Shown here one piece after another: positions 1 through 64,000 of a stretch of 64,000 nt of DNA. The stretch's first letter is position 1, and each line of letters begins with the position of its first letter. The stretch is from assembly GCF_010119975.1 (NCBI RefSeq), contig NZ_CP048222.1:8284501-8348500 (forward strand), written 5' to 3'. A program made the translations under genes and the position numbers. This stretch comes from Rhodocytophaga rosea (GTDB taxonomy: Bacteria; Bacteroidota; Bacteroidia; Cytophagales; 172606-1). Under the pieces are notes generated by a model. It saw nothing but the letters and a program-made list of their open reading frames with translations, made no database searches and was not told where the DNA came from.

Positions 1-856
1 TGTACGGATAAAAACTGCAGCATATCTTCAATGCTAGACTGCATGCCTGCTGAAGGGGCTAATACATCAAAATCCCAGTGAGGGGTAAGTTTGCCTTTGG
101 CCGTATATCCGGGTAACAAGCGGCTTTGCTGTGCGGCAGATACTGTAATTCTGGTATCTGATAATGATAAGGGGATCAGCACTTTCTCCTGCAACAGATC
201 GCTGTAAGGCAAACCCGATTTTACAGACAAACTATGGCCTAACAATGCCATACCTATGTGGGAATACTGATAAGTGAATCCGCTTGTAAAGCTAATGGGA
301 TGATTGTTGAGATAGCGATACAAGTGTGACGTGGTATATCTGGCATAAGGATTTTTGGGGTGAAGCCATGTTTTGAGATTGGATGGATTTTTAGGAAATC
401 CTGCTGAATGGGTAGCCAGGTTACAAAGTACCATTGAAATTACCTGGTCGTTGGCAAGCGGATCGCAGGCATATAAAGAATAGCCGGAACCGATGGGTTC
501 ACACTCCAGTTTCTGGTACACAGGCAAATGTTGTCCGGGCAAAAGCTCCTGAACCGGAGTTTCTAAATTTACTTCACCCAGTATAGCCATCCGGGCCAGT
601 AAGGTAGTGGTAAATAAACTACTCAGTTCGCCGATCTCAAACAAAGGGTTTGTTATCGGGTTTCCTTTGTCATCTGCCCTGCTCCCTACATAGATCACCC
701 GTTTCTGACCTTTATCAGTAATTACCCTATGGCTATTGTATGGTTCTTTCCGGCCAGATAAGGTTTTACCATACTTTCAATATTGTTGCTGTTTTCAGAC
801 TGGGCAGAAGCATACAGGAAGGTGGCCAGCAAAACAAAGGTGAGGAGCGCTTTCAT
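1..856 (-). pseudogene. beta-lactamase-fold serine hydrolase homologue, frameshifted and cut by the window edge
   Basis: Reading leftwards from the ATG at 856, the product starts with a signal peptide (MKALLTFVLLATFLYASAQ) and stays in frame for about 43 codons, ending ...KNHTIAIG followed by TAA. The downstream frame, entered at GTA ATT ACT (VITDKGQKRVIYVG), is then open without a stop to position 1. Adding one C to the CCC run at 725-727 would join the two into one protein resembling class C beta-lactamase/serine hydrolases. The active site is also degenerate: where the family has S-x-x-K (IGSVTKTF-like) this reads IGELSSLF, and the second motif YSN reads YSH. It is either a pseudogene or a sequencing/assembly error in a homopolymer. 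The 3' end lies outside the window. Confidence 0.75.
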
Positions 857-970
857 AGTTTAGTGGTTAGGGTTTCAGAAACAAGCATCCCTGGTTTCCA
901 GGGTTGGAGCCTATACCCAAAATTTGCACTAATACGGTCCTGAATAAATGATATTCAACGCCTTGATTTA

Positions 971-982
971 TGATTTTTATCA
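971..982. promoter_or_regulatory. FNR-like box 1 (TGAT-N4-ATCA)
   Basis: TGATTTTTATCA is a perfect TGAT-N4-ATCA dyad, the core recognised by FNR-type members of the Crp/Fnr family. It lies in the 342-bp divergent gap 857-1198 between the broken hydrolase and the universal stress gene. No clear -7 element sits at the preferred spacing in either direction. The rest of the gap shows no gene. Confidence 0.5.
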
Positions 983-1018
983 CCTGAAAATGAAGTAACT
1001 GGTAAGTACACGCCGGTA

Positions 1019-1030
1019 TGATAAATATCA
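1019..1030. promoter_or_regulatory. FNR-like box 2 (TGAT-N4-ATCA)
   Basis: TGATAAATATCA is a second perfect TGAT-N4-ATCA dyad, 48 bp from box 1. An ATAATTTG element at 1065-1072, similar to the Bacteroidetes -7 consensus, lies downstream towards the universal stress gene. Its last base is 47.5 bp from the box centre, one helical turn more than the 36.5 bp seen at other boxes in this window. Confidence 0.5.
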
Positions 1031-1198
1031 TAAAAGGAGATGACGAGCTTCATTTCAGGGATGAATAATTTGGAGGAATTTAGCTGTTAGTTAGTATGCA
1101 ATAGATGCTGAGCGCATAGAATACTCCTTACAAAGCTTATGCGTATTTAAATTTTTATGTAGTACTTATTCATTTTTTAATCTCTATCCCTACCCACT

Positions 1199-2041
1199 AT
1201 GAAAACGACGATTTGTACAACAGATTCCAGCCAGGCGGCTGCAAATGCTGTTACCTATGCTACTACTTTTTGCGAGGCTATGCAGTCAGAATTAGCGTTC
1301 ATGTATAAACAATCGGTAACCAGCTTGTTCACCCATCCACAACAGGTGCAAATGGCTGGGCTGGGTACTATACATGCAGCTGATGCACAAAGAGCAGATA
1401 TAGAATACTCCTATCAGATTGATCCGGAAAATCAGATTCAGCATATCTCTGGTATTGCTCATGCGGCCAGGATGGAGCAGGCAGACTTAATTACCACCGG
1501 CGTTGACAAAGAATTCGGGTATAATGATGTATATAACCAGTTGGTGAGTAACCTGATTACCCAGGCCAAATGTCCGGCTTTGTTCATTCCGGAAGGAGTT
1601 ACATTTAAACCTCTTAAAAAAATCGTACTGGTTATTGACCACGAATTTAATATTACCCACCGGCTTGCATTTATAGCCAGCTTAGCCAGAATATCCGGGG
1701 CTGAAATCCTTTTTTTACAGATCAATACAGGCAGAAACTGGGTTACCGAACATCCGTTTTATACAAGTTCCATCGATATGTACCTGGCGTTCCCGTATCC
1801 TCATACCTCCTTTTATGAAGTGGTACATGAATGTATCCCGGAAGCAATCCGCAATTTTGCAGAGAAAGTACAGGCTGATCTGGTAATTACTGTTCCCAAC
1901 CAGCCCGACCAGTTGCCCTATACACCAGCTACTTCTGTGCATTACGATGAGTATAATGCTCATCGGCTTACTATCCCGTTACTGGCGCTGGATACACAAC
2001 CTAAACAAACAGTGAATATGACTGGCTATCCATTCAATTAA
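1199..2041 (+). CDS. two-domain universal stress protein
   Basis: The 280-residue product has two UspA-like domains in tandem (about 1-145 and 150-270). The N-terminus MKTTICTTDSSQAAANAVTY is a variant of the family's 'PTDFS..A..A' opening. The ATP-binding loop G-2x-G-9x-G(S/T) is not recognisable in either half (first half: TTGVDKEFGYNDVYNQLVSN), so ATP binding is doubtful. It starts a plus-strand series with a membrane protein and an AI-2E permease, with gaps of 40-65 bp. Two FNR-like boxes upstream suggest redox or low-oxygen control, as known for Usp proteins in other bacteria; this is inference. Confidence 0.85.
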   Translation: MKTTICTTDSSQAAANAVTYATTFCEAMQSELAFMYKQSVTSLFTHPQQVQMAGLGTIHAADAQRADIEYSYQIDPENQIQHISGIAHAARMEQADLITTGVDKEFGYNDVYNQLVSNLITQAKCPALFIPEGVTFKPLKKIVLVIDHEFNITHRLAFIASLARISGAEILFLQINTGRNWVTEHPFYTSSIDMYLAFPYPHTSFYEVVHECIPEAIRNFAEKVQADLVITVPNQPDQLPYTPATSVHYDEYNAHRLTIPLLALDTQPKQTVNMTGYPFN

Positions 2042-2106
2042 GCCAGTTTCATCCATTTATCACTACCTAAACTGACCAATCACAGGAAGCAACTACATTT
2101 CCTACT

Positions 2107-2604
2107 ATGTTGATCGCATATATTATTTCTAACCTGGCAGCCGTAATTCTGGCCCTTTGCAGCTGGAAATGGCCACTAGCCAGCCGGTTTTTATATGCCC
2201 TTTTATTTGGCTGGGCTTGCTGGTTCAACCTATTAACCAGTATACATACGCCGGAAGTATATCTGTCGTATGCGGAGGGTGCCCTTTTACCCGTATACAA
2301 AACTTTTATTACAGGTTACTTCGCTGCGCACATTACTCTATTTGTATCCTTTATTGCTGTAAGTCAGGGATTGATTGCAATTTCTCTGCTGCTAAAAGGA
2401 ATCTTATTCAAAACCGGAGTTATTGGAGCAACCATTTTTCTGGTTAGCATAGCGCCCCTGGGAATAGGATCTGCATTTCCTGCTTCTCTGATTATGGCAG
2501 CAGGGATGTGGCTATTATTGAAGAACAAAAATTCCAGGTATCTATGGCAAGCACCGGTACAAGCGGCTATCAGCCCTAAAATACCAGAAAGAAAACTGGT
2601 TTAA
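2107..2604 (+). CDS. multi-pass membrane protein of unknown function
   Basis: The 165-residue protein is almost entirely hydrophobic, with about four to five membrane helices (near 1-20, 25-47, 75-100, 103-120 and 122-138), and a short polar C-terminal tail (about 140-165). I recognise no family with confidence; size and layout resemble DoxX-like quinone-associated membrane proteins. It follows the universal stress gene by 65 bp and precedes the AI-2E permease by 42 bp on the same strand, so co-transcription is likely. Confidence 0.7.
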   Translation: MLIAYIISNLAAVILALCSWKWPLASRFLYALLFGWACWFNLLTSIHTPEVYLSYAEGALLPVYKTFITGYFAAHITLFVSFIAVSQGLIAISLLLKGILFKTGVIGATIFLVSIAPLGIGSAFPASLIMAAGMWLLLKNKNSRYLWQAPVQAAISPKIPERKLV

Positions 2605-2646
2605 TTTCCGGCTTTCTTTTTAATTGCCTGATATACCTGTTCAACC

Positions 2647-3771
2647 ATGCTTAGCGGTAAATTTACCTATAGCCGATACCTCGAATTTGTACTGGCACTG
2701 GCCTTGCTGCTCTACTGGGGAAGATCATTGTTTATTCCGCTTTCCTTTGCCTGGCTGCTGAGTATTTTATTATATCCCTTGTGTAAAAAACTGGAACTCA
2801 AAGGTATTTCCCGGAGCCTTTCCATTGCATTGTCTTTATGTGTAGTGGTGCTACTGGTAGCTAGTTTGGTATTTCTGGCTGGATGGCAACTTTCCAGGCT
2901 TCAGGGACAGGTTCCTGCCATGGCTTCCAAATTTTCATTGCTGTTGCAACAATTTCAGAAATGGGTGCTGGATACCCTGCATATTTCTCTGGATCAGCAG
3001 ATCAACTGGTTTGAACAAACGCTAATGAGCACCGGTAATAACCTGGGCGGTTTACTTACAGGCACGATCGGTATAACAGCAGATTTTCTGCTTTTTATAG
3101 TGATCGTACCCTTATTTGCGGCTTTAATATTGTCTTACCGGCGTTTACTGGTTCAGTTTCTATATGCCCTGCTTCCGGTACAATCGCATACCCAGACACT
3201 TGGCGTACTGAGTAAAACCATTACTATTTACCATAACTATGTAAAAGGCCTGTTACTCATTTACCTGATCGTAGCTGTGCTCAATAGCCTGGGATTATAT
3301 GTGCTGGGAATCGAACATGCTATATTATATGGTACGCTTGCCTCTATCCTCACCATTATTCCCTATGTGGGCATTGCCATTGGCTCCTTGCTGCCTATCA
3401 CGCTTGCCTGGCTCAGTTACGATTCTATATGGTATCCGGTGGGGGTAATTCTGTGGTTCATGTTTGTACAGTATCTGGAGGCAAATATCATTTTCCCCTG
3501 GATTATTGGCCAGCGTCTCAAGGTAAATACCCTGGTTTCGCTGATCGCCCTTTTTGTGGGAGGTATTATATGGGGCGCTTCGGGCATGGTGCTGTTTCTT
3601 CCATTTGTAGCTATACTTAAAATTATTGCCGAAAACATTCCGGAATGGAAAGCCCTGGATATTCTGCTGGGTCCGGAAAGACCGCAAGAGGCTGTTTCCG
3701 GTAATAAAAAGCAAGTTGTTACAAAAACAAAACTGCCTGAGGCGGCTTCTGCCCCTTCACAAGAAAACTAA
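2647..3771 (+). CDS. AI-2E family (PerM/UPF0118) transporter
   Basis: The 374-residue inner-membrane protein has the PerM/TqsA layout: two N-terminal helix pairs (about 10-45 and 55-85), a soluble stretch with amphipathic helices (about 88-135), then further membrane helices. The family's conserved IIPYVGIAIGSLLP segment is near residue 240-252, followed by a YLEANIIFPWIIG motif. The C-terminal tail (about 345-374) is polar. Family members are reported to export small molecules or exchange Na+ and H+; the substrate here cannot be told. It is the third gene of the series that starts with the Usp gene at 1199. Confidence 0.85.
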   Translation: MLSGKFTYSRYLEFVLALALLLYWGRSLFIPLSFAWLLSILLYPLCKKLELKGISRSLSIALSLCVVVLLVASLVFLAGWQLSRLQGQVPAMASKFSLLLQQFQKWVLDTLHISLDQQINWFEQTLMSTGNNLGGLLTGTIGITADFLLFIVIVPLFAALILSYRRLLVQFLYALLPVQSHTQTLGVLSKTITIYHNYVKGLLLIYLIVAVLNSLGLYVLGIEHAILYGTLASILTIIPYVGIAIGSLLPITLAWLSYDSIWYPVGVILWFMFVQYLEANIIFPWIIGQRLKVNTLVSLIALFVGGIIWGASGMVLFLPFVAILKIIAENIPEWKALDILLGPERPQEAVSGNKKQVVTKTKLPEAASAPSQEN

Positions 3772-3891
3772 AGCCTATTATTATTTTTCCTACACCTAGT
3801 CCGCATTCAAATTTATTATTTTTTCGTCTTTTCTATTCAGCTCATCCAGCCAGAAATTATATGTTGTTCACTCCTTTCAATGAATTAACTT

Positions 3892-5067
3892 ATGGTACGC
3901 ATTATTTTTTCCATCTTATTACTCGCTTATGGGCTTATCCATCTTTTAGGATTTGTACAGGCTTTCCGGCTTACTAACATTGAAGGGGTGTATTTAAAAT
4001 CCTGGGCCTCTTTTATGACTGATTCACCTAAACTGGCAGGCACATTATGGTTTCTGGCTTTTCTGCTGTTTTTAGGGGCTACGCTGCTTTTCATCCTAAA
4101 AAAAGAAATCTGGTGGGCACTTGCTTTGACAGCGGTTGTTTTATCGCAAATACTGATCATTCTTTACTGGCAGGAAGCAAAATCCGGCACTATTGCCAAT
4201 GGATTGATTGTAATAGGCATCATCCTGGGATATTCGGCCTGGCATTTCAACCGGATGGTAACGGCTGAAATCAATACATTTACTGCTCATGCACAATATC
4301 CGGCGCAACTCATTACCAGTGACATCATTTCCCGGCTTCCAGCTCCTGTTCAACAATGGCTCACCCGTTCAAATATCGTGGATAAACAAACCATTCACAC
4401 CGTATATCTGGAACAAAAAGGACAGATGCGAACCACGCCGGAGGGCAAATGGATGGCTGTTGAAGCCAAAGAATATTTTACGGTACAAAATCCCGGATTT
4501 TTATGGATTGCCGATGTAAAAGCAGCCCCCTTTATTCACCTGGCTGGCAGAGATAAGTATGAAAACGGCCAGGGACATATGCTTATCAAAGCCCTGTCGC
4601 TGATTACGGTAGCCGATGCACATGGAAAAGAAACTGACCAGGGTACCATGCTGCGGTACCTGGGAGAAATGGTCTGGTTTCCTTCGGCGGCACTCAGCGA
4701 GTACATCACCTGGGAAACCATAGATGCCAGTTCTGCCAGAGCCACCATGAGCTATGGCGGCATTAGCGCTCCGGGCATTTTCCGGTTTTCAGCGCAGGGA
4801 GATGTTGAAAGTTTTGAAGCGCAACGCTATTATAGCCGCAAAGCAGGAGCAACCCTGGAAAAATGGCTGGTTACCATAGATAAACACAGCTTTAAAGAAT
4901 TCGGAGGAATCCGGATACCTGCCAGATCAACTGTAACATGGCAACTACAAACCGGCGATTTTACCTGGTTTCAACTTGATATTACCCATATAGCCTATAA
5001 TCAAAACGTAAGTCTCATCCCTGCTGCTCAACCAAAACCCATTCCTGTTACTCAGAAGCAAAAATAA
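3892..5067 (+). CDS. membrane-anchored DUF6544-type protein
   Basis: The 391-residue protein has about four N-terminal membrane helices (roughly 1-25, 45-70, 75-95, 100-120), then a soluble domain from about residue 145. That domain shows the pattern I associate with DUF6544: LPAPVQQWLTRS, a QKGQMR strand, PGFLWIADV, AGRDKYENGQGHM, DQGTMLRYLGEMVWFPSA and a late YYSRK strand. Function is unknown. The domain often occurs alone, so the fused membrane section is worth noting. A 120-bp gap separates it from the permease upstream, so it may have its own promoter. Confidence 0.75.
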   Translation: MVRIIFSILLLAYGLIHLLGFVQAFRLTNIEGVYLKSWASFMTDSPKLAGTLWFLAFLLFLGATLLFILKKEIWWALALTAVVLSQILIILYWQEAKSGTIANGLIVIGIILGYSAWHFNRMVTAEINTFTAHAQYPAQLITSDIISRLPAPVQQWLTRSNIVDKQTIHTVYLEQKGQMRTTPEGKWMAVEAKEYFTVQNPGFLWIADVKAAPFIHLAGRDKYENGQGHMLIKALSLITVADAHGKETDQGTMLRYLGEMVWFPSAALSEYITWETIDASSARATMSYGGISAPGIFRFSAQGDVESFEAQRYYSRKAGATLEKWLVTIDKHSFKEFGGIRIPARSTVTWQLQTGDFTWFQLDITHIAYNQNVSLIPAAQPKPIPVTQKQK

Positions 5068-5123
5068 GTGGGCAAAAAATCTCATAAACCAGGTAATCTG
5101 GCATTTTTCCCAGGAAAAATAAA

Positions 5124-5135
5124 TGATATACATCA
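5124..5135. promoter_or_regulatory. FNR-like box upstream of second universal stress gene
   Basis: TGATATACATCA is a perfect TGAT-N4-ATCA dyad centred 98 bp before the ATG at 5228. The octamer at the spacing seen elsewhere (5159-5166, TGATAATG) matches the -7 consensus poorly, so promoter geometry is less clear here than at 9060-9071. Confidence 0.55.
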
Positions 5136-5227
5136 TCAGTTTCTATGATTAAGGTAATTGATAATGGCTAAGGCAGGCAGTAATTTTAACCTGTTGTTCA
5201 TAGGAAAAGCTTGTAAAACTTAATGGT

Positions 5228-6064
5228 ATGAAAACGATTGTATGTCCTACTGATTTTTCGGCTTGTGCAAATAATGCAGTTGTGTATGCCAACCAGCTGG
5301 CAAATAAAACACAAGCCCGGCTTGTTTTAGTGCATTCTACGTTTGTTCCGGATGCCATGCCTTATGCCGGTATTTCGGTGCATGCAGCTACTTCTACGTA
5401 TGGGGAAGAAATGATGTACCAGGACCGGCTGGTGAATCTTTGCCAGGAATTGAAAAAACAAAATCCGAATTCGCTGGTCGCTTATGCAACCAAAGTAGGG
5501 TACCGGCCGGTTACCGATGAAATCGCCCATGTTGCCAACACAGAAAATGCAGACCTGATTGTAATGGGCACTACCGGCGCCCATGGCCTGAAAGAAATAG
5601 TGCTGGGCTCAAACACAGCCGATGTGATCGAAATCAGCAGACGGCCATTGCTGGTTGTACCGGAACAGGCTTCTTTTGCACCAATCAAACATATTATTTT
5701 TGCAGCTGACCTTACCAGAGAACATCCGGCTAATATAGCGCTTACTGTTGAATTGGCTACCTTATTCGGGGCGCATATTAGCTTTCTGCATGTGTTGAGA
5801 GAGGATAATTTTATGACGGGCACAACCGCAAAGATCGAATACAGCCATAGATTTTCAGGCATCGGATATGATAAGGTGAGTTTTCATACGCAGGAAGATG
5901 AAAATATTGAACGGGGAATACTTACGTTCGGTAAGACACATAAAGCCGATCTGATAGTGATGGTGAATCATCAGCAGAGTTTCTGGAGGTCTGTTTTCAG
6001 TAACAGCCACACCAAAGAAATGGCTTATCACACCACCATTCCTTTACTGGCCATTCATGATTAA
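5228..6064 (+). CDS. two-domain universal stress protein with intact ATP loop
   Basis: The 278-residue protein has two Usp domains. The first begins MKTIVCPTDFSACANNAVVYA and ends with GTTGAHGLKEIVLGS, an exact G-2x-G-9x-G-S nucleotide-binding loop, followed by RRPLLVVP. The second (about 150-278) starts KHIIFAADLT and lacks a clear loop. Usp proteins of this type bind ATP and raise survival under starvation or oxidative stress. It is a single-gene unit, with an FNR-like box upstream and a strong terminator downstream. Confidence 0.9.
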   Translation: MKTIVCPTDFSACANNAVVYANQLANKTQARLVLVHSTFVPDAMPYAGISVHAATSTYGEEMMYQDRLVNLCQELKKQNPNSLVAYATKVGYRPVTDEIAHVANTENADLIVMGTTGAHGLKEIVLGSNTADVIEISRRPLLVVPEQASFAPIKHIIFAADLTREHPANIALTVELATLFGAHISFLHVLREDNFMTGTTAKIEYSHRFSGIGYDKVSFHTQEDENIERGILTFGKTHKADLIVMVNHQQSFWRSVFSNSHTKEMAYHTTIPLLAIHD

Positions 6065-6181
6065 AGAACAGGAAACGATATGTTAAATAATGATATTTTT
6101 TTCACTCACTCTACCCAAAAGCCATAGCCAGGCATGATAAGGAAACTTTAATTGGGTGATTTTTTGGTGAGTATTTTTTAT

Positions 6182-6207
6182 AAAGCGGATGAAAGTCCGC
6201 TTTTTTT
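6182..6207 (+). terminator. rho-independent terminator after Usp gene
   Basis: AAAGCGGA pairs with TCCGCTTT across a 6-nt loop and runs into seven T residues. It lies 118 bp after the Usp stop codon at 6064. The rest of the gap 6065-6441 shows no gene. Confidence 0.85.
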
Positions 6208-6441
6208 CTTTATTTCTGTACTATTTTCACAAAAAACCTTTGCTGTCTGATTTCCCTGATCTTAGTTTGGCACGGTATATTATTATGCATATAAAATCCT
6301 GATTTACAACAAAATGCTGACAATTAGAGATAAACTATTCATAACGATTTAATGTATGCCAAATACAGTTTGAGCTACACAATAGGGTATGGCATTGGCT
6401 AAGAAATAGACAAGTGTTTATTTAGGATGGAATCACCTCCT

Positions 6442-6543
6442 TTATAAAGCGGTATTCATCGCCAGAAGCATGAGAACCGTGATAGCCAGCAGCATGTATC
6501 CGGCAACATACCATATTTTCATGGCAATATTTTGAGCAGTCAT
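6442..6543 (-). CDS. possible 33-residue single-pass membrane peptide
   Basis: From the ATG at 6543 the frame encodes MTAQNIAMKIWYVAGYMLLA followed by a hydrophobic run ending NTAL. That is one predicted membrane helix with a short polar head; a shorter start at 6522 gives 26 residues. A longer in-frame start at 6636 exists but adds an unlikely N-terminus. It lies about 200 bp downstream of the minus-strand Usp gene. No family is recognised and there is no clear ribosome-binding site, so confidence is low. Confidence 0.35.
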   Translation of the reverse strand: MTAQNIAMKIWYVAGYMLLAITVLMLLAMNTAL

Positions 6544-6739
6544 GGCTTTGGAAAGATTTGGGAAGAGGTAAATTATTGATCTGTAAAACAAGTATGTACC
6601 GGCTGTAAAGCAGTGCCGTACCAGAGGGCTAATCAAAGATTAAATGTATAGATTTTTCCTGATAATTGAAAAGCCCTCAATGCTATTAATTTTCTTTCGT
6701 AGATTCTCATTCACAATCACTTATGAACACTAAGCTATT

Positions 6740-7567
6740 TTACGCATGATTTGGCAACACAAGTAAGGGAATATGCATTTGCCAGATCAGTTTACGGGTG
6801 GTACTTCTGTTGAAAAGAATATCCCATATTCCGTGTTCACGAGGTACCAATGCCAGTAAATCAGCCTGAAAAGTCTGTATCCGCTGCAATATTCCTTCCG
6901 TAATATCATCCCGTTCTACAAAGGCATAAGAATGAGCAACTCCTTTTAGCATCCGGTCGAGATACTGGCCGGTTTGCACCCGTTCTCCTATTTTTCCGGC
7001 TACCATTTCCGGCTCTTCAATATGCAGCACCTCAATTTCTCCGCCAGATCCCAAAGCTAAATCTCTCAGAACAGGTAGTTTCGTCTGGCCAGTCAGGTAT
7101 TGGTATTCACAGGCTAACAGCATATGTTTCAGTGGCTTGAAAGTAGCTTCCTGAGGAACTATCAGTAGCGGGTAATTAGCATATTCCATTACAGTAGTAG
7201 TTGTGCTTCCAACTAATAAACGTTCGGCCGTACTAAGGGCATGCATTCCAATCACAACCAGCTCAGCTTGTTTTTGCTTTACCAGTTCATCCAGTATCTC
7301 CGGCAAATGTCCAGTGGTGGCAATTTTATCTACCTCTATTCCATAGGTTTCTGTAAGCTGCTCAGCCAGAAGAGTTAATTTCTCTTCATGTTCAAGGGCC
7401 ATCCGGTTTACAGAATTTACTTCAAGCGTAGTGGAAATAAGTGTTGGCCGCTGAAAGACGTGCAATAAAATAAGTCCGGCACGTAACGTTTTGGCTAACT
7501 GTCCAGCATAGTCAGTGGCATGTATTGCCGCAGCAGAATAATCGGTGGGAACAATAATGGTTTTCAT
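6740..7567 (-). CDS. two-domain universal stress protein
   Basis: The 275-residue protein has tandem Usp domains. The first opens MKTIIVPTDYSAAAIHATDYA; its loop reads GMHALSTAERLLVGS, keeping the first G and the final GS but with A in place of the second G, so nucleotide binding may be weakened. The second domain starts near residue 145 (KHMLLACEY). It is the last gene of a likely minus-strand operon: flavodoxin (8973), SDR (8420), Usp (7567), with gaps of 13 and 97 bp. Confidence 0.88.
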   Translation of the reverse strand: MKTIIVPTDYSAAAIHATDYAGQLAKTLRAGLILLHVFQRPTLISTTLEVNSVNRMALEHEEKLTLLAEQLTETYGIEVDKIATTGHLPEILDELVKQKQAELVVIGMHALSTAERLLVGSTTTTVMEYANYPLLIVPQEATFKPLKHMLLACEYQYLTGQTKLPVLRDLALGSGGEIEVLHIEEPEMVAGKIGERVQTGQYLDRMLKGVAHSYAFVERDDITEGILQRIQTFQADLLALVPREHGIWDILFNRSTTRKLIWQMHIPLLVLPNHA

Positions 7568-7664
7568 GATATATAAGTTTGAAATATTTGTTCTCTGGTA
7601 TTTGTTCAGGATTCAATGATGTGACAAACTAGTAGAATGGTATGGATATATTAAGTGTTTTGCT

Positions 7665-8420
7665 CTACCCGGCTATCCATCCTCCATCCACAGGCATCGC
7701 ATGACCAGTTACAAAAGAAGCGGCATCGGAACATAACCAGACTACTGCCTCCGCTACTTCGGAAGGTTCCCCCATCCGGCCTACCGGTTCCATGCTCTCA
7801 TACTGTTTTTCTACTTCTTTTGCTTTACCGGTAACCCGGTCAATCATCGGCGTTCTGATCACCCCTGGACAAACGGCATTAACACGTATACCGGATTTTG
7901 CATTTTCCAGAGCGGCTGTTTTGGTAAGTCCGACTACGGCATGTTTGCTGGCTACATATGCTGGCAGGCCAGGAAAACCTATAAGCCCGGCTACAGAGGC
8001 ACAGTTTACGATCATACCCTTTCCTTGTTTATGCATCTGGGCAATTTCATATTTCATACACAGCCATACACCTGTCAGGTTTACCCCAATGGTTTTATTC
8101 CAGTTTTCTACTGTACAATCCTGAATAGGCGCAGTTGCCCCTTCGATACCAGCATTATTGAAAGCAAAATCGATTTGGCCAAAGGTATCAATCACCTTCG
8201 CCACCATCGCTTCCACCTGACTGGGCTGAGATACATCACATTTGATAAACAGGGCCTCACCTTTCATTGCACGAATCTGATTCAGGGTTTCCTGGTCTTC
8301 CACCCAGTCAACTAAGGCTACTTTGGCACCTCTGACAGCAAAGGCAATGGCTGTAGCCTGGCCTATGCCAAAACTAGCGCCCGTTACAATGGCTACTTTG
8401 TCTGAAAATATTTTTTCCAT
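7665..8420 (-). CDS. short-chain dehydrogenase/reductase
   Basis: The 251-residue classical SDR has the dinucleotide motif TGASFGIG (13-20), acidic residue D38 after the second strand (favouring NAD(H)), NNAG at 88-91, and the catalytic set S142, Y155 and K159 in NCAS...YVASK. It closely resembles glucose 1-dehydrogenase/cyclopentanol dehydrogenase-type SDRs, but the substrate cannot be named from sequence. It lies between a flavodoxin and a Usp gene on the same strand, suggesting a redox or stress role. Confidence 0.88.
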   Translation of the reverse strand: MEKIFSDKVAIVTGASFGIGQATAIAFAVRGAKVALVDWVEDQETLNQIRAMKGEALFIKCDVSQPSQVEAMVAKVIDTFGQIDFAFNNAGIEGATAPIQDCTVENWNKTIGVNLTGVWLCMKYEIAQMHKQGKGMIVNCASVAGLIGFPGLPAYVASKHAVVGLTKTAALENAKSGIRVNAVCPGVIRTPMIDRVTGKAKEVEKQYESMEPVGRMGEPSEVAEAVVWLCSDAASFVTGHAMPVDGGWIAG

Positions 8421-8433
8421 GTGTATATTCTGA

Positions 8434-8973
8434 TTAATGAGTGTATTGACAGTTTGCAGTGTTAGTGTGGGTATAATGGGTAATAGACTGGATGAGTGGC
8501 ATCAGATGTAATTGGTTTACCTCATTGTAATCAGTAAGCATGCGCTTTCGCTGGGTGCCATCTTTTGTAAACATCGCACCCATACGAAGCAAGATTTTAT
8601 CCAGCCAGGAAAGGTTTGCATAGGTGAGTTTTCTGGGAAGAAAAAAGATTTCAGTATTACGCCGGATTTCTGCCGGTACATTTGCCACTACAAAACTTTC
8701 CAGTTTTTCCTTCTCTTCTACTGGTGTGCCTGATACCACGAACAGAAATAGCTTTTTGTCCCTGATCAGGGAAATATTTTGTTGGAGCCAGTCTCTGATC
8801 TGAAACTTGCCTATATACACAGAGGTGCCCATAACCAATAGTTCTGTCTGGGAGAACTGACCGCTGGAAAGTTGTTCTGGTAAAACGGCTGGCAGGTTCA
8901 GGGCTTTACTCAGCCAGCTGGCATATTGGTCAGTAGCACCGTATTTTCCTTTGTAAATGATAAGTCCTTTCAT
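8434..8973 (-). CDS. flavodoxin-domain protein (HemG-like)
   Basis: The 179-residue protein starts MKGLIIYKGKYGATDQYASW. The YKGKYGAT segment is the FMN phosphate-binding loop of flavodoxins, here of the long-lived type seen in menaquinone-dependent protoporphyrinogen oxidase HemG and related proteins. The middle carries a typical LLVMGTSVYIGKFQ strand-loop. It could be a protoporphyrinogen oxidase or a general flavodoxin; the C-terminus is not diagnostic. It is the first gene of the flavodoxin-SDR-Usp unit and is preceded by an FNR-like box. Confidence 0.8.
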   Translation of the reverse strand: MKGLIIYKGKYGATDQYASWLSKALNLPAVLPEQLSSGQFSQTELLVMGTSVYIGKFQIRDWLQQNISLIRDKKLFLFVVSGTPVEEKEKLESFVVANVPAEIRRNTEIFFLPRKLTYANLSWLDKILLRMGAMFTKDGTQRKRMLTDYNEVNQLHLMPLIQSITHYTHTNTANCQYTH

Positions 8974-9028
8974 GGCTTTAGGATTAGATGGTTTTACTTA
9001 AGAGTAGTGTGTGAGAATAATTGCTACG

Positions 9029-9071
9029 CTAACTTAGAAAACTGCCGGAAAGGATTCCATGATAAGGATCA
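9029..9071 (-). promoter_or_regulatory. FNR-like box and -7 element for the flavodoxin-SDR-Usp unit
   Basis: CATGATAAGGATCATG centred at 9065.5 contains a perfect TGAT-N4-ATCA (9060-9071) with six-base arms. On the minus strand TAAGTTAG (9036 to 9029) matches TAnnTTTG at all but one fixed position. Its last base is 36.5 bp from the box centre, the same spacing found at both boxes of the sulfur cluster, and consistent with an activator overlapping the -35 region. The rest of the gap 8974-9292 shows nothing further. Confidence 0.6.
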
Positions 9072-9292
9072 TGTGTACCAATGCCTTATCTCATGAATGG
9101 TGCAAATGTGAAGTGTGATAATAAATCGTTAGTAGTTGTTCGTTACTGGTTATCAGTAAGTATATTGTAAATCAATACATTACCCTACAAGCAAATATGC
9201 AATATCAAACTTAAATTAGTAAGAATGAGGAACAAGGATAAACTGTCTTTTGCTTTTGTTGAAAAGAGCGAATAAGGAAGTATATCTGACTG

Positions 9293-9793
9293 CTAACGGG
9301 ATGGTTCATTGCTATTCCAGATATCGTGGGTGGTTTTCCAGGAACCATCAGGCTGCTTTTTGAGAATATTGAGGTATTTAGCCGTAGAGAAAAGCGTATC
9401 TCCTCCCCCTTTGGGTGCAAGCCGTACTTCTGCAAATCCCCGTCCGTAGGCCATATCACCGGAAACTTCTACTTGTTCGTAATAACTTTTCAACTGCGGG
9501 GTGTAGGCATCAAAAATCGACTGATAATAGCCCTGTACGGCATCCGGGCCTTTTATAGCTGGTTTATCCGGAGCCATCAGCACCGCATCTGCCGTAAAAT
9601 GCTTGGCAATTCCTGCTGCATTACTCTGATTGAAAGCCGCAGCCCTTGCTTTGCTTACTGCCTCTACCGCCTGTATATCCGCCTGCACATCCTGGGTTGA
9701 AGGATTTTTCTCTGCCTGATGGCAGCCCCAAAGCAAGCATACCAAGATACCAGCCACCACAGTAATAAATAAATTCCGCCTGATCGATCGCAT
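9293..9793 (-). CDS. NTF2-like (DUF4440/SnoaL-type) lipoprotein
   Basis: The 166-residue protein has a lipoprotein signal (hydrophobic stretch ending LLWGC, predicted lipid-bearing Cys near residue 23). A cystatin-like alpha+beta cone follows: helical VEAVSKARAAAFNQSNAAGIAKHF, then TADAVLMAPDKPAIKG and paired strands ending WKTTHDIWNSN. This is the pattern of YybH/SgcJ-type NTF2-like proteins, which bind small ligands or act as unassigned enzymes. It follows the split YeeE/YedE genes by 113 bp on the same strand, so membership of the sulfur operon is possible but unproven. Confidence 0.75.
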   Translation of the reverse strand: MRSIRRNLFITVVAGILVCLLWGCHQAEKNPSTQDVQADIQAVEAVSKARAAAFNQSNAAGIAKHFTADAVLMAPDKPAIKGPDAVQGYYQSIFDAYTPQLKSYYEQVEVSGDMAYGRGFAEVRLAPKGGGDTLFSTAKYLNILKKQPDGSWKTTHDIWNSNEPSR

Positions 9794-9906
9794 GATTATA
9801 TATGCTTGTACAAAGTCGAAGAAATAAACCGAATTTTATTGGCTATTAAAAGCCTGGCAATAAATCATTTATAACCAACTACTTGTTTCACTGCTTTATA
9901 ATTATC

Positions 9907-10431
9907 CTAATGAGGCAGTTTATCTCTCAATAATCCATATACCCAGGTACCCGCAATGGCACTCAGCAAGGCAACGATGATCACCGTAGCGCCAGTACCG
10001 ATCAGCGCAAACAGTGGGCCCGGACAAGCACCAGCCATGGCCCATCCAAATCCAAACAGCAATCCGCCATAAATATGGCCTTTGTTAAATTTTTTCGGAT
10101 GGATTTCTATTTCTTCCCCATAGATAGTTTTGATACGGAATTTTTTGATAAGCCATACCGACAGCATCCCTACAGCAACTGCTGACCCAAGCGTACCATA
10201 CATATGAAAAGTTTGAAAACGGAACATTTCCTGCATGCGGAACCAGGAAACCAGTTCGGATTTCACTAATATGATTCCGAATAGTATGCCTACAAATAAG
10301 TATTTGAAATTATACCACCAGGGGTGTACCAGTTGGGATTCGTTGATACACATGGTATCCAGCGAACGTACTTCAAAATCTGTATTGGTTTCCTGAAATT
10401 CTGTTTGCTGAAAGTTAGTGGATGTTTCCAT
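9907..10431 (-). CDS. YeeE/YedE family half-transporter, second half
   Basis: The 174-residue membrane protein has about four helices after a polar N-terminus (1-35). Its signature is GGLLFGFGWAMAGACPGP (residues about 130-148), the C-P-G-P motif of the YeeE/YedE (DUF395/DUF6691) family. YeeE/TsuA members import thiosulfate and use conserved cysteines in the pore. This half-size protein is encoded 6 bp downstream of its partner at 10438-11010, like the split pairs found beside persulfide-responsive regulators in other bacteria (PmpA/PmpB type). Likely substrate: thiosulfate or another reduced sulfur species. Confidence 0.8.
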   Translation of the reverse strand: METSTNFQQTEFQETNTDFEVRSLDTMCINESQLVHPWWYNFKYLFVGILFGIILVKSELVSWFRMQEMFRFQTFHMYGTLGSAVAVGMLSVWLIKKFRIKTIYGEEIEIHPKKFNKGHIYGGLLFGFGWAMAGACPGPLFALIGTGATVIIVALLSAIAGTWVYGLLRDKLPH

Positions 10432-10437
10432 AAAGAG

Positions 10438-11010
10438 TTATAAGCTTAAGATGAGGGGAAGAATATAATTGGCCATGATAATACCGCCCAGCATAAAACA
10501 GCAGGTTGCCACCAGCGAAGGCCATTGCAAGGTAGAAATACCCATAATGGCATGGCCAGAAGTACAACCTCCGGCATAACGGGTACCAAATCCGATCATA
10601 AAACCACCCACCACAATCATTATAAAGCCTTTCCAGGTGAGCAGGTTTTCCCAGTTAAACAATTGTGCAGGCACCTGGGAATCGTATTGAGTAATGCCAT
10701 ATTGCGCAAGTTCAGCTTGCAGGGCCGGATGAACCTGGATAGGCTCAGGGGAAGCCAATATAGTTGCCGCCAGAATACCTCCCAGAAAGATACCACCAAC
10801 AAAAAACAGGTTCCAGGCTTCTTTTTTCCATTCGTATTGAAAAAAAGGAATTTTTGCCGGCAGGCAAGCGGCACATATATGGCGGAGTGAGGAAGAAATA
10901 CCAAAAGATTTTTTACCGATAATCAGCAACAGCGGTACAATAAGTCCGATTAAAGGACCAGCCACATACCATGGCCAGGGTTGTTTCAGCAGGTTCAGGA
11001 ATTCGTTCAT
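10438..11010 (-). CDS. YeeE/YedE family half-transporter, first half
   Basis: The 190-residue membrane protein has about four helices and a conserved HICAACLPAKIPFF segment near residue 45. The family signature GTRYAGGCTSGHAIMGIS lies near residue 142-160. The two halves together would rebuild one full-length YeeE-like transporter with conserved Cys residues on both. In its operon it follows a rhodanese (11129-11476) and the persulfide dioxygenase fusion, which fits uptake or release of a sulfur species handled by those enzymes. Confidence 0.82.
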   Translation of the reverse strand: MNEFLNLLKQPWPWYVAGPLIGLIVPLLLIIGKKSFGISSSLRHICAACLPAKIPFFQYEWKKEAWNLFFVGGIFLGGILAATILASPEPIQVHPALQAELAQYGITQYDSQVPAQLFNWENLLTWKGFIMIVVGGFMIGFGTRYAGGCTSGHAIMGISTLQWPSLVATCCFMLGGIIMANYILPLILSL

Positions 11011-11128
11011 AGGGGAGTAAATAGCAAAAGATTATTAACAGTAACAGGTAAGCGGATCTCAACTATATAGCTGATAAACAACGTCACACCTGGAAATATT
11101 GTTATACATTTGATTCAGTTCAATGCAC

Positions 11129-11476
11129 TCAGGACCGTATCAACTGACCATTCCATCCCAGAATACCCCGGTTTAAGTTGTATACCTTAGTAAATCCCAG
11201 ATCTGCCATTACCGAACAGGCTTGCCCACTCCTGCCTCCACTGCGGCAGTACACATAATATGACTTATTTTTATCAAGGAGGGCCAGTTTTCTACTGAAA
11301 GCAGCATCCGAAATATTCAGATTTTCTGCCCCGGAAATATGGCCGCTGGCGAATTCATCATTTGTACGTACATCCAGAAGGTGGGCATTTTCATCCTCGG
11401 AGAGCTGTTTCTGAAAGTCATTGGCATTCAGGTCCTGGTACTTTTTATTCGTTTTAAACCATGAAAACATATTCAT
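11129..11476 (-). CDS. single-domain rhodanese
   Basis: The 115-residue cytoplasmic protein has one rhodanese domain: LLDVRTNDEFASGHISGAENL (33-53) and the active loop CRSGGRS starting at Cys77, with the six-residue loop typical of thiosulfate/persulfide sulfurtransferases. An internal start at 11470 (MFSWFK) is equally possible. The last residues GILGWNGQ match the usual C-terminal helix of the fold. It lies between the CstB-like fusion and the split transporter, so it probably moves sulfane sulfur within this pathway. Confidence 0.88.
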   Translation of the reverse strand: MNMFSWFKTNKKYQDLNANDFQKQLSEDENAHLLDVRTNDEFASGHISGAENLNISDAAFSRKLALLDKNKSYYVYCRSGGRSGQACSVMADLGFTKVYNLNRGILGWNGQLIRS

Positions 11477-11516
11477 TCAATTTAGATTGTTACGTGTGAA
11501 ATTAGTTAAATGCATA

Positions 11517-11581
11517 TTGAGGCTGGTAGATATAAGTTTGATATCGGAAAATCTCATCTACACATGAATCTCCAGCCTCAA
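11517..11581 (-). other. long inverted repeat downstream of the CstB-like gene
   Basis: TTGAGGCTGG (11517-11526) pairs exactly with CCAGCCTCAA (11572-11581), with an inner GTAGAT/ATCTAC pair. It starts 8 bp after the persulfide dioxygenase stop. There is no T-run, so it looks more like an mRNA-stabilising or attenuating hairpin than a full terminator. Confidence 0.5.
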
Positions 11582-11588
11582 CTCTGTT

Positions 11589-13004
11589 TTATCCGTGTAT
11601 GGCTGCCGGACGGGTAAGATCAGTTCTGGGAATATCCGTTTCAGAAATGGCCTTAAAACCACCCTCAATGTCTACCACCTTTTCCCATCCTCTGGCCTTC
11701 AGAATAGAGGCTGCGATCATAGAGCGATAGCCACCGGCACAATGCAGGTATACGGTTTCATCTTTCGGAATTTCTGCCAAATGCTCATTCAGATAATCCA
11801 GCGGTGTGTTGACAGCATTGTGTATATGTCCGGCCTGAAACTCATCTTCTTTACGCACATCAAATACCCTGGGAGACTCCTTTCTATACATTTCTGCAAG
11901 TTCCTGGGCGGCAACAGAAGGAATCGTATCGGTTTCTTTGCCAGCTTTTTTCCAGGCTTCTATCCCTCCTTTCAAAAACCCTTTGGTATGATCATAGCCT
12001 ACTCTTGCCAGCCTTGTAATTATTTCCTGTTCCCGGCCTTCTTCTGCAACAATTAACAGGGGATGATTCACACCAGGAATAAGTGCACCCACCCAGGGAG
12101 CAAAACTGCCCTCTATGCCGATATTAATGGAATTGGGTATAAAATCTTTGGCAAATACCTGTGCGGTTCTGGTATCGAGTACAAGGGCTCCGGTTGCATT
12201 AGCTATCGTTTCAAATTCTTCCGGAGAAAGTGCCTGTAAGCCTTGTTTAAGCACATTATCTATACTCTCGTATCCTTCTTTATTCAGTTTTGCATTCTCT
12301 GGAAAATAGGTAGGCGGAGGCAACAAGCCATTGGTTACTTCCCTGATAAATTCATCTTTGTTCATGTCAGCACGTAAGGCATAATTGGTTTGTTTCTGAT
12401 GCCCCAGCGTATCTACCGTATCTTTAGACATATGTTTGCCACAAGCCGAACCAGCGCCATGTCCAGGGTAAACGATCACTTCGTCTGGCAAAGTCATGAT
12501 TTTGTTCCGCAAAGAATCATAGAGCAATCCGGCCAGTTCTTCCTGGGTGAGTTGTGCTGCTTTTTGAGCCAGATCCGGACGGCCTACATCTCCCAGAAAC
12601 AAGGTATCTCCGGTGAAAATCGCATGCGCTTTCCCATTTTCGTCTATAAGCAGGTAAGTAGCAGATTCCATGGTATGTCCCGGTGTATGCAGGATTTGTA
12701 TGGAAACCTTTCCCAGGGTTAACACTTCCCCATCGGCAGCGATATGGGCATCAAAGCCAGGTTTAGCGGTAGGTCCGTATACAATAGTGGCACCAGTTTT
12801 AGCAGCCAGATCCAGGTGGCCGGATACAAAATCTGCATGAAAATGGGTTTCCAATACATATCTGATCTGTGCTCCATCTTTGTTTGCTTTTTCCAGGTAA
12901 GGCCCTACTTCCCGCAAAGGGTCAATAATGACGGCTTCCCCGGCAGATTCAATGTAATAGGCACCGTGTGCCAGGCAGCCTGTATAAATTTGTTCTACTT
13001 TCAT
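11589..13004 (-). CDS. CstB-like persulfide dioxygenase-rhodanese fusion
   Basis: The 471-residue protein has three parts. Residues 1-235 form a metallo-beta-lactamase fold of the ETHE1 type: THFHADF (H54, H56, D58), TPGH (H110), TGDTLFLGD (D133), YPGHGAGSACG. Residues about 260-355 are a rhodanese without the active Cys (LLIVAEEGR). Residues about 370-460 are a rhodanese with the intact loop CAGGYRS (C422). This PDO-pseudorhodanese-rhodanese order is that of Staphylococcus CstB, which oxidises low-molecular-weight persulfides to thiosulfate. A regulatory box and -7-like element lie just upstream (13043-13087). Confidence 0.9.
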   Translation of the reverse strand: MKVEQIYTGCLAHGAYYIESAGEAVIIDPLREVGPYLEKANKDGAQIRYVLETHFHADFVSGHLDLAAKTGATIVYGPTAKPGFDAHIAADGEVLTLGKVSIQILHTPGHTMESATYLLIDENGKAHAIFTGDTLFLGDVGRPDLAQKAAQLTQEELAGLLYDSLRNKIMTLPDEVIVYPGHGAGSACGKHMSKDTVDTLGHQKQTNYALRADMNKDEFIREVTNGLLPPPTYFPENAKLNKEGYESIDNVLKQGLQALSPEEFETIANATGALVLDTRTAQVFAKDFIPNSINIGIEGSFAPWVGALIPGVNHPLLIVAEEGREQEIITRLARVGYDHTKGFLKGGIEAWKKAGKETDTIPSVAAQELAEMYRKESPRVFDVRKEDEFQAGHIHNAVNTPLDYLNEHLAEIPKDETVYLHCAGGYRSMIAASILKARGWEKVVDIEGGFKAISETDIPRTDLTRPAAIHG

Positions 13005-13042
13005 GGTTTCTATTTAGAATATTTGACTATTTCAATAATAAT

Positions 13043-13087
13043 GTAAAGATCGGCAATGAATAGTTCTTTGTCAGTGATTAAAGTCAC
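13043..13087 (-). promoter_or_regulatory. Crp/Fnr-type box and -7 element for the CstB-like gene
   Basis: GTGAT-TAAA-GTCAC (13074-13087) is a near-perfect dyad. On the minus strand ATCTTTAC follows, and the fourth base of its TTTA core (13044) lies 36.5 bp from the box centre, exactly as at the exporter gene upstream. This predicts a leader of roughly 35-40 nt before the ATG at 13004. Confidence 0.6.
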
Positions 13088-13088
13088 A

Positions 13089-13889
13089 CTAGGGCAGAAA
13101 AACGGTTTCTCTCAACACAATATACACACCCATTACCAGCACAAACCATCCGAAAGCGGTTTTCAGGGAATGGCCATGAATAAATTTAGACAGGAAACTC
13201 CCTACAAACAGGCCGGTTATAGCTATTATAGAAATACTGATGAGAAAGACAAAATCTATATGCTGACCAGAACCGATATCGCCCAGAAAGCCAATCAGGG
13301 ATTTGGCAGCTATAATAAGCAGCGAAGTACCAACCGCTTTTTTCATTGGCAAATGTGATAGTAGCACCAGAGCCGGGATGATCAGAAAGCCGCCTCCGGC
13401 TCCTACCAGGCCTGTAAGAATGCCTACCACAAAGCCTTCCAGAACGATTAATGGGTAATTGTATGCCATATCCTGTCCGCTTGATGGGGTTTCCCTCTGG
13501 CTGCGGATCATGCCTATAGCCACTACCATCATAATGAAGGCAAAAAATACCATAATGGCTATATCTTTTGTAACCAATAGGCTTCCGATCGAAAATAATT
13601 CATGCGGGATATAGGGCACCAGAAACCGGCGTGTGATAAAAACGGCAATAAATGAAGGGATAGAAAAAACAAGGGCTGTACGCAAGTCTACTCTATGCTG
13701 CAAACTACTCTGTATGCCGCCTACGAGTGCCGTACTACCCACTATAAACAGAGAGTACGCCGTTGCCAGGGTAGGCTCCACATGAAACAGATATACCAGA
13801 ACCGGTACGGTAAGTATAGAGCCGCCACTCCCGATTAATCCCAGAGAAATGCCAATACAAGCAGAAGCCACATAACCAATGATCTCCAT
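13089..13889 (-). CDS. TauE/SafE family sulfite/organosulfur exporter
   Basis: The 266-residue protein has about eight membrane helices in two repeats. The repeat signature is G-x-x-x-G-x-x-G-(S/G)-G: GISLGLIGSGGSILTVPVL at about 15-33 and GILTGLVGAGGGFLIIPALV at about 158-177. I chose the ATG at 13889 over an in-frame TTG at 13895. TauE/SafE members export sulfite, sulfoacetate or similar anions, and such genes recur in persulfide-oxidation operons, where the product sulfite must leave the cell. The gene sits between the Crp/Fnr regulator and the persulfide dioxygenase, and carries its own box and -7 element. Confidence 0.88.
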   Translation of the reverse strand: MEIIGYVASACIGISLGLIGSGGSILTVPVLVYLFHVEPTLATAYSLFIVGSTALVGGIQSSLQHRVDLRTALVFSIPSFIAVFITRRFLVPYIPHELFSIGSLLVTKDIAIMVFFAFIMMVVAIGMIRSQRETPSSGQDMAYNYPLIVLEGFVVGILTGLVGAGGGFLIIPALVLLSHLPMKKAVGTSLLIIAAKSLIGFLGDIGSGQHIDFVFLISISIIAITGLFVGSFLSKFIHGHSLKTAFGWFVLVMGVYIVLRETVFLP

Positions 13890-13908
13890 AAACAATTCCT
13901 ATTTTCTG

Positions 13909-13952
13909 CAAAGGTGGACTGCTTTCCCGTATAGTTTCGTGACAAGAGTCAC
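13909..13952 (-). promoter_or_regulatory. Crp/Fnr-type box and -7 element for the TauE/SafE gene
   Basis: GTGAC-AAGA-GTCAC (13939-13952) is a perfect 5-4-5 dyad placed between the regulator's stop and the exporter's ATG. CACCTTTG on the minus strand (13916 to 13909) keeps the TTTG core of the Bacteroidetes -7 element. Its last base lies 36.5 bp from the box centre, placing the box near -41 of a start at about 13904. Confidence 0.62.
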
Positions 13953-13958
13953 ACAGGC

Positions 13959-14618
13959 TTATAAATTGATATTTTTTATGGCAAACCTGGATACTGTAAT
14001 TCTTTTTCCGGTTTCCAGCTTTTTAAGCAGTCTGGAAATCACTTCCCTGGAAGAATTCAAATCGTCGGCTATCTGCTGGTGGGTTATAGTCAGGGTATCG
14101 CTGTTGAAAGCCTGAAATTGCCTCTTCAGGTAGAACTCCAGCTTTTCGTCCATACTATGGAAGGCCACCTGGTCAATCACCTGCAATAGTTCTTCAAAAC
14201 GGGAACGGTAGGTTTCCAGAACAAAATAATACCAGTTGCGGAAGTTCTTCATTAAATAATCCATATGCTGCAAAGGAATGGCCAGTGCCTTTACCGGAGT
14301 AATGGCAGTTGCTTTTATTTCACTCATTTCATTTTTTGTGGCACAGATCATAGATAAGGCGCATGCATTTCCTTTTTCCAGGTAATAGAGAAAAAACTCT
14401 TCTCCCTCCTGCCCTTCCCGGTATAATTTTACGGTTCCTTCCAGAATCAGCAAGGAATATTTAAAGTACTGCCCGGTCCGCATCAGCAGTTCTCCTTCCT
14501 TAAATTCCATAATATGCCCTACCCTGAGCAATTCTTCCATTAATACCTGATCGAATTGAGGAAAAAGCTGGGAAAGCGGTACAGCAGATTTTAGTTCATT
14601 CAATGTAAATGGGTTCAT
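13959..14618 (-). CDS. Crp/Fnr family regulator of the sulfur cluster
   Basis: The 219-residue protein has an N-terminal cyclic-nucleotide-fold domain (about 20-135), a dimer helix (about 135-165) and a winged helix-turn-helix (about 175-215). Recognition helix SREVISRLLKKLE contains E192, S195 and R196, the E-x-x-S-R pattern with which FNR reads the TGA of its half-site. There is no FNR-style N-terminal cysteine cluster, so it is not a [4Fe-4S] sensor. Two cysteines, C86 and C92 (CALSMIC), lie in the effector domain and are candidates for thiol or persulfide sensing (inference). The start overlaps the upstream lipoprotein gene by 23 bp. Confidence 0.85.
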   Translation of the reverse strand: MNPFTLNELKSAVPLSQLFPQFDQVLMEELLRVGHIMEFKEGELLMRTGQYFKYSLLILEGTVKLYREGQEGEEFFLYYLEKGNACALSMICATKNEMSEIKATAITPVKALAIPLQHMDYLMKNFRNWYYFVLETYRSRFEELLQVIDQVAFHSMDEKLEFYLKRQFQAFNSDTLTITHQQIADDLNSSREVISRLLKKLETGKRITVSRFAIKNINL

Positions 14619-15153
14619 TTGTTTTTTGATAAACCTCTCCGTTGTCTAATTTCAGGTTAACTTCTACTTTAAATTCCTTATTCAGCTGAGGTTTCTTTTT
14701 CAGAATAAGGTTATAGTTTCGGAACAGAAATCCAGAAGTATCTTGTTGTAAATAGCTTTGCAAATCATATGTAGCAGGATACATCTGAATATCCAGTAAA
14801 TCATTTATGGTATCGTTTGCCAGATGTTGCGGATCAAAATCATTTTTAGTGATCACAGTTAATTCATGCAGTTTCTCCTTTGAACCTTCTTCTCCATCTT
14901 TCAGGCAGCTACAGGCATAGGCACTATTCATCAAAGAGAAATTAAGCTGCTCTGGCTGGCTTTTGTTAAAATTGTAATAGGATACATCAAAATCTACCAA
15001 AAGCCTGTACCCTTCCGGTGTCATTATATTGGCGACTTTCATTTCCCTGACATCATAATATTGTCCCCGGATTTTGGGGCAGTTGCAGAAACAGCCAGGC
15101 AAAGTAAAGCCAATTGTAAAAAGTGCTGTTAAAAATACCGCTTTGGATTTCAT
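14596..15153 (-). CDS. lipoprotein of unknown function
   Basis: The 185-residue protein has a signal peptide with a lipobox-like end (TLPGC, Cys near residue 21) and a Cys-rich start of the mature part (CFCNCPK). The rest is beta-rich with several acidic turns (VDFDVSYYNF, LILKKKPQLNKEFKVEVNLKL). It resembles small Bacteroidetes lipoproteins of the DUF5034 kind, but I do not recognise it firmly. Its 3' end overlaps the Crp/Fnr gene by 23 bp, so the two are probably translated together and it would be the first gene of the sulfur unit. Confidence 0.7.
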   Translation of the reverse strand: MKSKAVFLTALFTIGFTLPGCFCNCPKIRGQYYDVREMKVANIMTPEGYRLLVDFDVSYYNFNKSQPEQLNFSLMNSAYACSCLKDGEEGSKEKLHELTVITKNDFDPQHLANDTINDLLDIQMYPATYDLQSYLQQDTSGFLFRNYNLILKKKPQLNKEFKVEVNLKLDNGEVYQKTNEPIYIE

Positions 15154-15231
15154 TGTATGTATATCTCTGTCTGTAAAGATTGAACGTATAAAACAGATTG
15201 GGGAGGCATGATCAACGAAAAATTTACAACA

Positions 15232-15711
15232 TTATCTTTTTGTCGTCTTTAGCTTTTCAACTATTTCGAACGCCCTTTTGATTCTGGTATCCACACTTTT
15301 GGCACTGCGTACATAATAAATATATCCCCGTTTATGTCCTGGCAGCAGGGCTTCAAAGAGGCGCTTGCCCCACTCATCCTGGTCGAGTACCTCCTGGAAT
15401 TCCTCCGGCAGAAGTAAACCGTTATCAGGATCTGTACGGATAGAAACCTCAAAATTTTGCAAGCCAGCCAGTTTGTGTTGTCTGATCAAGGCCTTACTTA
15501 CAATAATAATATATTCGTCGCCCCTGGGATTAAGCGCACACGGAAATTCATCCTTTCTTCCAATGGAACATAATACCCGGATAGCCCCTTTTGCCGTTCT
15601 GAATAATTCGCCTATATCTGGTGGAATGCGGATGGCATGGGTAAACATAGGTCCGTCCAGCAAGGATAATTCAGCCGTAAAACGTATGGGTTCACTTGTA
15701 GTCATGGCCAA
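15232..15711 (-). CDS. YdeI/OmpD-associated family protein (DUF1905)
   Basis: The 159-residue protein has an N-terminal DUF1905 barrel (about 8-90: FTAELSLLDGPMFTHAIRIPPDI, then GRKDEFPCALNPRGDEYIIIVSK). A C-terminal YdeI/OmpD-associated helical part follows (about 112-157: LDQDEWGKRLFEALLPGHKRGYIYYV...SVDTRIKRAFEIVEKL). Enterobacterial relatives were linked to bacteriocin or polymyxin resistance; in Bacteroidetes the role is unknown. A start at 15705 (MTTSEP) is equally plausible. It is probably a single-gene unit. Confidence 0.8.
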   Translation of the reverse strand: MAMTTSEPIRFTAELSLLDGPMFTHAIRIPPDIGELFRTAKGAIRVLCSIGRKDEFPCALNPRGDEYIIIVSKALIRQHKLAGLQNFEVSIRTDPDNGLLLPEEFQEVLDQDEWGKRLFEALLPGHKRGYIYYVRSAKSVDTRIKRAFEIVEKLKTTKR

Positions 15712-16346
15712 ATTTAAACCAATAACAGCCTCCGGTAAAATCTTTCAGGAGAAATTTGTCTGGTATTTCACTACTAAACAGAGGTTAATGAAGTGAGGCT
15801 TCCATACATCACCTGCTTTTTGCCTGATAATTACAGTAAACCTATCGCAGCAAGGTATGAATAATATTAATTTATCCGGTATATATGTCTATCTTGCAAG
15901 CAAATCCGTATAAGATATAGTCATGTGACTTAAGTCTATCATAAAGAGGACCCATCATTTTTATCACACCAGGCGTTAATGCCTTTTGTTCCTTTCATTA
16001 ACCTGATATTCTGCCGGAAGCAAAAAGAGAAAGAGTACACGCAACTATGCTGGTTGTTAAAACAACATAGGGAAGCGGAGAAAAGCGGAAAATGTTTGAA
16101 ATTATTAACGGCGATAGTAAGCATATATATAACTGTTAAAACAGCCTACTCTTTTTGGTAAGCTCAAACCGGATCAGGCAGCTTGCCTGTATACATTATG
16201 GCAGCTTTCTTTTGGAATGGCAATTCATGTTCACATTCATTGATACATCAAGCTTTATGATATAACCTATTGAACTTAGTCATATAATACTCATACAGCA
16301 TACATAGAGAGCGAATCTATATACCATCACATGTAACTTTTCCATC
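15712..16346. other. 635-bp intergenic region
   Basis: No convincing gene. A 60-codon plus frame (15979-16161) and a minus frame over it lack family resemblance and look spurious. The region holds two short dyads: GACTTAAGTC within 15925-15938, and TTGAT-AC-ATCAA at 16240-16251. Neither has the N4 spacing and -7 element of the other boxes. Confidence 0.6.
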
Positions 16347-16892
16347 ATGATCAAACACCCCTGGCATCAGGTAAATATTGGCAGGTATGCACCGGAAATT
16401 GTAAGGGGCATTATTGAAATACCCCAAGGCTCCAAAGCAAAATACGAACTGGATAAAGAGAGTGGATTGCTAACGCTTGACAGGGTTTTATTCTCCTCGG
16501 TAAATTATCCGGCTAATTATGGATTTATTCCACAAACTTATGGGGAAGATCATGATCCTTTGGATATTCTTATTCTTTCACAGATAGATATTGTACCGCT
16601 TTGTATTGTGGAAGCTAAAGTGATTGGAGTAATGCGCATGCTCGATTCCGGGGAAGCCGATGATAAGATCATAGCGGTAGCAGCCCAGGACATGAGTGTA
16701 AATTATATCGAGGATATCGCCGGACTGCCTCCTCATTTTGTACACGAACTGAAGAATTTTTTTGAAGATTATAAGAAACTGGAAAACAAGGAAGTAATCG
16801 TAGAGGAGTTTTTCGGAAAAGCCATTGCACAACAAATTATTTTAGATGGCATAGCTCTTTATAAAAAGGAGTTTGGCCATAAAGCTCTGTAA
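16347..16892 (+). CDS. ppa: family I inorganic pyrophosphatase
   Basis: The 181-residue cytosolic enzyme hydrolyses pyrophosphate to phosphate with Mg2+. The whole family I active site is visible: KAKYELD (31-37), [11 protein letters not shown] (54-64), [11 protein letters not shown] (67-77, with D68, D70 and D73) and DDKIIAV (105-111). Length is typical of the bacterial hexameric enzyme. The start ATG follows a short A/T-rich leader. It is followed at 45 bp by a small unknown gene on the same strand. Confidence 0.96.
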
Positions 16893-16937
16893 ACCCAAAG
16901 CACTTACCTAAGCAAGTAAATATTAAATATAAGGATT

Positions 16938-17153
16938 ATGAACAACTGGATAAAATACACCGGAGAACACGATAAACAATACTATGATCTGAAATTAAAA
17001 ACCGGCAGGCTGGTTGCTCATTGCTGGCCGTATAAAGGTATCTTCAACCCGGTAAACCGGAGCAATGAGTGGCCTATCGAAGGTTGGCGTATTGATGAAA
17101 TCAGAGTTTGTGAGATGCAGAAGAATTTTCCTACTACGCCTACTGAGGGATAA
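16938..17153 (+). CDS. 71-residue protein of unknown function
   Basis: The product is small, rich in aromatic residues (W at 4, 30, 45 and 50) and beta-like: YYDLKLKTGRLVAHCWPYKG, then EWPIEGWRIDEIRV. A possible ribosome-binding site (AAGGA) is 6 bp before the ATG. It could be co-transcribed with ppa. I do not recognise the family; it has the look of a small stand-alone beta domain. Confidence 0.6.
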   Translation: MNNWIKYTGEHDKQYYDLKLKTGRLVAHCWPYKGIFNPVNRSNEWPIEGWRIDEIRVCEMQKNFPTTPTEG

Positions 17154-17539
17154 GTTTTTACACAAAAAGAGCTTATACGTATTCCTATCTGAAGTAATCT
17201 GCAGCCTGTATTTTAGAGGAGAAAGCTTATGGAAAAATCCAGGTACATACTTTTAATAGTACCCTTGCCTTGTTTCTAAAACAGTTCATGGGATTGGGTT
17301 AGTTTTCTGGTGAGGTTTTCTGATTGCCACCATTAATCCTCTGCCTGATCTTCCGGACTGGAAACCGGTGCCTATTCAAAAACTACATCATTTTAGATCA
17401 CTCACTTTAAACACCTGCCAGCTGATCCGCCTGAATTGATTGGTAGCCTATATTTGCCTGCAAATCAACAAATAATAAATACAGCCAGCAGCTATTAAAA
17501 CCCCTTTTATTCAGGTATATTTAGTAAAACAATAAATAT
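17154..17539. other. 386-bp intergenic region
   Basis: I see no gene, strong hairpin or recognisable operator here. Base composition is close to that of the neighbouring gaps. Confidence 0.6.
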
Positions 17540-17863
17540 ATGGCTAGAGCTTTAGTAAATGAATTAAAACACATCCGGGATCTGGTAAATGACTTAACGA
17601 TAGACGACGAAAAGGCCAAAGCATTGGAAGCTTTTATTGGCCAGTCGGTAGAAATTATTTCAAGCATGAGCAGCCCAAAGGATGATTTTTTTGAAGGACG
17701 CAAAAAATTAGCTTTGGACGATCTGCAAAATCAGTCTTCCAGACACCTGAAAGGATATTGGGATGAAAAAAATAAGATTGAAAAGATTTCTGAATTTAGC
17801 CGTGCCCGCAGTGAAGCCAGTCAGGCGATGAATAGTGTACTGGCATGCTTTAAACATAAATAG
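17540..17863 (+). CDS. 107-residue helical protein of unknown function
   Basis: The protein is charged and predicted all-helical (ALVNELKHIRDLVNDLTIDDEKAKALEAF, then a Lys/Asp/Glu-rich second half ending in a helix of Ser/Ala repeats). It has no signal peptide or membrane segment. It resembles no family I know. A strong hairpin terminator follows 49 bp after the stop, so it is probably a single-gene unit. It heads a run of small unknown genes (17.5-19.6 kb) that also contains an RRM protein. Confidence 0.65.
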   Translation: MARALVNELKHIRDLVNDLTIDDEKAKALEAFIGQSVEIISSMSSPKDDFFEGRKKLALDDLQNQSSRHLKGYWDEKNKIEKISEFSRARSEASQAMNSVLACFKHK

Positions 17864-17912
17864 CTATTCCATTTTTAGAACTGGCCTTACTTAATTTATA
17901 AGTAGTTACAAC

Positions 17913-17946
17913 AAGAGGAGCAACATACTATTATGTTGCTCCTCTT
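17913..17946. terminator. perfect 15-bp hairpin between convergent genes
   Basis: AAGAGGAGCAACATA pairs exactly with TATGTTGCTCCTCTT around a 4-nt loop. It lies between the 3' ends of the convergent genes at 17863 and 18000, so it may stop transcription from both sides. Confidence 0.75.
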
Positions 17947-17999
17947 TGTATTTGTACATAAACCTCAAGTGTGTACAACAGATTTACTATCTATAGCTT

Positions 18000-18299
18000 T
18001 TACCCATTTTTCTTCAACTGGCTTTTTACAATTTTAAGCAGGGCATTAAAAAAATAGGCTTTGCGGGGATATGCTTTTAGATCATTAGCCAGCCGTTTTC
18101 TTAGTTGAAGCAACTCCGTCGTACTTGCATTTTTTATTCCTGTGGCAAACTTACCAATGGTAAAAAAAGAAAACTGTTCTGCCAGTAGGCATTTTTCATA
18201 CGATATACTTCCTTGGGCCAGCATAGGCCAGAGCGATTTATCGTAGGAAGGAAACACTTTCATAGGAATAGCTGATATAAAAATATGGTGTACAGACAT
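18000..18299 (-). CDS. small protein of unknown function
   Basis: The 99-residue frame (87 residues if the ATG at 18263, MKVFPSYDKSLW, is used) encodes a mixed alpha/beta protein with a basic C-terminus (LKIVKSQLKKNG). It shows one likely helix pair (TTELLQLRKRLANDLKAY). No signal peptide or known motif is seen. It is read from the same strand as the RRM protein gene 47 bp upstream and could be its operon partner. Confidence 0.5.
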   Translation of the reverse strand: MSVHHIFISAIPMKVFPSYDKSLWPMLAQGSISYEKCLLAEQFSFFTIGKFATGIKNASTTELLQLRKRLANDLKAYPRKAYFFNALLKIVKSQLKKNG

Positions 18300-18346
18300 G
18301 CCTTGATAATGGCTTTATCTGTAAACAAAACCTGATGAAGCAAGTA

Positions 18347-18607
18347 TTAAATAAGCCTGTAAGTGGTTCTGGCTTTAGCCCTGCTTACACTCAGCACCCG
18401 GTGGCCTACTTTGTAATTGTTTAATTTTGAAATAGCTTCTAAGGCCTCATTTTCATTGGGCATGGTAATAAAAGCAAACCCTTTGGACGTATTTGTATAA
18501 TGGTCTTTTATAATTTTAACAGAACTTATTTCCCCAAAACCAGCGAATAACTCTTTCAGGTCAGATTCCAGCATCGAACCACTTATATTATCAATATGAA
18601 TATCCAT
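18347..18607 (-). CDS. RRM-type RNA-binding protein
   Basis: The 86-residue product is a single RNA recognition motif. RNP2 is IHIDNI (3-8) and RNP1 is KGFAFITM (about 43-50), with the usual aromatic in RNP1. This is the size of bacterial Rbp proteins, which bind single-stranded RNA and in cyanobacteria rise on cold shock. The C-terminus is basic (SRAKARTTYRLI). The start ATG at 18607 follows a short AT-rich leader. Together with the Csp gene at 26 kb and the desaturases it supports a cold-response reading of the region (inference). Confidence 0.9.
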   Translation of the reverse strand: MDIHIDNISGSMLESDLKELFAGFGEISSVKIIKDHYTNTSKGFAFITMPNENEALEAISKLNNYKVGHRVLSVSRAKARTTYRLI

Positions 18608-18731
18608 TATTGTTTGTTTAAAATGTTTGAATGGTAAGTAAAAAGTAATGATAAAGAAAAGACATACGGAAGCTGTAGCACCTCACAAAAATTGATTGCC
18701 AAAGCTTCTTACAAAAAATCTACTTTACTGC

Positions 18732-19181
18732 TCAGGCAGGAAGCATTTCTAAAACCGGTGATTTTACTGCCGGTTCAGCCTGGAAGAGGCTTTCTTCAAT
18801 GGCAATAATAAGTTTGTGTTCATCCGTTTTGTCAGCAGCTATTCCAAAGTCTTTGTTGGGCAAGGTGGCTTTATATATTTTATCGAATAAGTTCCAGCTT
18901 ATTCCTTTATCCATGGCTCTGTCTAAGGAAATGGATACCTGATTTTTTTTATAGATTAACAGAATTGCCTGATTTACCTGGCTTACCTGGGCCTGTACAT
19001 CGATATTGGAGCTTATCAGTAAACTAAACAGGCTGGAAAAAGAACTGGCAAATTTATTTATTAACTCTCTCCCTTCTTTTTCAAGTTTATCCAGCTGACT
19101 TTTTTGCTTTTCTTCTTCTGCCCGTTTAAAGCTTTCCCTCAATTCGTGCGCAAAGTGCTGCAGAGGAGTTAAATTTTCCAT
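18732..19181 (-). CDS. 149-residue helical protein of unknown function
   Basis: The N-terminal half is a long charged helix, possibly a coiled coil (ELRESFKRAEEEKQKSQLDK, about 13-32), followed by a more hydrophobic Ser-rich helix (FASSFSSLFSLLISS). The rest looks like a small alpha/beta domain. There is no signal peptide. I do not recognise a family. It is on the same strand as the RRM protein gene, 124 bp upstream of it. Confidence 0.6.
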   Translation of the reverse strand: MENLTPLQHFAHELRESFKRAEEEKQKSQLDKLEKEGRELINKFASSFSSLFSLLISSNIDVQAQVSQVNQAILLIYKKNQVSISLDRAMDKGISWNLFDKIYKATLPNKDFGIAADKTDEHKLIIAIEESLFQAEPAVKSPVLEMLPA

Positions 19182-19311
19182 ACAAGTTTTATTTTATTGT
19201 TTAGTTGTGAATTAATTCAGTGATACGTCCGATGGACTGATTATAAAAAATTATGCATTCCTCAGCCTGATAAATGAATGTATGGGTAAATTCAGAAAAA
19301 TGTAGCCGGCT

Positions 19312-19575
19312 TTATTTTCTAAATTCCTGCCGGCATATGAGTTCATATTCTTCTTCATCTATCACCTGGAGAGAATTATAATCTGGAATGAACTCAGTTT
19401 TGGTGCATTTTAAGGTAGCTGCATTACGGGCCTGAGCTATATCGTGAGCATTTACAGGAATCCAGGCTTCTCTTGCCGAAATATTCTTAATGAGTTTGAT
19501 TTTGTAAAGAGCCATATCCGACAAATATAAAGGTGGGTTATTAGTAGAAGCCTTATCTGCTGGTAAACGTTCCAT
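19312..19575 (-). CDS. 87-residue protein of unknown function
   Basis: The product is a small soluble protein; an internal start (MALYKIKLIKNISAREAWIP) would give about 67 residues and looks the more natural N-terminus. The sequence VNAHDIAQARNAATLKCTKTEF suggests a helix-strand module. No family recognised. It lies divergent from the transglutaminase-like gene and ends a series of small minus-strand genes. Confidence 0.5.
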   Translation of the reverse strand: MERLPADKASTNNPPLYLSDMALYKIKLIKNISAREAWIPVNAHDIAQARNAATLKCTKTEFIPDYNSLQVIDEEEYELICRQEFRK

Positions 19576-19717
19576 TTATGGAATAAGTTATTAAAACAAT
19601 TTCTCGGGAAGTAATTCTGAATCAACAAAATACATATTGGGCGGTTTCTTTCCGGATGGATGAATGATAATGGAGCATCGCTTGTTAACAAAGAATAAGC
19701 CTTTTCTACCAGACCTA

Positions 19718-20593
19718 ATGCACATGCATGTAGCCATCCATCACCATACCAGATATCAGTACGACCGTCCGGTTCTCCACTCTACCCATTTCCTTCGCCT
19801 AAAACCAGCTGCTCATAGCCGTACTCCTATTGAGGCATATTCGCTCACCATCAAACCTGAGAAATACCAGATTCACTGGCAACAAGACCCTTTTGGCAAT
19901 TTTATAGCACGCATCGACTTTGAAGAATTTATGCAGGAATTGTCTATTGATGTAGACATCGTAGCAGATATCAGCCAGATCAACCCTTTCGACTTTTTTC
20001 TGGATGATTATGCCCAGTACTTTCCTTTCGACTATGAACCCCAGCTCAAAAAAGACCTGGCTCCCTACCTGGAAATTACAGAACAAAGCCCAGCTTTGTT
20101 GCAATGGCTCGATGCAATAGACCGCTCCGGACGAGGAATTATTGATTTTCTGGTGATGCTCAATGAAAAAATATTCAAAGACATACGCTATACGGTACGC
20201 ATGGAGCCAGGTGTGCAAACCAGTGAAGAAACCTTACAGTATGCCATAGGTTCGTGCCGGGATTCTGCCTGGTTGCTGGTGCAGGTGCTCCGGCATCTGG
20301 GATTGGCGGCCCGCTTCGTTTCAGGCTACCTGGTACAATTAGCTTCCGGTTCATCCTCAGGTAGTGTATCCTCCAGTTTGTCAGAAGATTTTACGGCACT
20401 GCATGCCTGGGCAGAAGTATATATTCCTGGCGCCGGCTGGATTGGGCTGGATGCTACCTCTGGCTTGATGGCCGGCGAAGGACATATCCCACTGGCTTGT
20501 ACACCCAGTCCGGAAAGTGCAGCTCCCATTACCGGCACTGCTGAAAAATCCGAAACTATTTTAACCTACCGCAATACAGTAGAACGTCTGTAA
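19718..20593 (+). CDS. transglutaminase-like cysteine protease/amidase domain protein
   Basis: From the ATG at 19718 the protein has 291 residues; a longer start at 19664 adds an unlikely N-terminus. Residues 3-85 are the beta-sandwich that precedes such domains (HHHTRYQYDRPV...THFLRLKP). Residues about 170-260 carry the transglutaminase core with catalytic C180 (GSCRDSAWLL), H229 (ALHAWAEVY) and D245 (GLDATSGL). The fold can act as a peptidase or amidase. Many relatives are fused to a large DUF2126 section that is absent here. No signal peptide, so cytoplasmic. Confidence 0.85.
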   Translation: MHMHVAIHHHTRYQYDRPVLHSTHFLRLKPAAHSRTPIEAYSLTIKPEKYQIHWQQDPFGNFIARIDFEEFMQELSIDVDIVADISQINPFDFFLDDYAQYFPFDYEPQLKKDLAPYLEITEQSPALLQWLDAIDRSGRGIIDFLVMLNEKIFKDIRYTVRMEPGVQTSEETLQYAIGSCRDSAWLLVQVLRHLGLAARFVSGYLVQLASGSSSGSVSSSLSEDFTALHAWAEVYIPGAGWIGLDATSGLMAGEGHIPLACTPSPESAAPITGTAEKSETILTYRNTVERL

Positions 20594-20719
20594 GTACGCT
20601 CATTCGCCTTTGCAGCTATAATTTTACCTGAAAATACTGAGTCCTAATTATCGGGTGAAATGGAATAGGTAAAAATTCCTGTGCAGTTTATATCTGGCAA
20701 TCGATTCATGGCTCTCATT

Positions 20720-21640
20720 TCATGCGCTGTAGGTATTCGCCCTCTGATTTTGTTTCTTTAGTCCAGCCTGAATCTGTTTTGCGGTTTTTGTGGAACCGTC
20801 ATGACTCCAACCTGGGGAATAAAACATATATTTAAGCTTTGTTTTCCAGGAAGGCACTTTTCTCATATCATGCCAGATGTTATTATACTCATAAAATACC
20901 ACCTTAAATGGATTATATGTATCCGGGCCTTTTGGCAGACCAAAGGTCAGGGTATTGGTATCAGGTTCTCTTTCGAAGGTACCAAACAGCTTGTCCCATA
21001 TAATAAGAATACCTCCATGGTTTTTGTCCAGGTATTGCATATCGCTTGAATGGTGTACCTGATGAAGTTTAGGCGTGTTAAATATATATTCAATAAAGCC
21101 CAGGTGAGGCACTTTTTTGCTATGCAAAAAGAACTGATAGATAGAGTTGATAGAGATAGCAGTAGCCACCATAATGGGGTGAAAGCCCAGCAAGGGCATC
21201 CATAACCAGAATAGCGGCTTGTAAAACATAGTAGTCCAGCCATTGCGGATACCGCTACCCAGGTTAAAATACTTTGATGAGTGATGTACTACATGGGCTG
21301 CCCACAAAAAACGGATGCTATGGCTCATGCGGTGATACCAGTAAAAACTAAAATCATCAGCAAAAAAAGCGAGTATCCATACCCACCAGGCCCATCCCAG
21401 TGATTCATACCCCAATAACTGAAGCCTGATTCCCTTAAAGCTTTCGTACAGAAAAAAGAAAATTCCAAGAACAGCAATTTTGGTAAGTGAAGTAATTACA
21501 CTTGCACCAAAAGCCAGATATAAACTATTTTTAAAATCTTTGGTTTCATACAAATGTTCTTCGTGTTTGATACTAAGAATGATCTCTGCAATAATGAGCA
21601 CAGCAAAAACGGGGGTAGCATATACTATTGGATCAATCAT
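20720..21640 (-). CDS. sterol desaturase/fatty acid hydroxylase superfamily protein
   Basis: The 306-residue membrane protein has four or so helices and the eight-histidine pattern of the di-iron hydroxylase family: HRMSH (HxxxH) and HVVHH (HxxHH) near residues 105-125, then HQVHHSSD near 195-202 with NHGG after it. Family members hydroxylate or desaturate lipid chains in the membrane. The product here is not predictable; Bacteroidetes relatives include lipid hydroxylases. It is the last of four lipid-modification genes read leftwards. Confidence 0.88.
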   Translation of the reverse strand: MIDPIVYATPVFAVLIIAEIILSIKHEEHLYETKDFKNSLYLAFGASVITSLTKIAVLGIFFFLYESFKGIRLQLLGYESLGWAWWVWILAFFADDFSFYWYHRMSHSIRFLWAAHVVHHSSKYFNLGSGIRNGWTTMFYKPLFWLWMPLLGFHPIMVATAISINSIYQFFLHSKKVPHLGFIEYIFNTPKLHQVHHSSDMQYLDKNHGGILIIWDKLFGTFEREPDTNTLTFGLPKGPDTYNPFKVVFYEYNNIWHDMRKVPSWKTKLKYMFYSPGWSHDGSTKTAKQIQAGLKKQNQRANTYSA

Positions 21641-21910
21641 GTGTAAGCTAGGTTTATATATGGTTACACTATTTTAAACTAAGAAGCCTGATTGCTTTAT
21701 AGCAAAACGTTTTCTAGCCAGATAGGTATCAGACCTTACAACAAAAACCTCTGGCTATTAAAGATACTAAACGAACAAAAAGGCAACACATTTCAACCCT
21801 GCAGTATCCACTTTAAATATTCTCAGACAAGTCTGGAAGGATAAAGTTTTACAAGAATTGTATAGGCAGATAATTTTAACACTTCAGCTTCGTTTACCCA
21901 TTCACCCTTA

Positions 21911-22813
21911 TTAGATTTTTTCAAATACAAACCGGTAATGCTCCATGGTTTCTCTTTGAAAACAAACCCGGTTAGGGCTGGTCCGGAATACAGCAATCAG
22001 ATCACGGAAAGCAGGATTGGCGATAAACTTAGGTACCAGCGATGCATACAGCTTGTATTTCTCCAGGTTAAATTTGCGGAAACGTTTTCTCCATTCGCCA
22101 ATTGTTTGAATATAATCCAGGCGGCCGCTGCTTTGTGAAATCAGTTTAAAATGCGGAGCCGCATTTCTGATCACCTGTTCTGGCCCATAGGGCAACCAGG
22201 AACCGGGGAATTGGGCAACCATTAAAGCCAGGGCATATGAATCGGAATTCTTGTCGGCTTTCAGACTGATGTCTTTAAAATCAATCATATTTTTACCAAA
22301 TACCATCGTCTGGGCATAATACCTTCCACCAACCGGAAGCAGGTCAGAGATATTGTTGAAAAAATTTGCATAGATTTCATCCTGTTTTCCCTGTTGCCAT
22401 TCTTCTACCGAACAAAAATGTTCCATGCCCCCAATACAACTCACTGCATCAAACTGCCCGTAATGCGCCGGACGTATCTTACGGCAATCCATTACATCTA
22501 CTTTCAATCCATTCTGCCGGCAAGCCGCTGCCTGACCTTGTGATAAGGTAACACCCAGCCCATGGGCGCCCCTTTTTTTAATATAGGTAAGAAATGGCCC
22601 CCAGCCGCAGGCCATATCCAGCACTTTGCTGTCCTTTCCGATATGAAGGCTATCAGCAATAAATTTGTGTTTTTGCTGCTGGGCTTCTTCCAGAGAAAGA
22701 GAAAAATCTCCATTGTACATTGCACCACTGTAATCGCCGGTTTCACCTACACTGAGCCGGAATATTTTATCAATGGTGGTATAGGTAAAATCAAGGTCCT
22801 GCTGACTTGCCAT
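21911..22813 (-). CDS. cyclopropane-fatty-acyl-phospholipid synthase-like methyltransferase
   Basis: The 300-residue SAM-dependent enzyme has motif I LDMACGWGPFLTYI (about 64-77), the acidic VDVMDCRKI turn, SCIGGMEHFCSVEEW, and the CFA-type region WRKRFRKFNLEKYK near 230-250. CFA synthases add a methylene to unsaturated membrane lipids. This version is shorter than the Escherichia coli enzyme (about 380 residues) and lacks its N-terminal domain, so it is closer to the mycolic-acid-synthase-like branch. It sits in a lipid-modification block with two desaturases and a hydroxylase. Confidence 0.85.
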   Translation of the reverse strand: MASQQDLDFTYTTIDKIFRLSVGETGDYSGAMYNGDFSLSLEEAQQQKHKFIADSLHIGKDSKVLDMACGWGPFLTYIKKRGAHGLGVTLSQGQAAACRQNGLKVDVMDCRKIRPAHYGQFDAVSCIGGMEHFCSVEEWQQGKQDEIYANFFNNISDLLPVGGRYYAQTMVFGKNMIDFKDISLKADKNSDSYALALMVAQFPGSWLPYGPEQVIRNAAPHFKLISQSSGRLDYIQTIGEWRKRFRKFNLEKYKLYASLVPKFIANPAFRDLIAVFRTSPNRVCFQRETMEHYRFVFEKI

Positions 22814-22929
22814 AAAAAAATATTGGGTTTAAAAATTAAAAATAAAATATGATGACCGCAAGTTTTTTCTCCAGTGAAAAACCGGAGCAGTAAAACCCAG
22901 TGATAAACCGTTGTAATTATTTCTCAGGC

Positions 22930-24003
22930 TCAGGCATTGCCAAGCCTTTTAATATGCAGTATATGTGACTGAAATGCCTTGAACACCGTGCTATATTCGA
23001 GGTAGGTAATACCAAATTCGAGGCATGTTTCTTTAACCAGGCGGTTAATCTGCGGATAATGAATATGACTTACCTTAGGAAACAAGTGGTGTTCTACCTG
23101 AAAATTAAGGCCTCCCAGCATCCAGCAGATCACTTTATTTTGAGTGGCAAAATTAGCCGTGGTATTTACCTGATGTATCGCCCACTCCTGCTCTATTTTA
23201 TTCGTTTGCTGGCTGGGCTGAGGAAAATGAGTACCTTCTACAATATGTGCTAGCTGGAATACAACACTGATAAACAATCCGCATACTGAAGTAATGATTA
23301 GAAAACCTATAAGTGCCTGAATAAATCCTACCATTATAATAGGCAGAACCAGATACAGTCCTATATACAAAGTTTTGGTAATCCAGAATATCCAATGTTC
23401 CTTCCGGTCAAGACCCCTGGGAGCTGTGTCATGGGCAGCAATTTTGCCAGTAAAGTATTTTTCAAAGTCATGGTAAAATATCCAGACGATATACGAAATG
23501 CCATACAATACGATAAAATACAAGTGCTGGAAGCGGTGAAACGAATGTCTGGGCTGATGTTCATGCAGCCGCATAAAGGGTTTTACATCAATATCAGAGT
23601 CCATCCCTTCAATATTGGTATACGTATGGTGGTTGATATTATGTTTGATTTTCCAGAAATAGGCATTTCCGCCCAGCACATTCAGAAAATAGGCCGAGGT
23701 GCTGTTGAGCCATTTATGCTTTGAAAAACTCTGATGGCCTCCTTCATGCATGATATTAAATCCTATAATGGCCAGATTCATGCCCAGCAATAAGCATAGT
23801 ACCAGGGCAATAAGCGGATGAGGCGTAAAGAAAACTAAAATAATATACAGCGTAAGGGCAGAAAATACCTGGAATAGGCTTTTGACAAGCAATTTCCAGC
23901 TACCGGAGGTATCCAGCTTATTGGCAGAAAAATGGAGGTCTACTTTTTCTTTTAATACTTTAAAAAACAAACTCTGCTTATTGGTGAAACTGACTTTTGA
24001 CAT
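22930..24003 (-). CDS. fatty acid desaturase (front-end type)
   Basis: The 357-residue membrane di-iron enzyme has three histidine boxes: HEGGH (about 88-92), HNINHHTYTN (about 122-131) and QVEHHLFP (near residue 307). The Q-x-x-H-H third box is that of front-end (delta-5/delta-6-like) desaturases. Four membrane helices flank the boxes. No cytochrome b5 domain is fused. It introduces a double bond in acyl chains using O2. A second, similar desaturase is encoded at 24716-25831. Confidence 0.9.
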   Translation of the reverse strand: MSKVSFTNKQSLFFKVLKEKVDLHFSANKLDTSGSWKLLVKSLFQVFSALTLYIILVFFTPHPLIALVLCLLLGMNLAIIGFNIMHEGGHQSFSKHKWLNSTSAYFLNVLGGNAYFWKIKHNINHHTYTNIEGMDSDIDVKPFMRLHEHQPRHSFHRFQHLYFIVLYGISYIVWIFYHDFEKYFTGKIAAHDTAPRGLDRKEHWIFWITKTLYIGLYLVLPIIMVGFIQALIGFLIITSVCGLFISVVFQLAHIVEGTHFPQPSQQTNKIEQEWAIHQVNTTANFATQNKVICWMLGGLNFQVEHHLFPKVSHIHYPQINRLVKETCLEFGITYLEYSTVFKAFQSHILHIKRLGNA

Positions 24004-24450
24004 AATCTTATGAATGGTGACATATTTGGTACAGACTATATCAGAAGTTATTCAGACTTGTAATACAGGTATATATTTAACGCTGATCAAGCACTTTAGT
24101 AGATTATAAATGAATTTATAATTTCGTGATCGGCAATTACGCATTAAACCTTTACAGGTATAGAATGAGTATTATATGCAGTATTGTATACAAATTATAA
24201 GATCAGGAGTTGGGCAGGTAAGGTATATATTAATTCCTATAAATTTACAGAACTGCTTACTATTTATCAGCAAATATAGCCTTAGCGCCAGATTTTTCAT
24301 GTTTATAGCTGCGCTCTCTGCAAACTTCCCTGATAAAATTACCATACAGCCATAGTTTATCCGGATTTAATGCTATATCTTGACAAATAACACATTCTTT
24401 TGAACCTAAATCTCTACTCCCATATCTACCAGATTGAAGGATAAGCGCCA
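24004..24450. other. 447-bp AT-rich intergenic region
   Basis: Upstream of the desaturase gene. I see no coding frame, hairpin or operator that I would defend. Confidence 0.55.
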
Positions 24451-24663
24451 GTGAATCAAACCATCATCATTCTTAAAAAAGACCTGGAAGAAAACCCGGA
24501 TGTAAGTCATTATTTGTCCGGCGTGTCTGTACGGGTAAAAGAACTGGAAAATGCCTGTGCATATGTACCCCTAAAAAATGCATTTGTAGACATTATACTT
24601 ATGCTGAATGAATACAAAATTGCCTTCTTTATGAGTTCAGAACAAGTAGATACTTTCGGATAA
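24451..24663 (+). CDS. 70-residue protein of unknown function
   Basis: The frame opens at a GTG (24451) with a fair ribosome-binding site (AAGGAT, 24437-24442) and encodes a soluble protein: MNQTIIILKKDLEENPDVSH, then a mixed helix-strand part. It lies between two convergently and divergently placed desaturases, and its 3' end is 53 bp from the stop of the second one. No family recognised. Confidence 0.45.
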   Translation: MNQTIIILKKDLEENPDVSHYLSGVSVRVKELENACAYVPLKNAFVDIILMLNEYKIAFFMSSEQVDTFG

Positions 24664-24715
24664 GGATCTTACTTATTCTTTTTATTTCTCTGCCCTGTCC
24701 GGTTTATAAATTAAG

Positions 24716-25831
24716 CTATACTAATACTTTCACAGCCGTTTGTTCCTGGTAAGCTTGTTTGCCCATTAGTCTTAACAACCGGTAATGCGATTGCAGCGCT
24801 GTAAAGAAGGTAGTATTTTCCAGGTATGGCACATTACACTCGATAGCGGTTTCCCGCACAATTTTAGACAGTTCTTTGTAATGAATATGACAAATTTTTG
24901 GAAACAGATGATGTTCGATCTGCATATTCAGGCCGCCACATAAGAAATGAGCCAGCCCACTTTTGCCCGAAAAATTAGCGGTAGTCAGCATCTGGTGCAC
25001 GGCCCAGGCCTCTTCTACATTGCCATCCTCATTAGGGAGCGGAAAATGAGTGGCTTCCACCACATGTGCCAGTTGAAAAACCAGTCCTATTACCAGGCCT
25101 TCCACCAGGTGCATTACAACAAATCCGATAGCTACCTGCCACCAGCTAAGGTCAAGCACAAGCATGGGCAGCACGATAAACATAAAATAATAGAAAAACT
25201 TATAGAAAAACAGGTTAAAATATTCAATAGGCGGATGCCCGTTGGTTTCATGTTGTCCTATTTTTTTCTGGAAAAACTTTTTAAAGTCCTTTCGCAGCAC
25301 CCAGGAGAGAGAAGCCAGTCCATAGAGCAAAAAGGCATACAGGTGCTGAAAGCGTTGTACTTTATTTACTTTCTCATCTTTATCCAGGCGGATCAACCCT
25401 GGAGCCACTTCTATGTCTTCATCATGGCCGGCAATATTGGTATAGGTATGATGCACAATATTGTGCGAAATACTCCATACATAGGGATTAGCACCCAGCA
25501 GATAAAAAGTATGGCTTAACAGGGCATTTACTTTTTTGCTGGCAGAAAAAGAACCATGAATAGCATCGTGAGAAATATTAAACCCGATAAAGGCAGCAAA
25601 TGTCCCCAGAAGTATAGCCAGCAGGAGCATTACCCAGGGTCCAAACAGGTTGGAAATAATCAGGCCGTACAAGAAGCAGTATCCGCTTAGAAAGAATATG
25701 GTTTTCATCCACATAGCCCGGTTGGCATGCCTGGAAATTCCATTCTCTGTAAAATAGGCTTCCACCCGTTTCCGGGTAGTCGCAAAAAAGGTCGAATTAT
25801 TGGTGTTAATAAATTTAATTTTTGGTGGCAT
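24716..25831 (-). CDS. fatty acid desaturase (front-end type), second copy
   Basis: The start ATG at 25831 gives 371 residues; an in-frame upstream start at 25954 adds 41 residues without homology. Histidine boxes: HDAIHGSF (about 92-99), HNIVHHTYTN (near 128) and QIEHHLFP (near residue 313). Sequence and length are close to the desaturase at 22930-24003, so the two are probably an old duplication with different regiospecificity or temperature control. It lies immediately downstream of the cold-shock gene on the same strand, separated by a terminator. Confidence 0.9.
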   Translation of the reverse strand: MPPKIKFINTNNSTFFATTRKRVEAYFTENGISRHANRAMWMKTIFFLSGYCFLYGLIISNLFGPWVMLLLAILLGTFAAFIGFNISHDAIHGSFSASKKVNALLSHTFYLLGANPYVWSISHNIVHHTYTNIAGHDEDIEVAPGLIRLDKDEKVNKVQRFQHLYAFLLYGLASLSWVLRKDFKKFFQKKIGQHETNGHPPIEYFNLFFYKFFYYFMFIVLPMLVLDLSWWQVAIGFVVMHLVEGLVIGLVFQLAHVVEATHFPLPNEDGNVEEAWAVHQMLTTANFSGKSGLAHFLCGGLNMQIEHHLFPKICHIHYKELSKIVRETAIECNVPYLENTTFFTALQSHYRLLRLMGKQAYQEQTAVKVLV

Positions 25832-25929
25832 TTGACTCAGATTTGGTGATAAAACTATAAAGAATTTCCAGTGTAAACAACTGGCTATTCTATAAAATGA
25901 AGGAGAGCCTACTTTTAAATAGAACAAAA

Positions 25930-25949
25930 AAGCCCCAGAACTGGGGCTT
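25930..25949 (-). terminator. terminator of the cold-shock gene
   Basis: AAGCCCCAG pairs exactly with CTGGGGCTT over a 2-nt loop. On the minus strand a run of six T follows directly, 25 bp after the csp stop. It separates csp from the desaturase gene. Confidence 0.88.
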
Positions 25950-25974
25950 GGCAAAACTATCTATATCTGTAAGA

Positions 25975-26166
25975 TTAAGCTAATTCTACATTTACTGCAT
26001 TAGGGCCTTTTCTGCCTTCTTCCACCTGAAAAGTGACTTGGTCATTTTCCCTGATCTCATCAATTAAGCCGCTAACATGAACAAAGATGTCCTGATTTGT
26101 ACCTTCTGTTTGAATAAATCCGAAACCTTTGGTCTGATTAAAAAATTTTACTGTTCCTTTTTGCAT
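25975..26166 (-). CDS. CspA-family cold-shock protein
   Basis: The 63-residue OB-fold protein carries both RNA-binding motifs: KGFGFIQT (RNP1, about 13-20) and DIFVHVS (RNP2, about 26-32). Such proteins melt RNA secondary structure in the cold or in growth. The leader upstream of the ATG is AT-rich. Placed immediately before a desaturase gene, it fits a cold-adaptation block. Confidence 0.95.
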   Translation of the reverse strand: MQKGTVKFFNQTKGFGFIQTEGTNQDIFVHVSGLIDEIRENDQVTFQVEEGRKGPNAVNVELA

Positions 26167-26457
26167 TTAATTTATTATGTTATTATACATTTTGTTATGT
26201 ATACAAGCCTAACCTGTAACATCCGGTATAAGTTCAGTATAGCAAAGATATTTTTAAAATTCATTCTATTGCCTGTTCTGATATAATGTAATACTCTGGC
26301 GCTACGCTTTAAAGAACTTAAAAAAGAGGCCACAAAACAATGGTGTTAATGCTGAATTTTCACATCAGTATCAGTTCTGGTTAACAGGCATAATACACAA
26401 AAGCAGCCGCAAATTTGAATAGCGATCAAATTATCTGTAAATTTGAATCAGTATCAT

Positions 26458-26823
26458 ATGCGTGTCTCAATAAAAACAGGAAGGATATTGCTTTTATTCT
26501 GGTGGCTGCTCCTGGCTTCCGGCATAAACCCTGTGCGCCCTATCTATTCCCCTGACACACTTCCCTCCCATAATCACTCAGATACTTCTCTGCCTGAACA
26601 AGTAAAAAGCAATCTGTATAGTCCGGAAACACTCAAATTGCCAGATGCGCTGGTAAGCCCAATCCCATCCTTTCAGTTTGGCTTTGTTGAATCGGTCGCT
26701 TGTTTTCTGTTTATCCTTTTTTGCCTGTATGTTCCGATTGTAATTAAGGAAATCATCCACTGTTTTACCAGCTCCTATTTTCACACCCTGTTTTCCAGCC
26801 TCATCCTCATTAATGCCCCTTAG
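26458..26823 (+). CDS. membrane protein of unknown function
   Basis: Using the ATG at 26458 (MRVSIKTGRILLLFWWLLLA) gives 121 residues; a TTG further upstream is in frame. There is an N-terminal signal-anchor helix (about 8-24), a Pro/Ser-rich middle (about 30-70) and a second hydrophobic helix (about 85-105). No family recognised. Downstream lies a 279-bp gap with nothing visible, then another very small membrane protein gene. Confidence 0.5.
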   Translation: MRVSIKTGRILLLFWWLLLASGINPVRPIYSPDTLPSHNHSDTSLPEQVKSNLYSPETLKLPDALVSPIPSFQFGFVESVACFLFILFCLYVPIVIKEIIHCFTSSYFHTLFSSLILINAP

Positions 26824-27102
26824 CGGCTTGGGCTCTTTCTTTTTTCAGGTCATTTGTTTTGAAAGATAGCCATTAAAGCGATCAGCAGAGCTGTTTAGCA
26901 ATTATTTCTGTAGCCTATCTATAAATATAAGGCTTTTATTATCAACAGGAATAGTTGCTGGTATCTGTTTGCTGAGTACTGGCATTATTGAGGTTATACA
27001 AAGCAACTTATTGACCAACATTTTTTCTATTCACATGGAGTCATGGTATGGCAATTTGCCTGATGCTCTCCGGTATACTTTATATTTTTCCATATTCTTA
27101 TC

Positions 27103-27225
27103 ATGAAAACTTCCAATCAAAAACAAGAAAATAATCAGGAATCGACCGAGCAAGTAAACTGGGTAGTAGTAGGACCCATCTTAGCTGTTCTTCTGGGTGC
27201 TATTATCTGGACCCTGTTTTTCTAA
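27103..27225 (+). CDS. 40-residue single-pass membrane protein
   Basis: ATG at 27103 opens a frame that starts MKTSNQKQENNQESTEQVNW, continues with one hydrophobic helix (VVVGPILAVLLGAIIWTLFF) and stops at TAA. The polar Gln/Glu/Asn-rich head followed by one helix at the C-terminus is the layout of small regulatory membrane peptides. A clean terminator follows 13 bp later, which supports a real transcript. It lies 161 bp upstream of the MFS transporter. No family recognised. Confidence 0.6.
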   Translation: MKTSNQKQENNQESTEQVNWVVVGPILAVLLGAIIWTLFF

Positions 27226-27238
27226 ACTCAAATAGCCC

Positions 27239-27267
27239 AATCCGGAGTTTTTAATAAGCTCCGGATT
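27239..27267 (+). terminator. terminator after the 40-residue gene
   Basis: AATCCGGAG pairs exactly with CTCCGGATT around an 11-nt loop. No long T-run follows (ATTTAT), so strength is moderate. Confidence 0.65.
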
Positions 27268-27386
27268 ATTTATAAGTAAAGTGGAAAAAGATAAAATTTC
27301 TATACAGGTTTTACACGCTTTGAAAGTATTTTATTAGTTTCGGCTTTGGTAAGGCAAAAAGCCTCTCCGGAGTTTCTCCCAACTAT

Positions 27387-28634
27387 ATGAATATTCCAAG
27401 CACCCAGACTAACAAACAATCCTTTATTTTAAATGCCACTGTTATTGTAGCCTCATTGGGTTATTTTGTAGACATATATGATCTGCTGCTGTTTAGTATT
27501 GTACGTATTCCCAGTCTCCGTTCTCTGGGTCTGGAGGGCGATGCCCTGCGGGATAAAGGTATTTTTTTGCTGAATGTACAAATGACCGGCTTACTGGTGG
27601 GAGGTATTTTCTGGGGTATTCTGGGCGATAAAAAAGGCCGGCTTTCCGTATTGTTCGGGTCTATTTTTATGTATTCGGTTGCCAATATTGCCAATGGTTT
27701 TGTGCAAAGCATCGAAGCGTATTCTGTGTGGCGTTTTATTGCAGGTATCGGTTTGGCTGGTGAACTGGGAGCAGGCATTACCCTGGTGGCTGAAATTCTT
27801 CCTAAAGAAAAAAGAGGCATCGGCACTACCATTGTCGCTGCGGTAGGAATCAGTGGGGCGGTGGTTGCCTGGTTTATTGCCGAAATGTTTAGCTGGCGGG
27901 TATCTTATTTTATCGGAGGCGGTTTGGGATTATCATTGCTGTTGTTGCGGATAGGCGTAGCTGAATCGAAAATGTTCGGACAAGCCAAAATTACACATGA
28001 GAAAAGAGGAGATTTTTTCGCTTTATTCACCGATAAACAACGCTTATTTAAATACATCCGCTGCATTCTGATTGGCATTCCGCTTTGGTATGTAGTAGGG
28101 ATTCTGATCACTTTATCGCCGGAATTCGGAAAGGCAATGGGCGTACAAGGTGTAGTAAATGCCGGAACCTCGGTAGCCTGCTGTTATGCCGGTATTGTAA
28201 TAGGGGATATTGTCAGTGGAGGCCTAAGCCAGTATCTGAAAAGCCGCTTAAAGGTGCTGTATATTTACCTGGGTGTTTCTATTCTCACGCTGTCTGTATT
28301 CTTCCTTTTGCGGGATGTGACACTTCCGGTGTTTTACACCATGTGTTTTATTCTGGGATTGAACATGGGCTACTGGGTTATTTTCATGACCATCGCCACT
28401 GAACAATTTGGCACCAATATCCGGGCAACCGTTACTACGACCGTACCTAATTTTGTGAGGGGAGCAGTCGTTCCGCTTACTTTTCTATTTGGCCTTTTCC
28501 TTCAGCTATTTAATAATTCCGTAATATGGGCAGGAATTCTGGTGGGTATCATTAGCCTGGCTTGTGCCTTTCTGGCACTCAGAGGCATGCAGGAAACGTT
28601 TTTCAAAGACCTGGATTATACCGAGAATCTATAA
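27387..28634 (+). CDS. MFS transporter
   Basis: The 415-residue protein has 12 membrane helices. The MFS signature between helices 2 and 3 reads GDKKGRLSVLFGS (about 80-92), and the helix 4-5 signature is near VWRFIAGIGLAGELGAG. This resembles the sugar/organic-acid:H+ symporter branch (ProP/ShiA/aromatic acid type). The substrate cannot be named. Upstream are a small membrane peptide and its terminator; downstream a Na+/Ca2+ exchanger gene 141 bp away. Confidence 0.88.
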   Translation: MNIPSTQTNKQSFILNATVIVASLGYFVDIYDLLLFSIVRIPSLRSLGLEGDALRDKGIFLLNVQMTGLLVGGIFWGILGDKKGRLSVLFGSIFMYSVANIANGFVQSIEAYSVWRFIAGIGLAGELGAGITLVAEILPKEKRGIGTTIVAAVGISGAVVAWFIAEMFSWRVSYFIGGGLGLSLLLLRIGVAESKMFGQAKITHEKRGDFFALFTDKQRLFKYIRCILIGIPLWYVVGILITLSPEFGKAMGVQGVVNAGTSVACCYAGIVIGDIVSGGLSQYLKSRLKVLYIYLGVSILTLSVFFLLRDVTLPVFYTMCFILGLNMGYWVIFMTIATEQFGTNIRATVTTTVPNFVRGAVVPLTFLFGLFLQLFNNSVIWAGILVGIISLACAFLALRGMQETFFKDLDYTENL

Positions 28635-28775
28635 AACCAACACAATTCGGGTAAACTATAGTTGTAAGGCCGTCTCATATTGAAAATTGAGTCTGTTCAT
28701 TTCCCATACTTAGGTTACTTTTTTCTAAACTAGCATCAACTTCAACGACAGTTATTTTTATAATCAATCAGATTT

Positions 28776-29738
28776 ATGATCACACAAATTTTACTACTCC
28801 TTGTTGGTTTTGCAGTACTTATTTTTGGTGCGGATTTTCTGGTGAGTGGAGCTTCCTCTCTGGCCAAACGTTTTAACATCTCTGAATTAGCCATTGGTTT
28901 AACAGTGGTCGCCTTTGGTACTTCTACCCCTGAGCTGATTGTAAGCGGCATTGCCAGTGTACAGGGGCACAATGAAGTGGCATTTGGAAATGTGATCGGA
29001 AGCAATGTGTTTAACTTGTTTTTTATTTTGGGTGTAGCCGGAATCGTATATCCCATTGTAGTTCAGTCTAATACCGTCTGGAAGGAAATTCCTTATTCCT
29101 TACTGGCAGCCCTGGTGCTGTATGTGCTGGTAAACGACGTAGCTTTGTTTGGCAAATCGGAAGATGTACTTACTTTCTGGGATGGAATAATTTTGCTGGT
29201 TTTCTTTATAGCCTTCCTAGCATATGTAATGGCCAATATGAAGCAGGAAATAACCGAAGGCGAACAAGACTCTATTAAAGTGTATGGCCCTGTTAAAACT
29301 ACTTTGATGATCATAGGCGGACTGGCTGCCCTGATTGCCGGAGGTAAATTTGTAGTCGACAGTTCTATCGCCATTGCTCAAGGTTTTGGCATCAGCGAAA
29401 AAATTATAGGCCTTACCATTGTAGCCGCCGGAACTTCGCTTCCCGAACTGGCTACTTCAACAGTGGCTGCTTTTAAGAAACGGAGCGATATAGCCATTGG
29501 TAACGTAGTAGGCTCTAATATTTTTAATATATTCTTTATCCTCTCTGTTTGCTCCCTGATTACACCCATTCCCTACAACAAAGCCATGAATTTTGATATT
29601 TATGTATTGTCTATCGGGACAGGTTTGCTGTTTGTTACCATGTTCAGCGGCCGCCTGCGTAAAATTGACCGCTGGGAAGCCATCCTGTTATTAATCGGCT
29701 ATATTGCCTATGTATGGTACCTGATCTCGCAGGAATAA
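28776..29738 (+). CDS. calcium/sodium antiporter (YrbG family)
   Basis: The 320-residue protein has the two inverted CaCA repeats: GLTVVAFGTSTPELIVSG near residue 43-60 and GLTIVAAGTSLPELATSTVAA near 212-232. Each carries the G-T-S-x-P-E ion-binding signature, followed by GNVIGSN and GNVVGSN helices. About ten membrane helices. It exchanges Ca2+ for Na+ (or H+) across the inner membrane. It is probably a single-gene unit; a weak hairpin at 29953-29974 may end it. Confidence 0.92.
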   Translation: MITQILLLLVGFAVLIFGADFLVSGASSLAKRFNISELAIGLTVVAFGTSTPELIVSGIASVQGHNEVAFGNVIGSNVFNLFFILGVAGIVYPIVVQSNTVWKEIPYSLLAALVLYVLVNDVALFGKSEDVLTFWDGIILLVFFIAFLAYVMANMKQEITEGEQDSIKVYGPVKTTLMIIGGLAALIAGGKFVVDSSIAIAQGFGISEKIIGLTIVAAGTSLPELATSTVAAFKKRSDIAIGNVVGSNIFNIFFILSVCSLITPIPYNKAMNFDIYVLSIGTGLLFVTMFSGRLRKIDRWEAILLLIGYIAYVWYLISQE

Positions 29739-29890
29739 AACTGAATCGTTATTCGTTAATTTCCGGCCGTTGTCAGCAATACAATAAGTCTTTTTCACGG
29801 GTATATCTTATTGATTTTAAAGCTATTTTCAAGTAACAATCAACTTATCCCGAAAAACAAAAGTGTGTATTGGCGATCACATCTTTTGCT

Positions 29891-29911
29891 CATACTATCA
29901 ATGATAGTATG
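29891..29911. promoter_or_regulatory. perfect 21-bp palindrome
   Basis: CATACTATCA, one central A, then TGATAGTATG: ten-base arms match exactly. It lies between the antiporter and a small membrane protein gene, and could be an operator or part of a hairpin. No cognate regulator identified. Confidence 0.45.
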
Positions 29912-29952
29912 CATTTTCATTTTGGTATTACCATGAGACAAACACATATTGG

Positions 29953-29974
29953 CAGGCTTCCATCTGGCAGCCTG
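29953..29974 (+). terminator. weak terminator after the Na+/Ca2+ antiporter
   Basis: CAGGCT pairs with AGCCTG over a 10-nt loop, followed by TATTGTTTT. The 6-bp stem and broken T-run make it tentative. Confidence 0.4.
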
Positions 29975-30004
29975 TATTGTTTTAATAAGCCTGGATAAGA
30001 ATAC

Positions 30005-30154
30005 TTAGAATGGGCGTTGATACGATTTTTCCCTAACAGTTGATTTTACTTCTTTTCCGGTTTTTCTCCTCACCCACACTTTGAGTAAGGTTACACCAAT
30101 GCTGACAATGAGGCTAATGATGAAAAAAAAGAAGATATATAATGGCCAGTTCAT
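30005..30154 (-). CDS. 49-residue single-pass membrane protein
   Basis: ATG at 30154 encodes MNWPLYIFFFFIISLIVSIG followed by VTLLKVWVRRKTGKEVK and a short basic tail, ending at TAA. This is one N-terminal membrane helix and a strongly basic cytoplasmic tail (positive-inside). It is the third tiny membrane protein in the window. No family recognised; the minus-strand neighbour upstream is the second Crp/Fnr gene, 213 bp away. Confidence 0.5.
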   Translation of the reverse strand: MNWPLYIFFFFIISLIVSIGVTLLKVWVRRKTGKEVKSTVREKSYQRPF

Positions 30155-30367
30155 GCGTTATTCAGGTCGGATCTATTTTCTTTTACAAACAATATTGTTT
30201 TATACATGACGGCATAAATACCTATTTTGTTTTAAGAAATCAATACTTTTATTTATCATTTTTTAACTAAACTCTATAGCCCCAGGCAAAGCAAGGGTGT
30301 AAACAAATCCCTTTGCCTCTCCTTTTTGGAAAGCTCACATAAGACTATCAATAGGTAATTCTGATGC

Positions 30368-31015
30368 TTAATAGTATTTCTGCATGAGGGAAAGCAACTT
30401 TTCCTTTGGAATAGCAAACAATCCGCCCGAATTCGCAAAATCAGGCTCCTGGTCACCCATTTGTTTGAGCAGACGGTTCAGGCTTCTGATGGAAATAGCC
30501 AGATAATCGGCCAGGTCTTGTTTTGATATGGCCTGCTTATTTTCCGAAAATAGATACAATACCTTTAATAGTGCATATTGTAAAGGGAAAATCTGCTGAT
30601 ACGCTGCCCTTCTAGCCGTCCGGCTGAGCCTGGTAGCGAGTTCCTGAAGAAGGTACTGGGTTAGTATCCGGTCTTCTGATAAGAAGGCAGCAAATGATTT
30701 TTTATCAATCCGGAATGCTTCTACTACCGTTAGGGCCTGCACACTTCCCAGATTATCTTTATTCATTAATAATTCCAGCTCTCCGATTATTTCCCCTTCG
30801 CCCAGAAATTCCAGCAAATAATCACGGCCATTTTCTTCAGTAATAAAACACTTAACTACGCCACTCCGGAGAATAAACAGATCGCCGGCCGGTTCATCCT
30901 GCATCACCAGAAGTTCTCCTTTCCGGAAAGTAGTCTCCCGTATTTGCCCCTGATGTACACTTGAAGTAAACAGCTTGTTCAGGTAGGACAATAATTCCTG
31001 GTTTGTTTTGATCAT
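30368..31015 (-). CDS. second Crp/Fnr family regulator
   Basis: Using the ATG at 31015 (MIKTNQELLSYLN) gives 215 residues; a longer start at 31102 adds 29 residues that overlap the divergent promoter. The effector domain (about 15-130) has the jelly-roll pattern with PAGDLFILRSG. The HTH (about 165-200: SKQDLADYLAISIRSLNRLLKQMG) lacks the E-x-x-S-R of FNR, so it should read a different site from the regulator at 13959-14618. It is divergent from a nucleoside hydrolase gene with a 12-bp palindrome in front. Confidence 0.85.
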   Translation of the reverse strand: MIKTNQELLSYLNKLFTSSVHQGQIRETTFRKGELLVMQDEPAGDLFILRSGVVKCFITEENGRDYLLEFLGEGEIIGELELLMNKDNLGSVQALTVVEAFRIDKKSFAAFLSEDRILTQYLLQELATRLSRTARRAAYQQIFPLQYALLKVLYLFSENKQAISKQDLADYLAISIRSLNRLLKQMGDQEPDFANSGGLFAIPKEKLLSLMQKYY

Positions 31016-31028
31016 GCATTTACACCTG

Positions 31029-31040
31029 GGACAATTGTCC
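31029..31040. promoter_or_regulatory. 12-bp palindrome between Crp/Fnr gene and purine salvage pair
   Basis: GGACAATTGTCC is a perfect palindrome 14 bp upstream of the Crp/Fnr ATG and about 100 bp upstream of the nucleoside hydrolase ATG. It is a candidate operator for autoregulation or for coupling the two units. Confidence 0.4.
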
Positions 31041-31139
31041 TTGACACAAATATATATTAGCAGCAGAAAGCCTGCAAAAATAGTTTGTATACCTTCAGCC
31101 ATTCATCATAGCGATACTAAATTTTGCAAAAAAACGAAT

Positions 31140-32066
31140 ATGAGACATTTTCTAATTGATACCGATACAGCTTCAGATGATGCATTAGCACTGATTCTGG
31201 CCGTACGGGAGAATTCCATCCAGGTAGAAGCCATTACCCTGGTAGCTGGCAATGTGCCGGTGGAACAGGGAATTCAGAATGCATTGTATACGCTGGAACT
31301 TTGTCAGAAACAGGTCCCGGTTTATAAAGGTGCCAGTAAACCACTCGTCCGGACGCTGCATACAGCACAGTTTGTTCATGGCCAGGATGGCATGGGCGAC
31401 ATCGGTCTGCCTTTGCAAGGACGCTTGCCAGCCAGCGGAAATGCCATAGAAATCATGATTGATACCATTCACAGGTTTGCTCACCAAATTGAGATTGTAA
31501 CTCTGGGTCCCTTAACCAATCTGGCGATTGCCCTACTCAACGATCCTTCTATCGCCGGTAAAGTGAAAAGTTGTACGATTATGGGAGGGATTGGCTATGG
31601 ACATGGAAATGTTACGCCTGTTTCTGAATACAATATATGGGCAGATCCGGAAGCAGCTCAGGTTGTTTTTCAATCAGGTTTACCGCTGAAAATGGTTGGC
31701 TGGGATATTTCCCGCACCTATGCCTGGTTCGATCAGAAGTTGACGCAGGAATTTAGAGCCATCGGTACACCCATTGCCGTTTTTGCGATGGATATTCAGG
31801 GGAAAGTAGATACCTATGCCACCCAATCTTCTAAATTACCCGGCTTTGACCTCCCTGACCCCATTGCGATGGCCATTGCGATAGACGAATCTGTTGCTAC
31901 CGACACCAGACGCTTGTATGTAGAAGTTATTGCGGCTGATGGACTAACCAGGGGACAAACAGTAGTTGATCATACTGGCATCCTGGAAAAATCGCCCAAT
32001 GTGGAAGTGATAATGGCGGCTTCCAGAGAAAAGTTTCTCCACATGCTACGCAAAGCCTTAAGCTGA
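31140..32066 (+). CDS. nucleoside hydrolase (inosine-uridine preferring type)
   Basis: The 308-residue enzyme starts MRHFLIDTDTASDDALALI, with the Ca2+-binding D-T-D-x-x-x-D-D motif at 7-14. TLGPLTNLAIAL (near residue 122) and EYNIWADPEAA (about 162-172) are the other family signatures. It splits the N-glycosidic bond of ribonucleosides to base and ribose. An earlier in-frame start (31008) is rejected because homology begins at 31140. It is followed, 51 bp later, by adenosine deaminase on the same strand, forming a salvage unit. Confidence 0.92.
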   Translation: MRHFLIDTDTASDDALALILAVRENSIQVEAITLVAGNVPVEQGIQNALYTLELCQKQVPVYKGASKPLVRTLHTAQFVHGQDGMGDIGLPLQGRLPASGNAIEIMIDTIHRFAHQIEIVTLGPLTNLAIALLNDPSIAGKVKSCTIMGGIGYGHGNVTPVSEYNIWADPEAAQVVFQSGLPLKMVGWDISRTYAWFDQKLTQEFRAIGTPIAVFAMDIQGKVDTYATQSSKLPGFDLPDPIAMAIAIDESVATDTRRLYVEVIAADGLTRGQTVVDHTGILEKSPNVEVIMAASREKFLHMLRKALS

Positions 32067-32117
32067 AAATATAGCTTTACTAATTTGACTTTTACTGCCT
32101 ATAAAAATTCGTTTATT

Positions 32118-33119
32118 ATGAATTTTACCCATTTTCCAAAAATCGAATTACACCTGCACCTGGATTGTTCGCTGAGTTACAAGGTGGTACAACAATTAGA
32201 TCCGTCCATTTCACCGGAAACGTACCAGGAATCATTTATTGCGCCCCCCAAATGCATAGACCTGGCCGATTATATCCGTAGAGCCATTAAAGGAGTAGAA
32301 CTGATGCAAACCGAACAACAACTCCGGCTGGTTACCCTGGATTTATTTGAACAGTTGCAAGCCGACCATGTGATTTATGCAGAGATACGCTTTGCTCCTC
32401 TTCAGCACCTGAAACAAGGATTAAATCCTAGGCAAGTCGTACAAATTGTGAATGATGCCGTAGAACAAGGCATCCGGGCAACAGGAATTGAAGCTGGTAT
32501 TATTTTGTGTACACTCCGGCATTATTCCCAACAGCAAAGCCTGGAAACGGTGCATCTGGTAGAGGAATTCAAGGGTTCGAGGGTGGTGGGTTTTGACATC
32601 GCTGCAGATGAAGCAGGTTTTCCGATTGGGGCACACATCGCTGCTTTTGACTATGCCAAAGAGAAAGGTATTGCATGTACGGCACATGCTGGTGAAGCTA
32701 AAGGTGCCGAAAGTGTGTGGGAAACCTTGCACCATTTTCATCCAAGCCGCATTGGACATGGCGTACGCAGCGCCGAAAATCCTGCATTGCTGGAATTTCT
32801 TAAACATAAAGGCATCCATCTGGAAGTTTGCCCGACAAGCAATATCCAAACCAATGTGTATCCTTCTATTACCAGTCATACGGTGGATACCTTATATAAA
32901 ACAGGTATTTCTTTAAGTATCAACACAGATGCCCGTACGATTTCCGACACTACACTTGCTCAGGAATATGAGTTGCTGCACAAAATTTTTAGCTGGCAGG
33001 AGAGTCATTTTCTGCAATGTAATCTGTATGCGATTGAGGCAGCCTTTACTACCGAAGCTGTGAAATCACGTCTCCGCGAAAAAATGTATGCTGGTATTTT
33101 ATCAGCCAAACAGCAATAA
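32118..33119 (+). CDS. adenosine deaminase family enzyme
   Basis: From the ATG at 32118 the protein has 333 residues. Metal and catalytic signatures: KIELHLHLDCS (H12, H14), CTAHAGEA with the catalytic region, RIGHGVRS, CPTSNIQT and SINTDARTISDT (the D of NTD is a metal ligand). It deaminates adenosine or a related nucleoside to inosine. Together with the nucleoside hydrolase it would degrade adenosine to hypoxanthine and ribose. Confidence 0.92.
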   Translation: MNFTHFPKIELHLHLDCSLSYKVVQQLDPSISPETYQESFIAPPKCIDLADYIRRAIKGVELMQTEQQLRLVTLDLFEQLQADHVIYAEIRFAPLQHLKQGLNPRQVVQIVNDAVEQGIRATGIEAGIILCTLRHYSQQQSLETVHLVEEFKGSRVVGFDIAADEAGFPIGAHIAAFDYAKEKGIACTAHAGEAKGAESVWETLHHFHPSRIGHGVRSAENPALLEFLKHKGIHLEVCPTSNIQTNVYPSITSHTVDTLYKTGISLSINTDARTISDTTLAQEYELLHKIFSWQESHFLQCNLYAIEAAFTTEAVKSRLREKMYAGILSAKQQ

Positions 33120-33236
33120 TGGGCCAGAAGTAAGCCATATCTCTTTTACTGAATTAGCGTATACAAGTAAGATAGTTTAAGGAACAGTTACCTAATAATG
33201 CAGCTGCTGTTCACGCTTTGCAGTAATATCTAATGT

Positions 33237-33887
33237 ATGACTTCTGCCACTTCTCCTTACAGAATAAAAATTGGTTACAATGCGTTTCTGGTAATACTCT
33301 GCCTGGTATTTGCCTGTATCTGGATATGGTCACTCATGCATACTTCGGATGCAGGAAACTGGCTGATGGAAAATAGTACGGTGGTGCTGTTTATTGGAGT
33401 ATTGATTTTCACTTATCCTTATTTCAAATTCAGTGACCTGAGCTACCTGCTGTTTTTCATTTTTTTCCTCCTGCATCTTTATGGCTCACAGTATACCTAT
33501 CCGCATAATCCTTTGGGCGAATGGTTACAAGGACTTACTGGCAGTGCCCGCAATCCCTACGACCGGATTGTACATTTTTGCTTTGGATTATTGCTGGCAT
33601 ACCCGATGCGGGAACTTTGCCTGAATTATATAAAAACTTCTTCAACGCTTGCCTGGATTTTGCCAGTCGTGTTTTCTCTTTCATTTGGGGCTTTATATGA
33701 GGTAATCGAATGGCTACTGGCCTCGTTGGTTTCTCCGCAAAAAAGCGCTGATTTCCTGGGCATGCAAAATGACCAGTGGGATGCACAAAAAGATATGGCA
33801 CTTGCTTTTGTAGGTTCATTTTGTGGAGTGAGCCTGATTAGTATTAGTAAAAAACTGATTGGCCCGAGATCTGCCATTACTCGTTAG
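33237..33887 (+). CDS. YjdF-like DUF2238 membrane protein
   Basis: The 216-residue protein has six membrane helices. The DUF2238 pattern is clear: LHLYGSQYTYPHNPLGEW (about 81-98), NPYDRIVHFCFGLLLAYPMRE (about 105-125), FGALYEVIEW (about 150-160) and NDQWDAQKDMALAFVGS (near 180). Function is unknown. It lies 117 bp downstream of adenosine deaminase. Confidence 0.85.
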   Translation: MTSATSPYRIKIGYNAFLVILCLVFACIWIWSLMHTSDAGNWLMENSTVVLFIGVLIFTYPYFKFSDLSYLLFFIFFLLHLYGSQYTYPHNPLGEWLQGLTGSARNPYDRIVHFCFGLLLAYPMRELCLNYIKTSSTLAWILPVVFSLSFGALYEVIEWLLASLVSPQKSADFLGMQNDQWDAQKDMALAFVGSFCGVSLISISKKLIGPRSAITR

Positions 33888-34405
33888 CCCTCCAAAATCC
33901 TTCATATTTACTAGAATAAGAGGTGAATAAATTTACCTGCTCTACTTATAAAACAGGTAAGTTTTATCTGCTTCAATTATTTTTTTACCCCCAGATCAAT
34001 CTTTAAAATCATAATCTCCTATAAAGTTAATTTTTAACTTTATCAATATGATATAATAAAATCATTAGTATTTACTCTATTTACTAAAACTATTTTAATA
34101 TATTCTAATGAGATTACTCTTATAAACTAAAGCAGAAAATATAGATAATAATTAATATTTACTGAATAAATCATGTAAGTTTTGCAAGAAAATAGTTACA
34201 AAATAATTCTTTACAGAATTAAAGGATACATTTCAGATGTAACCACAAATCCATAGAATGATATACTTTTCCAGGTTTTCTATCCACCAATGCATCATGT
34301 AAATAACCGCGCATTAGATATACTTCAAACTCAGAAGTAATGCATCTTTCATATGCCATGTTAAAAATCAAATAATTGATTAGCAACACTAAATTTTAGT
34401 TATAT
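33888..34405. other. 518-bp strongly AT-rich intergenic region with an inverted repeat
   Basis: The stretch is visibly richer in A and T than its surroundings. It contains ATAAAGTTAA-TTT-TTAACTTTAT (34021-34043), a perfect 10-bp-arm inverted repeat. No coding frame seen. It leads into an unknown gene of similar AT-rich composition. Confidence 0.6.
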
Positions 34406-34747
34406 ATGAAAAAAAATACACTTATTAAAAACTACATTTTACAACTTTCAGGCAAACTTGAACAAATGGGTGTTGCTTTTTCAGATATACATCATCCTAT
34501 AGATTTCCAAAATAATACAGGTTTTCTGGTAATAGATTTGCAAACAAAAAGGAAAACACAGGCAATAATTTTAGCCCAGAAAGTGGACGAAATTATTTAT
34601 GCTCACTTTCTAAAAGATAATGTAGAAGAAGTAGGTAATCTGCATAGAGATTTAAGAAGCGAAAATTATTTGCGTGTCTATTTATTAGCTGAAACATATT
34701 CTGGCTTGCTTGTGGGAAACAGAAAGATTAAAGCCTTCTTACAGTAA
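34406..34747 (+). CDS. 113-residue protein of unknown function in an AT-rich island
   Basis: The product is soluble and mixed alpha/beta: an N-terminal helix (NYILQLSGKLEQMG), strands FLVIDLQ and QAIILAQKV, and a C-terminal helix-strand part. Codon choice (many AAA, AAT, TTA) is more AT-rich than that of neighbouring genes, which suggests recent acquisition or weak expression. No family recognised. Next to it on the right is a 236-bp gap with nothing visible. Confidence 0.6.
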   Translation: MKKNTLIKNYILQLSGKLEQMGVAFSDIHHPIDFQNNTGFLVIDLQTKRKTQAIILAQKVDEIIYAHFLKDNVEEVGNLHRDLRSENYLRVYLLAETYSGLLVGNRKIKAFLQ

Positions 34748-34983
34748 AAAAGTATAACGGTCTGCGTGGGCTAATGCCTTCATTGAAACAGCATTCCAGA
34801 GTGCTAATGCGGCCAATTCCTACTACTTCGTTGTTGGTTGATTATTCTTTTTATCAATAAAATGTCAGTGAATCAGCATAGTATACATTCAAATACACAG
34901 AACCGATTATAAGAAAGTATATACGTATACTTCTATCCGTAGTAATACTTCTGCTAACAACAAACAAACAACAACGATTTAAT

Positions 34984-37413
34984 TTATTCACTTCGTAGGG
35001 ATTCTACCGGGTTGGTATGCGCTGCTTTTACCGCCTGATATAGCACAGTAAGCAAAGCAGTAACTATTGCCATCATACCAGCCAGGATAAACACCCAGGC
35101 ATCAAGGCTGATTTGGTAGGCAAAATCTTCCAGCCAGCGGCTCATCACATACCAGGCAAGCGGCCAGGCGATCAGATTGGCGATTAATACCAGTTTGAGA
35201 AAATCTTTGGAAAGCAAATGTACCACACCCCAGATTGAAGCGCCCAGCACTTTGCGGATGCCGATTTCCTTAGATCGCTGTTCGGTAGTATAGGCAGCTA
35301 AGCCAAACAAACCCAGGCAGGCAATAAATATAGCCAGACTGGTAAACAAAGTAAATATTTGTCCAATCTTCTCTTCAGCCTGGTACTGCTGGTTAATGCG
35401 TTCATCCAGAAATGAATACTCAAAAGGCGCTGAATCTACCTGTTTTTTCCATTGGGCTTCAATAGCCTGCAGGGTTTTTCTTGTCTCTCCTGGCTTTACT
35501 TTTACAGTCATATAATCGCCTTGTTCAGCTAATAATATCAGAAGTGGGGCAATCGGAGAATGCAGTGATTTAAAATTAAAATCTTTTATTACACCAATAA
35601 TTTTGCGGTTATTGCCATCCCGGAGGCTAAGCAGGTGTTTGCCGATAGGATTTTCCCAACCTAACAGTTTGGCAGCTGATTCATTAATCAACATGGCTCC
35701 CTCCTCTTCATCAGCATCGGAAGGAAAATCCCTTGAAAAACTCCGGCCTTCTTTAACATGAATGTTAAGTGTTTGCAGGTAATCATAATCTGCGGTGATA
35801 AACTCAAGTATTTTTTCCTGAGTGCCGGCATCTTCCGGTTCAAATAAATCGCTGTCAATAGCAGCAGACGGTAAGTTGGTAGAATAACTGGCACTTTGCA
35901 CCTGAGGCAATTGTAGCAAGGTTTGTTTAAAAGCGCCCATATTGTTTCCCAGCCGGTCTGTATTGGAGAGTACAAGTACATTTTCCTTATCAAATCCCAT
36001 ATTCACCTGACTTAAATACGTTAACTGTCTGAATACAAACAGGGTACAGATGATCAGGCAAACAGATATGCCAAACTGGAATACAACCAGGGTACTGCGA
36101 ATCAGACTGCTTTTCATACCCATTCTTAGTTTGCCTTTCAATACTTCTACCGGCTTAAATGCGCTTAAGTAAAATGCCGGATAACTGCCTGCGATAATAC
36201 CTACTACAAAAATTAACAGGAGTAAACTTAGCCACAACCAGTTCTGGTTTAACAGATTCGTATCCAGGCCATCAAAAAGGAAATCTTTAAAGAACAAAAG
36301 GAAAATTTCTCCCATCGCTATAGCAAACAGCATCGCAATCAGGCAGGTCACCATAGATTCGGTGAGAAATTGAATAATGAGCTGGCTTTTTACAGAACCC
36401 AGTACTTTTCGTACCCCTACCTCTTTGCTTCGTCCGGCAGAACGGGCTGTAGACAGATTCATGAAATTAACACAAGCCAGCAGCAGGATAAAAAAAGCTA
36501 CACAGGAAAATATATATAAGTACTTAATATCTCCATGGGTACCCAAGCCACTGCCAATTCCGGCCGAGTACAAATGAATTTTTTGGAGCGGCTGCAAGGA
36601 AAGCTCAATAGAATTACCTCCTTTCTGGAAATCTTCAATAGTCGTATTAAACAGACGGCCAATGGTATTACCGGCATGCCGCCTGACCATACCCGGAAAT
36701 TTTGCTTCCAGGTTTTGAGGGTTGGCTCCGTTTTTCAATTGCACATAGGTTGTAAGCGAACAATATACCCAGCTCCAGTCGAAGTTTTTCACTTGTTCTT
36801 CTGAAGAAATAGAGGTAAGCATGTGGAAGGTGAAATGAGAATTATACGGCGGATTTTCTGCGATGCCAGCTACTTTATAAGGAGTACGTGCGTCGCCAAA
36901 ACTCAGGATCTTGCCCATAGGTTCTTGCATTCCGAAATATTTTGCTGCCATTTTCTCCGTAATGATTACCGCATTGGGTTCTGAAAATACTTTAGCGGGA
37001 TTTCCCTTTTTCAACCTGAAACTGAATATTTTAAAGAAATTGGAATCAACTGCAATTACATCAGGCTCCATGAAGGTTTTATCCTGGTAGCGGATCAAAT
37101 TGATACCTTTGGGTTGTATCCTGGTGGCTAACTCTACTTCCGGAAATTCATTTATCAGTGTTTTTGCCACTGGCGGCGGAGTAGCTCCAATATGGTACGC
37201 ATCTGAATCTGCTGATAATTTGCCTTTGTAATTTACCCGGTAAATGCGGTCTGCATTCTGGTGAAAGGCGTCAAAATCCAGATGCTCCATCACAAACAGG
37301 ATAATGAGCACACAACTGGCCAGTCCGATGGATAAACCCAGGATGTTGATCAGGGTATAGATTTTTTGTTTCCGCAGGTTGCGCAGGGCAATTTTCAGGT
37401 AATGGATCAGCAT
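34984..37413 (-). CDS. FtsX/MacB-type ABC transporter permease
   Basis: The 809-residue protein has two copies of an FtsX membrane domain and MacB periplasmic core. The first core spans about 20-260 after an initial helix (about 21-41), with three helices at about 285-410. A second core lies at about 440-665 and the last helices at 680-800, ending in the family hallmark KEIGIRKVLGAS and NPVESLRSE. Such Bacteroidetes permeases act in export or mechanotransmission of lipoproteins, peptides or drugs. No ATPase gene is adjacent. A sigma-54-type promoter upstream and the divergent NtrC-type pair suggest control by that system. Confidence 0.88.
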   Translation of the reverse strand: MLIHYLKIALRNLRKQKIYTLINILGLSIGLASCVLIILFVMEHLDFDAFHQNADRIYRVNYKGKLSADSDAYHIGATPPPVAKTLINEFPEVELATRIQPKGINLIRYQDKTFMEPDVIAVDSNFFKIFSFRLKKGNPAKVFSEPNAVIITEKMAAKYFGMQEPMGKILSFGDARTPYKVAGIAENPPYNSHFTFHMLTSISSEEQVKNFDWSWVYCSLTTYVQLKNGANPQNLEAKFPGMVRRHAGNTIGRLFNTTIEDFQKGGNSIELSLQPLQKIHLYSAGIGSGLGTHGDIKYLYIFSCVAFFILLLACVNFMNLSTARSAGRSKEVGVRKVLGSVKSQLIIQFLTESMVTCLIAMLFAIAMGEIFLLFFKDFLFDGLDTNLLNQNWLWLSLLLLIFVVGIIAGSYPAFYLSAFKPVEVLKGKLRMGMKSSLIRSTLVVFQFGISVCLIICTLFVFRQLTYLSQVNMGFDKENVLVLSNTDRLGNNMGAFKQTLLQLPQVQSASYSTNLPSAAIDSDLFEPEDAGTQEKILEFITADYDYLQTLNIHVKEGRSFSRDFPSDADEEEGAMLINESAAKLLGWENPIGKHLLSLRDGNNRKIIGVIKDFNFKSLHSPIAPLLILLAEQGDYMTVKVKPGETRKTLQAIEAQWKKQVDSAPFEYSFLDERINQQYQAEEKIGQIFTLFTSLAIFIACLGLFGLAAYTTEQRSKEIGIRKVLGASIWGVVHLLSKDFLKLVLIANLIAWPLAWYVMSRWLEDFAYQISLDAWVFILAGMMAIVTALLTVLYQAVKAAHTNPVESLRSE

Positions 37414-37484
37414 AGGAATAATAGGTTAACTATAAGTAGTTGATAGCTTTAATCAAAATAAAGCTTTTATTTGATACCTATAAA

Positions 37485-37500
37485 GACAAACACAATGCCA
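37485..37500 (-). promoter_or_regulatory. sigma-54-type promoter of the FtsX permease
   Basis: Minus strand TGGCAT-TGTGT-TTGT: TGGCA and TTG at the fixed -24/-12 spacing, with the last C of the consensus TTGC replaced by T. It lies 72-87 bp upstream of the permease ATG at 37413. Confidence 0.55.
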
Positions 37501-37563
37501 TCAAGTTAACTATCTAAATATCAAATAATTAACTTTTATTTTTATAATTCTTTATTCAGTATG

Positions 37564-37581
37564 TGTAACGGTTTCGTTACA
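37564..37581. promoter_or_regulatory. palindromic enhancer candidate for the NtrC-type regulator
   Basis: TGTAACGGTTTCGTTACA is a perfect 7-4-7 palindrome, about 65-95 bp upstream of the sigma-54-type promoter. A further half-site CGTTACA follows at about 37599. Distance and symmetry are typical of an NtrC-family upstream activating site. Confidence 0.5.
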
Positions 37582-37659
37582 TTGCTCTAGTTATTTCCGT
37601 TACAGTTTTCTAACTTACCAGCTACAGATTCTATAAGACTTTTGTACTGTTTTTAACCT

Positions 37660-38181
37660 ATGAAATCAACTTTTGGAGGGGAATATATCTGGTATCTGAT
37701 CTTAAGATATGTATTAGGTTTGATCATGGTCATGTATGGGCTGATTAAAATCTTAGGCATACAATTTCCTACAACACGTCAATATACCAATTCCTTAAAT
37801 GATGTCGACGGTGTTACACTCACATGGGCTTTTTTAGGCTATTCGACCTGGTTTGTCATTTTATTGGGTCTGTTTGAGCTGGTTCCGGCGGTATTATTAC
37901 TTTTCAGGAAAACAAAGCTGGTAGGAGCTATTCTTCTTTTCCCGGTGCTGCTCAATGTTTTTTTAATTAATAATGCCTATGGTTTCTATATGTATATGCG
38001 TGTGTTCACCGGCGTTCTTTTAGCCATAGATCTGATATTAATTCTAGTCCATTACAAGCTGTTTATCAGATTCTTCAAAGAATTGATACACTATCCACAC
38101 ACTACCAAATGGCCTGAAATAGTCATTAATTGTACGATTGTAGGTGTGATTACCTTATTAATTTTTTATTATCTTAAATAA
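37660..38181 (+). CDS. DoxX-like membrane protein
   Basis: The 173-residue protein has four to five membrane helices (about 10-32, 55-78, 85-105, 110-130, 150-172), and the DoxX-like pattern GLIKILGIQFPTT with a following acidic loop. Function is unknown in this branch. It lies 19 bp before the response regulator gene on the same strand, so it is probably part of that operon and may be a sensory or target membrane partner. Confidence 0.72.
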   Translation: MKSTFGGEYIWYLILRYVLGLIMVMYGLIKILGIQFPTTRQYTNSLNDVDGVTLTWAFLGYSTWFVILLGLFELVPAVLLLFRKTKLVGAILLFPVLLNVFLINNAYGFYMYMRVFTGVLLAIDLILILVHYKLFIRFFKELIHYPHTTKWPEIVINCTIVGVITLLIFYYLK

Positions 38182-38200
38182 TAGATATTGAATCCAATAT

Positions 38201-39574
38201 ATGCGCATACTTGAAGGAAACATATTGATTGTAGACGATGATCCGGATATACTAGGTACTGCCAGAATGTTTCTCAAACAACATGGATTTACTGTTCAGA
38301 CCGAGCAAAAGCCATCCAATATACCAGCTTTGCTTAGTAAAACTATTTTTGATGTGATCCTGCTCGACATGAATTTTAGCAGAGGAGAAAATAATGGAAA
38401 AGAAGGCCTGTACTGGCTGCAGCAAATTTTACAAACAGACACCCATGCGATTGTCATTCTGATCACTGCCTATGGAGAGGTAGATCTTGCCGTACAAGCC
38501 ATTAAACTGGGTGCTACTGATTTTGTGCTTAAACCCTGGAATAACGAAAAACTACTGGCTACTCTACTTTCTGCGCTACAACTGCGGGCATCCAAACTGG
38601 AAGTAGAAAAATTGCGCAATACCCAGCAAAAGCTTAGCGCTGACATTCAACAACAATATGGCGAGTTGATCGGCAGTTCTCCGGCCATGCAGGAAGTATA
38701 TTCGCTGATAGAAAAAGTGGCTCCTACCGATGCCAATGTGCTGATCCTGGGTGAAAATGGTACTGGCAAGGAGCTGGTAGCCAGAGCGCTGCATACCCGT
38801 TCCCTGAGAAGTAAAGAAGTGTTTATCAGCGTAGACCTGGGTGCAATCAGTGAGACATTGTTTGAGAGTGAACTATTTGGCCATGTGAAAGGTGCCTTTA
38901 CTGATGCCAGAGAAGATAAACCTGGACGTTTTGAACTGGCTTCCGGCGGAACCATTTTTCTGGATGAAATTGGAAATTTATCTCCGAATTTACAAGCCAA
39001 ACTGCTTACTGTATTACAAAGCCGGAAAGTTCGGCGGCTGGGTTCGGTGCATGAAAAAAACATCAATATCCGCCTGATATGTGCTACCAATATGCCTCTG
39101 CATGAGATGGTTCAGGAAAACACCTTCCGGCAAGACCTGTTGTATAGGATCAATACCGTAGAAATTAGGGTACCAGCCTTGCGGGAAAGAAAAGAAGACA
39201 TTCCTTCATTGCTAACCCATTTTATGCAGGTATATACCAGAAAATATAAAAAACCACCTATTCGCCTAGAACCATCTGTGCTCAGCCGTTTAAAAAAGTA
39301 TGAATGGCCAGGAAATATTCGCGAGTTACAGCATGCCGTAGAAAGAGCAGTGATTTTAAGTGAACATCCGGTGATTTCTTCTGCTGAATTATTTCTTCAA
39401 AAGCAAAGCCTGCCTGCTAAAAACGCCGGACGAACCTTGTCGCTGGAGGAAGTGGAACGGAATTACCTGAAAGAACTGATTGAGAAAAATGAAGGCAACA
39501 TTTCGAAAGTGGCCAAAGAATTAGGCATGACCAGGCCGGCCTTATACAGAAGAATCAATAAATATGGTTTATAA
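38201..39574 (+). CDS. NtrC-family sigma-54-dependent response regulator
   Basis: The 457-residue protein has a receiver domain (1-125; D12-D14, phospho-acceptor D56, K111 in VLKPWN). A sigma-54 activator AAA+ domain follows (about 150-385; Walker A GENGTGKE 184-191, Walker B TIFLDE near 251-256, R-finger region WPGNIREL). A Fis-type HTH ends it (about 410-455: VAKELGMTRPALYRRINK). The sigma-54-contacting loop reads GAFTDA (231-236) instead of GAFTGA. It overlaps the histidine kinase gene by 11 bp. The likely target is the divergent FtsX permease. Confidence 0.92.
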   Translation: MRILEGNILIVDDDPDILGTARMFLKQHGFTVQTEQKPSNIPALLSKTIFDVILLDMNFSRGENNGKEGLYWLQQILQTDTHAIVILITAYGEVDLAVQAIKLGATDFVLKPWNNEKLLATLLSALQLRASKLEVEKLRNTQQKLSADIQQQYGELIGSSPAMQEVYSLIEKVAPTDANVLILGENGTGKELVARALHTRSLRSKEVFISVDLGAISETLFESELFGHVKGAFTDAREDKPGRFELASGGTIFLDEIGNLSPNLQAKLLTVLQSRKVRRLGSVHEKNINIRLICATNMPLHEMVQENTFRQDLLYRINTVEIRVPALRERKEDIPSLLTHFMQVYTRKYKKPPIRLEPSVLSRLKKYEWPGNIRELQHAVERAVILSEHPVISSAELFLQKQSLPAKNAGRTLSLEEVERNYLKELIEKNEGNISKVAKELGMTRPALYRRINKYGL

Positions 39575-40928
39575 ACAGTTTTCTGCAGGCGTGATCATCC
39601 GAATTAGCCTTCTACTGGCCAATATGCTATGCCTGGCCTATATTTTTGCACGCACTGATCTGTTTTTTACCCAGCTTATTCTCCTGTTTGCCCTGATCTA
39701 TCAGATATATAACCTCATCCGCTTTGTTACGCAGACCAACCGAGAACTCAGCAAGTTTTTACTGGCCATCCAGCACCGGGATTATTCTGTTACTTTTGAT
39801 AACCATACCTTGTCCGGACAGAATTTCAGGGAATTGAATGGCGTTTTCAGGGAGATAGTTCAATCGTATCAGCAGGTAGATGCCAAAAGAGAATCGCAGT
39901 ACCAGTTTTTCAAGCGGATGTTTCAGCAGGTGAACGTGGGAATTATCTCTCTGGATAGCAAACAGGAAATAGTTCTGATGAATAAAGCAGCGCATGAGCT
40001 ATTGCAGGTTCCGGAAGGCATTTCCTGGCAGGTATTACAAACCAAACGTCCTTCGTTCACAACAGTAGTGGAATCGGAAGCCAGAAACAGTAGCTATCTG
40101 ACCGAACTACGCCTGGAAGAAGAATTAAAACAACTTTCCATACGCATTGATACAGTCGTATTGCTGGGAGAATCTATGCGTATTTTGATTTTTCAGGATA
40201 TTAAAAATGAAATTGAGCAGAAAGAAACGGAAGCCTGGTATAAACTCATCCGGATATTGACCCATGAGATTATGAACTCCCTTACACCAGTAGTTTCCCT
40301 AACCGAAACCATGCTGATGATTCTCGGGCAGGAAAAAGGAACTCCAGAAGAAATGGCAACCCTTACGAAAGAAAATATAGAAGACCTGCGTTTTTCCCTG
40401 CAAACCATTCAAAAACGCAGTACCGGCCTGCTTCATTTTCTCAATGATTACCGCAAACTTACCAGAATACCTGTACCCCAGGTTGAATCCATCAACGTTG
40501 CCGGAATTGTTGCGGATGTTGCTGCACTGATGCAGGGAGAATTTGCAAAACAACAAGTAAATTTTCACAGTGAAGTAAAACTTGACCAATTAACAATAGT
40601 GGCAGATCCTAAACTGATTAGCCAGGTACTTATTAATTTGCTTACCAACAGCCTGCAAGCCCTGGAATCAGTAGAAAATGCTGCGATTTCCCTGCAAGCG
40701 CACCTGAAAGAACAACAGGTATTGATAGAATTGAAAGACAATGGAAAAGGTATTGATGCTGACAAACTCGACAAAATTTTTATTCCCTTTTACTCAACCA
40801 AACCAGAAGGCTCAGGCATTGGTTTAAGCCTTTGCCGCCAGATCATGGGCTTGCATAATGGTTCGATAAAAGTATACTCCAGTAAAGGAATTTATACAAG
40901 AGTAGTACTTTCTTTTCCGCTAGCCTGA
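39564..40928 (+). CDS. sensor histidine kinase of the NtrC-type pair
   Basis: The 454-residue protein has two N-terminal membrane helices (about 10-55) with no large periplasmic domain, then a PAS-like region (about 110-215). The HisKA H-box is LTHEIMNSLTP with H234, and the ATPase domain follows (about 330-450; LINLLTNSLQALE, DNGKGIDADKLDKIF, GSGIGLSLCRQIM). With almost no extracytoplasmic loop it probably senses a membrane or cytoplasmic signal. It is translationally coupled to the regulator (11-bp overlap). Confidence 0.92.
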   Translation: MVYKQFSAGVIIRISLLLANMLCLAYIFARTDLFFTQLILLFALIYQIYNLIRFVTQTNRELSKFLLAIQHRDYSVTFDNHTLSGQNFRELNGVFREIVQSYQQVDAKRESQYQFFKRMFQQVNVGIISLDSKQEIVLMNKAAHELLQVPEGISWQVLQTKRPSFTTVVESEARNSSYLTELRLEEELKQLSIRIDTVVLLGESMRILIFQDIKNEIEQKETEAWYKLIRILTHEIMNSLTPVVSLTETMLMILGQEKGTPEEMATLTKENIEDLRFSLQTIQKRSTGLLHFLNDYRKLTRIPVPQVESINVAGIVADVAALMQGEFAKQQVNFHSEVKLDQLTIVADPKLISQVLINLLTNSLQALESVENAAISLQAHLKEQQVLIELKDNGKGIDADKLDKIFIPFYSTKPEGSGIGLSLCRQIMGLHNGSIKVYSSKGIYTRVVLSFPLA

Positions 40929-40947
40929 TATGAAAAGGGGTATAACA

Positions 40948-40982
40948 AAAAGGGAATGAAACCAAATGTTCCACTCCCTTTT
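40948..40982 (-). terminator. terminator of the folE unit (also after the kinase)
   Basis: AAAAGGGAATGAAAC pairs with GTTCCACTCCCTTTT; the two mismatches are G-U pairs in the minus-strand RNA, giving a 15-bp stem. A T-rich tail follows on the minus strand. It ends the folE unit and lies just after the kinase stop. Confidence 0.72.
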
Positions 40983-41001
40983 ACTTTATCTATCCGAACT
41001 G

Positions 41002-41712
41002 CTACTTCAGTTCGATGTATTTCAGAAATTCATTTTTAGTTTGATCTTCCTGGAATTTGCCGCTGTAATGGGCAGTAACGGTAGAACTATTAATATCCTC
41101 TACCCCTCTGGAAGACACGCATAAATGTTTGGCATCTATCAGTATCGCTACATCATCCGTTTGCAGCATTTCCTTTAACTCATTGGCGATCTGTACCGTT
41201 AGTCTTTCCTGCACTTGTGGGCGTTTGGCAAAATACTGTACGACCCGGTTTAACTTCGATAAGCCAATTACTTTTCCACTGGAAATGTAGGCAATATGCG
41301 CTTTGCCAATAATGGGAACAAAGTGATGTTCACAGTTAGAGAAGAAAGTAATGTCTTTCTCTACCAGCATTTCGTTGTACCTATATTTGTTATCAAACAA
41401 GGCAACTTTGGGTTTATTGTCAGGATTTAAACCACTGAAAATCTCCTTAATGTACATTTTGGCTACCCTGCGGGGTGTTCCTTTCAGGCTGTCGTCGGTC
41501 AGATCCAAGCCCAGGATATTCATAATTTCACGGAAGTGCTTTTCAATCAGCTCCATTTTCAGCTCATCATCCATTTCAAACGCATCTTCCCGGAGAGGTG
41601 TATCATAAGAAGTACCTATGTGTTCATCGCCTATTTCATCAATGGTCAGGTGGCCTAAACCGGTAATTTCTTTAATATGCTGGGTATTCAACGAAGTTTC
41701 TTTCTGTCTCAT
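41002..41712 (-). CDS. folE: GTP cyclohydrolase I
   Basis: The 236-residue enzyme converts GTP to 7,8-dihydroneopterin triphosphate. Zinc ligands C127, H130 and C198 are in FFSNCEHHFVPIIGKAHIAYI and DAKHLCVSSRGVED. GLSKLNRVVQYFAKRPQVQERL is the family signature. It carries an N-terminal extension of about 45 residues. Its start overlaps the end of the pyruvoyl-tetrahydropterin synthase gene by 41 bp, so the two steps are co-expressed. Confidence 0.96.
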   Translation of the reverse strand: MRQKETSLNTQHIKEITGLGHLTIDEIGDEHIGTSYDTPLREDAFEMDDELKMELIEKHFREIMNILGLDLTDDSLKGTPRRVAKMYIKEIFSGLNPDNKPKVALFDNKYRYNEMLVEKDITFFSNCEHHFVPIIGKAHIAYISSGKVIGLSKLNRVVQYFAKRPQVQERLTVQIANELKEMLQTDDVAILIDAKHLCVSSRGVEDINSSTVTAHYSGKFQEDQTKNEFLKYIELK

Positions 41713-42082
41713 AAAGTGTGATTTTTAAATCGTATTTACTGTCAATATGTGGCCTTAATAAATTCCAAATAACGATTGATATGTTTTCTGCTGTCGGGTT
41801 GAGGGTTTTAAATTCATGGGTATCTAAGTTTAAATTTTTATGATCAAATCTATCAGTTACCTGTTCTTTAATCAGGTCACTTAATATTTTCATGTCAATT
41901 ACATAACCGGTTTCCGGGTCAGGCTCTCCTATTACTTTCACAATCAGTTCATAGTTGTGCCCATGGAAGTTGCCATTGTTGCACTTTCCATACACTCTCT
42001 GATTTTGTTCTTCTGTCCAGTTGGGATTATGTAGGCGGTGGGCCGCATTAAAATGTTCTTTCCGAAAAACAGCTACCTTCAT
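41672..42082 (-). CDS. 6-pyruvoyl-tetrahydropterin synthase (C-x5-HGH type)
   Basis: The 136-residue enzyme binds Zn2+ through FNAAHRLHN (H15) and HGH (H40, H42). The catalytic Cys spacing is C34-x5-HGH (YGKCNNGNFHGHNYEL), which matches animal-type 6-pyruvoyl-tetrahydropterin synthase, not the C-x3-HGH of QueD. It should therefore convert dihydroneopterin triphosphate from FolE to 6-pyruvoyl-tetrahydropterin on a biopterin-like path. A QueD role is the alternative and is less likely by this motif. Confidence 0.85.
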   Translation of the reverse strand: MKVAVFRKEHFNAAHRLHNPNWTEEQNQRVYGKCNNGNFHGHNYELIVKVIGEPDPETGYVIDMKILSDLIKEQVTDRFDHKNLNLDTHEFKTLNPTAENISIVIWNLLRPHIDSKYDLKITLYETERNFVEYPAY

Positions 42083-42374
42083 TTAAAAATAATTAACTGT
42101 AAAATTTGCTCAGCCTTCTTGCCTTATATACTCTTATAACAGATGCGGCACAAGTTTGTTTAACTTTTATTCAAAAATATTAAACATAATCTATACTATC
42201 TTCCATCATCTTTCCTGTTCCGTAAAGGCAGCAAATGGACAACACATACTTTTTTCTTTTTGTTCGGCTTGTAACCATTTCTTACATACTTTATGCCAGC
42301 AAAATCTAACGCTGATTTTATTGAAATTTCAGGGAAATATTGCCAATAGCGCTCGATTTGAGTATACTCGCTTT

Positions 42375-43394
42375 ATGAACATCTCCGACTACGCTGATTA
42401 CTATCCCTTGTTTTCACGATATGGCATGAATTCCACAGCCGTTCATGAACTGATCGTCCGCTGGCGGGAACCACACCGCTTTTATCACAATGAAATGCAC
42501 CTGCAATTTTTACTGGAAGCCATCGAAAAATTACATGCTCAAGGGCAGGTTTCCGATACCCAGAAAGACTGCCTGCTGATGACTGCCTTTTTTCATGATG
42601 CGATCTATGACCCTGCTTCCGGCGAAAATGAGGAAGCATCTGCCAAATTATTTACGGAACTTACCAATGGCGTGGAAGATTCAGAAGCAGTAGTTCAGAT
42701 GATCCTGGACACTAAAACCCATATGCCCAAATCTGACTTATCTAAGGTATTTTCGGGCCTGGATATGTCTGTTGTCACGGATTCGGATTTTGAAGCATTG
42801 CTCACCTGGGAACGGGGCATTGCCAGGGAATACCAGTTTGTGGATTACAGTTTATATAAGATTGGCCGTATTTCCTTTCTGGAACACTGCATCGAAGCCT
42901 TTCCGCAGAATAAAACCAATCTGCAAAATTTAGTCGCCTACCTGAAACAACACAAACCCCGGATTGGCATTTATGCTGGTTCCTTTAATCCCTTTCATCA
43001 CGGGCACCTGAATATTCTGGAGAAAGCGGAAAGGATTTTTGATAAAATTATTGTGGCCAGAGGCATCAATCCTGAAAAAGATAACCTATTGACCAATAAA
43101 CGACCAACCGGTGTACTAAAATACCGGCAGGTAGAGGGTTTTTCCGGATTGCTTACCGATTATATCACCTCAAAAGAAGAACATGCGGATATTACCCTCA
43201 TCCGGGGTTTACGCAATGGCGATGACCTGGCCTATGAAGTGAACCAGCAGCGGTTTATGGAAGATATGAAACCAAATTTAAAGGTGGTATTTATACGCTG
43301 CGATATGCAGTTTGAACACATCAGCTCGTCTGCCATCCGCAACCTTGAAAAAATCAGCAAAGGACTGGGTGATAAATATGTGCCTATAGAGTGA
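42375..43394 (+). CDS. HD-domain phosphohydrolase fused to phosphopantetheine adenylyltransferase (CoaD)
   Basis: From the ATG at 42375 the protein has 339 residues; a start at 42156 adds 73 residues without homology. Residues about 1-190 are an HD-type domain (HNEMHL near 40, FFHDAIYD with the HD pair near 77). Residues about 195-339 are a CoaD nucleotidyltransferase: YAGSFNPFHHGHLNIL (the H-x-G-H motif), LIRGLRNGDDLAYE, and the terminal HISSSAIRNL. CoaD makes dephospho-CoA from phosphopantetheine and ATP. Fusion to a predicted metal-dependent phosphohydrolase is unusual. Confidence 0.88.
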   Translation: MNISDYADYYPLFSRYGMNSTAVHELIVRWREPHRFYHNEMHLQFLLEAIEKLHAQGQVSDTQKDCLLMTAFFHDAIYDPASGENEEASAKLFTELTNGVEDSEAVVQMILDTKTHMPKSDLSKVFSGLDMSVVTDSDFEALLTWERGIAREYQFVDYSLYKIGRISFLEHCIEAFPQNKTNLQNLVAYLKQHKPRIGIYAGSFNPFHHGHLNILEKAERIFDKIIVARGINPEKDNLLTNKRPTGVLKYRQVEGFSGLLTDYITSKEEHADITLIRGLRNGDDLAYEVNQQRFMEDMKPNLKVVFIRCDMQFEHISSSAIRNLEKISKGLGDKYVPIE

Positions 43395-43436
43395 GTTGTT
43401 GGTTGTTTTAGAAATAATCTACATTAACCAATTCTG

Positions 43437-43471
43437 AATGAATAAAGGTGCCTACAGCACCTTTATTCATT
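43437..43471. terminator. perfect 15-bp terminator hairpin
   Basis: AATGAATAAAGGTGC pairs exactly with GCACCTTTATTCATT over a 5-nt loop, followed by TTT. It sits between convergent genes (CoaD fusion and GIN-domain protein). Confidence 0.82.
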
Positions 43472-43504
43472 TTATACTATTAACTAACAACCGACAACGA
43501 GCTA

Positions 43505-44236
43505 CTAGTTAGCGTTTTCCACTTTGCCGGAGCCTGAAACATTTACTTCTACACTAGGACTGCCTTTATAACGCACTTTACCGGAACCTGTGATCTTAGC
43601 TTTTAACCGGTCGGTTACATATACTTCCGCATTGCCAGAGCCTGTGATTTCCATATCTGCATTGGTAGTGATCAACTCATAGGCTTTTATTTTGCCGGAA
43701 CCACTGATATTGGCCTGATGCCTGGTTACTTTCCCATTCAGATATAAGTCGCCGGAACCGGAAATATCCGTATCGATGCTGTTGGCACCTTTTACTCCAA
43801 AATCTATTTTGCCAGAACCAGATACATTTAAGTCCAGGTCAACCACTTCAAAATCATCGGCACCCCGGATAGAACCCGAACCGGCTACTTTTAGAGAAGT
43901 AATATCCGGAACTGTGATATAAATCTTAATATCATTGTGTCTTCTCACATGGCGACCGCCAAAATCAATTTCCAGCTTGCCATTTTTTACATCCGTTTCC
44001 AGAGCAGAGAGAATATTTTGCTGAGCCTCAACTACAACTTCCTGTTCTTCTCCTTGCTGAAGAATTACTTCTGCATCTACTTCAAGCTCAATCCGGTCAA
44101 AATCGGATATTTCCCGGTTTTCAGACACGGTTGGACCTTCGCCGCGGATGCCGAAAAGGTCATCGTCGTGGCAGGCGGGTAAAATAAATAAGCTAGCTAA
44201 TAAAAATAATAATGCCCTGTTTTTAATAGTTTTCAT
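43505..44236 (-). CDS. GIN-domain (DUF2807) lipoprotein
   Basis: The 243-residue protein has a lipobox (LPAC near residue 22). It is a right-handed beta-helix of the DUF2807/'putative auto-transporter adhesin' family, marked by at least six 'SGSG' turns (VAGSGSI, VSGSGKI, ISGSGDL, ISGSGKI, ITGSGNA, ITGSGKV, VSGSGKV). The domain binds unknown ligands at the cell surface. It is downstream of the TonB receptor on the same strand (113 bp) and probably belongs to the same unit. Confidence 0.85.
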   Translation of the reverse strand: MKTIKNRALLFLLASLFILPACHDDDLFGIRGEGPTVSENREISDFDRIELEVDAEVILQQGEEQEVVVEAQQNILSALETDVKNGKLEIDFGGRHVRRHNDIKIYITVPDITSLKVAGSGSIRGADDFEVVDLDLNVSGSGKIDFGVKGANSIDTDISGSGDLYLNGKVTRHQANISGSGKIKAYELITTNADMEITGSGNAEVYVTDRLKAKITGSGKVRYKGSPSVEVNVSGSGKVENAN

Positions 44237-44349
44237 TGTTTTAAGAATTCGTTATGTGTTTAATGTGTTTGTTTATTAATTTTCTATACTTTTCTCTTTA
44301 GGATTACTCAAACATTCGCATGATTGATCATCTGCATCAGGTGTTGGGT

Positions 44350-46728
44350 TTAAAATTCAATTCTGTAGTTTAAAATGGGTATCAATCCACTCTGGTAGCT
44401 GGTGGCAATTTCCTGTTTATCCTCATCATAATAGCGGCTGTATACATTCAGGCGGTTGGTTACATTCTGAATATCCAGTGAAATGATGTGAGACGCTTTG
44501 GGGTTGTTTTTCCGGTAACTCACCCGGATATCCATGCGGTAATAATTAGGTGCCTGCTGCGAAAACCGGCGGTCTTCTATATACACGGCTTCATCTTTCA
44601 GTTTGGATGCTTCCAGATCGATAGGTGTATAGCGCTTGCCGCCTGCCCACAATAAGCGGGTATTAGCCCCGATCAGATTGGTTTTGTTCTTACCTACCTT
44701 TATCTCTTTCCCAGCCGTCAGGTTAACAATAAAATGTCCGTTGAACCTGGTATTATATTCCTTACCATTGGCCGCCGTATACTTGGAATCATACAGGGAC
44801 GTGTTGAACAGAAAATAATAGTTATTGGTGAAAAATTTTTCCAGCGTTAGTTCCAGTCCATAGTTCCGCCCTTTTCCATTACTCGTTAAACTGTCGGTTT
44901 CAAAGCCATCTTCCGCATTGATCAGCGAATAAGTACTGCTTAAATCCGTTCTGACCGGAACCCGGCTTAACCACTGGTAATAGGTTTCTGCTTTCAGGCG
45001 TAAATCTTCCCGCAACTGGTGTTCATAGGACAATACCACATGTCTGGCCCGGGTAAAATCCATATTCCGGTTGGGTTGTATATAGCTGCCATCTGCCAGC
45101 CGTTTCTGGGCAAAATAACTCGACATTGCTTCGTGGCGGCTGTGAACACCCAGTCCGATTCCCAGCGATTGTGTTGGGGTAAATTCCCATTTCAGACCGG
45201 CTCTGGGTTCCAGGCTATGTTTCCCATTCAAGGCCATATACAGATAATGCAAGCCTGTATTGAGTGTTAAATTTTGTCCGATCCGGTATTTCCACTGGGC
45301 ATAACTCTGGATGACCTGTGAACCTCCGCTGTTTTCCACATAGCGCACCATCTCATTGTCATAATCCTCATCTCTTCCTTCCGAAAACAGATCGAAATTG
45401 AGCTGGCTAAAAATAAGGCCAGTGCGAAGGGTATGTCTGGCGGAGAATTTACGGTTGAAGAGCACAGATGCCCGGAAAGACCGGTTTACAAAGTTCTGCC
45501 GGTAGCGCAATGCCGGATTGTATTCTGCATTCAGTGTATCGTTGGTATACTTATTCTGGTTTCCGGAAAGGGACAGTACCGATTCAAAATAGGTTTTCTG
45601 GTCCAGAAAATATACATGAGACAAACCTATTGCCCCCATCTGGGTCATAAACTTATCCTGGTAGCGGTCGTAACGGCTATCCCACTGGGTAGAATCATTG
45701 ACAGCAGAGGAAGTCTGGCGGCTTAATCCCCCGATGCCCCAGAAGGAAAAAGTACCGGCTTTTGCCGTAGGCAAGTAAATCTTATAGGAAAAATCCTGAA
45801 AATCCGGAATGGCATCTCCAGCTGGCCGTACCCCAATTTTATCCAGAATGCCCAGGGTTGAGTACCGGTAATTCGCCAGATAAGAAGCCTTCGAACGAGG
45901 GCTGAATGGACCTTCTACTGCAAAATCAATCCCCAGCAAACCAGCCTGAAAGGCATATTCCCGTTTTTCATTATTTCCCTTTCTGAGCTTTATATCAAAC
46001 ACGCCAGATAAAGCATTGCCATATTCGGATGGAAAAGCACCAGTAAAAAAATCTGAGTTATCGAGCATATTCACACTCAGGATACTCACTCCACCTCCGG
46101 CAGCGCCTTCTTCTGCAAAATGATTCGGATTAGGCACCTCTACGCCTTCTATGCGCCATAATAAGCCTTTGGGCGAATTTCCCCGGATCACAATTTCATT
46201 TCCTATATCATCTGTGGAAGAAACCCCGGCAAAAGATAGTGCTGCCCTGGCCGGATCGTTTACACTGGCCGCATAGCGTTTGGTTTCTTCTACTGAAATG
46301 GATCGGGCACTGAGTGTCGCCATTTCATTGATGGGTTTCCCTTTCTCCTGCTGGGCAGCTACTACCACCACTTCACTCATCTGAATCAACGATTCCTTAA
46401 GCCCGATATTTAGTATCACTTCTTTGCCGGAACCTACCAGCATTTCGGATAAAACCTGGTCTTCGTAACCAACGGACGTAATTTTAATGGTATGCCTGCC
46501 TACCGGAACCCCATCGATCCGGAAACTGCCGGATGCATCCGTACTGCTGCCTTTCACCGGGTCGGAACCTGTAATAATCACCGTCGCTCCAACCAGCGGC
46601 ATCTGCGATTCCTTATCTACTACCGTACCCCGGATGGTTTGAGTCAGCCCCTGAATTGAGGTTTGTTGTGCCTTCGCTTTCAAAAAAAGACATGGCAATG
46701 CCAGTACAAGGAATAATAGTATCCTCAT
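44350..46728 (-). CDS. TonB-dependent receptor with carboxypeptidase-like regulatory N-terminus
   Basis: The 792-residue outer-membrane protein has a signal peptide, a CarboxypepD_reg-like domain (about 30-115: IRGTVVDKESQMPLVGATVII), a plug (about 130-260: ARAALSFAGVSSTDDIGNEIVIRG) and a 22-strand-type barrel. The barrel ends in NYRIEF with a terminal Phe, the outer-membrane insertion signal. It imports an unknown ligand with TonB. Unlike many Bacteroidetes receptors that respond to FecI/FecR, it lacks its own STN domain; that domain is on the neighbouring 47034-48935 gene. No SusD partner is present, which argues against a classic polysaccharide locus. Confidence 0.9.
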   Translation of the reverse strand: MRILLFLVLALPCLFLKAKAQQTSIQGLTQTIRGTVVDKESQMPLVGATVIITGSDPVKGSSTDASGSFRIDGVPVGRHTIKITSVGYEDQVLSEMLVGSGKEVILNIGLKESLIQMSEVVVVAAQQEKGKPINEMATLSARSISVEETKRYAASVNDPARAALSFAGVSSTDDIGNEIVIRGNSPKGLLWRIEGVEVPNPNHFAEEGAAGGGVSILSVNMLDNSDFFTGAFPSEYGNALSGVFDIKLRKGNNEKREYAFQAGLLGIDFAVEGPFSPRSKASYLANYRYSTLGILDKIGVRPAGDAIPDFQDFSYKIYLPTAKAGTFSFWGIGGLSRQTSSAVNDSTQWDSRYDRYQDKFMTQMGAIGLSHVYFLDQKTYFESVLSLSGNQNKYTNDTLNAEYNPALRYRQNFVNRSFRASVLFNRKFSARHTLRTGLIFSQLNFDLFSEGRDEDYDNEMVRYVENSGGSQVIQSYAQWKYRIGQNLTLNTGLHYLYMALNGKHSLEPRAGLKWEFTPTQSLGIGLGVHSRHEAMSSYFAQKRLADGSYIQPNRNMDFTRARHVVLSYEHQLREDLRLKAETYYQWLSRVPVRTDLSSTYSLINAEDGFETDSLTSNGKGRNYGLELTLEKFFTNNYYFLFNTSLYDSKYTAANGKEYNTRFNGHFIVNLTAGKEIKVGKNKTNLIGANTRLLWAGGKRYTPIDLEASKLKDEAVYIEDRRFSQQAPNYYRMDIRVSYRKNNPKASHIISLDIQNVTNRLNVYSRYYDEDKQEIATSYQSGLIPILNYRIEF

Positions 46729-46755
46729 AATCAGTATCTTATTATAATTGGATGA

Positions 46756-46896
46756 TTATTTTTTCTTAGTCCGTTTTCGTAGTTGTCCTAGCTCAAGGCA
46801 CACCCGTTCGTAGTTATGGTTAGATTGCTCCCAGCCTTCAAAATAGCTTTTCTGAAGCTGAATACTTTCTTTTTTTAGAAAATTCCTGTTAATCAT
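46756..46896 (-). CDS. 46-residue protein between the STN protein and TonB receptor
   Basis: ATG at 46896 opens a frame of 46 codons: MINRNFLKKESIQLQKSYFE, then GWEQSNHNYERVCLEL and a basic tail ending KRTKKK. It is predicted as one or two helices. The stop is 27 bp before the TonB receptor ATG, so it would be co-transcribed. No family recognised and no clear Shine-Dalgarno. Confidence 0.45.
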   Translation of the reverse strand: MINRNFLKKESIQLQKSYFEGWEQSNHNYERVCLELGQLRKRTKKK

Positions 46897-46947
46897 GGCT
46901 TGAAATTTTAACGTTTAACATGGATGTTTCTCTTATCAATTCAGGTT

Positions 46948-46996
46948 TAATAGTCATTAGGTCAATAGTCAGTTATTAGTAGTACATAGTAGGTCT
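46948..46996 (-). repeat. ACTAATGACC-type low-complexity words
   Basis: The minus strand reads CTACTAATAACTGAC, then TATTGACCTAATGACTA: degenerate units of about 7-11 bp (ACTAATGACC and relatives). The same kind of sequence occurs at 57281-57315 and, weaker, at 43476-43503, always beside coding genes. It is a spacer type common in this phylum. Confidence 0.45.
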
Positions 46997-47033
46997 CTTA
47001 TAATGAATAATCTAAATGCCTACTGACATAGTT

Positions 47034-48935
47034 TTAAAACCGGATACCTACATTAAATCCGGGCCACATTTTTACATTGGTATCTTTATGCGTTTCATTA
47101 TAGGAGACCCAGGAAGGGGCAATACCAGAACCTAGTTTGCCATCATTGCCCGACGCATGGTCAGACACCATTACATTAAACGTAGGTCCGGCAAATAAGT
47201 GTGTATTTCCTGCCAGCCGTACGCCCAGGTTGGCTCTCAATACATTAAGCAGATTCAGGTCGTCGGTAAATACTTCGTCTTCATTGATATGATAGGCAAT
47301 GGCATCTATATTCAGGGCTAATCCCCGGCTCAGTCTAAGTTCAGAACCAAATCCATAGCCCCATCCCCACCGGAATTCATCGCCAAAAGTTTGGGCGCCT
47401 ACAGCGAATATGTTGTAAAACTGGCGGCTACCCATTTTGAAAGCAATATTAGCAGTTAGTGCTTCGCTCCCCCAGAGTTCCAGCCTGCGGTATCCTTTTT
47501 TAGAAATACTCAAAAAACCGATTTGTACGCCATCTACCGTATCTGCTACGTTGATAAATCCAAGTTGAACGCCTTTTAAACGGTGAGCAAAATTCAGAAA
47601 CCCACTTACCTGTACACCAGTATGCTCACCATTGGTAATGTTGCTGAAACCTGCAAACTGGGCAGATTTGGCTTTTTTACCTGAGTAATTTAAAAACCCA
47701 GCAAACTGTGGACCTGTGGTAGTACCTTTGTTCACATTCGCAAACCCTGCTGCCTGTCCACCTTTTACATCACCCCCTACCACATTTACAAATCCAGCGG
47801 CCTGCGGACCGGTAATCCCTTTATTCACATTGGCAAACCCGGCAAACTGGGCTCCTTTCATCGCTGAACCAGTCACATTGACAAATCCGGCAAACTGAGC
47901 AGCTTCTGTTGCCCTGGCGGCTACATTCACAAATCCCGCAAACTGCCCGCCATGAATGGTATCTCCATTGATGTTAAATACCCCTGCGAACTGAGCGCCG
48001 GTTACATTTTTCTTCACCAGGTTACCGACCCCGGCAAATTGTGCCCCTTTCACATAATCATTTTCCATATTGAGCACTCCGGCAAACTCTACCCCTTCCA
48101 AACCAGCTGCATAGCCAGATATAATGTTCAATGAAACAGTATTAACAACTTTGCCAGCTTCCAATCCATTGCTGCTTATTGGTGCTACAAAAGAAACCTG
48201 AAAAGGCCGTTTAATGTAACCGCTTTGTTCCGAAGTAACAGAATCTGCTACTGAAGCGTCGTTATTTTCAGTCGGAGCCTGCTTTTTTTCTTTCTCCGGC
48301 TCAACTTCAGCTTTTATACTCTTTTCTTCTACTGTCTTATCTTCCTTCGTATTTTTATTTGCCAGCCGTTTTTCCCTGTTCTCTTTTTCCCTTTGGCTAA
48401 TAGTAGCAACATCACTCTTAATCTGATCAGTAATGTGAAGTAGACTAGCCATTAACTGGATGTGCAGGGTTGATGTAGATGGATCAGGGCTGCTGGGTGT
48501 CATATCGGCATCATTCACAGCCAGCAGGTTAGAATCTGTCTGGGTTACTACAGCCTGGGGTTCCAGTCCGGAGATCATCGAAACATACCTGGGTTTTGCC
48601 AGCGGCTCAATCTGGCTGGTTTTTTTCGGTTCATTTTTCAACACAATCTGATCGCCTACCAGATAATAATTCACTTCTACATTTTTCAACAGTTCGTCTA
48701 AGGCGGCTCTTAAGGTCTGGTCTTTTACATCGATACTTACTTTGGTTTGCAGGGGAATCAGATTATTAACATAAGAGAAACGGATGCCATACTTTTTCTG
48801 AATGTCTGAGATCGCCCGTTCCAGGGATACTTCTTTGTATTGTAAAGAAACTTTGGTTTCCAGTACCTGCTGTTGTGCCCAAACGTTAAGATTCAGGCAA
48901 AGCACAGCCAGGATAAGGATTATTACATGCCTCAT
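47034..48935 (-). CDS. STN-domain protein with 13 surface repeats
   Basis: The 633-residue exported protein has a signal peptide (1-20) and a secretin/TonB short N-terminal (STN) domain (about 25-100: QYKEVSLERAISDIQKKYGI, then DQTLRAALDELLK). A charged low-complexity linker (about 110-240, many Glu/Lys) comes next. Thirteen repeats of about 16 residues (281-478; core AQFAGFVN/GGQFAGF) form an LA_2272-type surface array. The C-terminal barrel-like part is about 480-633. STN domains relay a signal to FecR; here the domain is attached to a surface-repeat protein, not to the receptor. It starts 32 bp after the FecR gene. Confidence 0.85.
   Translation of the reverse strand: MRHVIILILAVLCLNLNVWAQQQVLETKVSLQYKEVSLERAISDIQKKYGIRFSYVNNLIPLQTKVSIDVKDQTLRAALDELLKNVEVNYYLVGDQIVLKNEPKKTSQIEPLAKPRYVSMISGLEPQAVVTQTDSNLLAVNDADMTPSSPDPSTSTLHIQLMASLLHITDQIKSDVATISQREKENREKRLANKNTKEDKTVEEKSIKAEVEPEKEKKQAPTENNDASVADSVTSEQSGYIKRPFQVSFVAPISSNGLEAGKVVNTVSLNIISGYAAGLEGVEFAGVLNMENDYVKGAQFAGVGNLVKKNVTGAQFAGVFNINGDTIHGGQFAGFVNVAARATEAAQFAGFVNVTGSAMKGAQFAGFANVNKGITGPQAAGFVNVVGGDVKGGQAAGFANVNKGTTTGPQFAGFLNYSGKKAKSAQFAGFSNITNGEHTGVQVSGFLNFAHRLKGVQLGFINVADTVDGVQIGFLSISKKGYRRLELWGSEALTANIAFKMGSRQFYNIFAVGAQTFGDEFRWGWGYGFGSELRLSRGLALNIDAIAYHINEDEVFTDDLNLLNVLRANLGVRLAGNTHLFAGPTFNVMVSDHASGNDGKLGSGIAPSWVSYNETHKDTNVKMWPGFNVGIRF
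47502..48095 (-). repeat. 13 tandem protein repeats of about 16 residues
   Basis: The core positions of the repeat (F/A/V/L after Q) fall at residues 284, 300, 316, 332, 348, 364, 379, 395, 411, 427, 443, 458 and 472. The spacing is 16 with a few 15 or 14. Consensus is (A/G)-Q-F-A-G-F-x-N. Confidence 0.75.
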
Positions 48936-48967
48936 TGGTATATTTTCTTTAATTGCTCTATGATTTT

Positions 48968-50002
48968 TTATTTACAACCCCGGCCAGTAAAAATGTATTG
49001 CTCATTATTCCGGGTATAGGTCAGGTCTACAGAAACCACCAGGACATCTACAATTTCCTGCAAGCTTGGCTGCTCAAAAGTACCTGTAAACCGGCATTCC
49101 AGCATCCGTTCATCAGATACTTCGATGGGTACGCCAAAGTATTTTTCCAGCGTCCGGATAACCTTATCCATTTTTGTGTTATTGAATGTCAGCTTATTGT
49201 CTTTCCAGGCCAGAAAGTTAAGATCATCTATCTGGGTTTTCACAATCTGCTCATCCCTTTTCATTTCTGCCTTAAATCCTGGCGTAAGCAGCACCTGGCT
49301 TTGTTGCGGAGCTTCTTTGGTTGAGAAAGCTACTTTTCCGGTTAATACCTGTACTTCTGTTCTGCCTTCTTTTTCATAAGATCTTACGGTGAAAGAAGTT
49401 CCGAGTACCTGCGTTCTGGTATTCCCGCTAAAAATCGTGAAGGTTTTGCCATTTTTTTTTCTCACATCAAAAAACGCCTCCCCGGACAGATACACTACCC
49501 GTTCTTTTTCATTAAAATCGGCCGCATACGACAGGTGGCTGTTCTTGTTAAGCACCACCAGGCTGCTATCCGGCAGGTAGATCTGCTGTTTTTCGCTGGC
49601 TGCACTGAACGAAAGCATTTCCTCTCCACCCGACTTCCCCAGGTTTGTTCTATTGGCCAGATACACTAAGCCTATGATCACCACCAGTACAGCAGCCACT
49701 CTCATCAGCATAGGCCAGGGACGGAACTGGATTATTTTTCCTTCCGGAGCCATTTTACTTTCTACCTCTGCTGATAAGCCGGTTTTGGTTTGAAATTTTG
49801 TCCAGGCTTTTTCAGTATCAGGGGTATATTGATCATCTACATCCGCTGTAAACTTCCAGGCTGCCTTTGCCTTTTCAAATAAGTGCCGGTTTTCTGGCGT
49901 TGCATCCACCCAGGCAGCCAGGTCTGCTTCTTCCTGTCTGGAAGCCTCCCCCTGCAGATGCTTAGCAATCAGATCCCAATACTTATTGTTTGGCTCTTCC
50001 AT
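48968..50002 (-). CDS. FecR-family anti-sigma factor
   Basis: The 344-residue protein has an N-terminal cytoplasmic part (about 1-85, with the family's WDLIAKHLQGEASRQEEADLAAW), one membrane helix (about 95-115) and a periplasmic FecR domain. The FecR domain runs about 125-215 (LPDSSLVVLNKNSHLSYAADF...VYLSGEAFFDV). The STN-like end (about 250-340) is WKDNKLTFNNTKMDKVIRTL. It transmits a signal from an outer-membrane STN domain to an ECF sigma factor. No sigma factor gene is adjacent; the only ECF sigma gene in this window is at 59610-60173. Confidence 0.92.
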   Translation of the reverse strand: MEEPNNKYWDLIAKHLQGEASRQEEADLAAWVDATPENRHLFEKAKAAWKFTADVDDQYTPDTEKAWTKFQTKTGLSAEVESKMAPEGKIIQFRPWPMLMRVAAVLVVIIGLVYLANRTNLGKSGGEEMLSFSAASEKQQIYLPDSSLVVLNKNSHLSYAADFNEKERVVYLSGEAFFDVRKKNGKTFTIFSGNTRTQVLGTSFTVRSYEKEGRTEVQVLTGKVAFSTKEAPQQSQVLLTPGFKAEMKRDEQIVKTQIDDLNFLAWKDNKLTFNNTKMDKVIRTLEKYFGVPIEVSDERMLECRFTGTFEQPSLQEIVDVLVVSVDLTYTRNNEQYIFTGRGCK

Positions 50003-50125
50003 GAATTGATTTCGAATATTCTATATCTATGACAGACAAATGAACGGCTACCCCTATGCAGGGATATAATTTTTTGTAAAAATATTTTATGGCAGCATAC
50101 AATTGTCTGAACAAGAGTAAGTCGG

Positions 50126-50710
50126 CTATAACTTCATTCCCTGGAAATCTTGTAAGGTAATGCCGTAGTAGATGATATCTACCAGCGTTTTATCTGCCTT
50201 CAAAAAATCTTTGCGCAGCCAGCCTTCTTTCACAAATCCACAGTTTTCGGCCAGCTTACTGCTACGGGCATTAGAGGGAGTGGTGCGGAGAAATAGTTTC
50301 CTTACTTTAAGCTGCTCAAAACTAAATTTAATAATCAGCTTCACCACCTCTGTCATCAGGCCTCTGCCTTCATATTCTTTACTGATATAATAGCCAATTT
50401 CAGCCCGGGGAATTTCCCAGTCAATGTTTTTTACTGAAATCTGCCCGATATAGGTTTGTGAGCTTTTTTCCCAGATGCCAAAAAAATAACCTTTTTGCCC
50501 ATACCACTCTGCCATTTTATTACGCACATATAATTCAGCTTTTTGTTCATCAGTAATCTGAGAGATAGTCCGGGGAAAATGATCCTGCAGCCTGATCTTG
50601 TTATCCCGGATGAGTGCATACACCAGCTTCCCTTCACCCTCCTGGTAACGCTTCAGCAATATTCTGGAATTTTGTAAGGTTTCCGGTACGCCAAGTAAGT
50701 CTTCTTTCAT
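50126..50710 (-). CDS. GNAT N-acetyltransferase (RimJ/RimL type)
   Basis: The 194-residue enzyme has the RimJ/RimL pattern: NSRILLKRYQEGEGKLVYAL at the start, ISVKNIDWEIPRAEIGYYIS, EGRGLMTEVVKLIIKF (acetyl-CoA loop, about 113-128), and LRTTPSNARSSKLAENCGF near 140-158. It transfers acetyl from acetyl-CoA to an N-terminal or small-molecule amine. It is 123 bp upstream of FecR and may share a promoter or be independent. Confidence 0.88.
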   Translation of the reverse strand: MKEDLLGVPETLQNSRILLKRYQEGEGKLVYALIRDNKIRLQDHFPRTISQITDEQKAELYVRNKMAEWYGQKGYFFGIWEKSSQTYIGQISVKNIDWEIPRAEIGYYISKEYEGRGLMTEVVKLIIKFSFEQLKVRKLFLRTTPSNARSSKLAENCGFVKEGWLRKDFLKADKTLVDIIYYGITLQDFQGMKL

Positions 50711-50824
50711 TGCCCAATGATAGATTTTTCAGAAAATATATAAGTAAATGGTTTTTACTATAAAACAGATGCAGGAGTTTATTTCATGGCAAGAAACTAA
50801 ACTTTTACGTAAGGAATATTTTAA

Positions 50825-52015
50825 TTATTTAATCACACCTAGCTCATTTCCTACTTCTGTGAATGCCTGGATAGCTTTGTCCAGGTGTTCTGTTGAATGT
50901 ACAGCTGAAATCTGCACCCGTATTCTGGCCTGGCCTTTGGCTACTACCGGAAAATAAAATCCAATGACATAAATCCCTTTTTCCAGTAATTTCTGGGCAA
51001 ACTGCTGCGACAACACGGCATCATAGAGCATAATAGGCACAATGGGATGTTCTCCTGGTTTGATGTCGAACCCGGCAGCGGTCATTTTCTCCCGGAAGTA
51101 TCTGGTATTCCGTTCCAGTTTATCTCTAAGTTCCGTAGTTTCAGTAAGCATGTCCACTACAGCGATGGAAGCTCCTACAATAGAAGGTGCCAGTGTATTG
51201 GAGAATAAATAGGGTCTGGAACGCTGGCGGAGAATTTCGATAATCTCTTTTCTGCCGGAAGTAAACCCACCGGAAGCGCCGCCCAAAGCCTTGCCCAGGG
51301 TGCCGGTGATAATATCTACCCGTCCCATCACATTGCGGTATTCAGGTACGCCTCTGCCGGTTTTACCGATAAATCCGGTAGAATGGCATTCATCAGTCAT
51401 CACCAGGGCTTTATACTGATCGGCAAGGTCACAGATTTTATCCAGCCGGGCAATGGTACCATCCATAGAAAATGCACCATCTGTTACAATAATCCGGTGG
51501 CGGCAATTGGCTGTCTCTTTCAGTTTTGCTTCCAGGTCTGCCATATCATTGTGTTTATAGCGGAAACGCTGCGCTTTGCACAATCGGACTCCATCAATAA
51601 TAGAAGCATGGTTGAGTTCATCGGAAATAATTGCATCTTCCTGACCAAAAAGAGGCTCAAATACGCCCCCATTGGCATCAAAAGCAGCCGCATACAAAAT
51701 GGTGTCTTCTGTACCTAAAAACTCAGCTATCTTTTTTTCGAGGGTTTTATGAATATCCTGTGTACCGCAAATAAACCGCACTGACGACATGCCATACCCA
51801 TGCGTATCTATGGCATCTTTGGCGGCTTGTATTACTTGGGGATGGGAAGAAAGACCCAGGTAATTATTGGCACAAAAATTTATCACTTGTTTGCCCTCAG
51901 TAGTTTCTATCACTGCATCCTGGGGTGTGGTTATTACTCTTTCCTTCTTATACAGGCCTGCATTTTTTATTTCTTCTAACTCCTGGGTCAAAACTGGTTT
52001 TAGGGTATCGTACAT
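50825..52015 (-). CDS. kbl: glycine C-acetyltransferase (2-amino-3-ketobutyrate CoA ligase)
   Basis: The 396-residue PLP enzyme of the alpha-oxoamine synthase family converts 2-amino-3-ketobutyrate and CoA to glycine and acetyl-CoA. Signatures: [14 protein letters not shown] (46-59), [28 protein letters not shown] (about 206-217) and [15 protein letters not shown] with PLP lysine K242. The full family length is present. An epimerase-type threonine dehydrogenase, which makes its substrate, is encoded divergently at 52559. Confidence 0.95.
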
Positions 52016-52077
52016 AGTAAATGGAAAGTTGAAAATGTAAACTGTGAAAATACTTAGGCGAACAGGCGGCTTTTAAT

Positions 52078-52392
52078 TTATTCTTCCTGCTCCGGTTTTT
52101 TTTCGATTACAGGCCGTTTTAGTACTGGCCGGGCAGGTTTAGCAGCAGGCGGAGGTACCGTACTCGCCGGGATTGAAGTAGCCGGTTCAGTCTCTGGCAC
52201 AACAACAGGTGTTTTCAGGGGATATTGCCGGCGGATATTATTAATCAGAAATTTCTTCTGAACAGTAAAACTTTCCGGATGTACGGCTTCAAACAATGCA
52301 TACAATTCCTGCCACTGCTGCGGTTCATTCTCCCTAAAGGCCTGGCTGTCAATTTTTTTTTCGGCCAGATAGGTTTCGAAAGTGGAGTTCAT
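52078..52392 (-). CDS. 104-residue protein with Pro-rich tail
   Basis: The product has a helical, charged N-terminal part (1-55: STFETYLAEKKIDSQAF, WQELYALFEAVHPESF) and a Pro/Ala/Thr-rich disordered C-terminal tail (about 60-104). No family recognised. It lies 62 bp upstream of kbl on the same strand and could be part of that unit; a TATCTTTG -7 element precedes it. Confidence 0.6.
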   Translation of the reverse strand: MNSTFETYLAEKKIDSQAFRENEPQQWQELYALFEAVHPESFTVQKKFLINNIRRQYPLKTPVVVPETEPATSIPASTVPPPAAKPARPVLKRPVIEKKPEQEE

Positions 52393-52472
52393 ATGAACAA
52401 ACTATTCATTCTATTGCTTAAATCAATGACTATTTACCTAAATTTTTAAAGTTTCTTAAACAAATTTTGCCG

Positions 52473-52480
52473 CAAAGATA
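52473..52480 (-). promoter_or_regulatory. -7 promoter element for the 52392 gene/kbl
   Basis: Minus strand TATCTTTG (52480 to 52473) matches TAnnTTTG fully, about 80 bp upstream of the ATG at 52392. The -33 region is not clear. Confidence 0.4.
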
Positions 52481-52558
52481 CGTATTAAAGGCAAAGGTAT
52501 TGTGTTTTTTAGGCAGCAAGTAATTTGTAGTTTTACCAGCAGATTTATCATCTATCGA

Positions 52559-53524
52559 ATGCAACCAGATAAAATATTAGTTATTGGCGCCTGTGGCCAA
52601 TTAGGAACAGAATTAACACTCGCTTTAAGAGAAATATATGGCTCAAGTAATGTAATTGCTTCAGACCTGCAATGCCGGGTGCCCTTGCTTTCCCAAACAG
52701 GTCCGTTTGAAAAGCTGGATGTATTGGAAACACAGCGGCTGGCGGCCATTATTAACAAACACCAGATTACACAGATTTATCATCTGGCAGCTATGCTCTC
52801 GGCAACGGGTGAACAGAATCCCAAATTTGCCTGGAAATTAAATGTAAATGGTTTGCTTAATGTGCTGGATATCGCCCAGGAAAAAAAATTGCATAAAATC
52901 TTCTGGCCCAGTTCCATTGCTGTATTTGGTCCACATACGCCATCCGAGCAAACGCCTCAATTTACTACGATGGACCCCAATACCGTATATGGCATCAGTA
53001 AACTGGCTGGCGAGCGGTGGTGTGAATACTACTTTGAAAAATATGGCGTGGATGTTCGCAGCCTCCGGTATCCAGGATTAATTAGCTATAAAACGCCTCC
53101 GGGCGGCGGAACTACCGATTATGCGATTGATATCTACCACAAAGCCCTGGAAGGCGCACCGTTTGAATGCTTCTTAGCTGAGGATACGTATTTGCCGATG
53201 ATGTATATGCCAGATGCCATTAAAGCTACTTTGCAAATCATGGATGCTCCTTCAACCGAGATAAAAATCCGTTCCAGCTATAATGTAGGTGCTTTTAGTT
53301 TTTCCCCTAAAGAAATTGCCAAGTCAATTCAATCGAATATTCCAGCATTTCGCATCACCTACAAACCAGACTTCCGTCAGCAAATTGCCGATTCCTGGCC
53401 AGATACCATTGATGATACGGCTGCCCGAACAGACTGGCACTGGAATCCTGAATACACTCTCCAAACAATGACCATTGATATTTTACTGAATCTCAAGAAA
53501 CTTAAAGCCGAGGAAGTAGTGTAA
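52559..53524 (+). CDS. epimerase-type L-threonine 3-dehydrogenase
   Basis: From the ATG at 52559 the protein has 321 residues. NAD-binding VIGACGQLGTELTLAL (about 7-22), catalytic YGISKLAGE (Y-x-x-x-K, about 143-151), and the substrate section LRYPGLISYKTPPGGGTTDYAIDIY are those of the UDP-galactose-epimerase-like threonine dehydrogenases. It oxidises threonine to 2-amino-3-ketobutyrate, the substrate of Kbl encoded divergently. A start at 52502 adds 19 residues that look non-coding. Confidence 0.88.
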   Translation: MQPDKILVIGACGQLGTELTLALREIYGSSNVIASDLQCRVPLLSQTGPFEKLDVLETQRLAAIINKHQITQIYHLAAMLSATGEQNPKFAWKLNVNGLLNVLDIAQEKKLHKIFWPSSIAVFGPHTPSEQTPQFTTMDPNTVYGISKLAGERWCEYYFEKYGVDVRSLRYPGLISYKTPPGGGTTDYAIDIYHKALEGAPFECFLAEDTYLPMMYMPDAIKATLQIMDAPSTEIKIRSSYNVGAFSFSPKEIAKSIQSNIPAFRITYKPDFRQQIADSWPDTIDDTAARTDWHWNPEYTLQTMTIDILLNLKKLKAEEVV

Positions 53525-53553
53525 TAGGGCTGCTTTAGTATTAATCACAGAAA

Positions 53554-53769
53554 ATGATCACTCCTGAAGAATTCAGAAATAAATGGGTAGGTTCAGATCA
53601 AACAAAGTTAGTTAGCTATAGTGAAGAAGAACTTCAACATACCCTACTTGATATTGAACCGACTTCCGATGATGTATGTATGCTCTTTCAGGAATTGGAA
53701 GTAATAGATCATAAATGCATCAAGGCAAATAGCTTCTGGTGGTTTGAACTTGCACAATTTGAAAGGTAA
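53554..53769 (+). CDS. 71-residue protein, possibly a fragment of a SUKH-like protein
   Basis: The opening MITPEEFRNKWVGSDQTKLVSY followed by a leucine/isoleucine-rich half resembles the N-terminus of SMI1/KNR4 (SUKH) superfamily proteins, which often protect cells against toxins. Full members have 120-150 residues, so this product would lack about half. No toxin gene is adjacent. It starts 29 bp after the threonine dehydrogenase stop. The assignment is a guess; a stand-alone small protein is the alternative. Confidence 0.45.
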   Translation: MITPEEFRNKWVGSDQTKLVSYSEEELQHTLLDIEPTSDDVCMLFQELEVIDHKCIKANSFWWFELAQFER

Positions 53770-53820
53770 AATCTTAATTTCAATTTATTATGTGGCGTAA
53801 ATAGTAAACTTACCTCAAAT

Positions 53821-53855
53821 AAAAAAGGCAAGGAATCTGGTTCCCTGCCTTTTTT
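53821..53855. terminator. bidirectional terminator between convergent genes
   Basis: AAAAAAGGCAAGGAA pairs with TTCCCTGCCTTTTTT; one mismatch is a G-U pair in the minus-strand RNA. T-runs of six or more follow in both directions. Confidence 0.8.
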
Positions 53856-53871
53856 TGTAAAAATCCAATTC

Positions 53872-54531
53872 TTAGAAGCCAATGCCAACAAAGAATTGTA
53901 AGCCCTGGTTTTTAGCATTGCGGGTAAGTTGACCGGCAATATCGCTGTTACCTATTTCACGCAAGCCATACATATACCGTGCGCCTATCTGAAATCCTTT
54001 GATATCAACAGCCAAACCCCCAGCCAGACCATAATCTACCCGCTGGAAATCGTCTTCATCCAGCTCAGCTACCATACCTGTAGACAAATCTTCCCGCAGA
54101 TTTTTCACATTGGCATTGAACAGGTACGATACATAAGGGCCAGCCTGTATGCTAACAGGTCCTAGGGTAACTGCTGCCAGTACAGGAAGATCAATATAGT
54201 TCAGATTGAATCTGATATCTCCATCCTGTGTGAACGGAATGTTGCGGTAGCTCCCGATTTTAGTTCCTTTGGAAGACCACATCAATTCAGGTTGGATGGC
54301 GAAATATTCACCTAATGGTGCTTTCATCCATACCCCGGCATGTAAGCCTGCTTTCATTTTTTCATCATCTACATCGTCTACATACAAATTGGTCAGGTTA
54401 AGACCTCCTTTTACACCAAATCTAATTTGGGTATCATCGTTTTGGGCAAAACCAGTGTTTGAAACGAAGAATAAAGCGGCGGCCAAAAAGCTGATGCCCG
54501 CTAACTTTTTAACTGAGAATGTGTTTTTCAT
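53872..54531 (-). CDS. PorT-like outer-membrane beta-barrel protein
   Basis: The 219-residue protein has a signal peptide (cleaved near residue 29, SNTGFAQ) and an eight-strand-type barrel: FGVKGGLNLTNLYVDD, GLHAGVWMKAPLG, FAIQPELMWSSKGTK, IDLPVLAAVTLGPVSIQAGPYVSYLF, and the terminal strand ending FVGIGF (terminal Phe). This is the DUF3575/PorT family pattern in Bacteroidetes. Function not defined; such proteins are structural or transport-related. It is probably a single-gene unit. Confidence 0.88.
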   Translation of the reverse strand: MKNTFSVKKLAGISFLAAALFFVSNTGFAQNDDTQIRFGVKGGLNLTNLYVDDVDDEKMKAGLHAGVWMKAPLGEYFAIQPELMWSSKGTKIGSYRNIPFTQDGDIRFNLNYIDLPVLAAVTLGPVSIQAGPYVSYLFNANVKNLREDLSTGMVAELDEDDFQRVDYGLAGGLAVDIKGFQIGARYMYGLREIGNSDIAGQLTRNAKNQGLQFFVGIGF

Positions 54532-54606
54532 ACAAATATAATTTTATTTAGCTGGTAATGAGAGTATGTACGGATAAGGCGCTTTTAGGTTGTACATTAT
54601 TTAAGC

Positions 54607-54634
54607 AAAAAAGCAGGAAAAAGCCTGCTTTTTT
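54607..54634. terminator. terminator of the isocitrate dehydrogenase gene
   Basis: AAAAAAGCAGG pairs exactly with CCTGCTTTTTT around a 6-nt loop. It lies 27 bp after the stop at 54661 on the minus strand and has six T downstream. Confidence 0.82.
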
Positions 54635-54660
54635 GTATATCTGTAGTAATCAAGCTTTTA

Positions 54661-56109
54661 TTATTCTCCCTGTCCGACTGAATAACCTGGTTTACCATCG
54701 AATGTGCAGAGATTTTCGATTTTAATAAAATCATATCCGGCAGATTGTATTTTGGCAAGCAAAGCAAGGATTTGTTCATGCGAAACTACTCCCCCATTCT
54801 GGCTTACATACCGGCAGCGCCAGTGATCGGTACAGAAGGTTTCCGGCAAGCCATCCGGATATACTTTTACACCCCGGTTAGAGATCATGGTCAATTTTAA
54901 ACCTTCGCTGGTTACTTTCTCCAATGCTTTTCCCAAATCATCAGCCGAACCCTTATCCCAGTCTAAAAATACATCTACGCCTACCAGATCTTTTTTACGT
55001 TTGGCCTGCTGGGCTTCCTGATGGGTATGAATAGGCTTGGGAGCTGATTGATAGCTAATAGTTTTAAACAAGTGCGGTTTTCTGCCCAGGCGTTTAATTA
55101 CGGCTTCTGCAAATTCCTTTGTGCCTACTTTTTGTTTGCTAACATCCGGCTTAAACACATCTCCGGTATGAATACCTGCCTCAATCGTACTCAGCCAGGC
55201 GTTGTGAATTTTTGCCGCAACTTCAGGCTGACCTATATGTACCAGCATCATAATTGCTCCATGCAATAACCCAGATGGATTGGCAATACCCTGGCCAGCA
55301 ATAGAAGGCGCAGATCCATGAATGGCCTCAAACATGGCACACTGATCGCCGATGTTGGCAGAACCACCCATCCCTACAGAACCTGCAATTTGTGCAGCAA
55401 TATCTGAAATAATATCGCCATACAAATTCAGCGTTACAATCACTCCGAAGCGTTCTGGTTCGTCGGCCAGCAAGGCAGAGCCAATATCGATAATCCAGTG
55501 CTCTTTTTCCAGATCTGGATATTCCTGTCCAATCTGATCAAATACCTTATGAAACAAGCCATCGGTCAGTTTCATGATATTGTCTTTGGTAAGGCAGGTC
55601 ACTTTTTTGCGTCCATATGCCCTGGCATACTCAAAGGCATACCGGATAATTTTCTCACAACCCGGCCTGGATATAATTTTTAAACACTGCACTACCTGCT
55701 CGGTTTGCTGATGTTCAATACCGGCATATAGATCTTCTTCATTTTCCCTAATAATTACCAGATCCATCTTGGGGTGTTTGGTCACTACAAAAGGATGATA
55801 GGACTGGCAGGGGCGCACATTGGCATATAAACCAAGCATTTTACGGGTGGTTACGTTCAGACTGGTATAGCCGCCACCCTGAGGGGTAGTAATGGGCGCT
55901 TTCAGAAATACTTTGGTGCGCCGTAGTGATTCCCAGGCTGAGGGTTCAATGCCGGTTTTTACCCCTTTCAGGTACAATTTTTCCCCTATTTCAATCACTT
56001 CTTTTTCCAGTTGTGCTCCTGCGGCATCTAATATTTGCAGGGTAGCTTCCATGATTTCAGGTCCGATGCCATCTCCATAGGCTACTGTAATTGTTGTTTT
56101 CTGAGACAT
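54661..56109 (-). CDS. icd: NADP-dependent isocitrate dehydrogenase, long Thermus-like type
   Basis: The 482-residue protein oxidises isocitrate to 2-oxoglutarate and CO2. Core signatures: VAYGDGIGPEIMEATL (9-24), LNVTTRKMLGLYANVRPC, LVIIRENEEDLYAGIEH, and GSVGMGGSANIGDQCAMFEAIHGSAPSIAGQGIANPSG. It carries a C-terminal extension of about 130 residues (from LVGVDVFLDWDKG on), as in the Thermus enzyme but not in E. coli Icd. It is probably single-gene. Confidence 0.93.
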   Translation of the reverse strand: MSQKTTITVAYGDGIGPEIMEATLQILDAAGAQLEKEVIEIGEKLYLKGVKTGIEPSAWESLRRTKVFLKAPITTPQGGGYTSLNVTTRKMLGLYANVRPCQSYHPFVVTKHPKMDLVIIRENEEDLYAGIEHQQTEQVVQCLKIISRPGCEKIIRYAFEYARAYGRKKVTCLTKDNIMKLTDGLFHKVFDQIGQEYPDLEKEHWIIDIGSALLADEPERFGVIVTLNLYGDIISDIAAQIAGSVGMGGSANIGDQCAMFEAIHGSAPSIAGQGIANPSGLLHGAIMMLVHIGQPEVAAKIHNAWLSTIEAGIHTGDVFKPDVSKQKVGTKEFAEAVIKRLGRKPHLFKTISYQSAPKPIHTHQEAQQAKRKKDLVGVDVFLDWDKGSADDLGKALEKVTSEGLKLTMISNRGVKVYPDGLPETFCTDHWRCRYVSQNGGVVSHEQILALLAKIQSAGYDFIKIENLCTFDGKPGYSVGQGE

Positions 56110-56431
56110 ATCCGGTGTGAGTTTAAATGATTAGAAGTTAGAACCTGGATTTAGAGGCTAGAATATGGAAATTAGATGTATTGGTTATAACAGTTATGTC
56201 AGTATAGCTTACATAGCATAAATTTGAAATACTATTAAATCAAGCATATGAATAAACTTCGGCTACAATTTCCGATTTTTAACTTCTATCCTTCCCTATC
56301 AGGTTCCCGCAAATATAACAGCCTATGACGAGTATATATGTTTTAGCCCAAATCTTTTATAGAAGCCTGAGTTGAATTTAAATTTCTGGATTATATACTA
56401 TCTTTGCGCCTTCATAAACGAAACATAAGCC
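56110..56431. other. 322-bp intergenic region with a promoter
   Basis: The left part shows degenerate TTAGA-type words and no gene. The right end holds TATCTTTG (56399-56406), an exact match to the TAnnTTTG -7 element, giving the enoyl-CoA hydratase a leader of about 20 nt. A TTGA at 56372 is a possible -33 element, though spacing is long. Confidence 0.55.
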
Positions 56432-57217
56432 ATGCTGGCATTAGATAACATTAATATATTGACTAAGGACGGAATTCTGACTGCTGTCATTAACCGGCCT
56501 TCTAAAATGAATGCCCTAAACCTTACAACCATTGAAGAAGTTTGCGATGTAATCCAGGAATCCTATGACAATCCAAGCATTAAAGGGGTGATTTTTACTG
56601 GCGAAGGAGAAAAAGCCTTTGTTGCCGGCGCAGATATAGCAGAGATTGCTTCCCTCAATGAAGTAAGCAGCCGCAAATTTTCGGAACGGGGGCAAGAGAT
56701 TTTTGCCATGATTGAAAACTGCCCCAAACCAGTAATCGCTGCTGTAAACGGATATGCTTTAGGAGGTGGCTGCGAACTGGCAATGGCTTGTCATATACGT
56801 ATTGCTGTGGAAACGGCCAAATTTGGACAGCCAGAAGTAAACCTGGGCTTGATTCCAGGATATGGAGGTACCCAGCGGCTTACCCAGCTGGTAGGCAAGG
56901 CAAAAGCCATGGAACTGATCATGACAGCTGATATTATTACTGCCCAGGAGGCAAAATCTATTGGTCTTGTGAATCATGTGGTTGATACACAGGCAGAACT
57001 TTTGCCAAAGGCTGAAGAACTGATGCGGAAAATCCTGAGTAAAGCGCCTCTGGCTATCGAAATGGTGATCAGTTGTGTAAATGCGGTGTATAATAAAGAA
57101 GAAAACGGATACCAGACAGAAGCTAATTCTTTCAGCATCTGCTGTAAATCGGAAGATTTTAAAGAAGGCACCAAAGCTTTCCTGGAAAAACGGCCAGCCA
57201 AATTTCAAAGAAAATAA
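56432..57217 (+). CDS. enoyl-CoA hydratase
   Basis: The 261-residue crotonase-fold protein has the oxyanion-hole segment KAFVAGADIAEI (61-72) and both catalytic glutamates: E115 in GGGCELA and E135 in FGQPEVNLG, 20 residues apart as in rat mitochondrial crotonase. It hydrates trans-2-enoyl-CoA to 3-hydroxyacyl-CoA in fatty acid oxidation or butyrate metabolism. Its promoter is at 56399-56406. No other beta-oxidation gene is adjacent. Confidence 0.93.
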   Translation: MLALDNINILTKDGILTAVINRPSKMNALNLTTIEEVCDVIQESYDNPSIKGVIFTGEGEKAFVAGADIAEIASLNEVSSRKFSERGQEIFAMIENCPKPVIAAVNGYALGGGCELAMACHIRIAVETAKFGQPEVNLGLIPGYGGTQRLTQLVGKAKAMELIMTADIITAQEAKSIGLVNHVVDTQAELLPKAEELMRKILSKAPLAIEMVISCVNAVYNKEENGYQTEANSFSICCKSEDFKEGTKAFLEKRPAKFQRK

Positions 57218-57234
57218 AATTATGTCTGTAGTTA

Positions 57235-57291
57235 CTGGTCTTTAGTCTTTGGTAAAATAAAATCTATCTTCCTCCTTTTACTAAAGACCAG
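57235..57291. repeat. inverted repeat CTGGTCTTTAGT / ACTAAAGACCAG
   Basis: Twelve-base arms (57235-57246 and 57280-57291) match exactly across 33 bp. It lies 17 bp after the enoyl-CoA hydratase stop and could be a loose transcription stop or an mRNA-end hairpin. Confidence 0.45.
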
Positions 57292-57315
57292 CGACCAACG
57301 ACTAATGACCAACTC
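57281..57315 (+). repeat. ACTAATGACC-type low-complexity words before the flippase gene
   Basis: AAGACCAGCGACCAACG continues as ACTAATGACCAACTCCC and runs straight into the start codon at 57318. The units of about 7 bp (GACCAAC, ACTAATG) resemble the words at 46948-46996. Confidence 0.45.
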
Positions 57316-57317
57316 CC

Positions 57318-58814
57318 ATGAGTGTACTAAAAAAACTGGCTGGCGAAACAGCATTGTATGGTTTGAGTAGTATTGTAGGCCGCCTGCTTAATTATTTACT
57401 GGTTCCATTGCATACAGCTGTGTTTGCACCTGCCGAATTTGGGGTAAATGCCAAGTTATATGCTTATGTGGCCTTCTTTAACGTATTATACACGTATGGA
57501 CTGGAAACTGCTTATTTCCGTTTTGCTTCTAAGGCAAAAGATGAAAATTACTATAATGTTGCCCTCAGCTCTATCATTCTAAGCAGCAGTTTGCTTTCGG
57601 GACTTATTATCATACTTTCTCCACAGATTGCCAATGCTCTCGGATATCCAGACAGAGACCATTTAGTCCGTTGGCTGGCCATTATTATAGCCATTGATGC
57701 CATTGTAGCCATACCTTTTGCCCGGTTGCGTTTGCAGAAAAAAGCCAAAACCTTTGCACTGGCCCGTATGGCAAACATTCTGCTCACCGTTTTTCTCAAT
57801 ATTTTCTTTCTGATTTTCTGTAAGGATATTTATGAAGGAAAGTATTTGCAAAGCCTGAAACCTCTCGTAGAAACCATTTATTTTCCTTCGCTGGGCATTG
57901 GCTACATCGTGCTTTCAAATCTGATTGCCAATGCGGCTTTCTTTCTGCTGCTCTACCGTTCCTTCCTTCAGTTCCGCTTCCGGCTGGATAAACAAATACT
58001 CCAATCTATGTGGATATATGCCTATCCCATTCTGATCATGAGCCTTGCCGGAACCACTAACCTGATGACAGACCGCATTTTGCTGGAAACTTTTCTGCCA
58101 GAGAATTTTTATCCTGGCAAAACACCTGCGGAAGCGCTGGGAATATATGCAGGCTGTTATAAACTTTCTATTTTTATGACACTGGCTATTCAGGCTTTCC
58201 GCTATGCAGCTGAACCTTTCTTTTTCTCCCAGTCGGAAGATAAAAATGCACCTGGCACCTTTGCTCTAGTTACCAAATGGTTCATTATTGTGTGTGTGCT
58301 CATCTGGCTGGGGGTAAGTGTCAATCTGGATATTATCGGCTTGTTTTTGCGCAGCAAAGACTACCGGGAAGGTTTAGCCGTTGTGCCTGTTTTATTACTG
58401 GCTAATTTATTCCTGGGCGTATATTACAATTTATCTGTCTGGTTTAAGCTCAGCGACAAAACGTATTATGGCACTTACATTACTCTTACCGGTGCTGCAA
58501 TTACCGTAATTGGTAATATGCTGCTGATTCCTGTTTTCGGTTATATGGGTTGCGCGTATACTTTTCTGCTTTCCTGTATAGTAATGACAGTATTGTGTTA
58601 TACATTGGGAAATAAATACTATCCGGTGCCGTATGATATAAAATCGGCGGTTACCTATATTATAAGCGCTGCACTACTAATTTATATCGGGTTTAATTTT
58701 CCGTCCAGTAACCAGGTAATCGCTACTGCTTTTCACTTGTTCTTATGCCTGGTATTTGCTGCCATTGTATTTGTGATGGAACGGTCTACATTCAGGTCAC
58801 GGAAAGTGTGGTAG
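57318..58814 (+). CDS. polysaccharide flippase (Wzx/MATE-like)
   Basis: The 498-residue protein has 14 predicted membrane helices. It matches polysaccharide biosynthesis (Wzx-like) transporters of the MOP superfamily: [20 protein letters not shown] at the start and [24 protein letters not shown] in the middle. These flip lipid-linked oligosaccharides across the inner membrane. The substrate is unknown. No glycosyltransferase is adjacent in the window. A dUTPase gene follows 110 bp later. Confidence 0.88.
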
Positions 58815-58924
58815 CCGCAGATAGTATCCTTAAGGAGGCAGCAATAAACTTTTCTGCTACATCAACAATTATACAATACCCTTTGTATCTTCTGATCAAT
58901 AATCAAAAGCGTATTCATAAACTT

Positions 58925-59365
58925 ATGACAAACACCCAGGTAAAAATCATTAACCAATCCCGGCATCCGCTTCCCTCCTACCAGACCGAACATTCGGCCG
59001 GTATGGACCTCCGGGCTAATATTGAAGCTTCGGTTACCTTACAACCCCTTCAGCGGCAGCTTATTCCCACCGGTTTATTCATCGAACTGCCCCATGGCTA
59101 CGAAGCACAAATCAGGCCCAGAAGCGGACTGGCTTTCAAACATGGCATTACCGTTTTAAATAGCCCGGGAACGATAGATGCTGATTACCGGGGCGAGGTG
59201 AAAGTGCTGCTGATCAATTTATCTGATACGGCTTTTACCATCGAAAATGGCGAGCGTATTGCCCAGATGGTGATTGCAGCTTATGAAAAAATTTCCTGGC
59301 AAACAGCAGAAGCACTTTCTGACACGGCCAGAGGCGCAGGAGGATACGGAAGTACTGGCAAATAA
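58925..59365 (+). CDS. dut: dUTP diphosphatase
   Basis: From the ATG at 58925 the protein has 146 residues; a longer frame from 58745 overlaps the flippase gene and is rejected. All five trimeric dUTPase motifs are present: [39 protein letters not shown] and the C-terminal [11 protein letters not shown]. It converts dUTP to dUMP and PPi, preventing uracil in DNA. A clear terminator follows. Confidence 0.96.
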
Positions 59366-59417
59366 TGTGTTGTCTGGCCTACCAGCTTAAGAATTTCATT
59401 GTAATACCATTCAATTT

Positions 59418-59455
59418 AAAGTCTGTTATGCCTTCAGGGAAGAGTAACAGACTTT
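59418..59455 (+). terminator. terminator after dut
   Basis: AAAGTCTGTTA pairs exactly with TAACAGACTTT, 16-nt loop, then AGCTTTTTC. It lies 52 bp after the dut stop. Confidence 0.75.
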
Positions 59456-59609
59456 AGCTTTTTCTTGTCTTCCCAAGTTACCCTTTCAAACGTATACCTG
59501 TATCATCTCCTTTAACTAGATTGTCTCCTTATCAATCATTCTGTTAAAATATCCGGATAGTAACTTAATATGAATTTTTATTAATATATTTATAACAAAT
59601 GTGTACCCC

Positions 59610-60173
59610 ATGCTGGAAACTGCTCAGCTCCATATTGACCATTACTTACTAATCCGGCTCAAATCAGGAGATGAAACTGCTTTCCGGGAAATATATCATA
59701 AGTATCATAAGCCTCTCCATTTTATTGCCTACAAATACTTAAAAAACAATGATTTATCGGACGATGCGCTGCAGGATATCTTCCTGAAATTATGGATAAA
59801 CAGAGAATCATTGAATGAGAATTTATCTTTAAAAGGCTTTTTATTTACTTCCCTTAAAAATCATTTGCTCAATATTCTCCGCAACCATAAAGTTCATCAG
59901 AGTAAGCAGTCGGAAGCGGCCAGTTCTATGGAAGTAATTGTAAATGAAACAGAGGGCAATCTGCAATATGGCGAATACAACCAGATTGTGCAGAATGGTA
60001 TAGAAAAATTATCTCCGCAGAAAAAGCATATTTTTAAATTACGGGCATTAGATGGATTGAATAATGAAGAAGTTGCCAGAGAATTACAATTGTCCATTAA
60101 CACCGTAAAATTTCAGTTTTCGCAGGCGACCAAGTTCCTCCGGAAATATCTGAAGAAAGAAGCAGACATTTAA
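59610..60173 (+). CDS. ECF RNA polymerase sigma factor
   Basis: From the ATG at 59610 the protein has 187 residues; GTG at 59601 is an in-frame alternative. Region 2 is FREIYHKYHKPLHFIAYKYLKNND...DDALQDIFLKLW (about 24-65), and region 4 is ALDGLNNEEVARELQLSINTVKFQFSQATKFL (about 148-180). This is the Bacteroidetes FecI-like ECF class, usually paired with FecR. Here the next gene is an FAD-dependent oxidase on the opposite strand, so it is a stand-alone sigma gene. It could partner with FecR at 48968-50002 or with one outside the window. Confidence 0.9.
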   Translation: MLETAQLHIDHYLLIRLKSGDETAFREIYHKYHKPLHFIAYKYLKNNDLSDDALQDIFLKLWINRESLNENLSLKGFLFTSLKNHLLNILRNHKVHQSKQSEAASSMEVIVNETEGNLQYGEYNQIVQNGIEKLSPQKKHIFKLRALDGLNNEEVARELQLSINTVKFQFSQATKFLRKYLKKEADI

Positions 60174-60254
60174 GCAGAAGCACTAGAGATGAGCCAGCAG
60201 TCAGAAGTAAAAAGTTTGACTAGTGGCCATATTTATTTCCAGGCAATCCTGCTA

Positions 60255-61601
60255 TCAGGTAGTATAAAAACCATTACTCAAAAATTCATTGCGGAATTTC
60301 CCTTGAGGATCGTATCTGGTAATCAGTTTTTTAAAGTCGGTTAGCTTTTCATAACGGGACGCTAGTACTTGGGATGACATCGTGAACAACTTACCCCAGT
60401 GTGGCCTTGCATTAAAAGGAGCTAATTCTTTTTCTATCACAGGCAACAATTTACTCACAGCCGGCCAGTCCTGTTTCCAGGTAAAATGAATGGCTACACT
60501 TGGTTGTTTATAACAAGGGCTCATCCACAAATCGTCGGCTTCAATGGTGCGTATTTCCGATATGAACAAATGCGGTCCAATCTGTTTTCCCATTCGTTGT
60601 ATAGCCATAAAGGCTTCTACAGCTTGCGTGCGGGGAACAAAATATTCTGCCTGTAATTCTTTGCCGCTGCTTGGCGTAAAACCCATTTTAAAGTGTGGCA
60701 AGCGTTCATACCAGGGTCCTTTTACCCCCATTTGTTCGGTACAGTTTTCTGCGGAAAGTTCTGCGATCGGATGCATATTTTTAGTAGCCGCTTTTGCACC
60801 GAAAAATCCCTGTGCTGTTTCATTCATGGCAGCTTCGTGCACACGCCTTTTTACCCATACCTCATTGATGCTTTCCTGCTGCCAGTCTGTAAACAAGCTC
60901 ACGCTATATCCGGCTGACACGATTTTATCAAAATTATCTTTTAACTGAGTAAGCGGCAGTTTTTCATACACATACTGCTGCATCATATAGGTGGGCTCAA
61001 TCCGGAGGGTAACTTTTGTTACGATTCCCAGTGCCCCAAGTCCCACGACAACGCCATTAAAGGTATCTCCATCTTTTTCTTTAGACAAGGTATGAACCGT
61101 TCCATCGGCGGACACCATTTCCAGACCTACCACAGCCGTAGCGAGATTGCCCATTTTAACACCAGAACCATGTGTTGCCGTAGTGCAGGAACCTGCTACA
61201 GAAATATGGGGAAGCGAGGCAAGATTATGTAAAGCAAAGCCTTTTTCGTGCAGATAAGGAGCCAGCTCTCCATACTTAATTCCTCCCTCCACAGTAACGG
61301 TCCTGGCATTGGTATCTAATGAAACTACCTTATTGATGTCTCTTAAGGAAAGCAGGTTATCCTTGCTATCGGCGATCCGGTTAAAGCAATGCCGGGTGCC
61401 CAGTCCTTTGAGCCTGGTATATTTTTTTACAAGGCTTTGTATTTCTGTAAGCGTTTTAGGATAGTATACTTTATCTGTGCTGTATTCTATATTTCCGGCC
61501 CAGTTCTTCAATTTTTCATTTGGTTTAAATGCCTGTAAAGGTAAGATCATACTACCTGCGGCCACAGCAGAAGATACCTGCAAAAATTTTCTCTTTTTCA
61601 T
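60255..61601 (-). CDS. FAD-dependent oxidase (aldonolactone/alditol oxidase type)
   Basis: The 448-residue protein has a Tat-like signal with K-K-R-K-F-L in place of R-R-x-F-L, followed by hydrophobic AVAAGSMILPLQAF. The vanillyl-alcohol-oxidase-type FAD domain follows (about 40-215). H71 (GTRHCFNRI) is at the position that binds FAD covalently in alditol oxidase, and SVAGSCTTATHGSG (about 130-144) is the phosphate loop. The ALO C-terminal domain ends FRNEFLSNGF. The likely reaction is oxidation of a sugar alcohol or aldonolactone with O2. Substrate unproven. Confidence 0.85.
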   Translation of the reverse strand: MKKRKFLQVSSAVAAGSMILPLQAFKPNEKLKNWAGNIEYSTDKVYYPKTLTEIQSLVKKYTRLKGLGTRHCFNRIADSKDNLLSLRDINKVVSLDTNARTVTVEGGIKYGELAPYLHEKGFALHNLASLPHISVAGSCTTATHGSGVKMGNLATAVVGLEMVSADGTVHTLSKEKDGDTFNGVVVGLGALGIVTKVTLRIEPTYMMQQYVYEKLPLTQLKDNFDKIVSAGYSVSLFTDWQQESINEVWVKRRVHEAAMNETAQGFFGAKAATKNMHPIAELSAENCTEQMGVKGPWYERLPHFKMGFTPSSGKELQAEYFVPRTQAVEAFMAIQRMGKQIGPHLFISEIRTIEADDLWMSPCYKQPSVAIHFTWKQDWPAVSKLLPVIEKELAPFNARPHWGKLFTMSSQVLASRYEKLTDFKKLITRYDPQGKFRNEFLSNGFYTT

Positions 61602-61783
61602 AAGTGAAGGAGGTTAACCGAATAACAATACTTGCTCAAAAAAGCAGCCTATCTTTTGATACAAAAAGAACTAGCCAGAAGAAAGATACTCATTTTTTGA
61701 TACAGATGGCTTTCATTATAAAAATACTTAAATACTTACAAAAATTGTAAAGCCAGTAAGTATTATAAATTACTTATGTATTC

Positions 61784-62503
61784 CTAGATGAGATCGAATA
61801 AATTGCGGACACCAATCTGACGGGCTTTGGTGAAACCTTCTCCATATTTTACGCCTATAGAATGCCCCCATTCCTGCGCTCTGGCCGAGAGAAAATCTAC
61901 GAATTCCGGAGAGGAAATATAGGTATTAGGTTCCGGGCTATTGGGATCATAAAACTGGGTTTTATACGCCCGGATGGCAGCTACTTTCTGCTCCCAGTAA
62001 GAAGTGATATCCACCACAAAATCAGGTTTAATATACCGGTCCTGTATGAAATGATACATGGCTTTTGGCCGCCAGGCTTCCTGTAACTGATTATCCCGGT
62101 AAGTAATTATTTTTTTAAGGCCAGATAAAAAGCAGGCATCTACCTCCAGTTGAGCACCTTTTCCATGATCCGGATGACGGTCTTCTATGGCATTGAGCAG
62201 CACAATTTCCGGCTGATAGGCACGAATGGCAGCAATTAGCTCCATCTGATGAAAACGGTCATTCTGAAAAAAGCCGTCGGCAAAATTCATATTCTCCCGT
62301 ACATCCAGGCTGAGTAGTTTGCTGGCTTCTGCCGCTTCTTCTTTTCTGGTTTCCGGAGTCCCTCTGGTCCCTAATTCACCCCTCGTCAAATCAATTACAC
62401 CTACTTTGTGGCCCAGGGATTTATGCAGCAATAAGGTGCCGGCACAGGAAAGTTCTACATCGTCGGGATGGGAGGCAATCGCCAGAATATCAAGTTTAAT
62501 CAT
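61784..62503 (-). CDS. bshB1: bacillithiol biosynthesis deacetylase BshB1
   Basis: From the ATG at 62503 (MIKLDILAIASHPDDVELSC) the protein has 239 residues; a start at 62527 adds eight unlikely residues. Zinc and catalytic residues are H12, D15 (SHPDDVE), and the EDRHPDHGKGAQL motif (about 113-125). It deacetylates GlcNAc-malate to GlcN-malate in bacillithiol synthesis. bshA and bshC are not in the window. Bacillithiol persulfide is the known kind of substrate for CstB-like enzymes, linking this gene to the 11.6 kb fusion (inference). Confidence 0.93.
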   Translation of the reverse strand: MIKLDILAIASHPDDVELSCAGTLLLHKSLGHKVGVIDLTRGELGTRGTPETRKEEAAEASKLLSLDVRENMNFADGFFQNDRFHQMELIAAIRAYQPEIVLLNAIEDRHPDHGKGAQLEVDACFLSGLKKIITYRDNQLQEAWRPKAMYHFIQDRYIKPDFVVDITSYWEQKVAAIRAYKTQFYDPNSPEPNTYISSPEFVDFLSARAQEWGHSIGVKYGEGFTKARQIGVRNLFDLI

Positions 62504-62595
62504 AGGTAGTGGTGATAGACCTGGCAATTATTGGGTAAAAGCCAGAATATAGCAAGTATAGCAACAATCTGCTTGTTTTTTATACAAATACCTGA

Positions 62596-63633
62596 TTATT
62601 TAACCCGAAGCCTTCGTCCTGTTTTGAGAAGTGTCCGGGTGGAAATGCGGTTGATTTTACACAGGTACGAGACTGATACACCATATCTGCGGGCTATTTT
62701 CCCCAGGTTATCGCCAGACCGCACTGTATGGTACACCGTTCGCCGGACAACCGCTTTTTTCTGGGTACCAAAATAGGCAAAATGTTCCGGTGTGAGGGTA
62801 AATATCTGGGACTTTAGTTTGTTATTATCAAAATCGTAGATATTAATGGGATTGATGGCATTGCCCTGGTAGCGGATTTCCATATGCAAATGTGGCCCCG
62901 AACTTCGCCCGGTACTGCCTCCGAGCCCAATCGTATCCCCGGCTTTTACCAGTTGCCCCACTTCCACATCCTGCCGGCTCAGGTGGCCATATAACGTTTC
63001 CAGTCCATTATAATGCCTGAGCAAGACATAGTTTCCCCAGCCACTGGCATCAAACCGGACAATACGTACGATCCCATCAAAGGCTGCCCTTACCGGATCG
63101 CCAGTGTTCAGGTCGAGGTCGGTACCATAGTGCCAGCGGTATCCCCGGAAACCAAAATTAGAGTTTACCTGTGCCGAAGCCAGGGGAGGCGACCACATCT
63201 GCCCTTTTGCCTCATCATACAAATTTATGACGACTGTATCTTCAAACTTGGTAGGATCAATTTTGTAGGGGTTTACATTTCTGGAATCCCAGATGGAATA
63301 ATATTCAGCTACCTTTACCCAGACACAATCTACCTTGATTTCTTCCGCAACTTCCACAACACTCAAAGTACCTTCATCAGCGGTCGTGGTATCTTCACTT
63401 ACAATAGACGGTACTTTTACCGGCGCATAATCTGAGAAAGACTCGTCCATTTCAGATTCAACCGGGGGTTCTTCCTCTGCAGGAGGCGTTGTTTCTTCTT
63501 TTGGGGGTTCTTTTTTGGGTTCCGGTGCTTTAATCTTTACCGGATTTTTGAATCTTTTTCTTTCCTGTGCATGCACCTGTCCGGTGAGCGAAATGCATAC
63601 AAACAAGGTAAGTATATATAAGAATAAACGCAT
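62596..63633 (-). CDS. M23 peptidase with C-terminal LysM domain
   Basis: The 345-residue secreted protein has a signal peptide (1-22), a Pro/Glu-rich linker (about 30-70), and an M23 (LytM) domain with the zinc ligands H168 and D172 (HYGTDLD) and H248/H250 (GPHLHME), plus H217. A LysM peptidoglycan-binding domain is at 301-344 (YHTVRSGDNLGKIARRYGVS). It is a lytic endopeptidase of the cell wall. Domain order is unusual only in that LysM is at the C-terminus. Its promoter region is the edge gap 63634-64000. Confidence 0.92.
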   Translation of the reverse strand: MRLFLYILTLFVCISLTGQVHAQERKRFKNPVKIKAPEPKKEPPKEETTPPAEEEPPVESEMDESFSDYAPVKVPSIVSEDTTTADEGTLSVVEVAEEIKVDCVWVKVAEYYSIWDSRNVNPYKIDPTKFEDTVVINLYDEAKGQMWSPPLASAQVNSNFGFRGYRWHYGTDLDLNTGDPVRAAFDGIVRIVRFDASGWGNYVLLRHYNGLETLYGHLSRQDVEVGQLVKAGDTIGLGGSTGRSSGPHLHMEIRYQGNAINPINIYDFDNNKLKSQIFTLTPEHFAYFGTQKKAVVRRTVYHTVRSGDNLGKIARRYGVSVSYLCKINRISTRTLLKTGRRLRVK

Positions 63634-64000
63634 TTGTTACTGGGTTGAAAGCGATACAAATTAAAAATTACGGCTGGCCACAGGATACCTACACTTTTGG
63701 CAGATAAGGGTTGTGATAGACCGTAATTTCAAAATTTTGCTTCTACATTAAATTAATAGTACTAAGTATTAGAATTCTTCAATGCTTATGCTAGTATACA
63801 AATAATAATCGGTTATGAAAATTCATCAAATCCCTGCCTTTCTTAACCATTTATTCAGCTATGAATAGTGCTCAGGTTCTGGCTTAAAACGCAAAAATCC
63901 TGTATGGCTATATTCACCATTTTGTATCATTTTCAAAGTTGCGTAAAAATACCTGTCCAACCAACAAAAAACTGCTATTCCCCGACAAAATACTCTGGAA
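63634..64000. other. 367-bp region at the right edge
   Basis: Upstream of the M23 peptidase gene on the minus strand. I see no coding frame with support and no strong hairpin. Confidence 0.55.

Follow-up and report, generated by a model that had tools for sequence, protein, structure and literature searches.

The locus analysed here raises the question of which gene is switched, and through which bases, by an NtrC-type response regulator that is encoded together with a histidine kinase on one side of an intergenic region, with an FtsX-type permease encoded divergently on the other. The locus lies within a 64,000-nucleotide stretch of the genome of Rhodocytophaga rosea (contig NZ_CP048222.1), which we call the window, and its features are collected in Table 1. 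An initial annotation had read the locus as a permease facing a DoxX-like protein, an NtrC-type regulator and a kinase, and domain matches bore out this gene content throughout. The regulator has the architecture of the NtrC family (Response_reg, 73.4 bits; Sigma54_activat, 225.5 bits; HTH_8, 52.1 bits). The permease contains two stretches each of MacB_PCD and FtsX in a Pfam profile search, and its best solved relatives by sequence are MacB structures. From the comparisons described below, we consider with a probability of roughly 85% that the intergenic region is the sigma-54 control region of the divergent permease, which would be operated by the kinase and the NtrC-type regulator via two tandem dyads.

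Table 1. Features of the permease-regulator locus, in window coordinates.
Feature	Position	Strand	Basis or remark
FtsX/MacB-type duplicated permease, 809 aa, predicted target	34984..37413	-	ORF and profile matches
Sigma-54-type -24/-12 element TGGCATTGTGTTTGT	37486..37500	-	Sequence; kept in the L066 and L048 loci, and as a class across related loci
Dyad 1, TGTAACG-N4-CGTTACA (TGTAACGGTTTCGTTACA), predicted regulator site	37564..37581	.	63 bases from the promoter element
Dyad 2 (CTAGTTATTTCCGTTACA), right half CGTTACA alone a good match	37587..37604	.	Right half 37598-37604, exactly 23 bp past that of dyad 1
TAACTTA, a weak candidate for the -7 element of the DoxX-regulator-kinase operon	37611..37617	+	TACCTTG at the matching place in L066 and L048
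DoxX-like membrane protein	37660..38181	+	Between sites and regulator; Pfam match
NtrC-type response regulator with Fis-type HTH	38201..39574	+	ORF and profile matches; loop GAFTDA
Sensor histidine kinase with PAS and ATPase domains; two predicted transmembrane segments joined by a 5-residue loop	39564..40928	+	ORF, profiles and hydropathy

The genes themselves allow some narrowing of the question. The DoxX-like protein scored 26.6 bits against a cut-off of 23.6, and DoxX gave no match in any of the 103 other regulator loci searched, so that it is probably no core part of the system. No ATPase gene was found among the four genes of the locus, as judged from the ORF list and the Pfam domains. 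Duplicated orphan permeases of the ADOP family (TIGR03434) combine duplicated MacB_PCD and FtsX regions with the lack of an adjacent ATPase and with many copies per genome. The window permease resembles them in being duplicated, in having no adjacent ATPase and in its 80 matches within its own genome (some of them fragments), but it differs in scoring 323 bits against TIGR03434, under the family cut-off of 622.3. The permease expansion includes many tandem clusters, for instance at 7048726-7090644 and 5439685-5471616 of the main contig (G000:C1). As for the regulator and kinase, their description as an otherwise orphan system did not survive the comparison with other genomes, since the pair belongs to a family that is widespread in Bacteroidota and is mostly encoded divergently from MacB/FtsX-type permeases.

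The promoter of the permease had been predicted from the pattern TGGCAT-N5-TTGT, and both the pattern and its direction stood, although the interval originally given (37485-37500) was one base too long and begins in fact at 37486. The position of this element places the presumed start of the permease transcript near 37474. The match by itself is within chance: TGGCAYN5TTGY occurs twice in the window, where 0.88 occurrences would be expected, and two or more matches turned up in 20 of 100 shuffled sequences. The case for this predicted promoter is made by conservation rather than by the lone motif match. Its core reads GG-N10-GT, with a final T where the consensus, a -24 GG and a -12 GC with 10 bases between them, has C; the same core is found in the R. 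aerolata locus (L066) and in L048, and either GG-N10-GG or GG-N10-GT in L067-L072. The genome contains one RpoN gene. Three strict sigma-54 patterns gave 20, 17 and 23 matches in it, versus 13, 15 and 7 for the respective reversed-pattern controls, and the third pattern, alone clearly above its control, was picked after the sites of the relatives had been seen. By-eye comparison of coordinates found no strict site just upstream of any other permease among the 80 matches in the genome. One sequence, TGGCACTGCCATTGC, occurs four times within 3 kb (G000:C1:8710609-8713590), probably as repetitive coding sequence and not as promoters.

The second element is the palindrome TGTAACG-N4-CGTTACA, a perfect dyad whose coordinates had been given exactly. 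It is present as a single copy in the 8,983,451 bases of the genome, where no copy with one mismatch was found; up to two mismatches, it matches 15 places (14 of them with two mismatches) versus 33 for the reversed-pattern control, hence no excess. The initial annotation had placed the palindrome at enhancer distance from the promoter, and this part held, but it had described a single site and missed a second dyad. The left half of this second dyad is poor and the dyad as a whole scores 8 of 13. The double half-site CGTTACA-N16-CGTTACA occurs exactly once in the genome, with one further place at one mismatch. NtrC-type enhancers consist of paired dyads some 80-150 bp upstream of the transcript start, and the two dyads, with centres that would lie about 98 and about 121 bp upstream of the presumed permease start, fall within this range. 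On the other side of the dyads, the possible -7 element listed in Table 1 may be compared with the Bacteroidota consensus TAnnTTTG. A wider regulon of the regulator within this genome was considered and dropped, as near-matches to the palindrome showed no excess over the control and the exact double half-site is found at a single place.

The scan of relatives for the motif, which had been proposed as a check of the initial annotation, gave a positive result. Here G000 denotes the own 9.0 Mb genome, G001 a genome of the same genus, and L048 a locus in the genome G023, from another family of the same order. The R. aerolata locus carries the promoter TGGCATTGCCTTTGT and the dyad TGTAACAGTTCCGTTACA with 64 bases between them, and L048 carries the promoter TGGCATTCGCTTTGT and a dyad identical to that of the window (TGTAACGGTTTCGTTACA), 63 bases apart as in the window. 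A second CGTTACA ends exactly 23 bp further on in all three loci. The half-site takes the form CGATACA or TGATACA in Chryseolinea, Ohtaekwangia, Dawidia and a Chitinophaga MAG, where it is also repeated at 23 bp. The TGTAACG-type core itself is local to a few loci: with up to three mismatches it was found upstream of the regulator in the window, L066, L048, L067, L068, L069 and L072, and did not turn up in the 22 other loci compared, among which the sites of L070 and L071 were masked by a wrong ORF start. Across 59 genomes (own and relatives), the double half-site in the form CGWTACA gave 10 matches, three of which are the present locus in G000, G001 and G023.

We therefore asked how far the layout, rather than the sequence of the half-sites, extends. 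The 400 bp upstream of 93 related regulators (sample A: the window, 79 of the 80 named loci, L048, L013-L015 and nine loci picked for a visible divergent permease) were scanned blindly for two elements, each searched for independently: the best-scoring sigma-54-like site facing away from the regulator, by a matrix that was written from the sigma-54 consensus after the first sites had been seen, and the best-scoring pair of TGT...ACA dyads spaced by 20-25 bp; L116 was left out, having only 72 bp of upstream sequence. The gap between promoter and dyad was 62-65 bp in 60 of the 93 regions and 51-53 bp in four. Dinucleotide shuffles of the same sample gave on average 0.97 of 93 at 62-65 bp, with a maximum of four in 30 rounds, and 19 of 2,790 shuffled rows at 51-53 bp; the upstream regions of other ORFs gave a gap of 62-65 bp in 4 of 463 cases. 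In the window, the blind scan gave dyad 1 a wrong partner (gap 40), and the true pair comes from inspection and from a guided second pass, which added nine loci to sample A, the window among them, that are not counted as blind. After the guided pass, the layout is present in 57 of the 59 named loci with an opposite-strand upstream permease, versus 4 of the 20 without (Fisher p 3e-11, relatedness ignored), where such a permease may lie anywhere within up to 8 kb and so is not always in the first operon.

Some relatives clearly depart from the 63 bp rule. Support was weaker in sample B, which comprised 44 loci (18 from the set that had given the nine of sample A and 26 from another set; L005, L006, L146 and L147 were omitted as repeats) and was by choice depleted of visible divergent permeases: the layout was found in 12 of them, four at 62-65 bp and eight at 51-53 bp. 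In nine further loci, L052 fitted at 64 bp and is the sole one with a divergent permease, L064 had a gap of 54 bp, and seven gave no fit (four more loci had no regulator, two were too short, L022 was not included, and L047, L048, L050 and L061 are places already counted). Among the other regulator loci of the own genome, L013 fits with a gap of 63 bp and a weak promoter score (7.4), L014 has two dyads and no promoter scoring at least 6 at either spacing, and L015 and L016 fit nothing. When samples A and B are pooled, 69 of 137 rows pass the thresholds for both elements: 55 of these have gaps of 62-65 bp, five of 52-53 bp, one each of 32, 40 (the mis-picked window) and 41 bp, and six lie outside 20-110 bp. 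This distribution suggests gaps in steps of whole helical turns. An exact helical period is not claimed, because one gap peak dominates and periods of 10 to 11.5 fit about equally. The spacing between the right ends of the two dyads is 21 bp in Chryseobacterium-type, 22 bp in Aquimarina-type and 23 bp in Rhodocytophaga/Chryseolinea-type loci. Sigma-54 enhancers are usually described as distance-tolerant, so that one would not expect a near-fixed gap of 63 bp in many loci from several orders.

A constant gap could also be a relic of common descent of one intergenic region, kept under no functional constraint. The loci are indeed homologous, and the largest clusters (24 Chryseobacterium-type and 22 Aquimarina-type loci) make the counts non-independent. 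Nevertheless, we regard this explanation as unlikely, for four reasons: (i) the regulators of the named loci diverge down to 48% identity to the query, while the sequence and length of the dyads (16-18 bp) have changed and the distance from dyad 1 to the regulator start varies from 48 to 258 bp among the loci that fit in the blind scan; (ii) when regulators are clustered at 70% identity, 15 of 25 clusters still have a member at 62-65 bp, and 2 of 25 one at 51-53 bp; (iii) at 60% identity the corresponding figures are 8 and 1 of 13; and (iv) several exceptions lie about one helical turn nearer, at 51-53 bp, as seen in both samples. Two of the loci, L086 and L088, are on contigs titled Beijerinckiaceae and Pseudomonadales, with regulators 55 and 54% identical, and may represent mis-binned contigs or transfer; L086 shows the layout at a gap of 64 bp.

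The identity of the divergent gene supports the permease as the target of the regulator and the sigma-54 region, as had been proposed and as the gaps given above for close and distant relatives also argue. An opposite-strand upstream permease is present in 59 of 79 named loci, and the order regulator then kinase is kept in 78 of 80. In L066, L067, L068, L073 and L013, the permease comes first among the ORFs on the divergent side. Three loci, L014 of the own genome, L097 of Aquimarina and L127 of Chryseobacterium, encode an HlyD-type adaptor divergently, beside an ABC ATPase in L014 and L127 and an outer-membrane efflux protein in L097 and L127; a MacB/FtsX-type permease is also present in all three, identified in L097 and L127 by phmmer match only. 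These MacB-type pump parts in the sister loci make a response to envelope stress or toxic compounds the most likely role, by analogy, for the window system. The exception is G023, where the control region (L048 688-728) faces no permease but an ORF of the beta-lactamase family (L048:1-569, minus strand; PF00144, 121 bits) that runs off the contig start, which indicates that the control region is tied more strictly to the regulator than to the permease. This exception leaves the odds for the window unchanged, since the promoter there faces the permease, as in R. aerolata.

How might these elements work together? In the reading that we prefer, the kinase, which has no periplasmic sensor domain, would phosphorylate the NtrC-type regulator; this would bind the two tandem dyads, its AAA+ ring would assemble on them and open the RNA polymerase-sigma-54 complex at TGGCATTGTGTTTGT, and the permease would be transcribed. 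As dyad 2 lies beside the start of the regulator's own operon, this operon too is probably repressed or tuned by the regulator once it is activated. A well-known parallel is glnAp2 of E. coli, where phosphorylated NtrC on two upstream dyads activates a sigma-54 promoter and the own operon is autoregulated. The proposed system would share the NtrC-type regulator on two upstream dyads, the sigma-54 promoter and the autoregulation. It differs in its predicted target, an FtsX/MacB permease instead of nitrogen assimilation, and in its geometry: the glnAp2 dyads have centres about 32 bp apart and are tolerant of distance, whereas the dyads here are 21-23 bp apart and keep a near-constant gap of 63 bp to the promoter in many loci.

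The same proximity of dyad 2 leaves room for a different division of labour, in which the dyads bind the regulator and chiefly control the operon of DoxX, regulator and kinase, itself read from a housekeeping promoter, and in which the site resembling a sigma-54 promoter is incidental. Dyad 2 adjoins the regulator-side start in close relatives and ends eight bases before the start codon in L150-L154; moreover, L074, L077 and L078 have good paired dyads with neither a divergent sigma-54 site nor a permease in the stretch examined, and are perhaps purely self-regulating. Against these cases stands the orientation of the conserved sigma-54-like site, whose best score reaches at least 11 facing away from the regulator in 56 of 93 regions versus 3 of 93 facing toward it, together with its near-constant gap to the dyads. 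Thus we hold it quite improbable that self-control is the chief function, and retain activation of the permease as the preferred reading.

That the dyads are read by the neighbouring regulator fits the correspondence between its recognition helix and the half-site, which was compared in the 65 loci with the layout: RPALY goes with TGTAAC in 3 of 3 loci, RTALY with TGTATC in 4 of 6, RQTLY with TGTAAA in 19 of 21, RAALY with TGTTC in at least 22 of 27, and RLALY with CGTTTG...AATACA in 4 of 4, common descent explaining part of this match. We give very little credence to the palindrome serving another DNA-binding protein, since the half-site tracks the recognition helix across subgroups (confounded by ancestry), or being a terminator hairpin, a version rejected because the palindrome separates two divergent starts and no T-run follows it. 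The activator loop of the regulator deserves comment. The GAFTGA loop has been called invariant (PMC12316311), and the window regulator has GAFTDA instead. The 137 regulators comprise 117 with GAFTDA, three with GAYTDA, one with GAFTGA and 16 without a match to the search expression. This lowers only a little the likelihood that the regulator works through sigma-54, because sigma-54-like sites are conserved beside such genes.

With respect to the signal, the build of the kinase is suggestive. By hydropathy only, the 94 kinase ORFs in the loci compared (one place represented twice, L047 being L066) include 80 with two transmembrane segments, 11 with one and three with three, and in all 80 the loop between the two segments is 0-19 residues long. 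The Bce modules (BceRSAB) combine the gene of an intramembrane-sensing kinase with that of an ABC permease bearing a large extracytoplasmic part (PMC3023708, PMC10314905). The present locus likewise has an FtsX-type permease gene beside that of a kinase whose two transmembrane segments enclose no outer domain, and by analogy the kinase might sense in the Bce manner. It differs from the Bce modules in an NtrC-type regulator that would use sigma-54, in the absence of an ATPase gene from the locus, for which reason we do not file it as a Bce member, and in its Gram-negative host. It is possible, if rather doubtful, that the Bacteroidota module is a Gram-negative sigma-54 counterpart of Bce, in which a kinase devoid of an outer domain reads the state of a MacB/FtsX permease and switches the expression of that permease via a rigid enhancer, whose two dyads are 21-23 bp apart and stand about 63 bp from the promoter or one helical turn closer to it; in Rhodocytophaga such a module would be reduced to the permease alone, which would serve as the sensor or borrow an ATPase encoded elsewhere.

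A statistical link between sigma-54 and this permease family is already known: sigma-54 promoters are enriched before FtsX-like permeases (COG0577) in Bacteroidia, which was called first evidence (PMC12316311). The part of that report available to us names no cognate regulator, binding sites or spacing, all of which are proposed here, and we found none described for such systems in the titles and beginnings of abstracts of the open-licence PMC literature, within which the regulator, its paired sites and their spacing appear to be new. A guess about one locus has thus become a testable rule for a large and little-studied group of regulators, stating which gene is switched, which bases are read and at what distance. 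In addition, since kinases with short loops are found beside MacB/FtsX permeases, one may ask whether Gram-negative Bacteroidota sense through the permease.

Two further observations concern the genes downstream. The 412-aa ORF at window positions 42156-43394 matches Pfam only through a cytidylyltransferase-like domain at residues 272-395, and may, its start codon being uncertain, encode a CoaD-like protein fused to a further domain. Not far from the regulator locus, at 43505-44236, the window encodes a DUF2807 (head GIN) protein, and another is found beside the pump genes of the Aquimarina locus (L097:3678-4430), possibly by coincidence.
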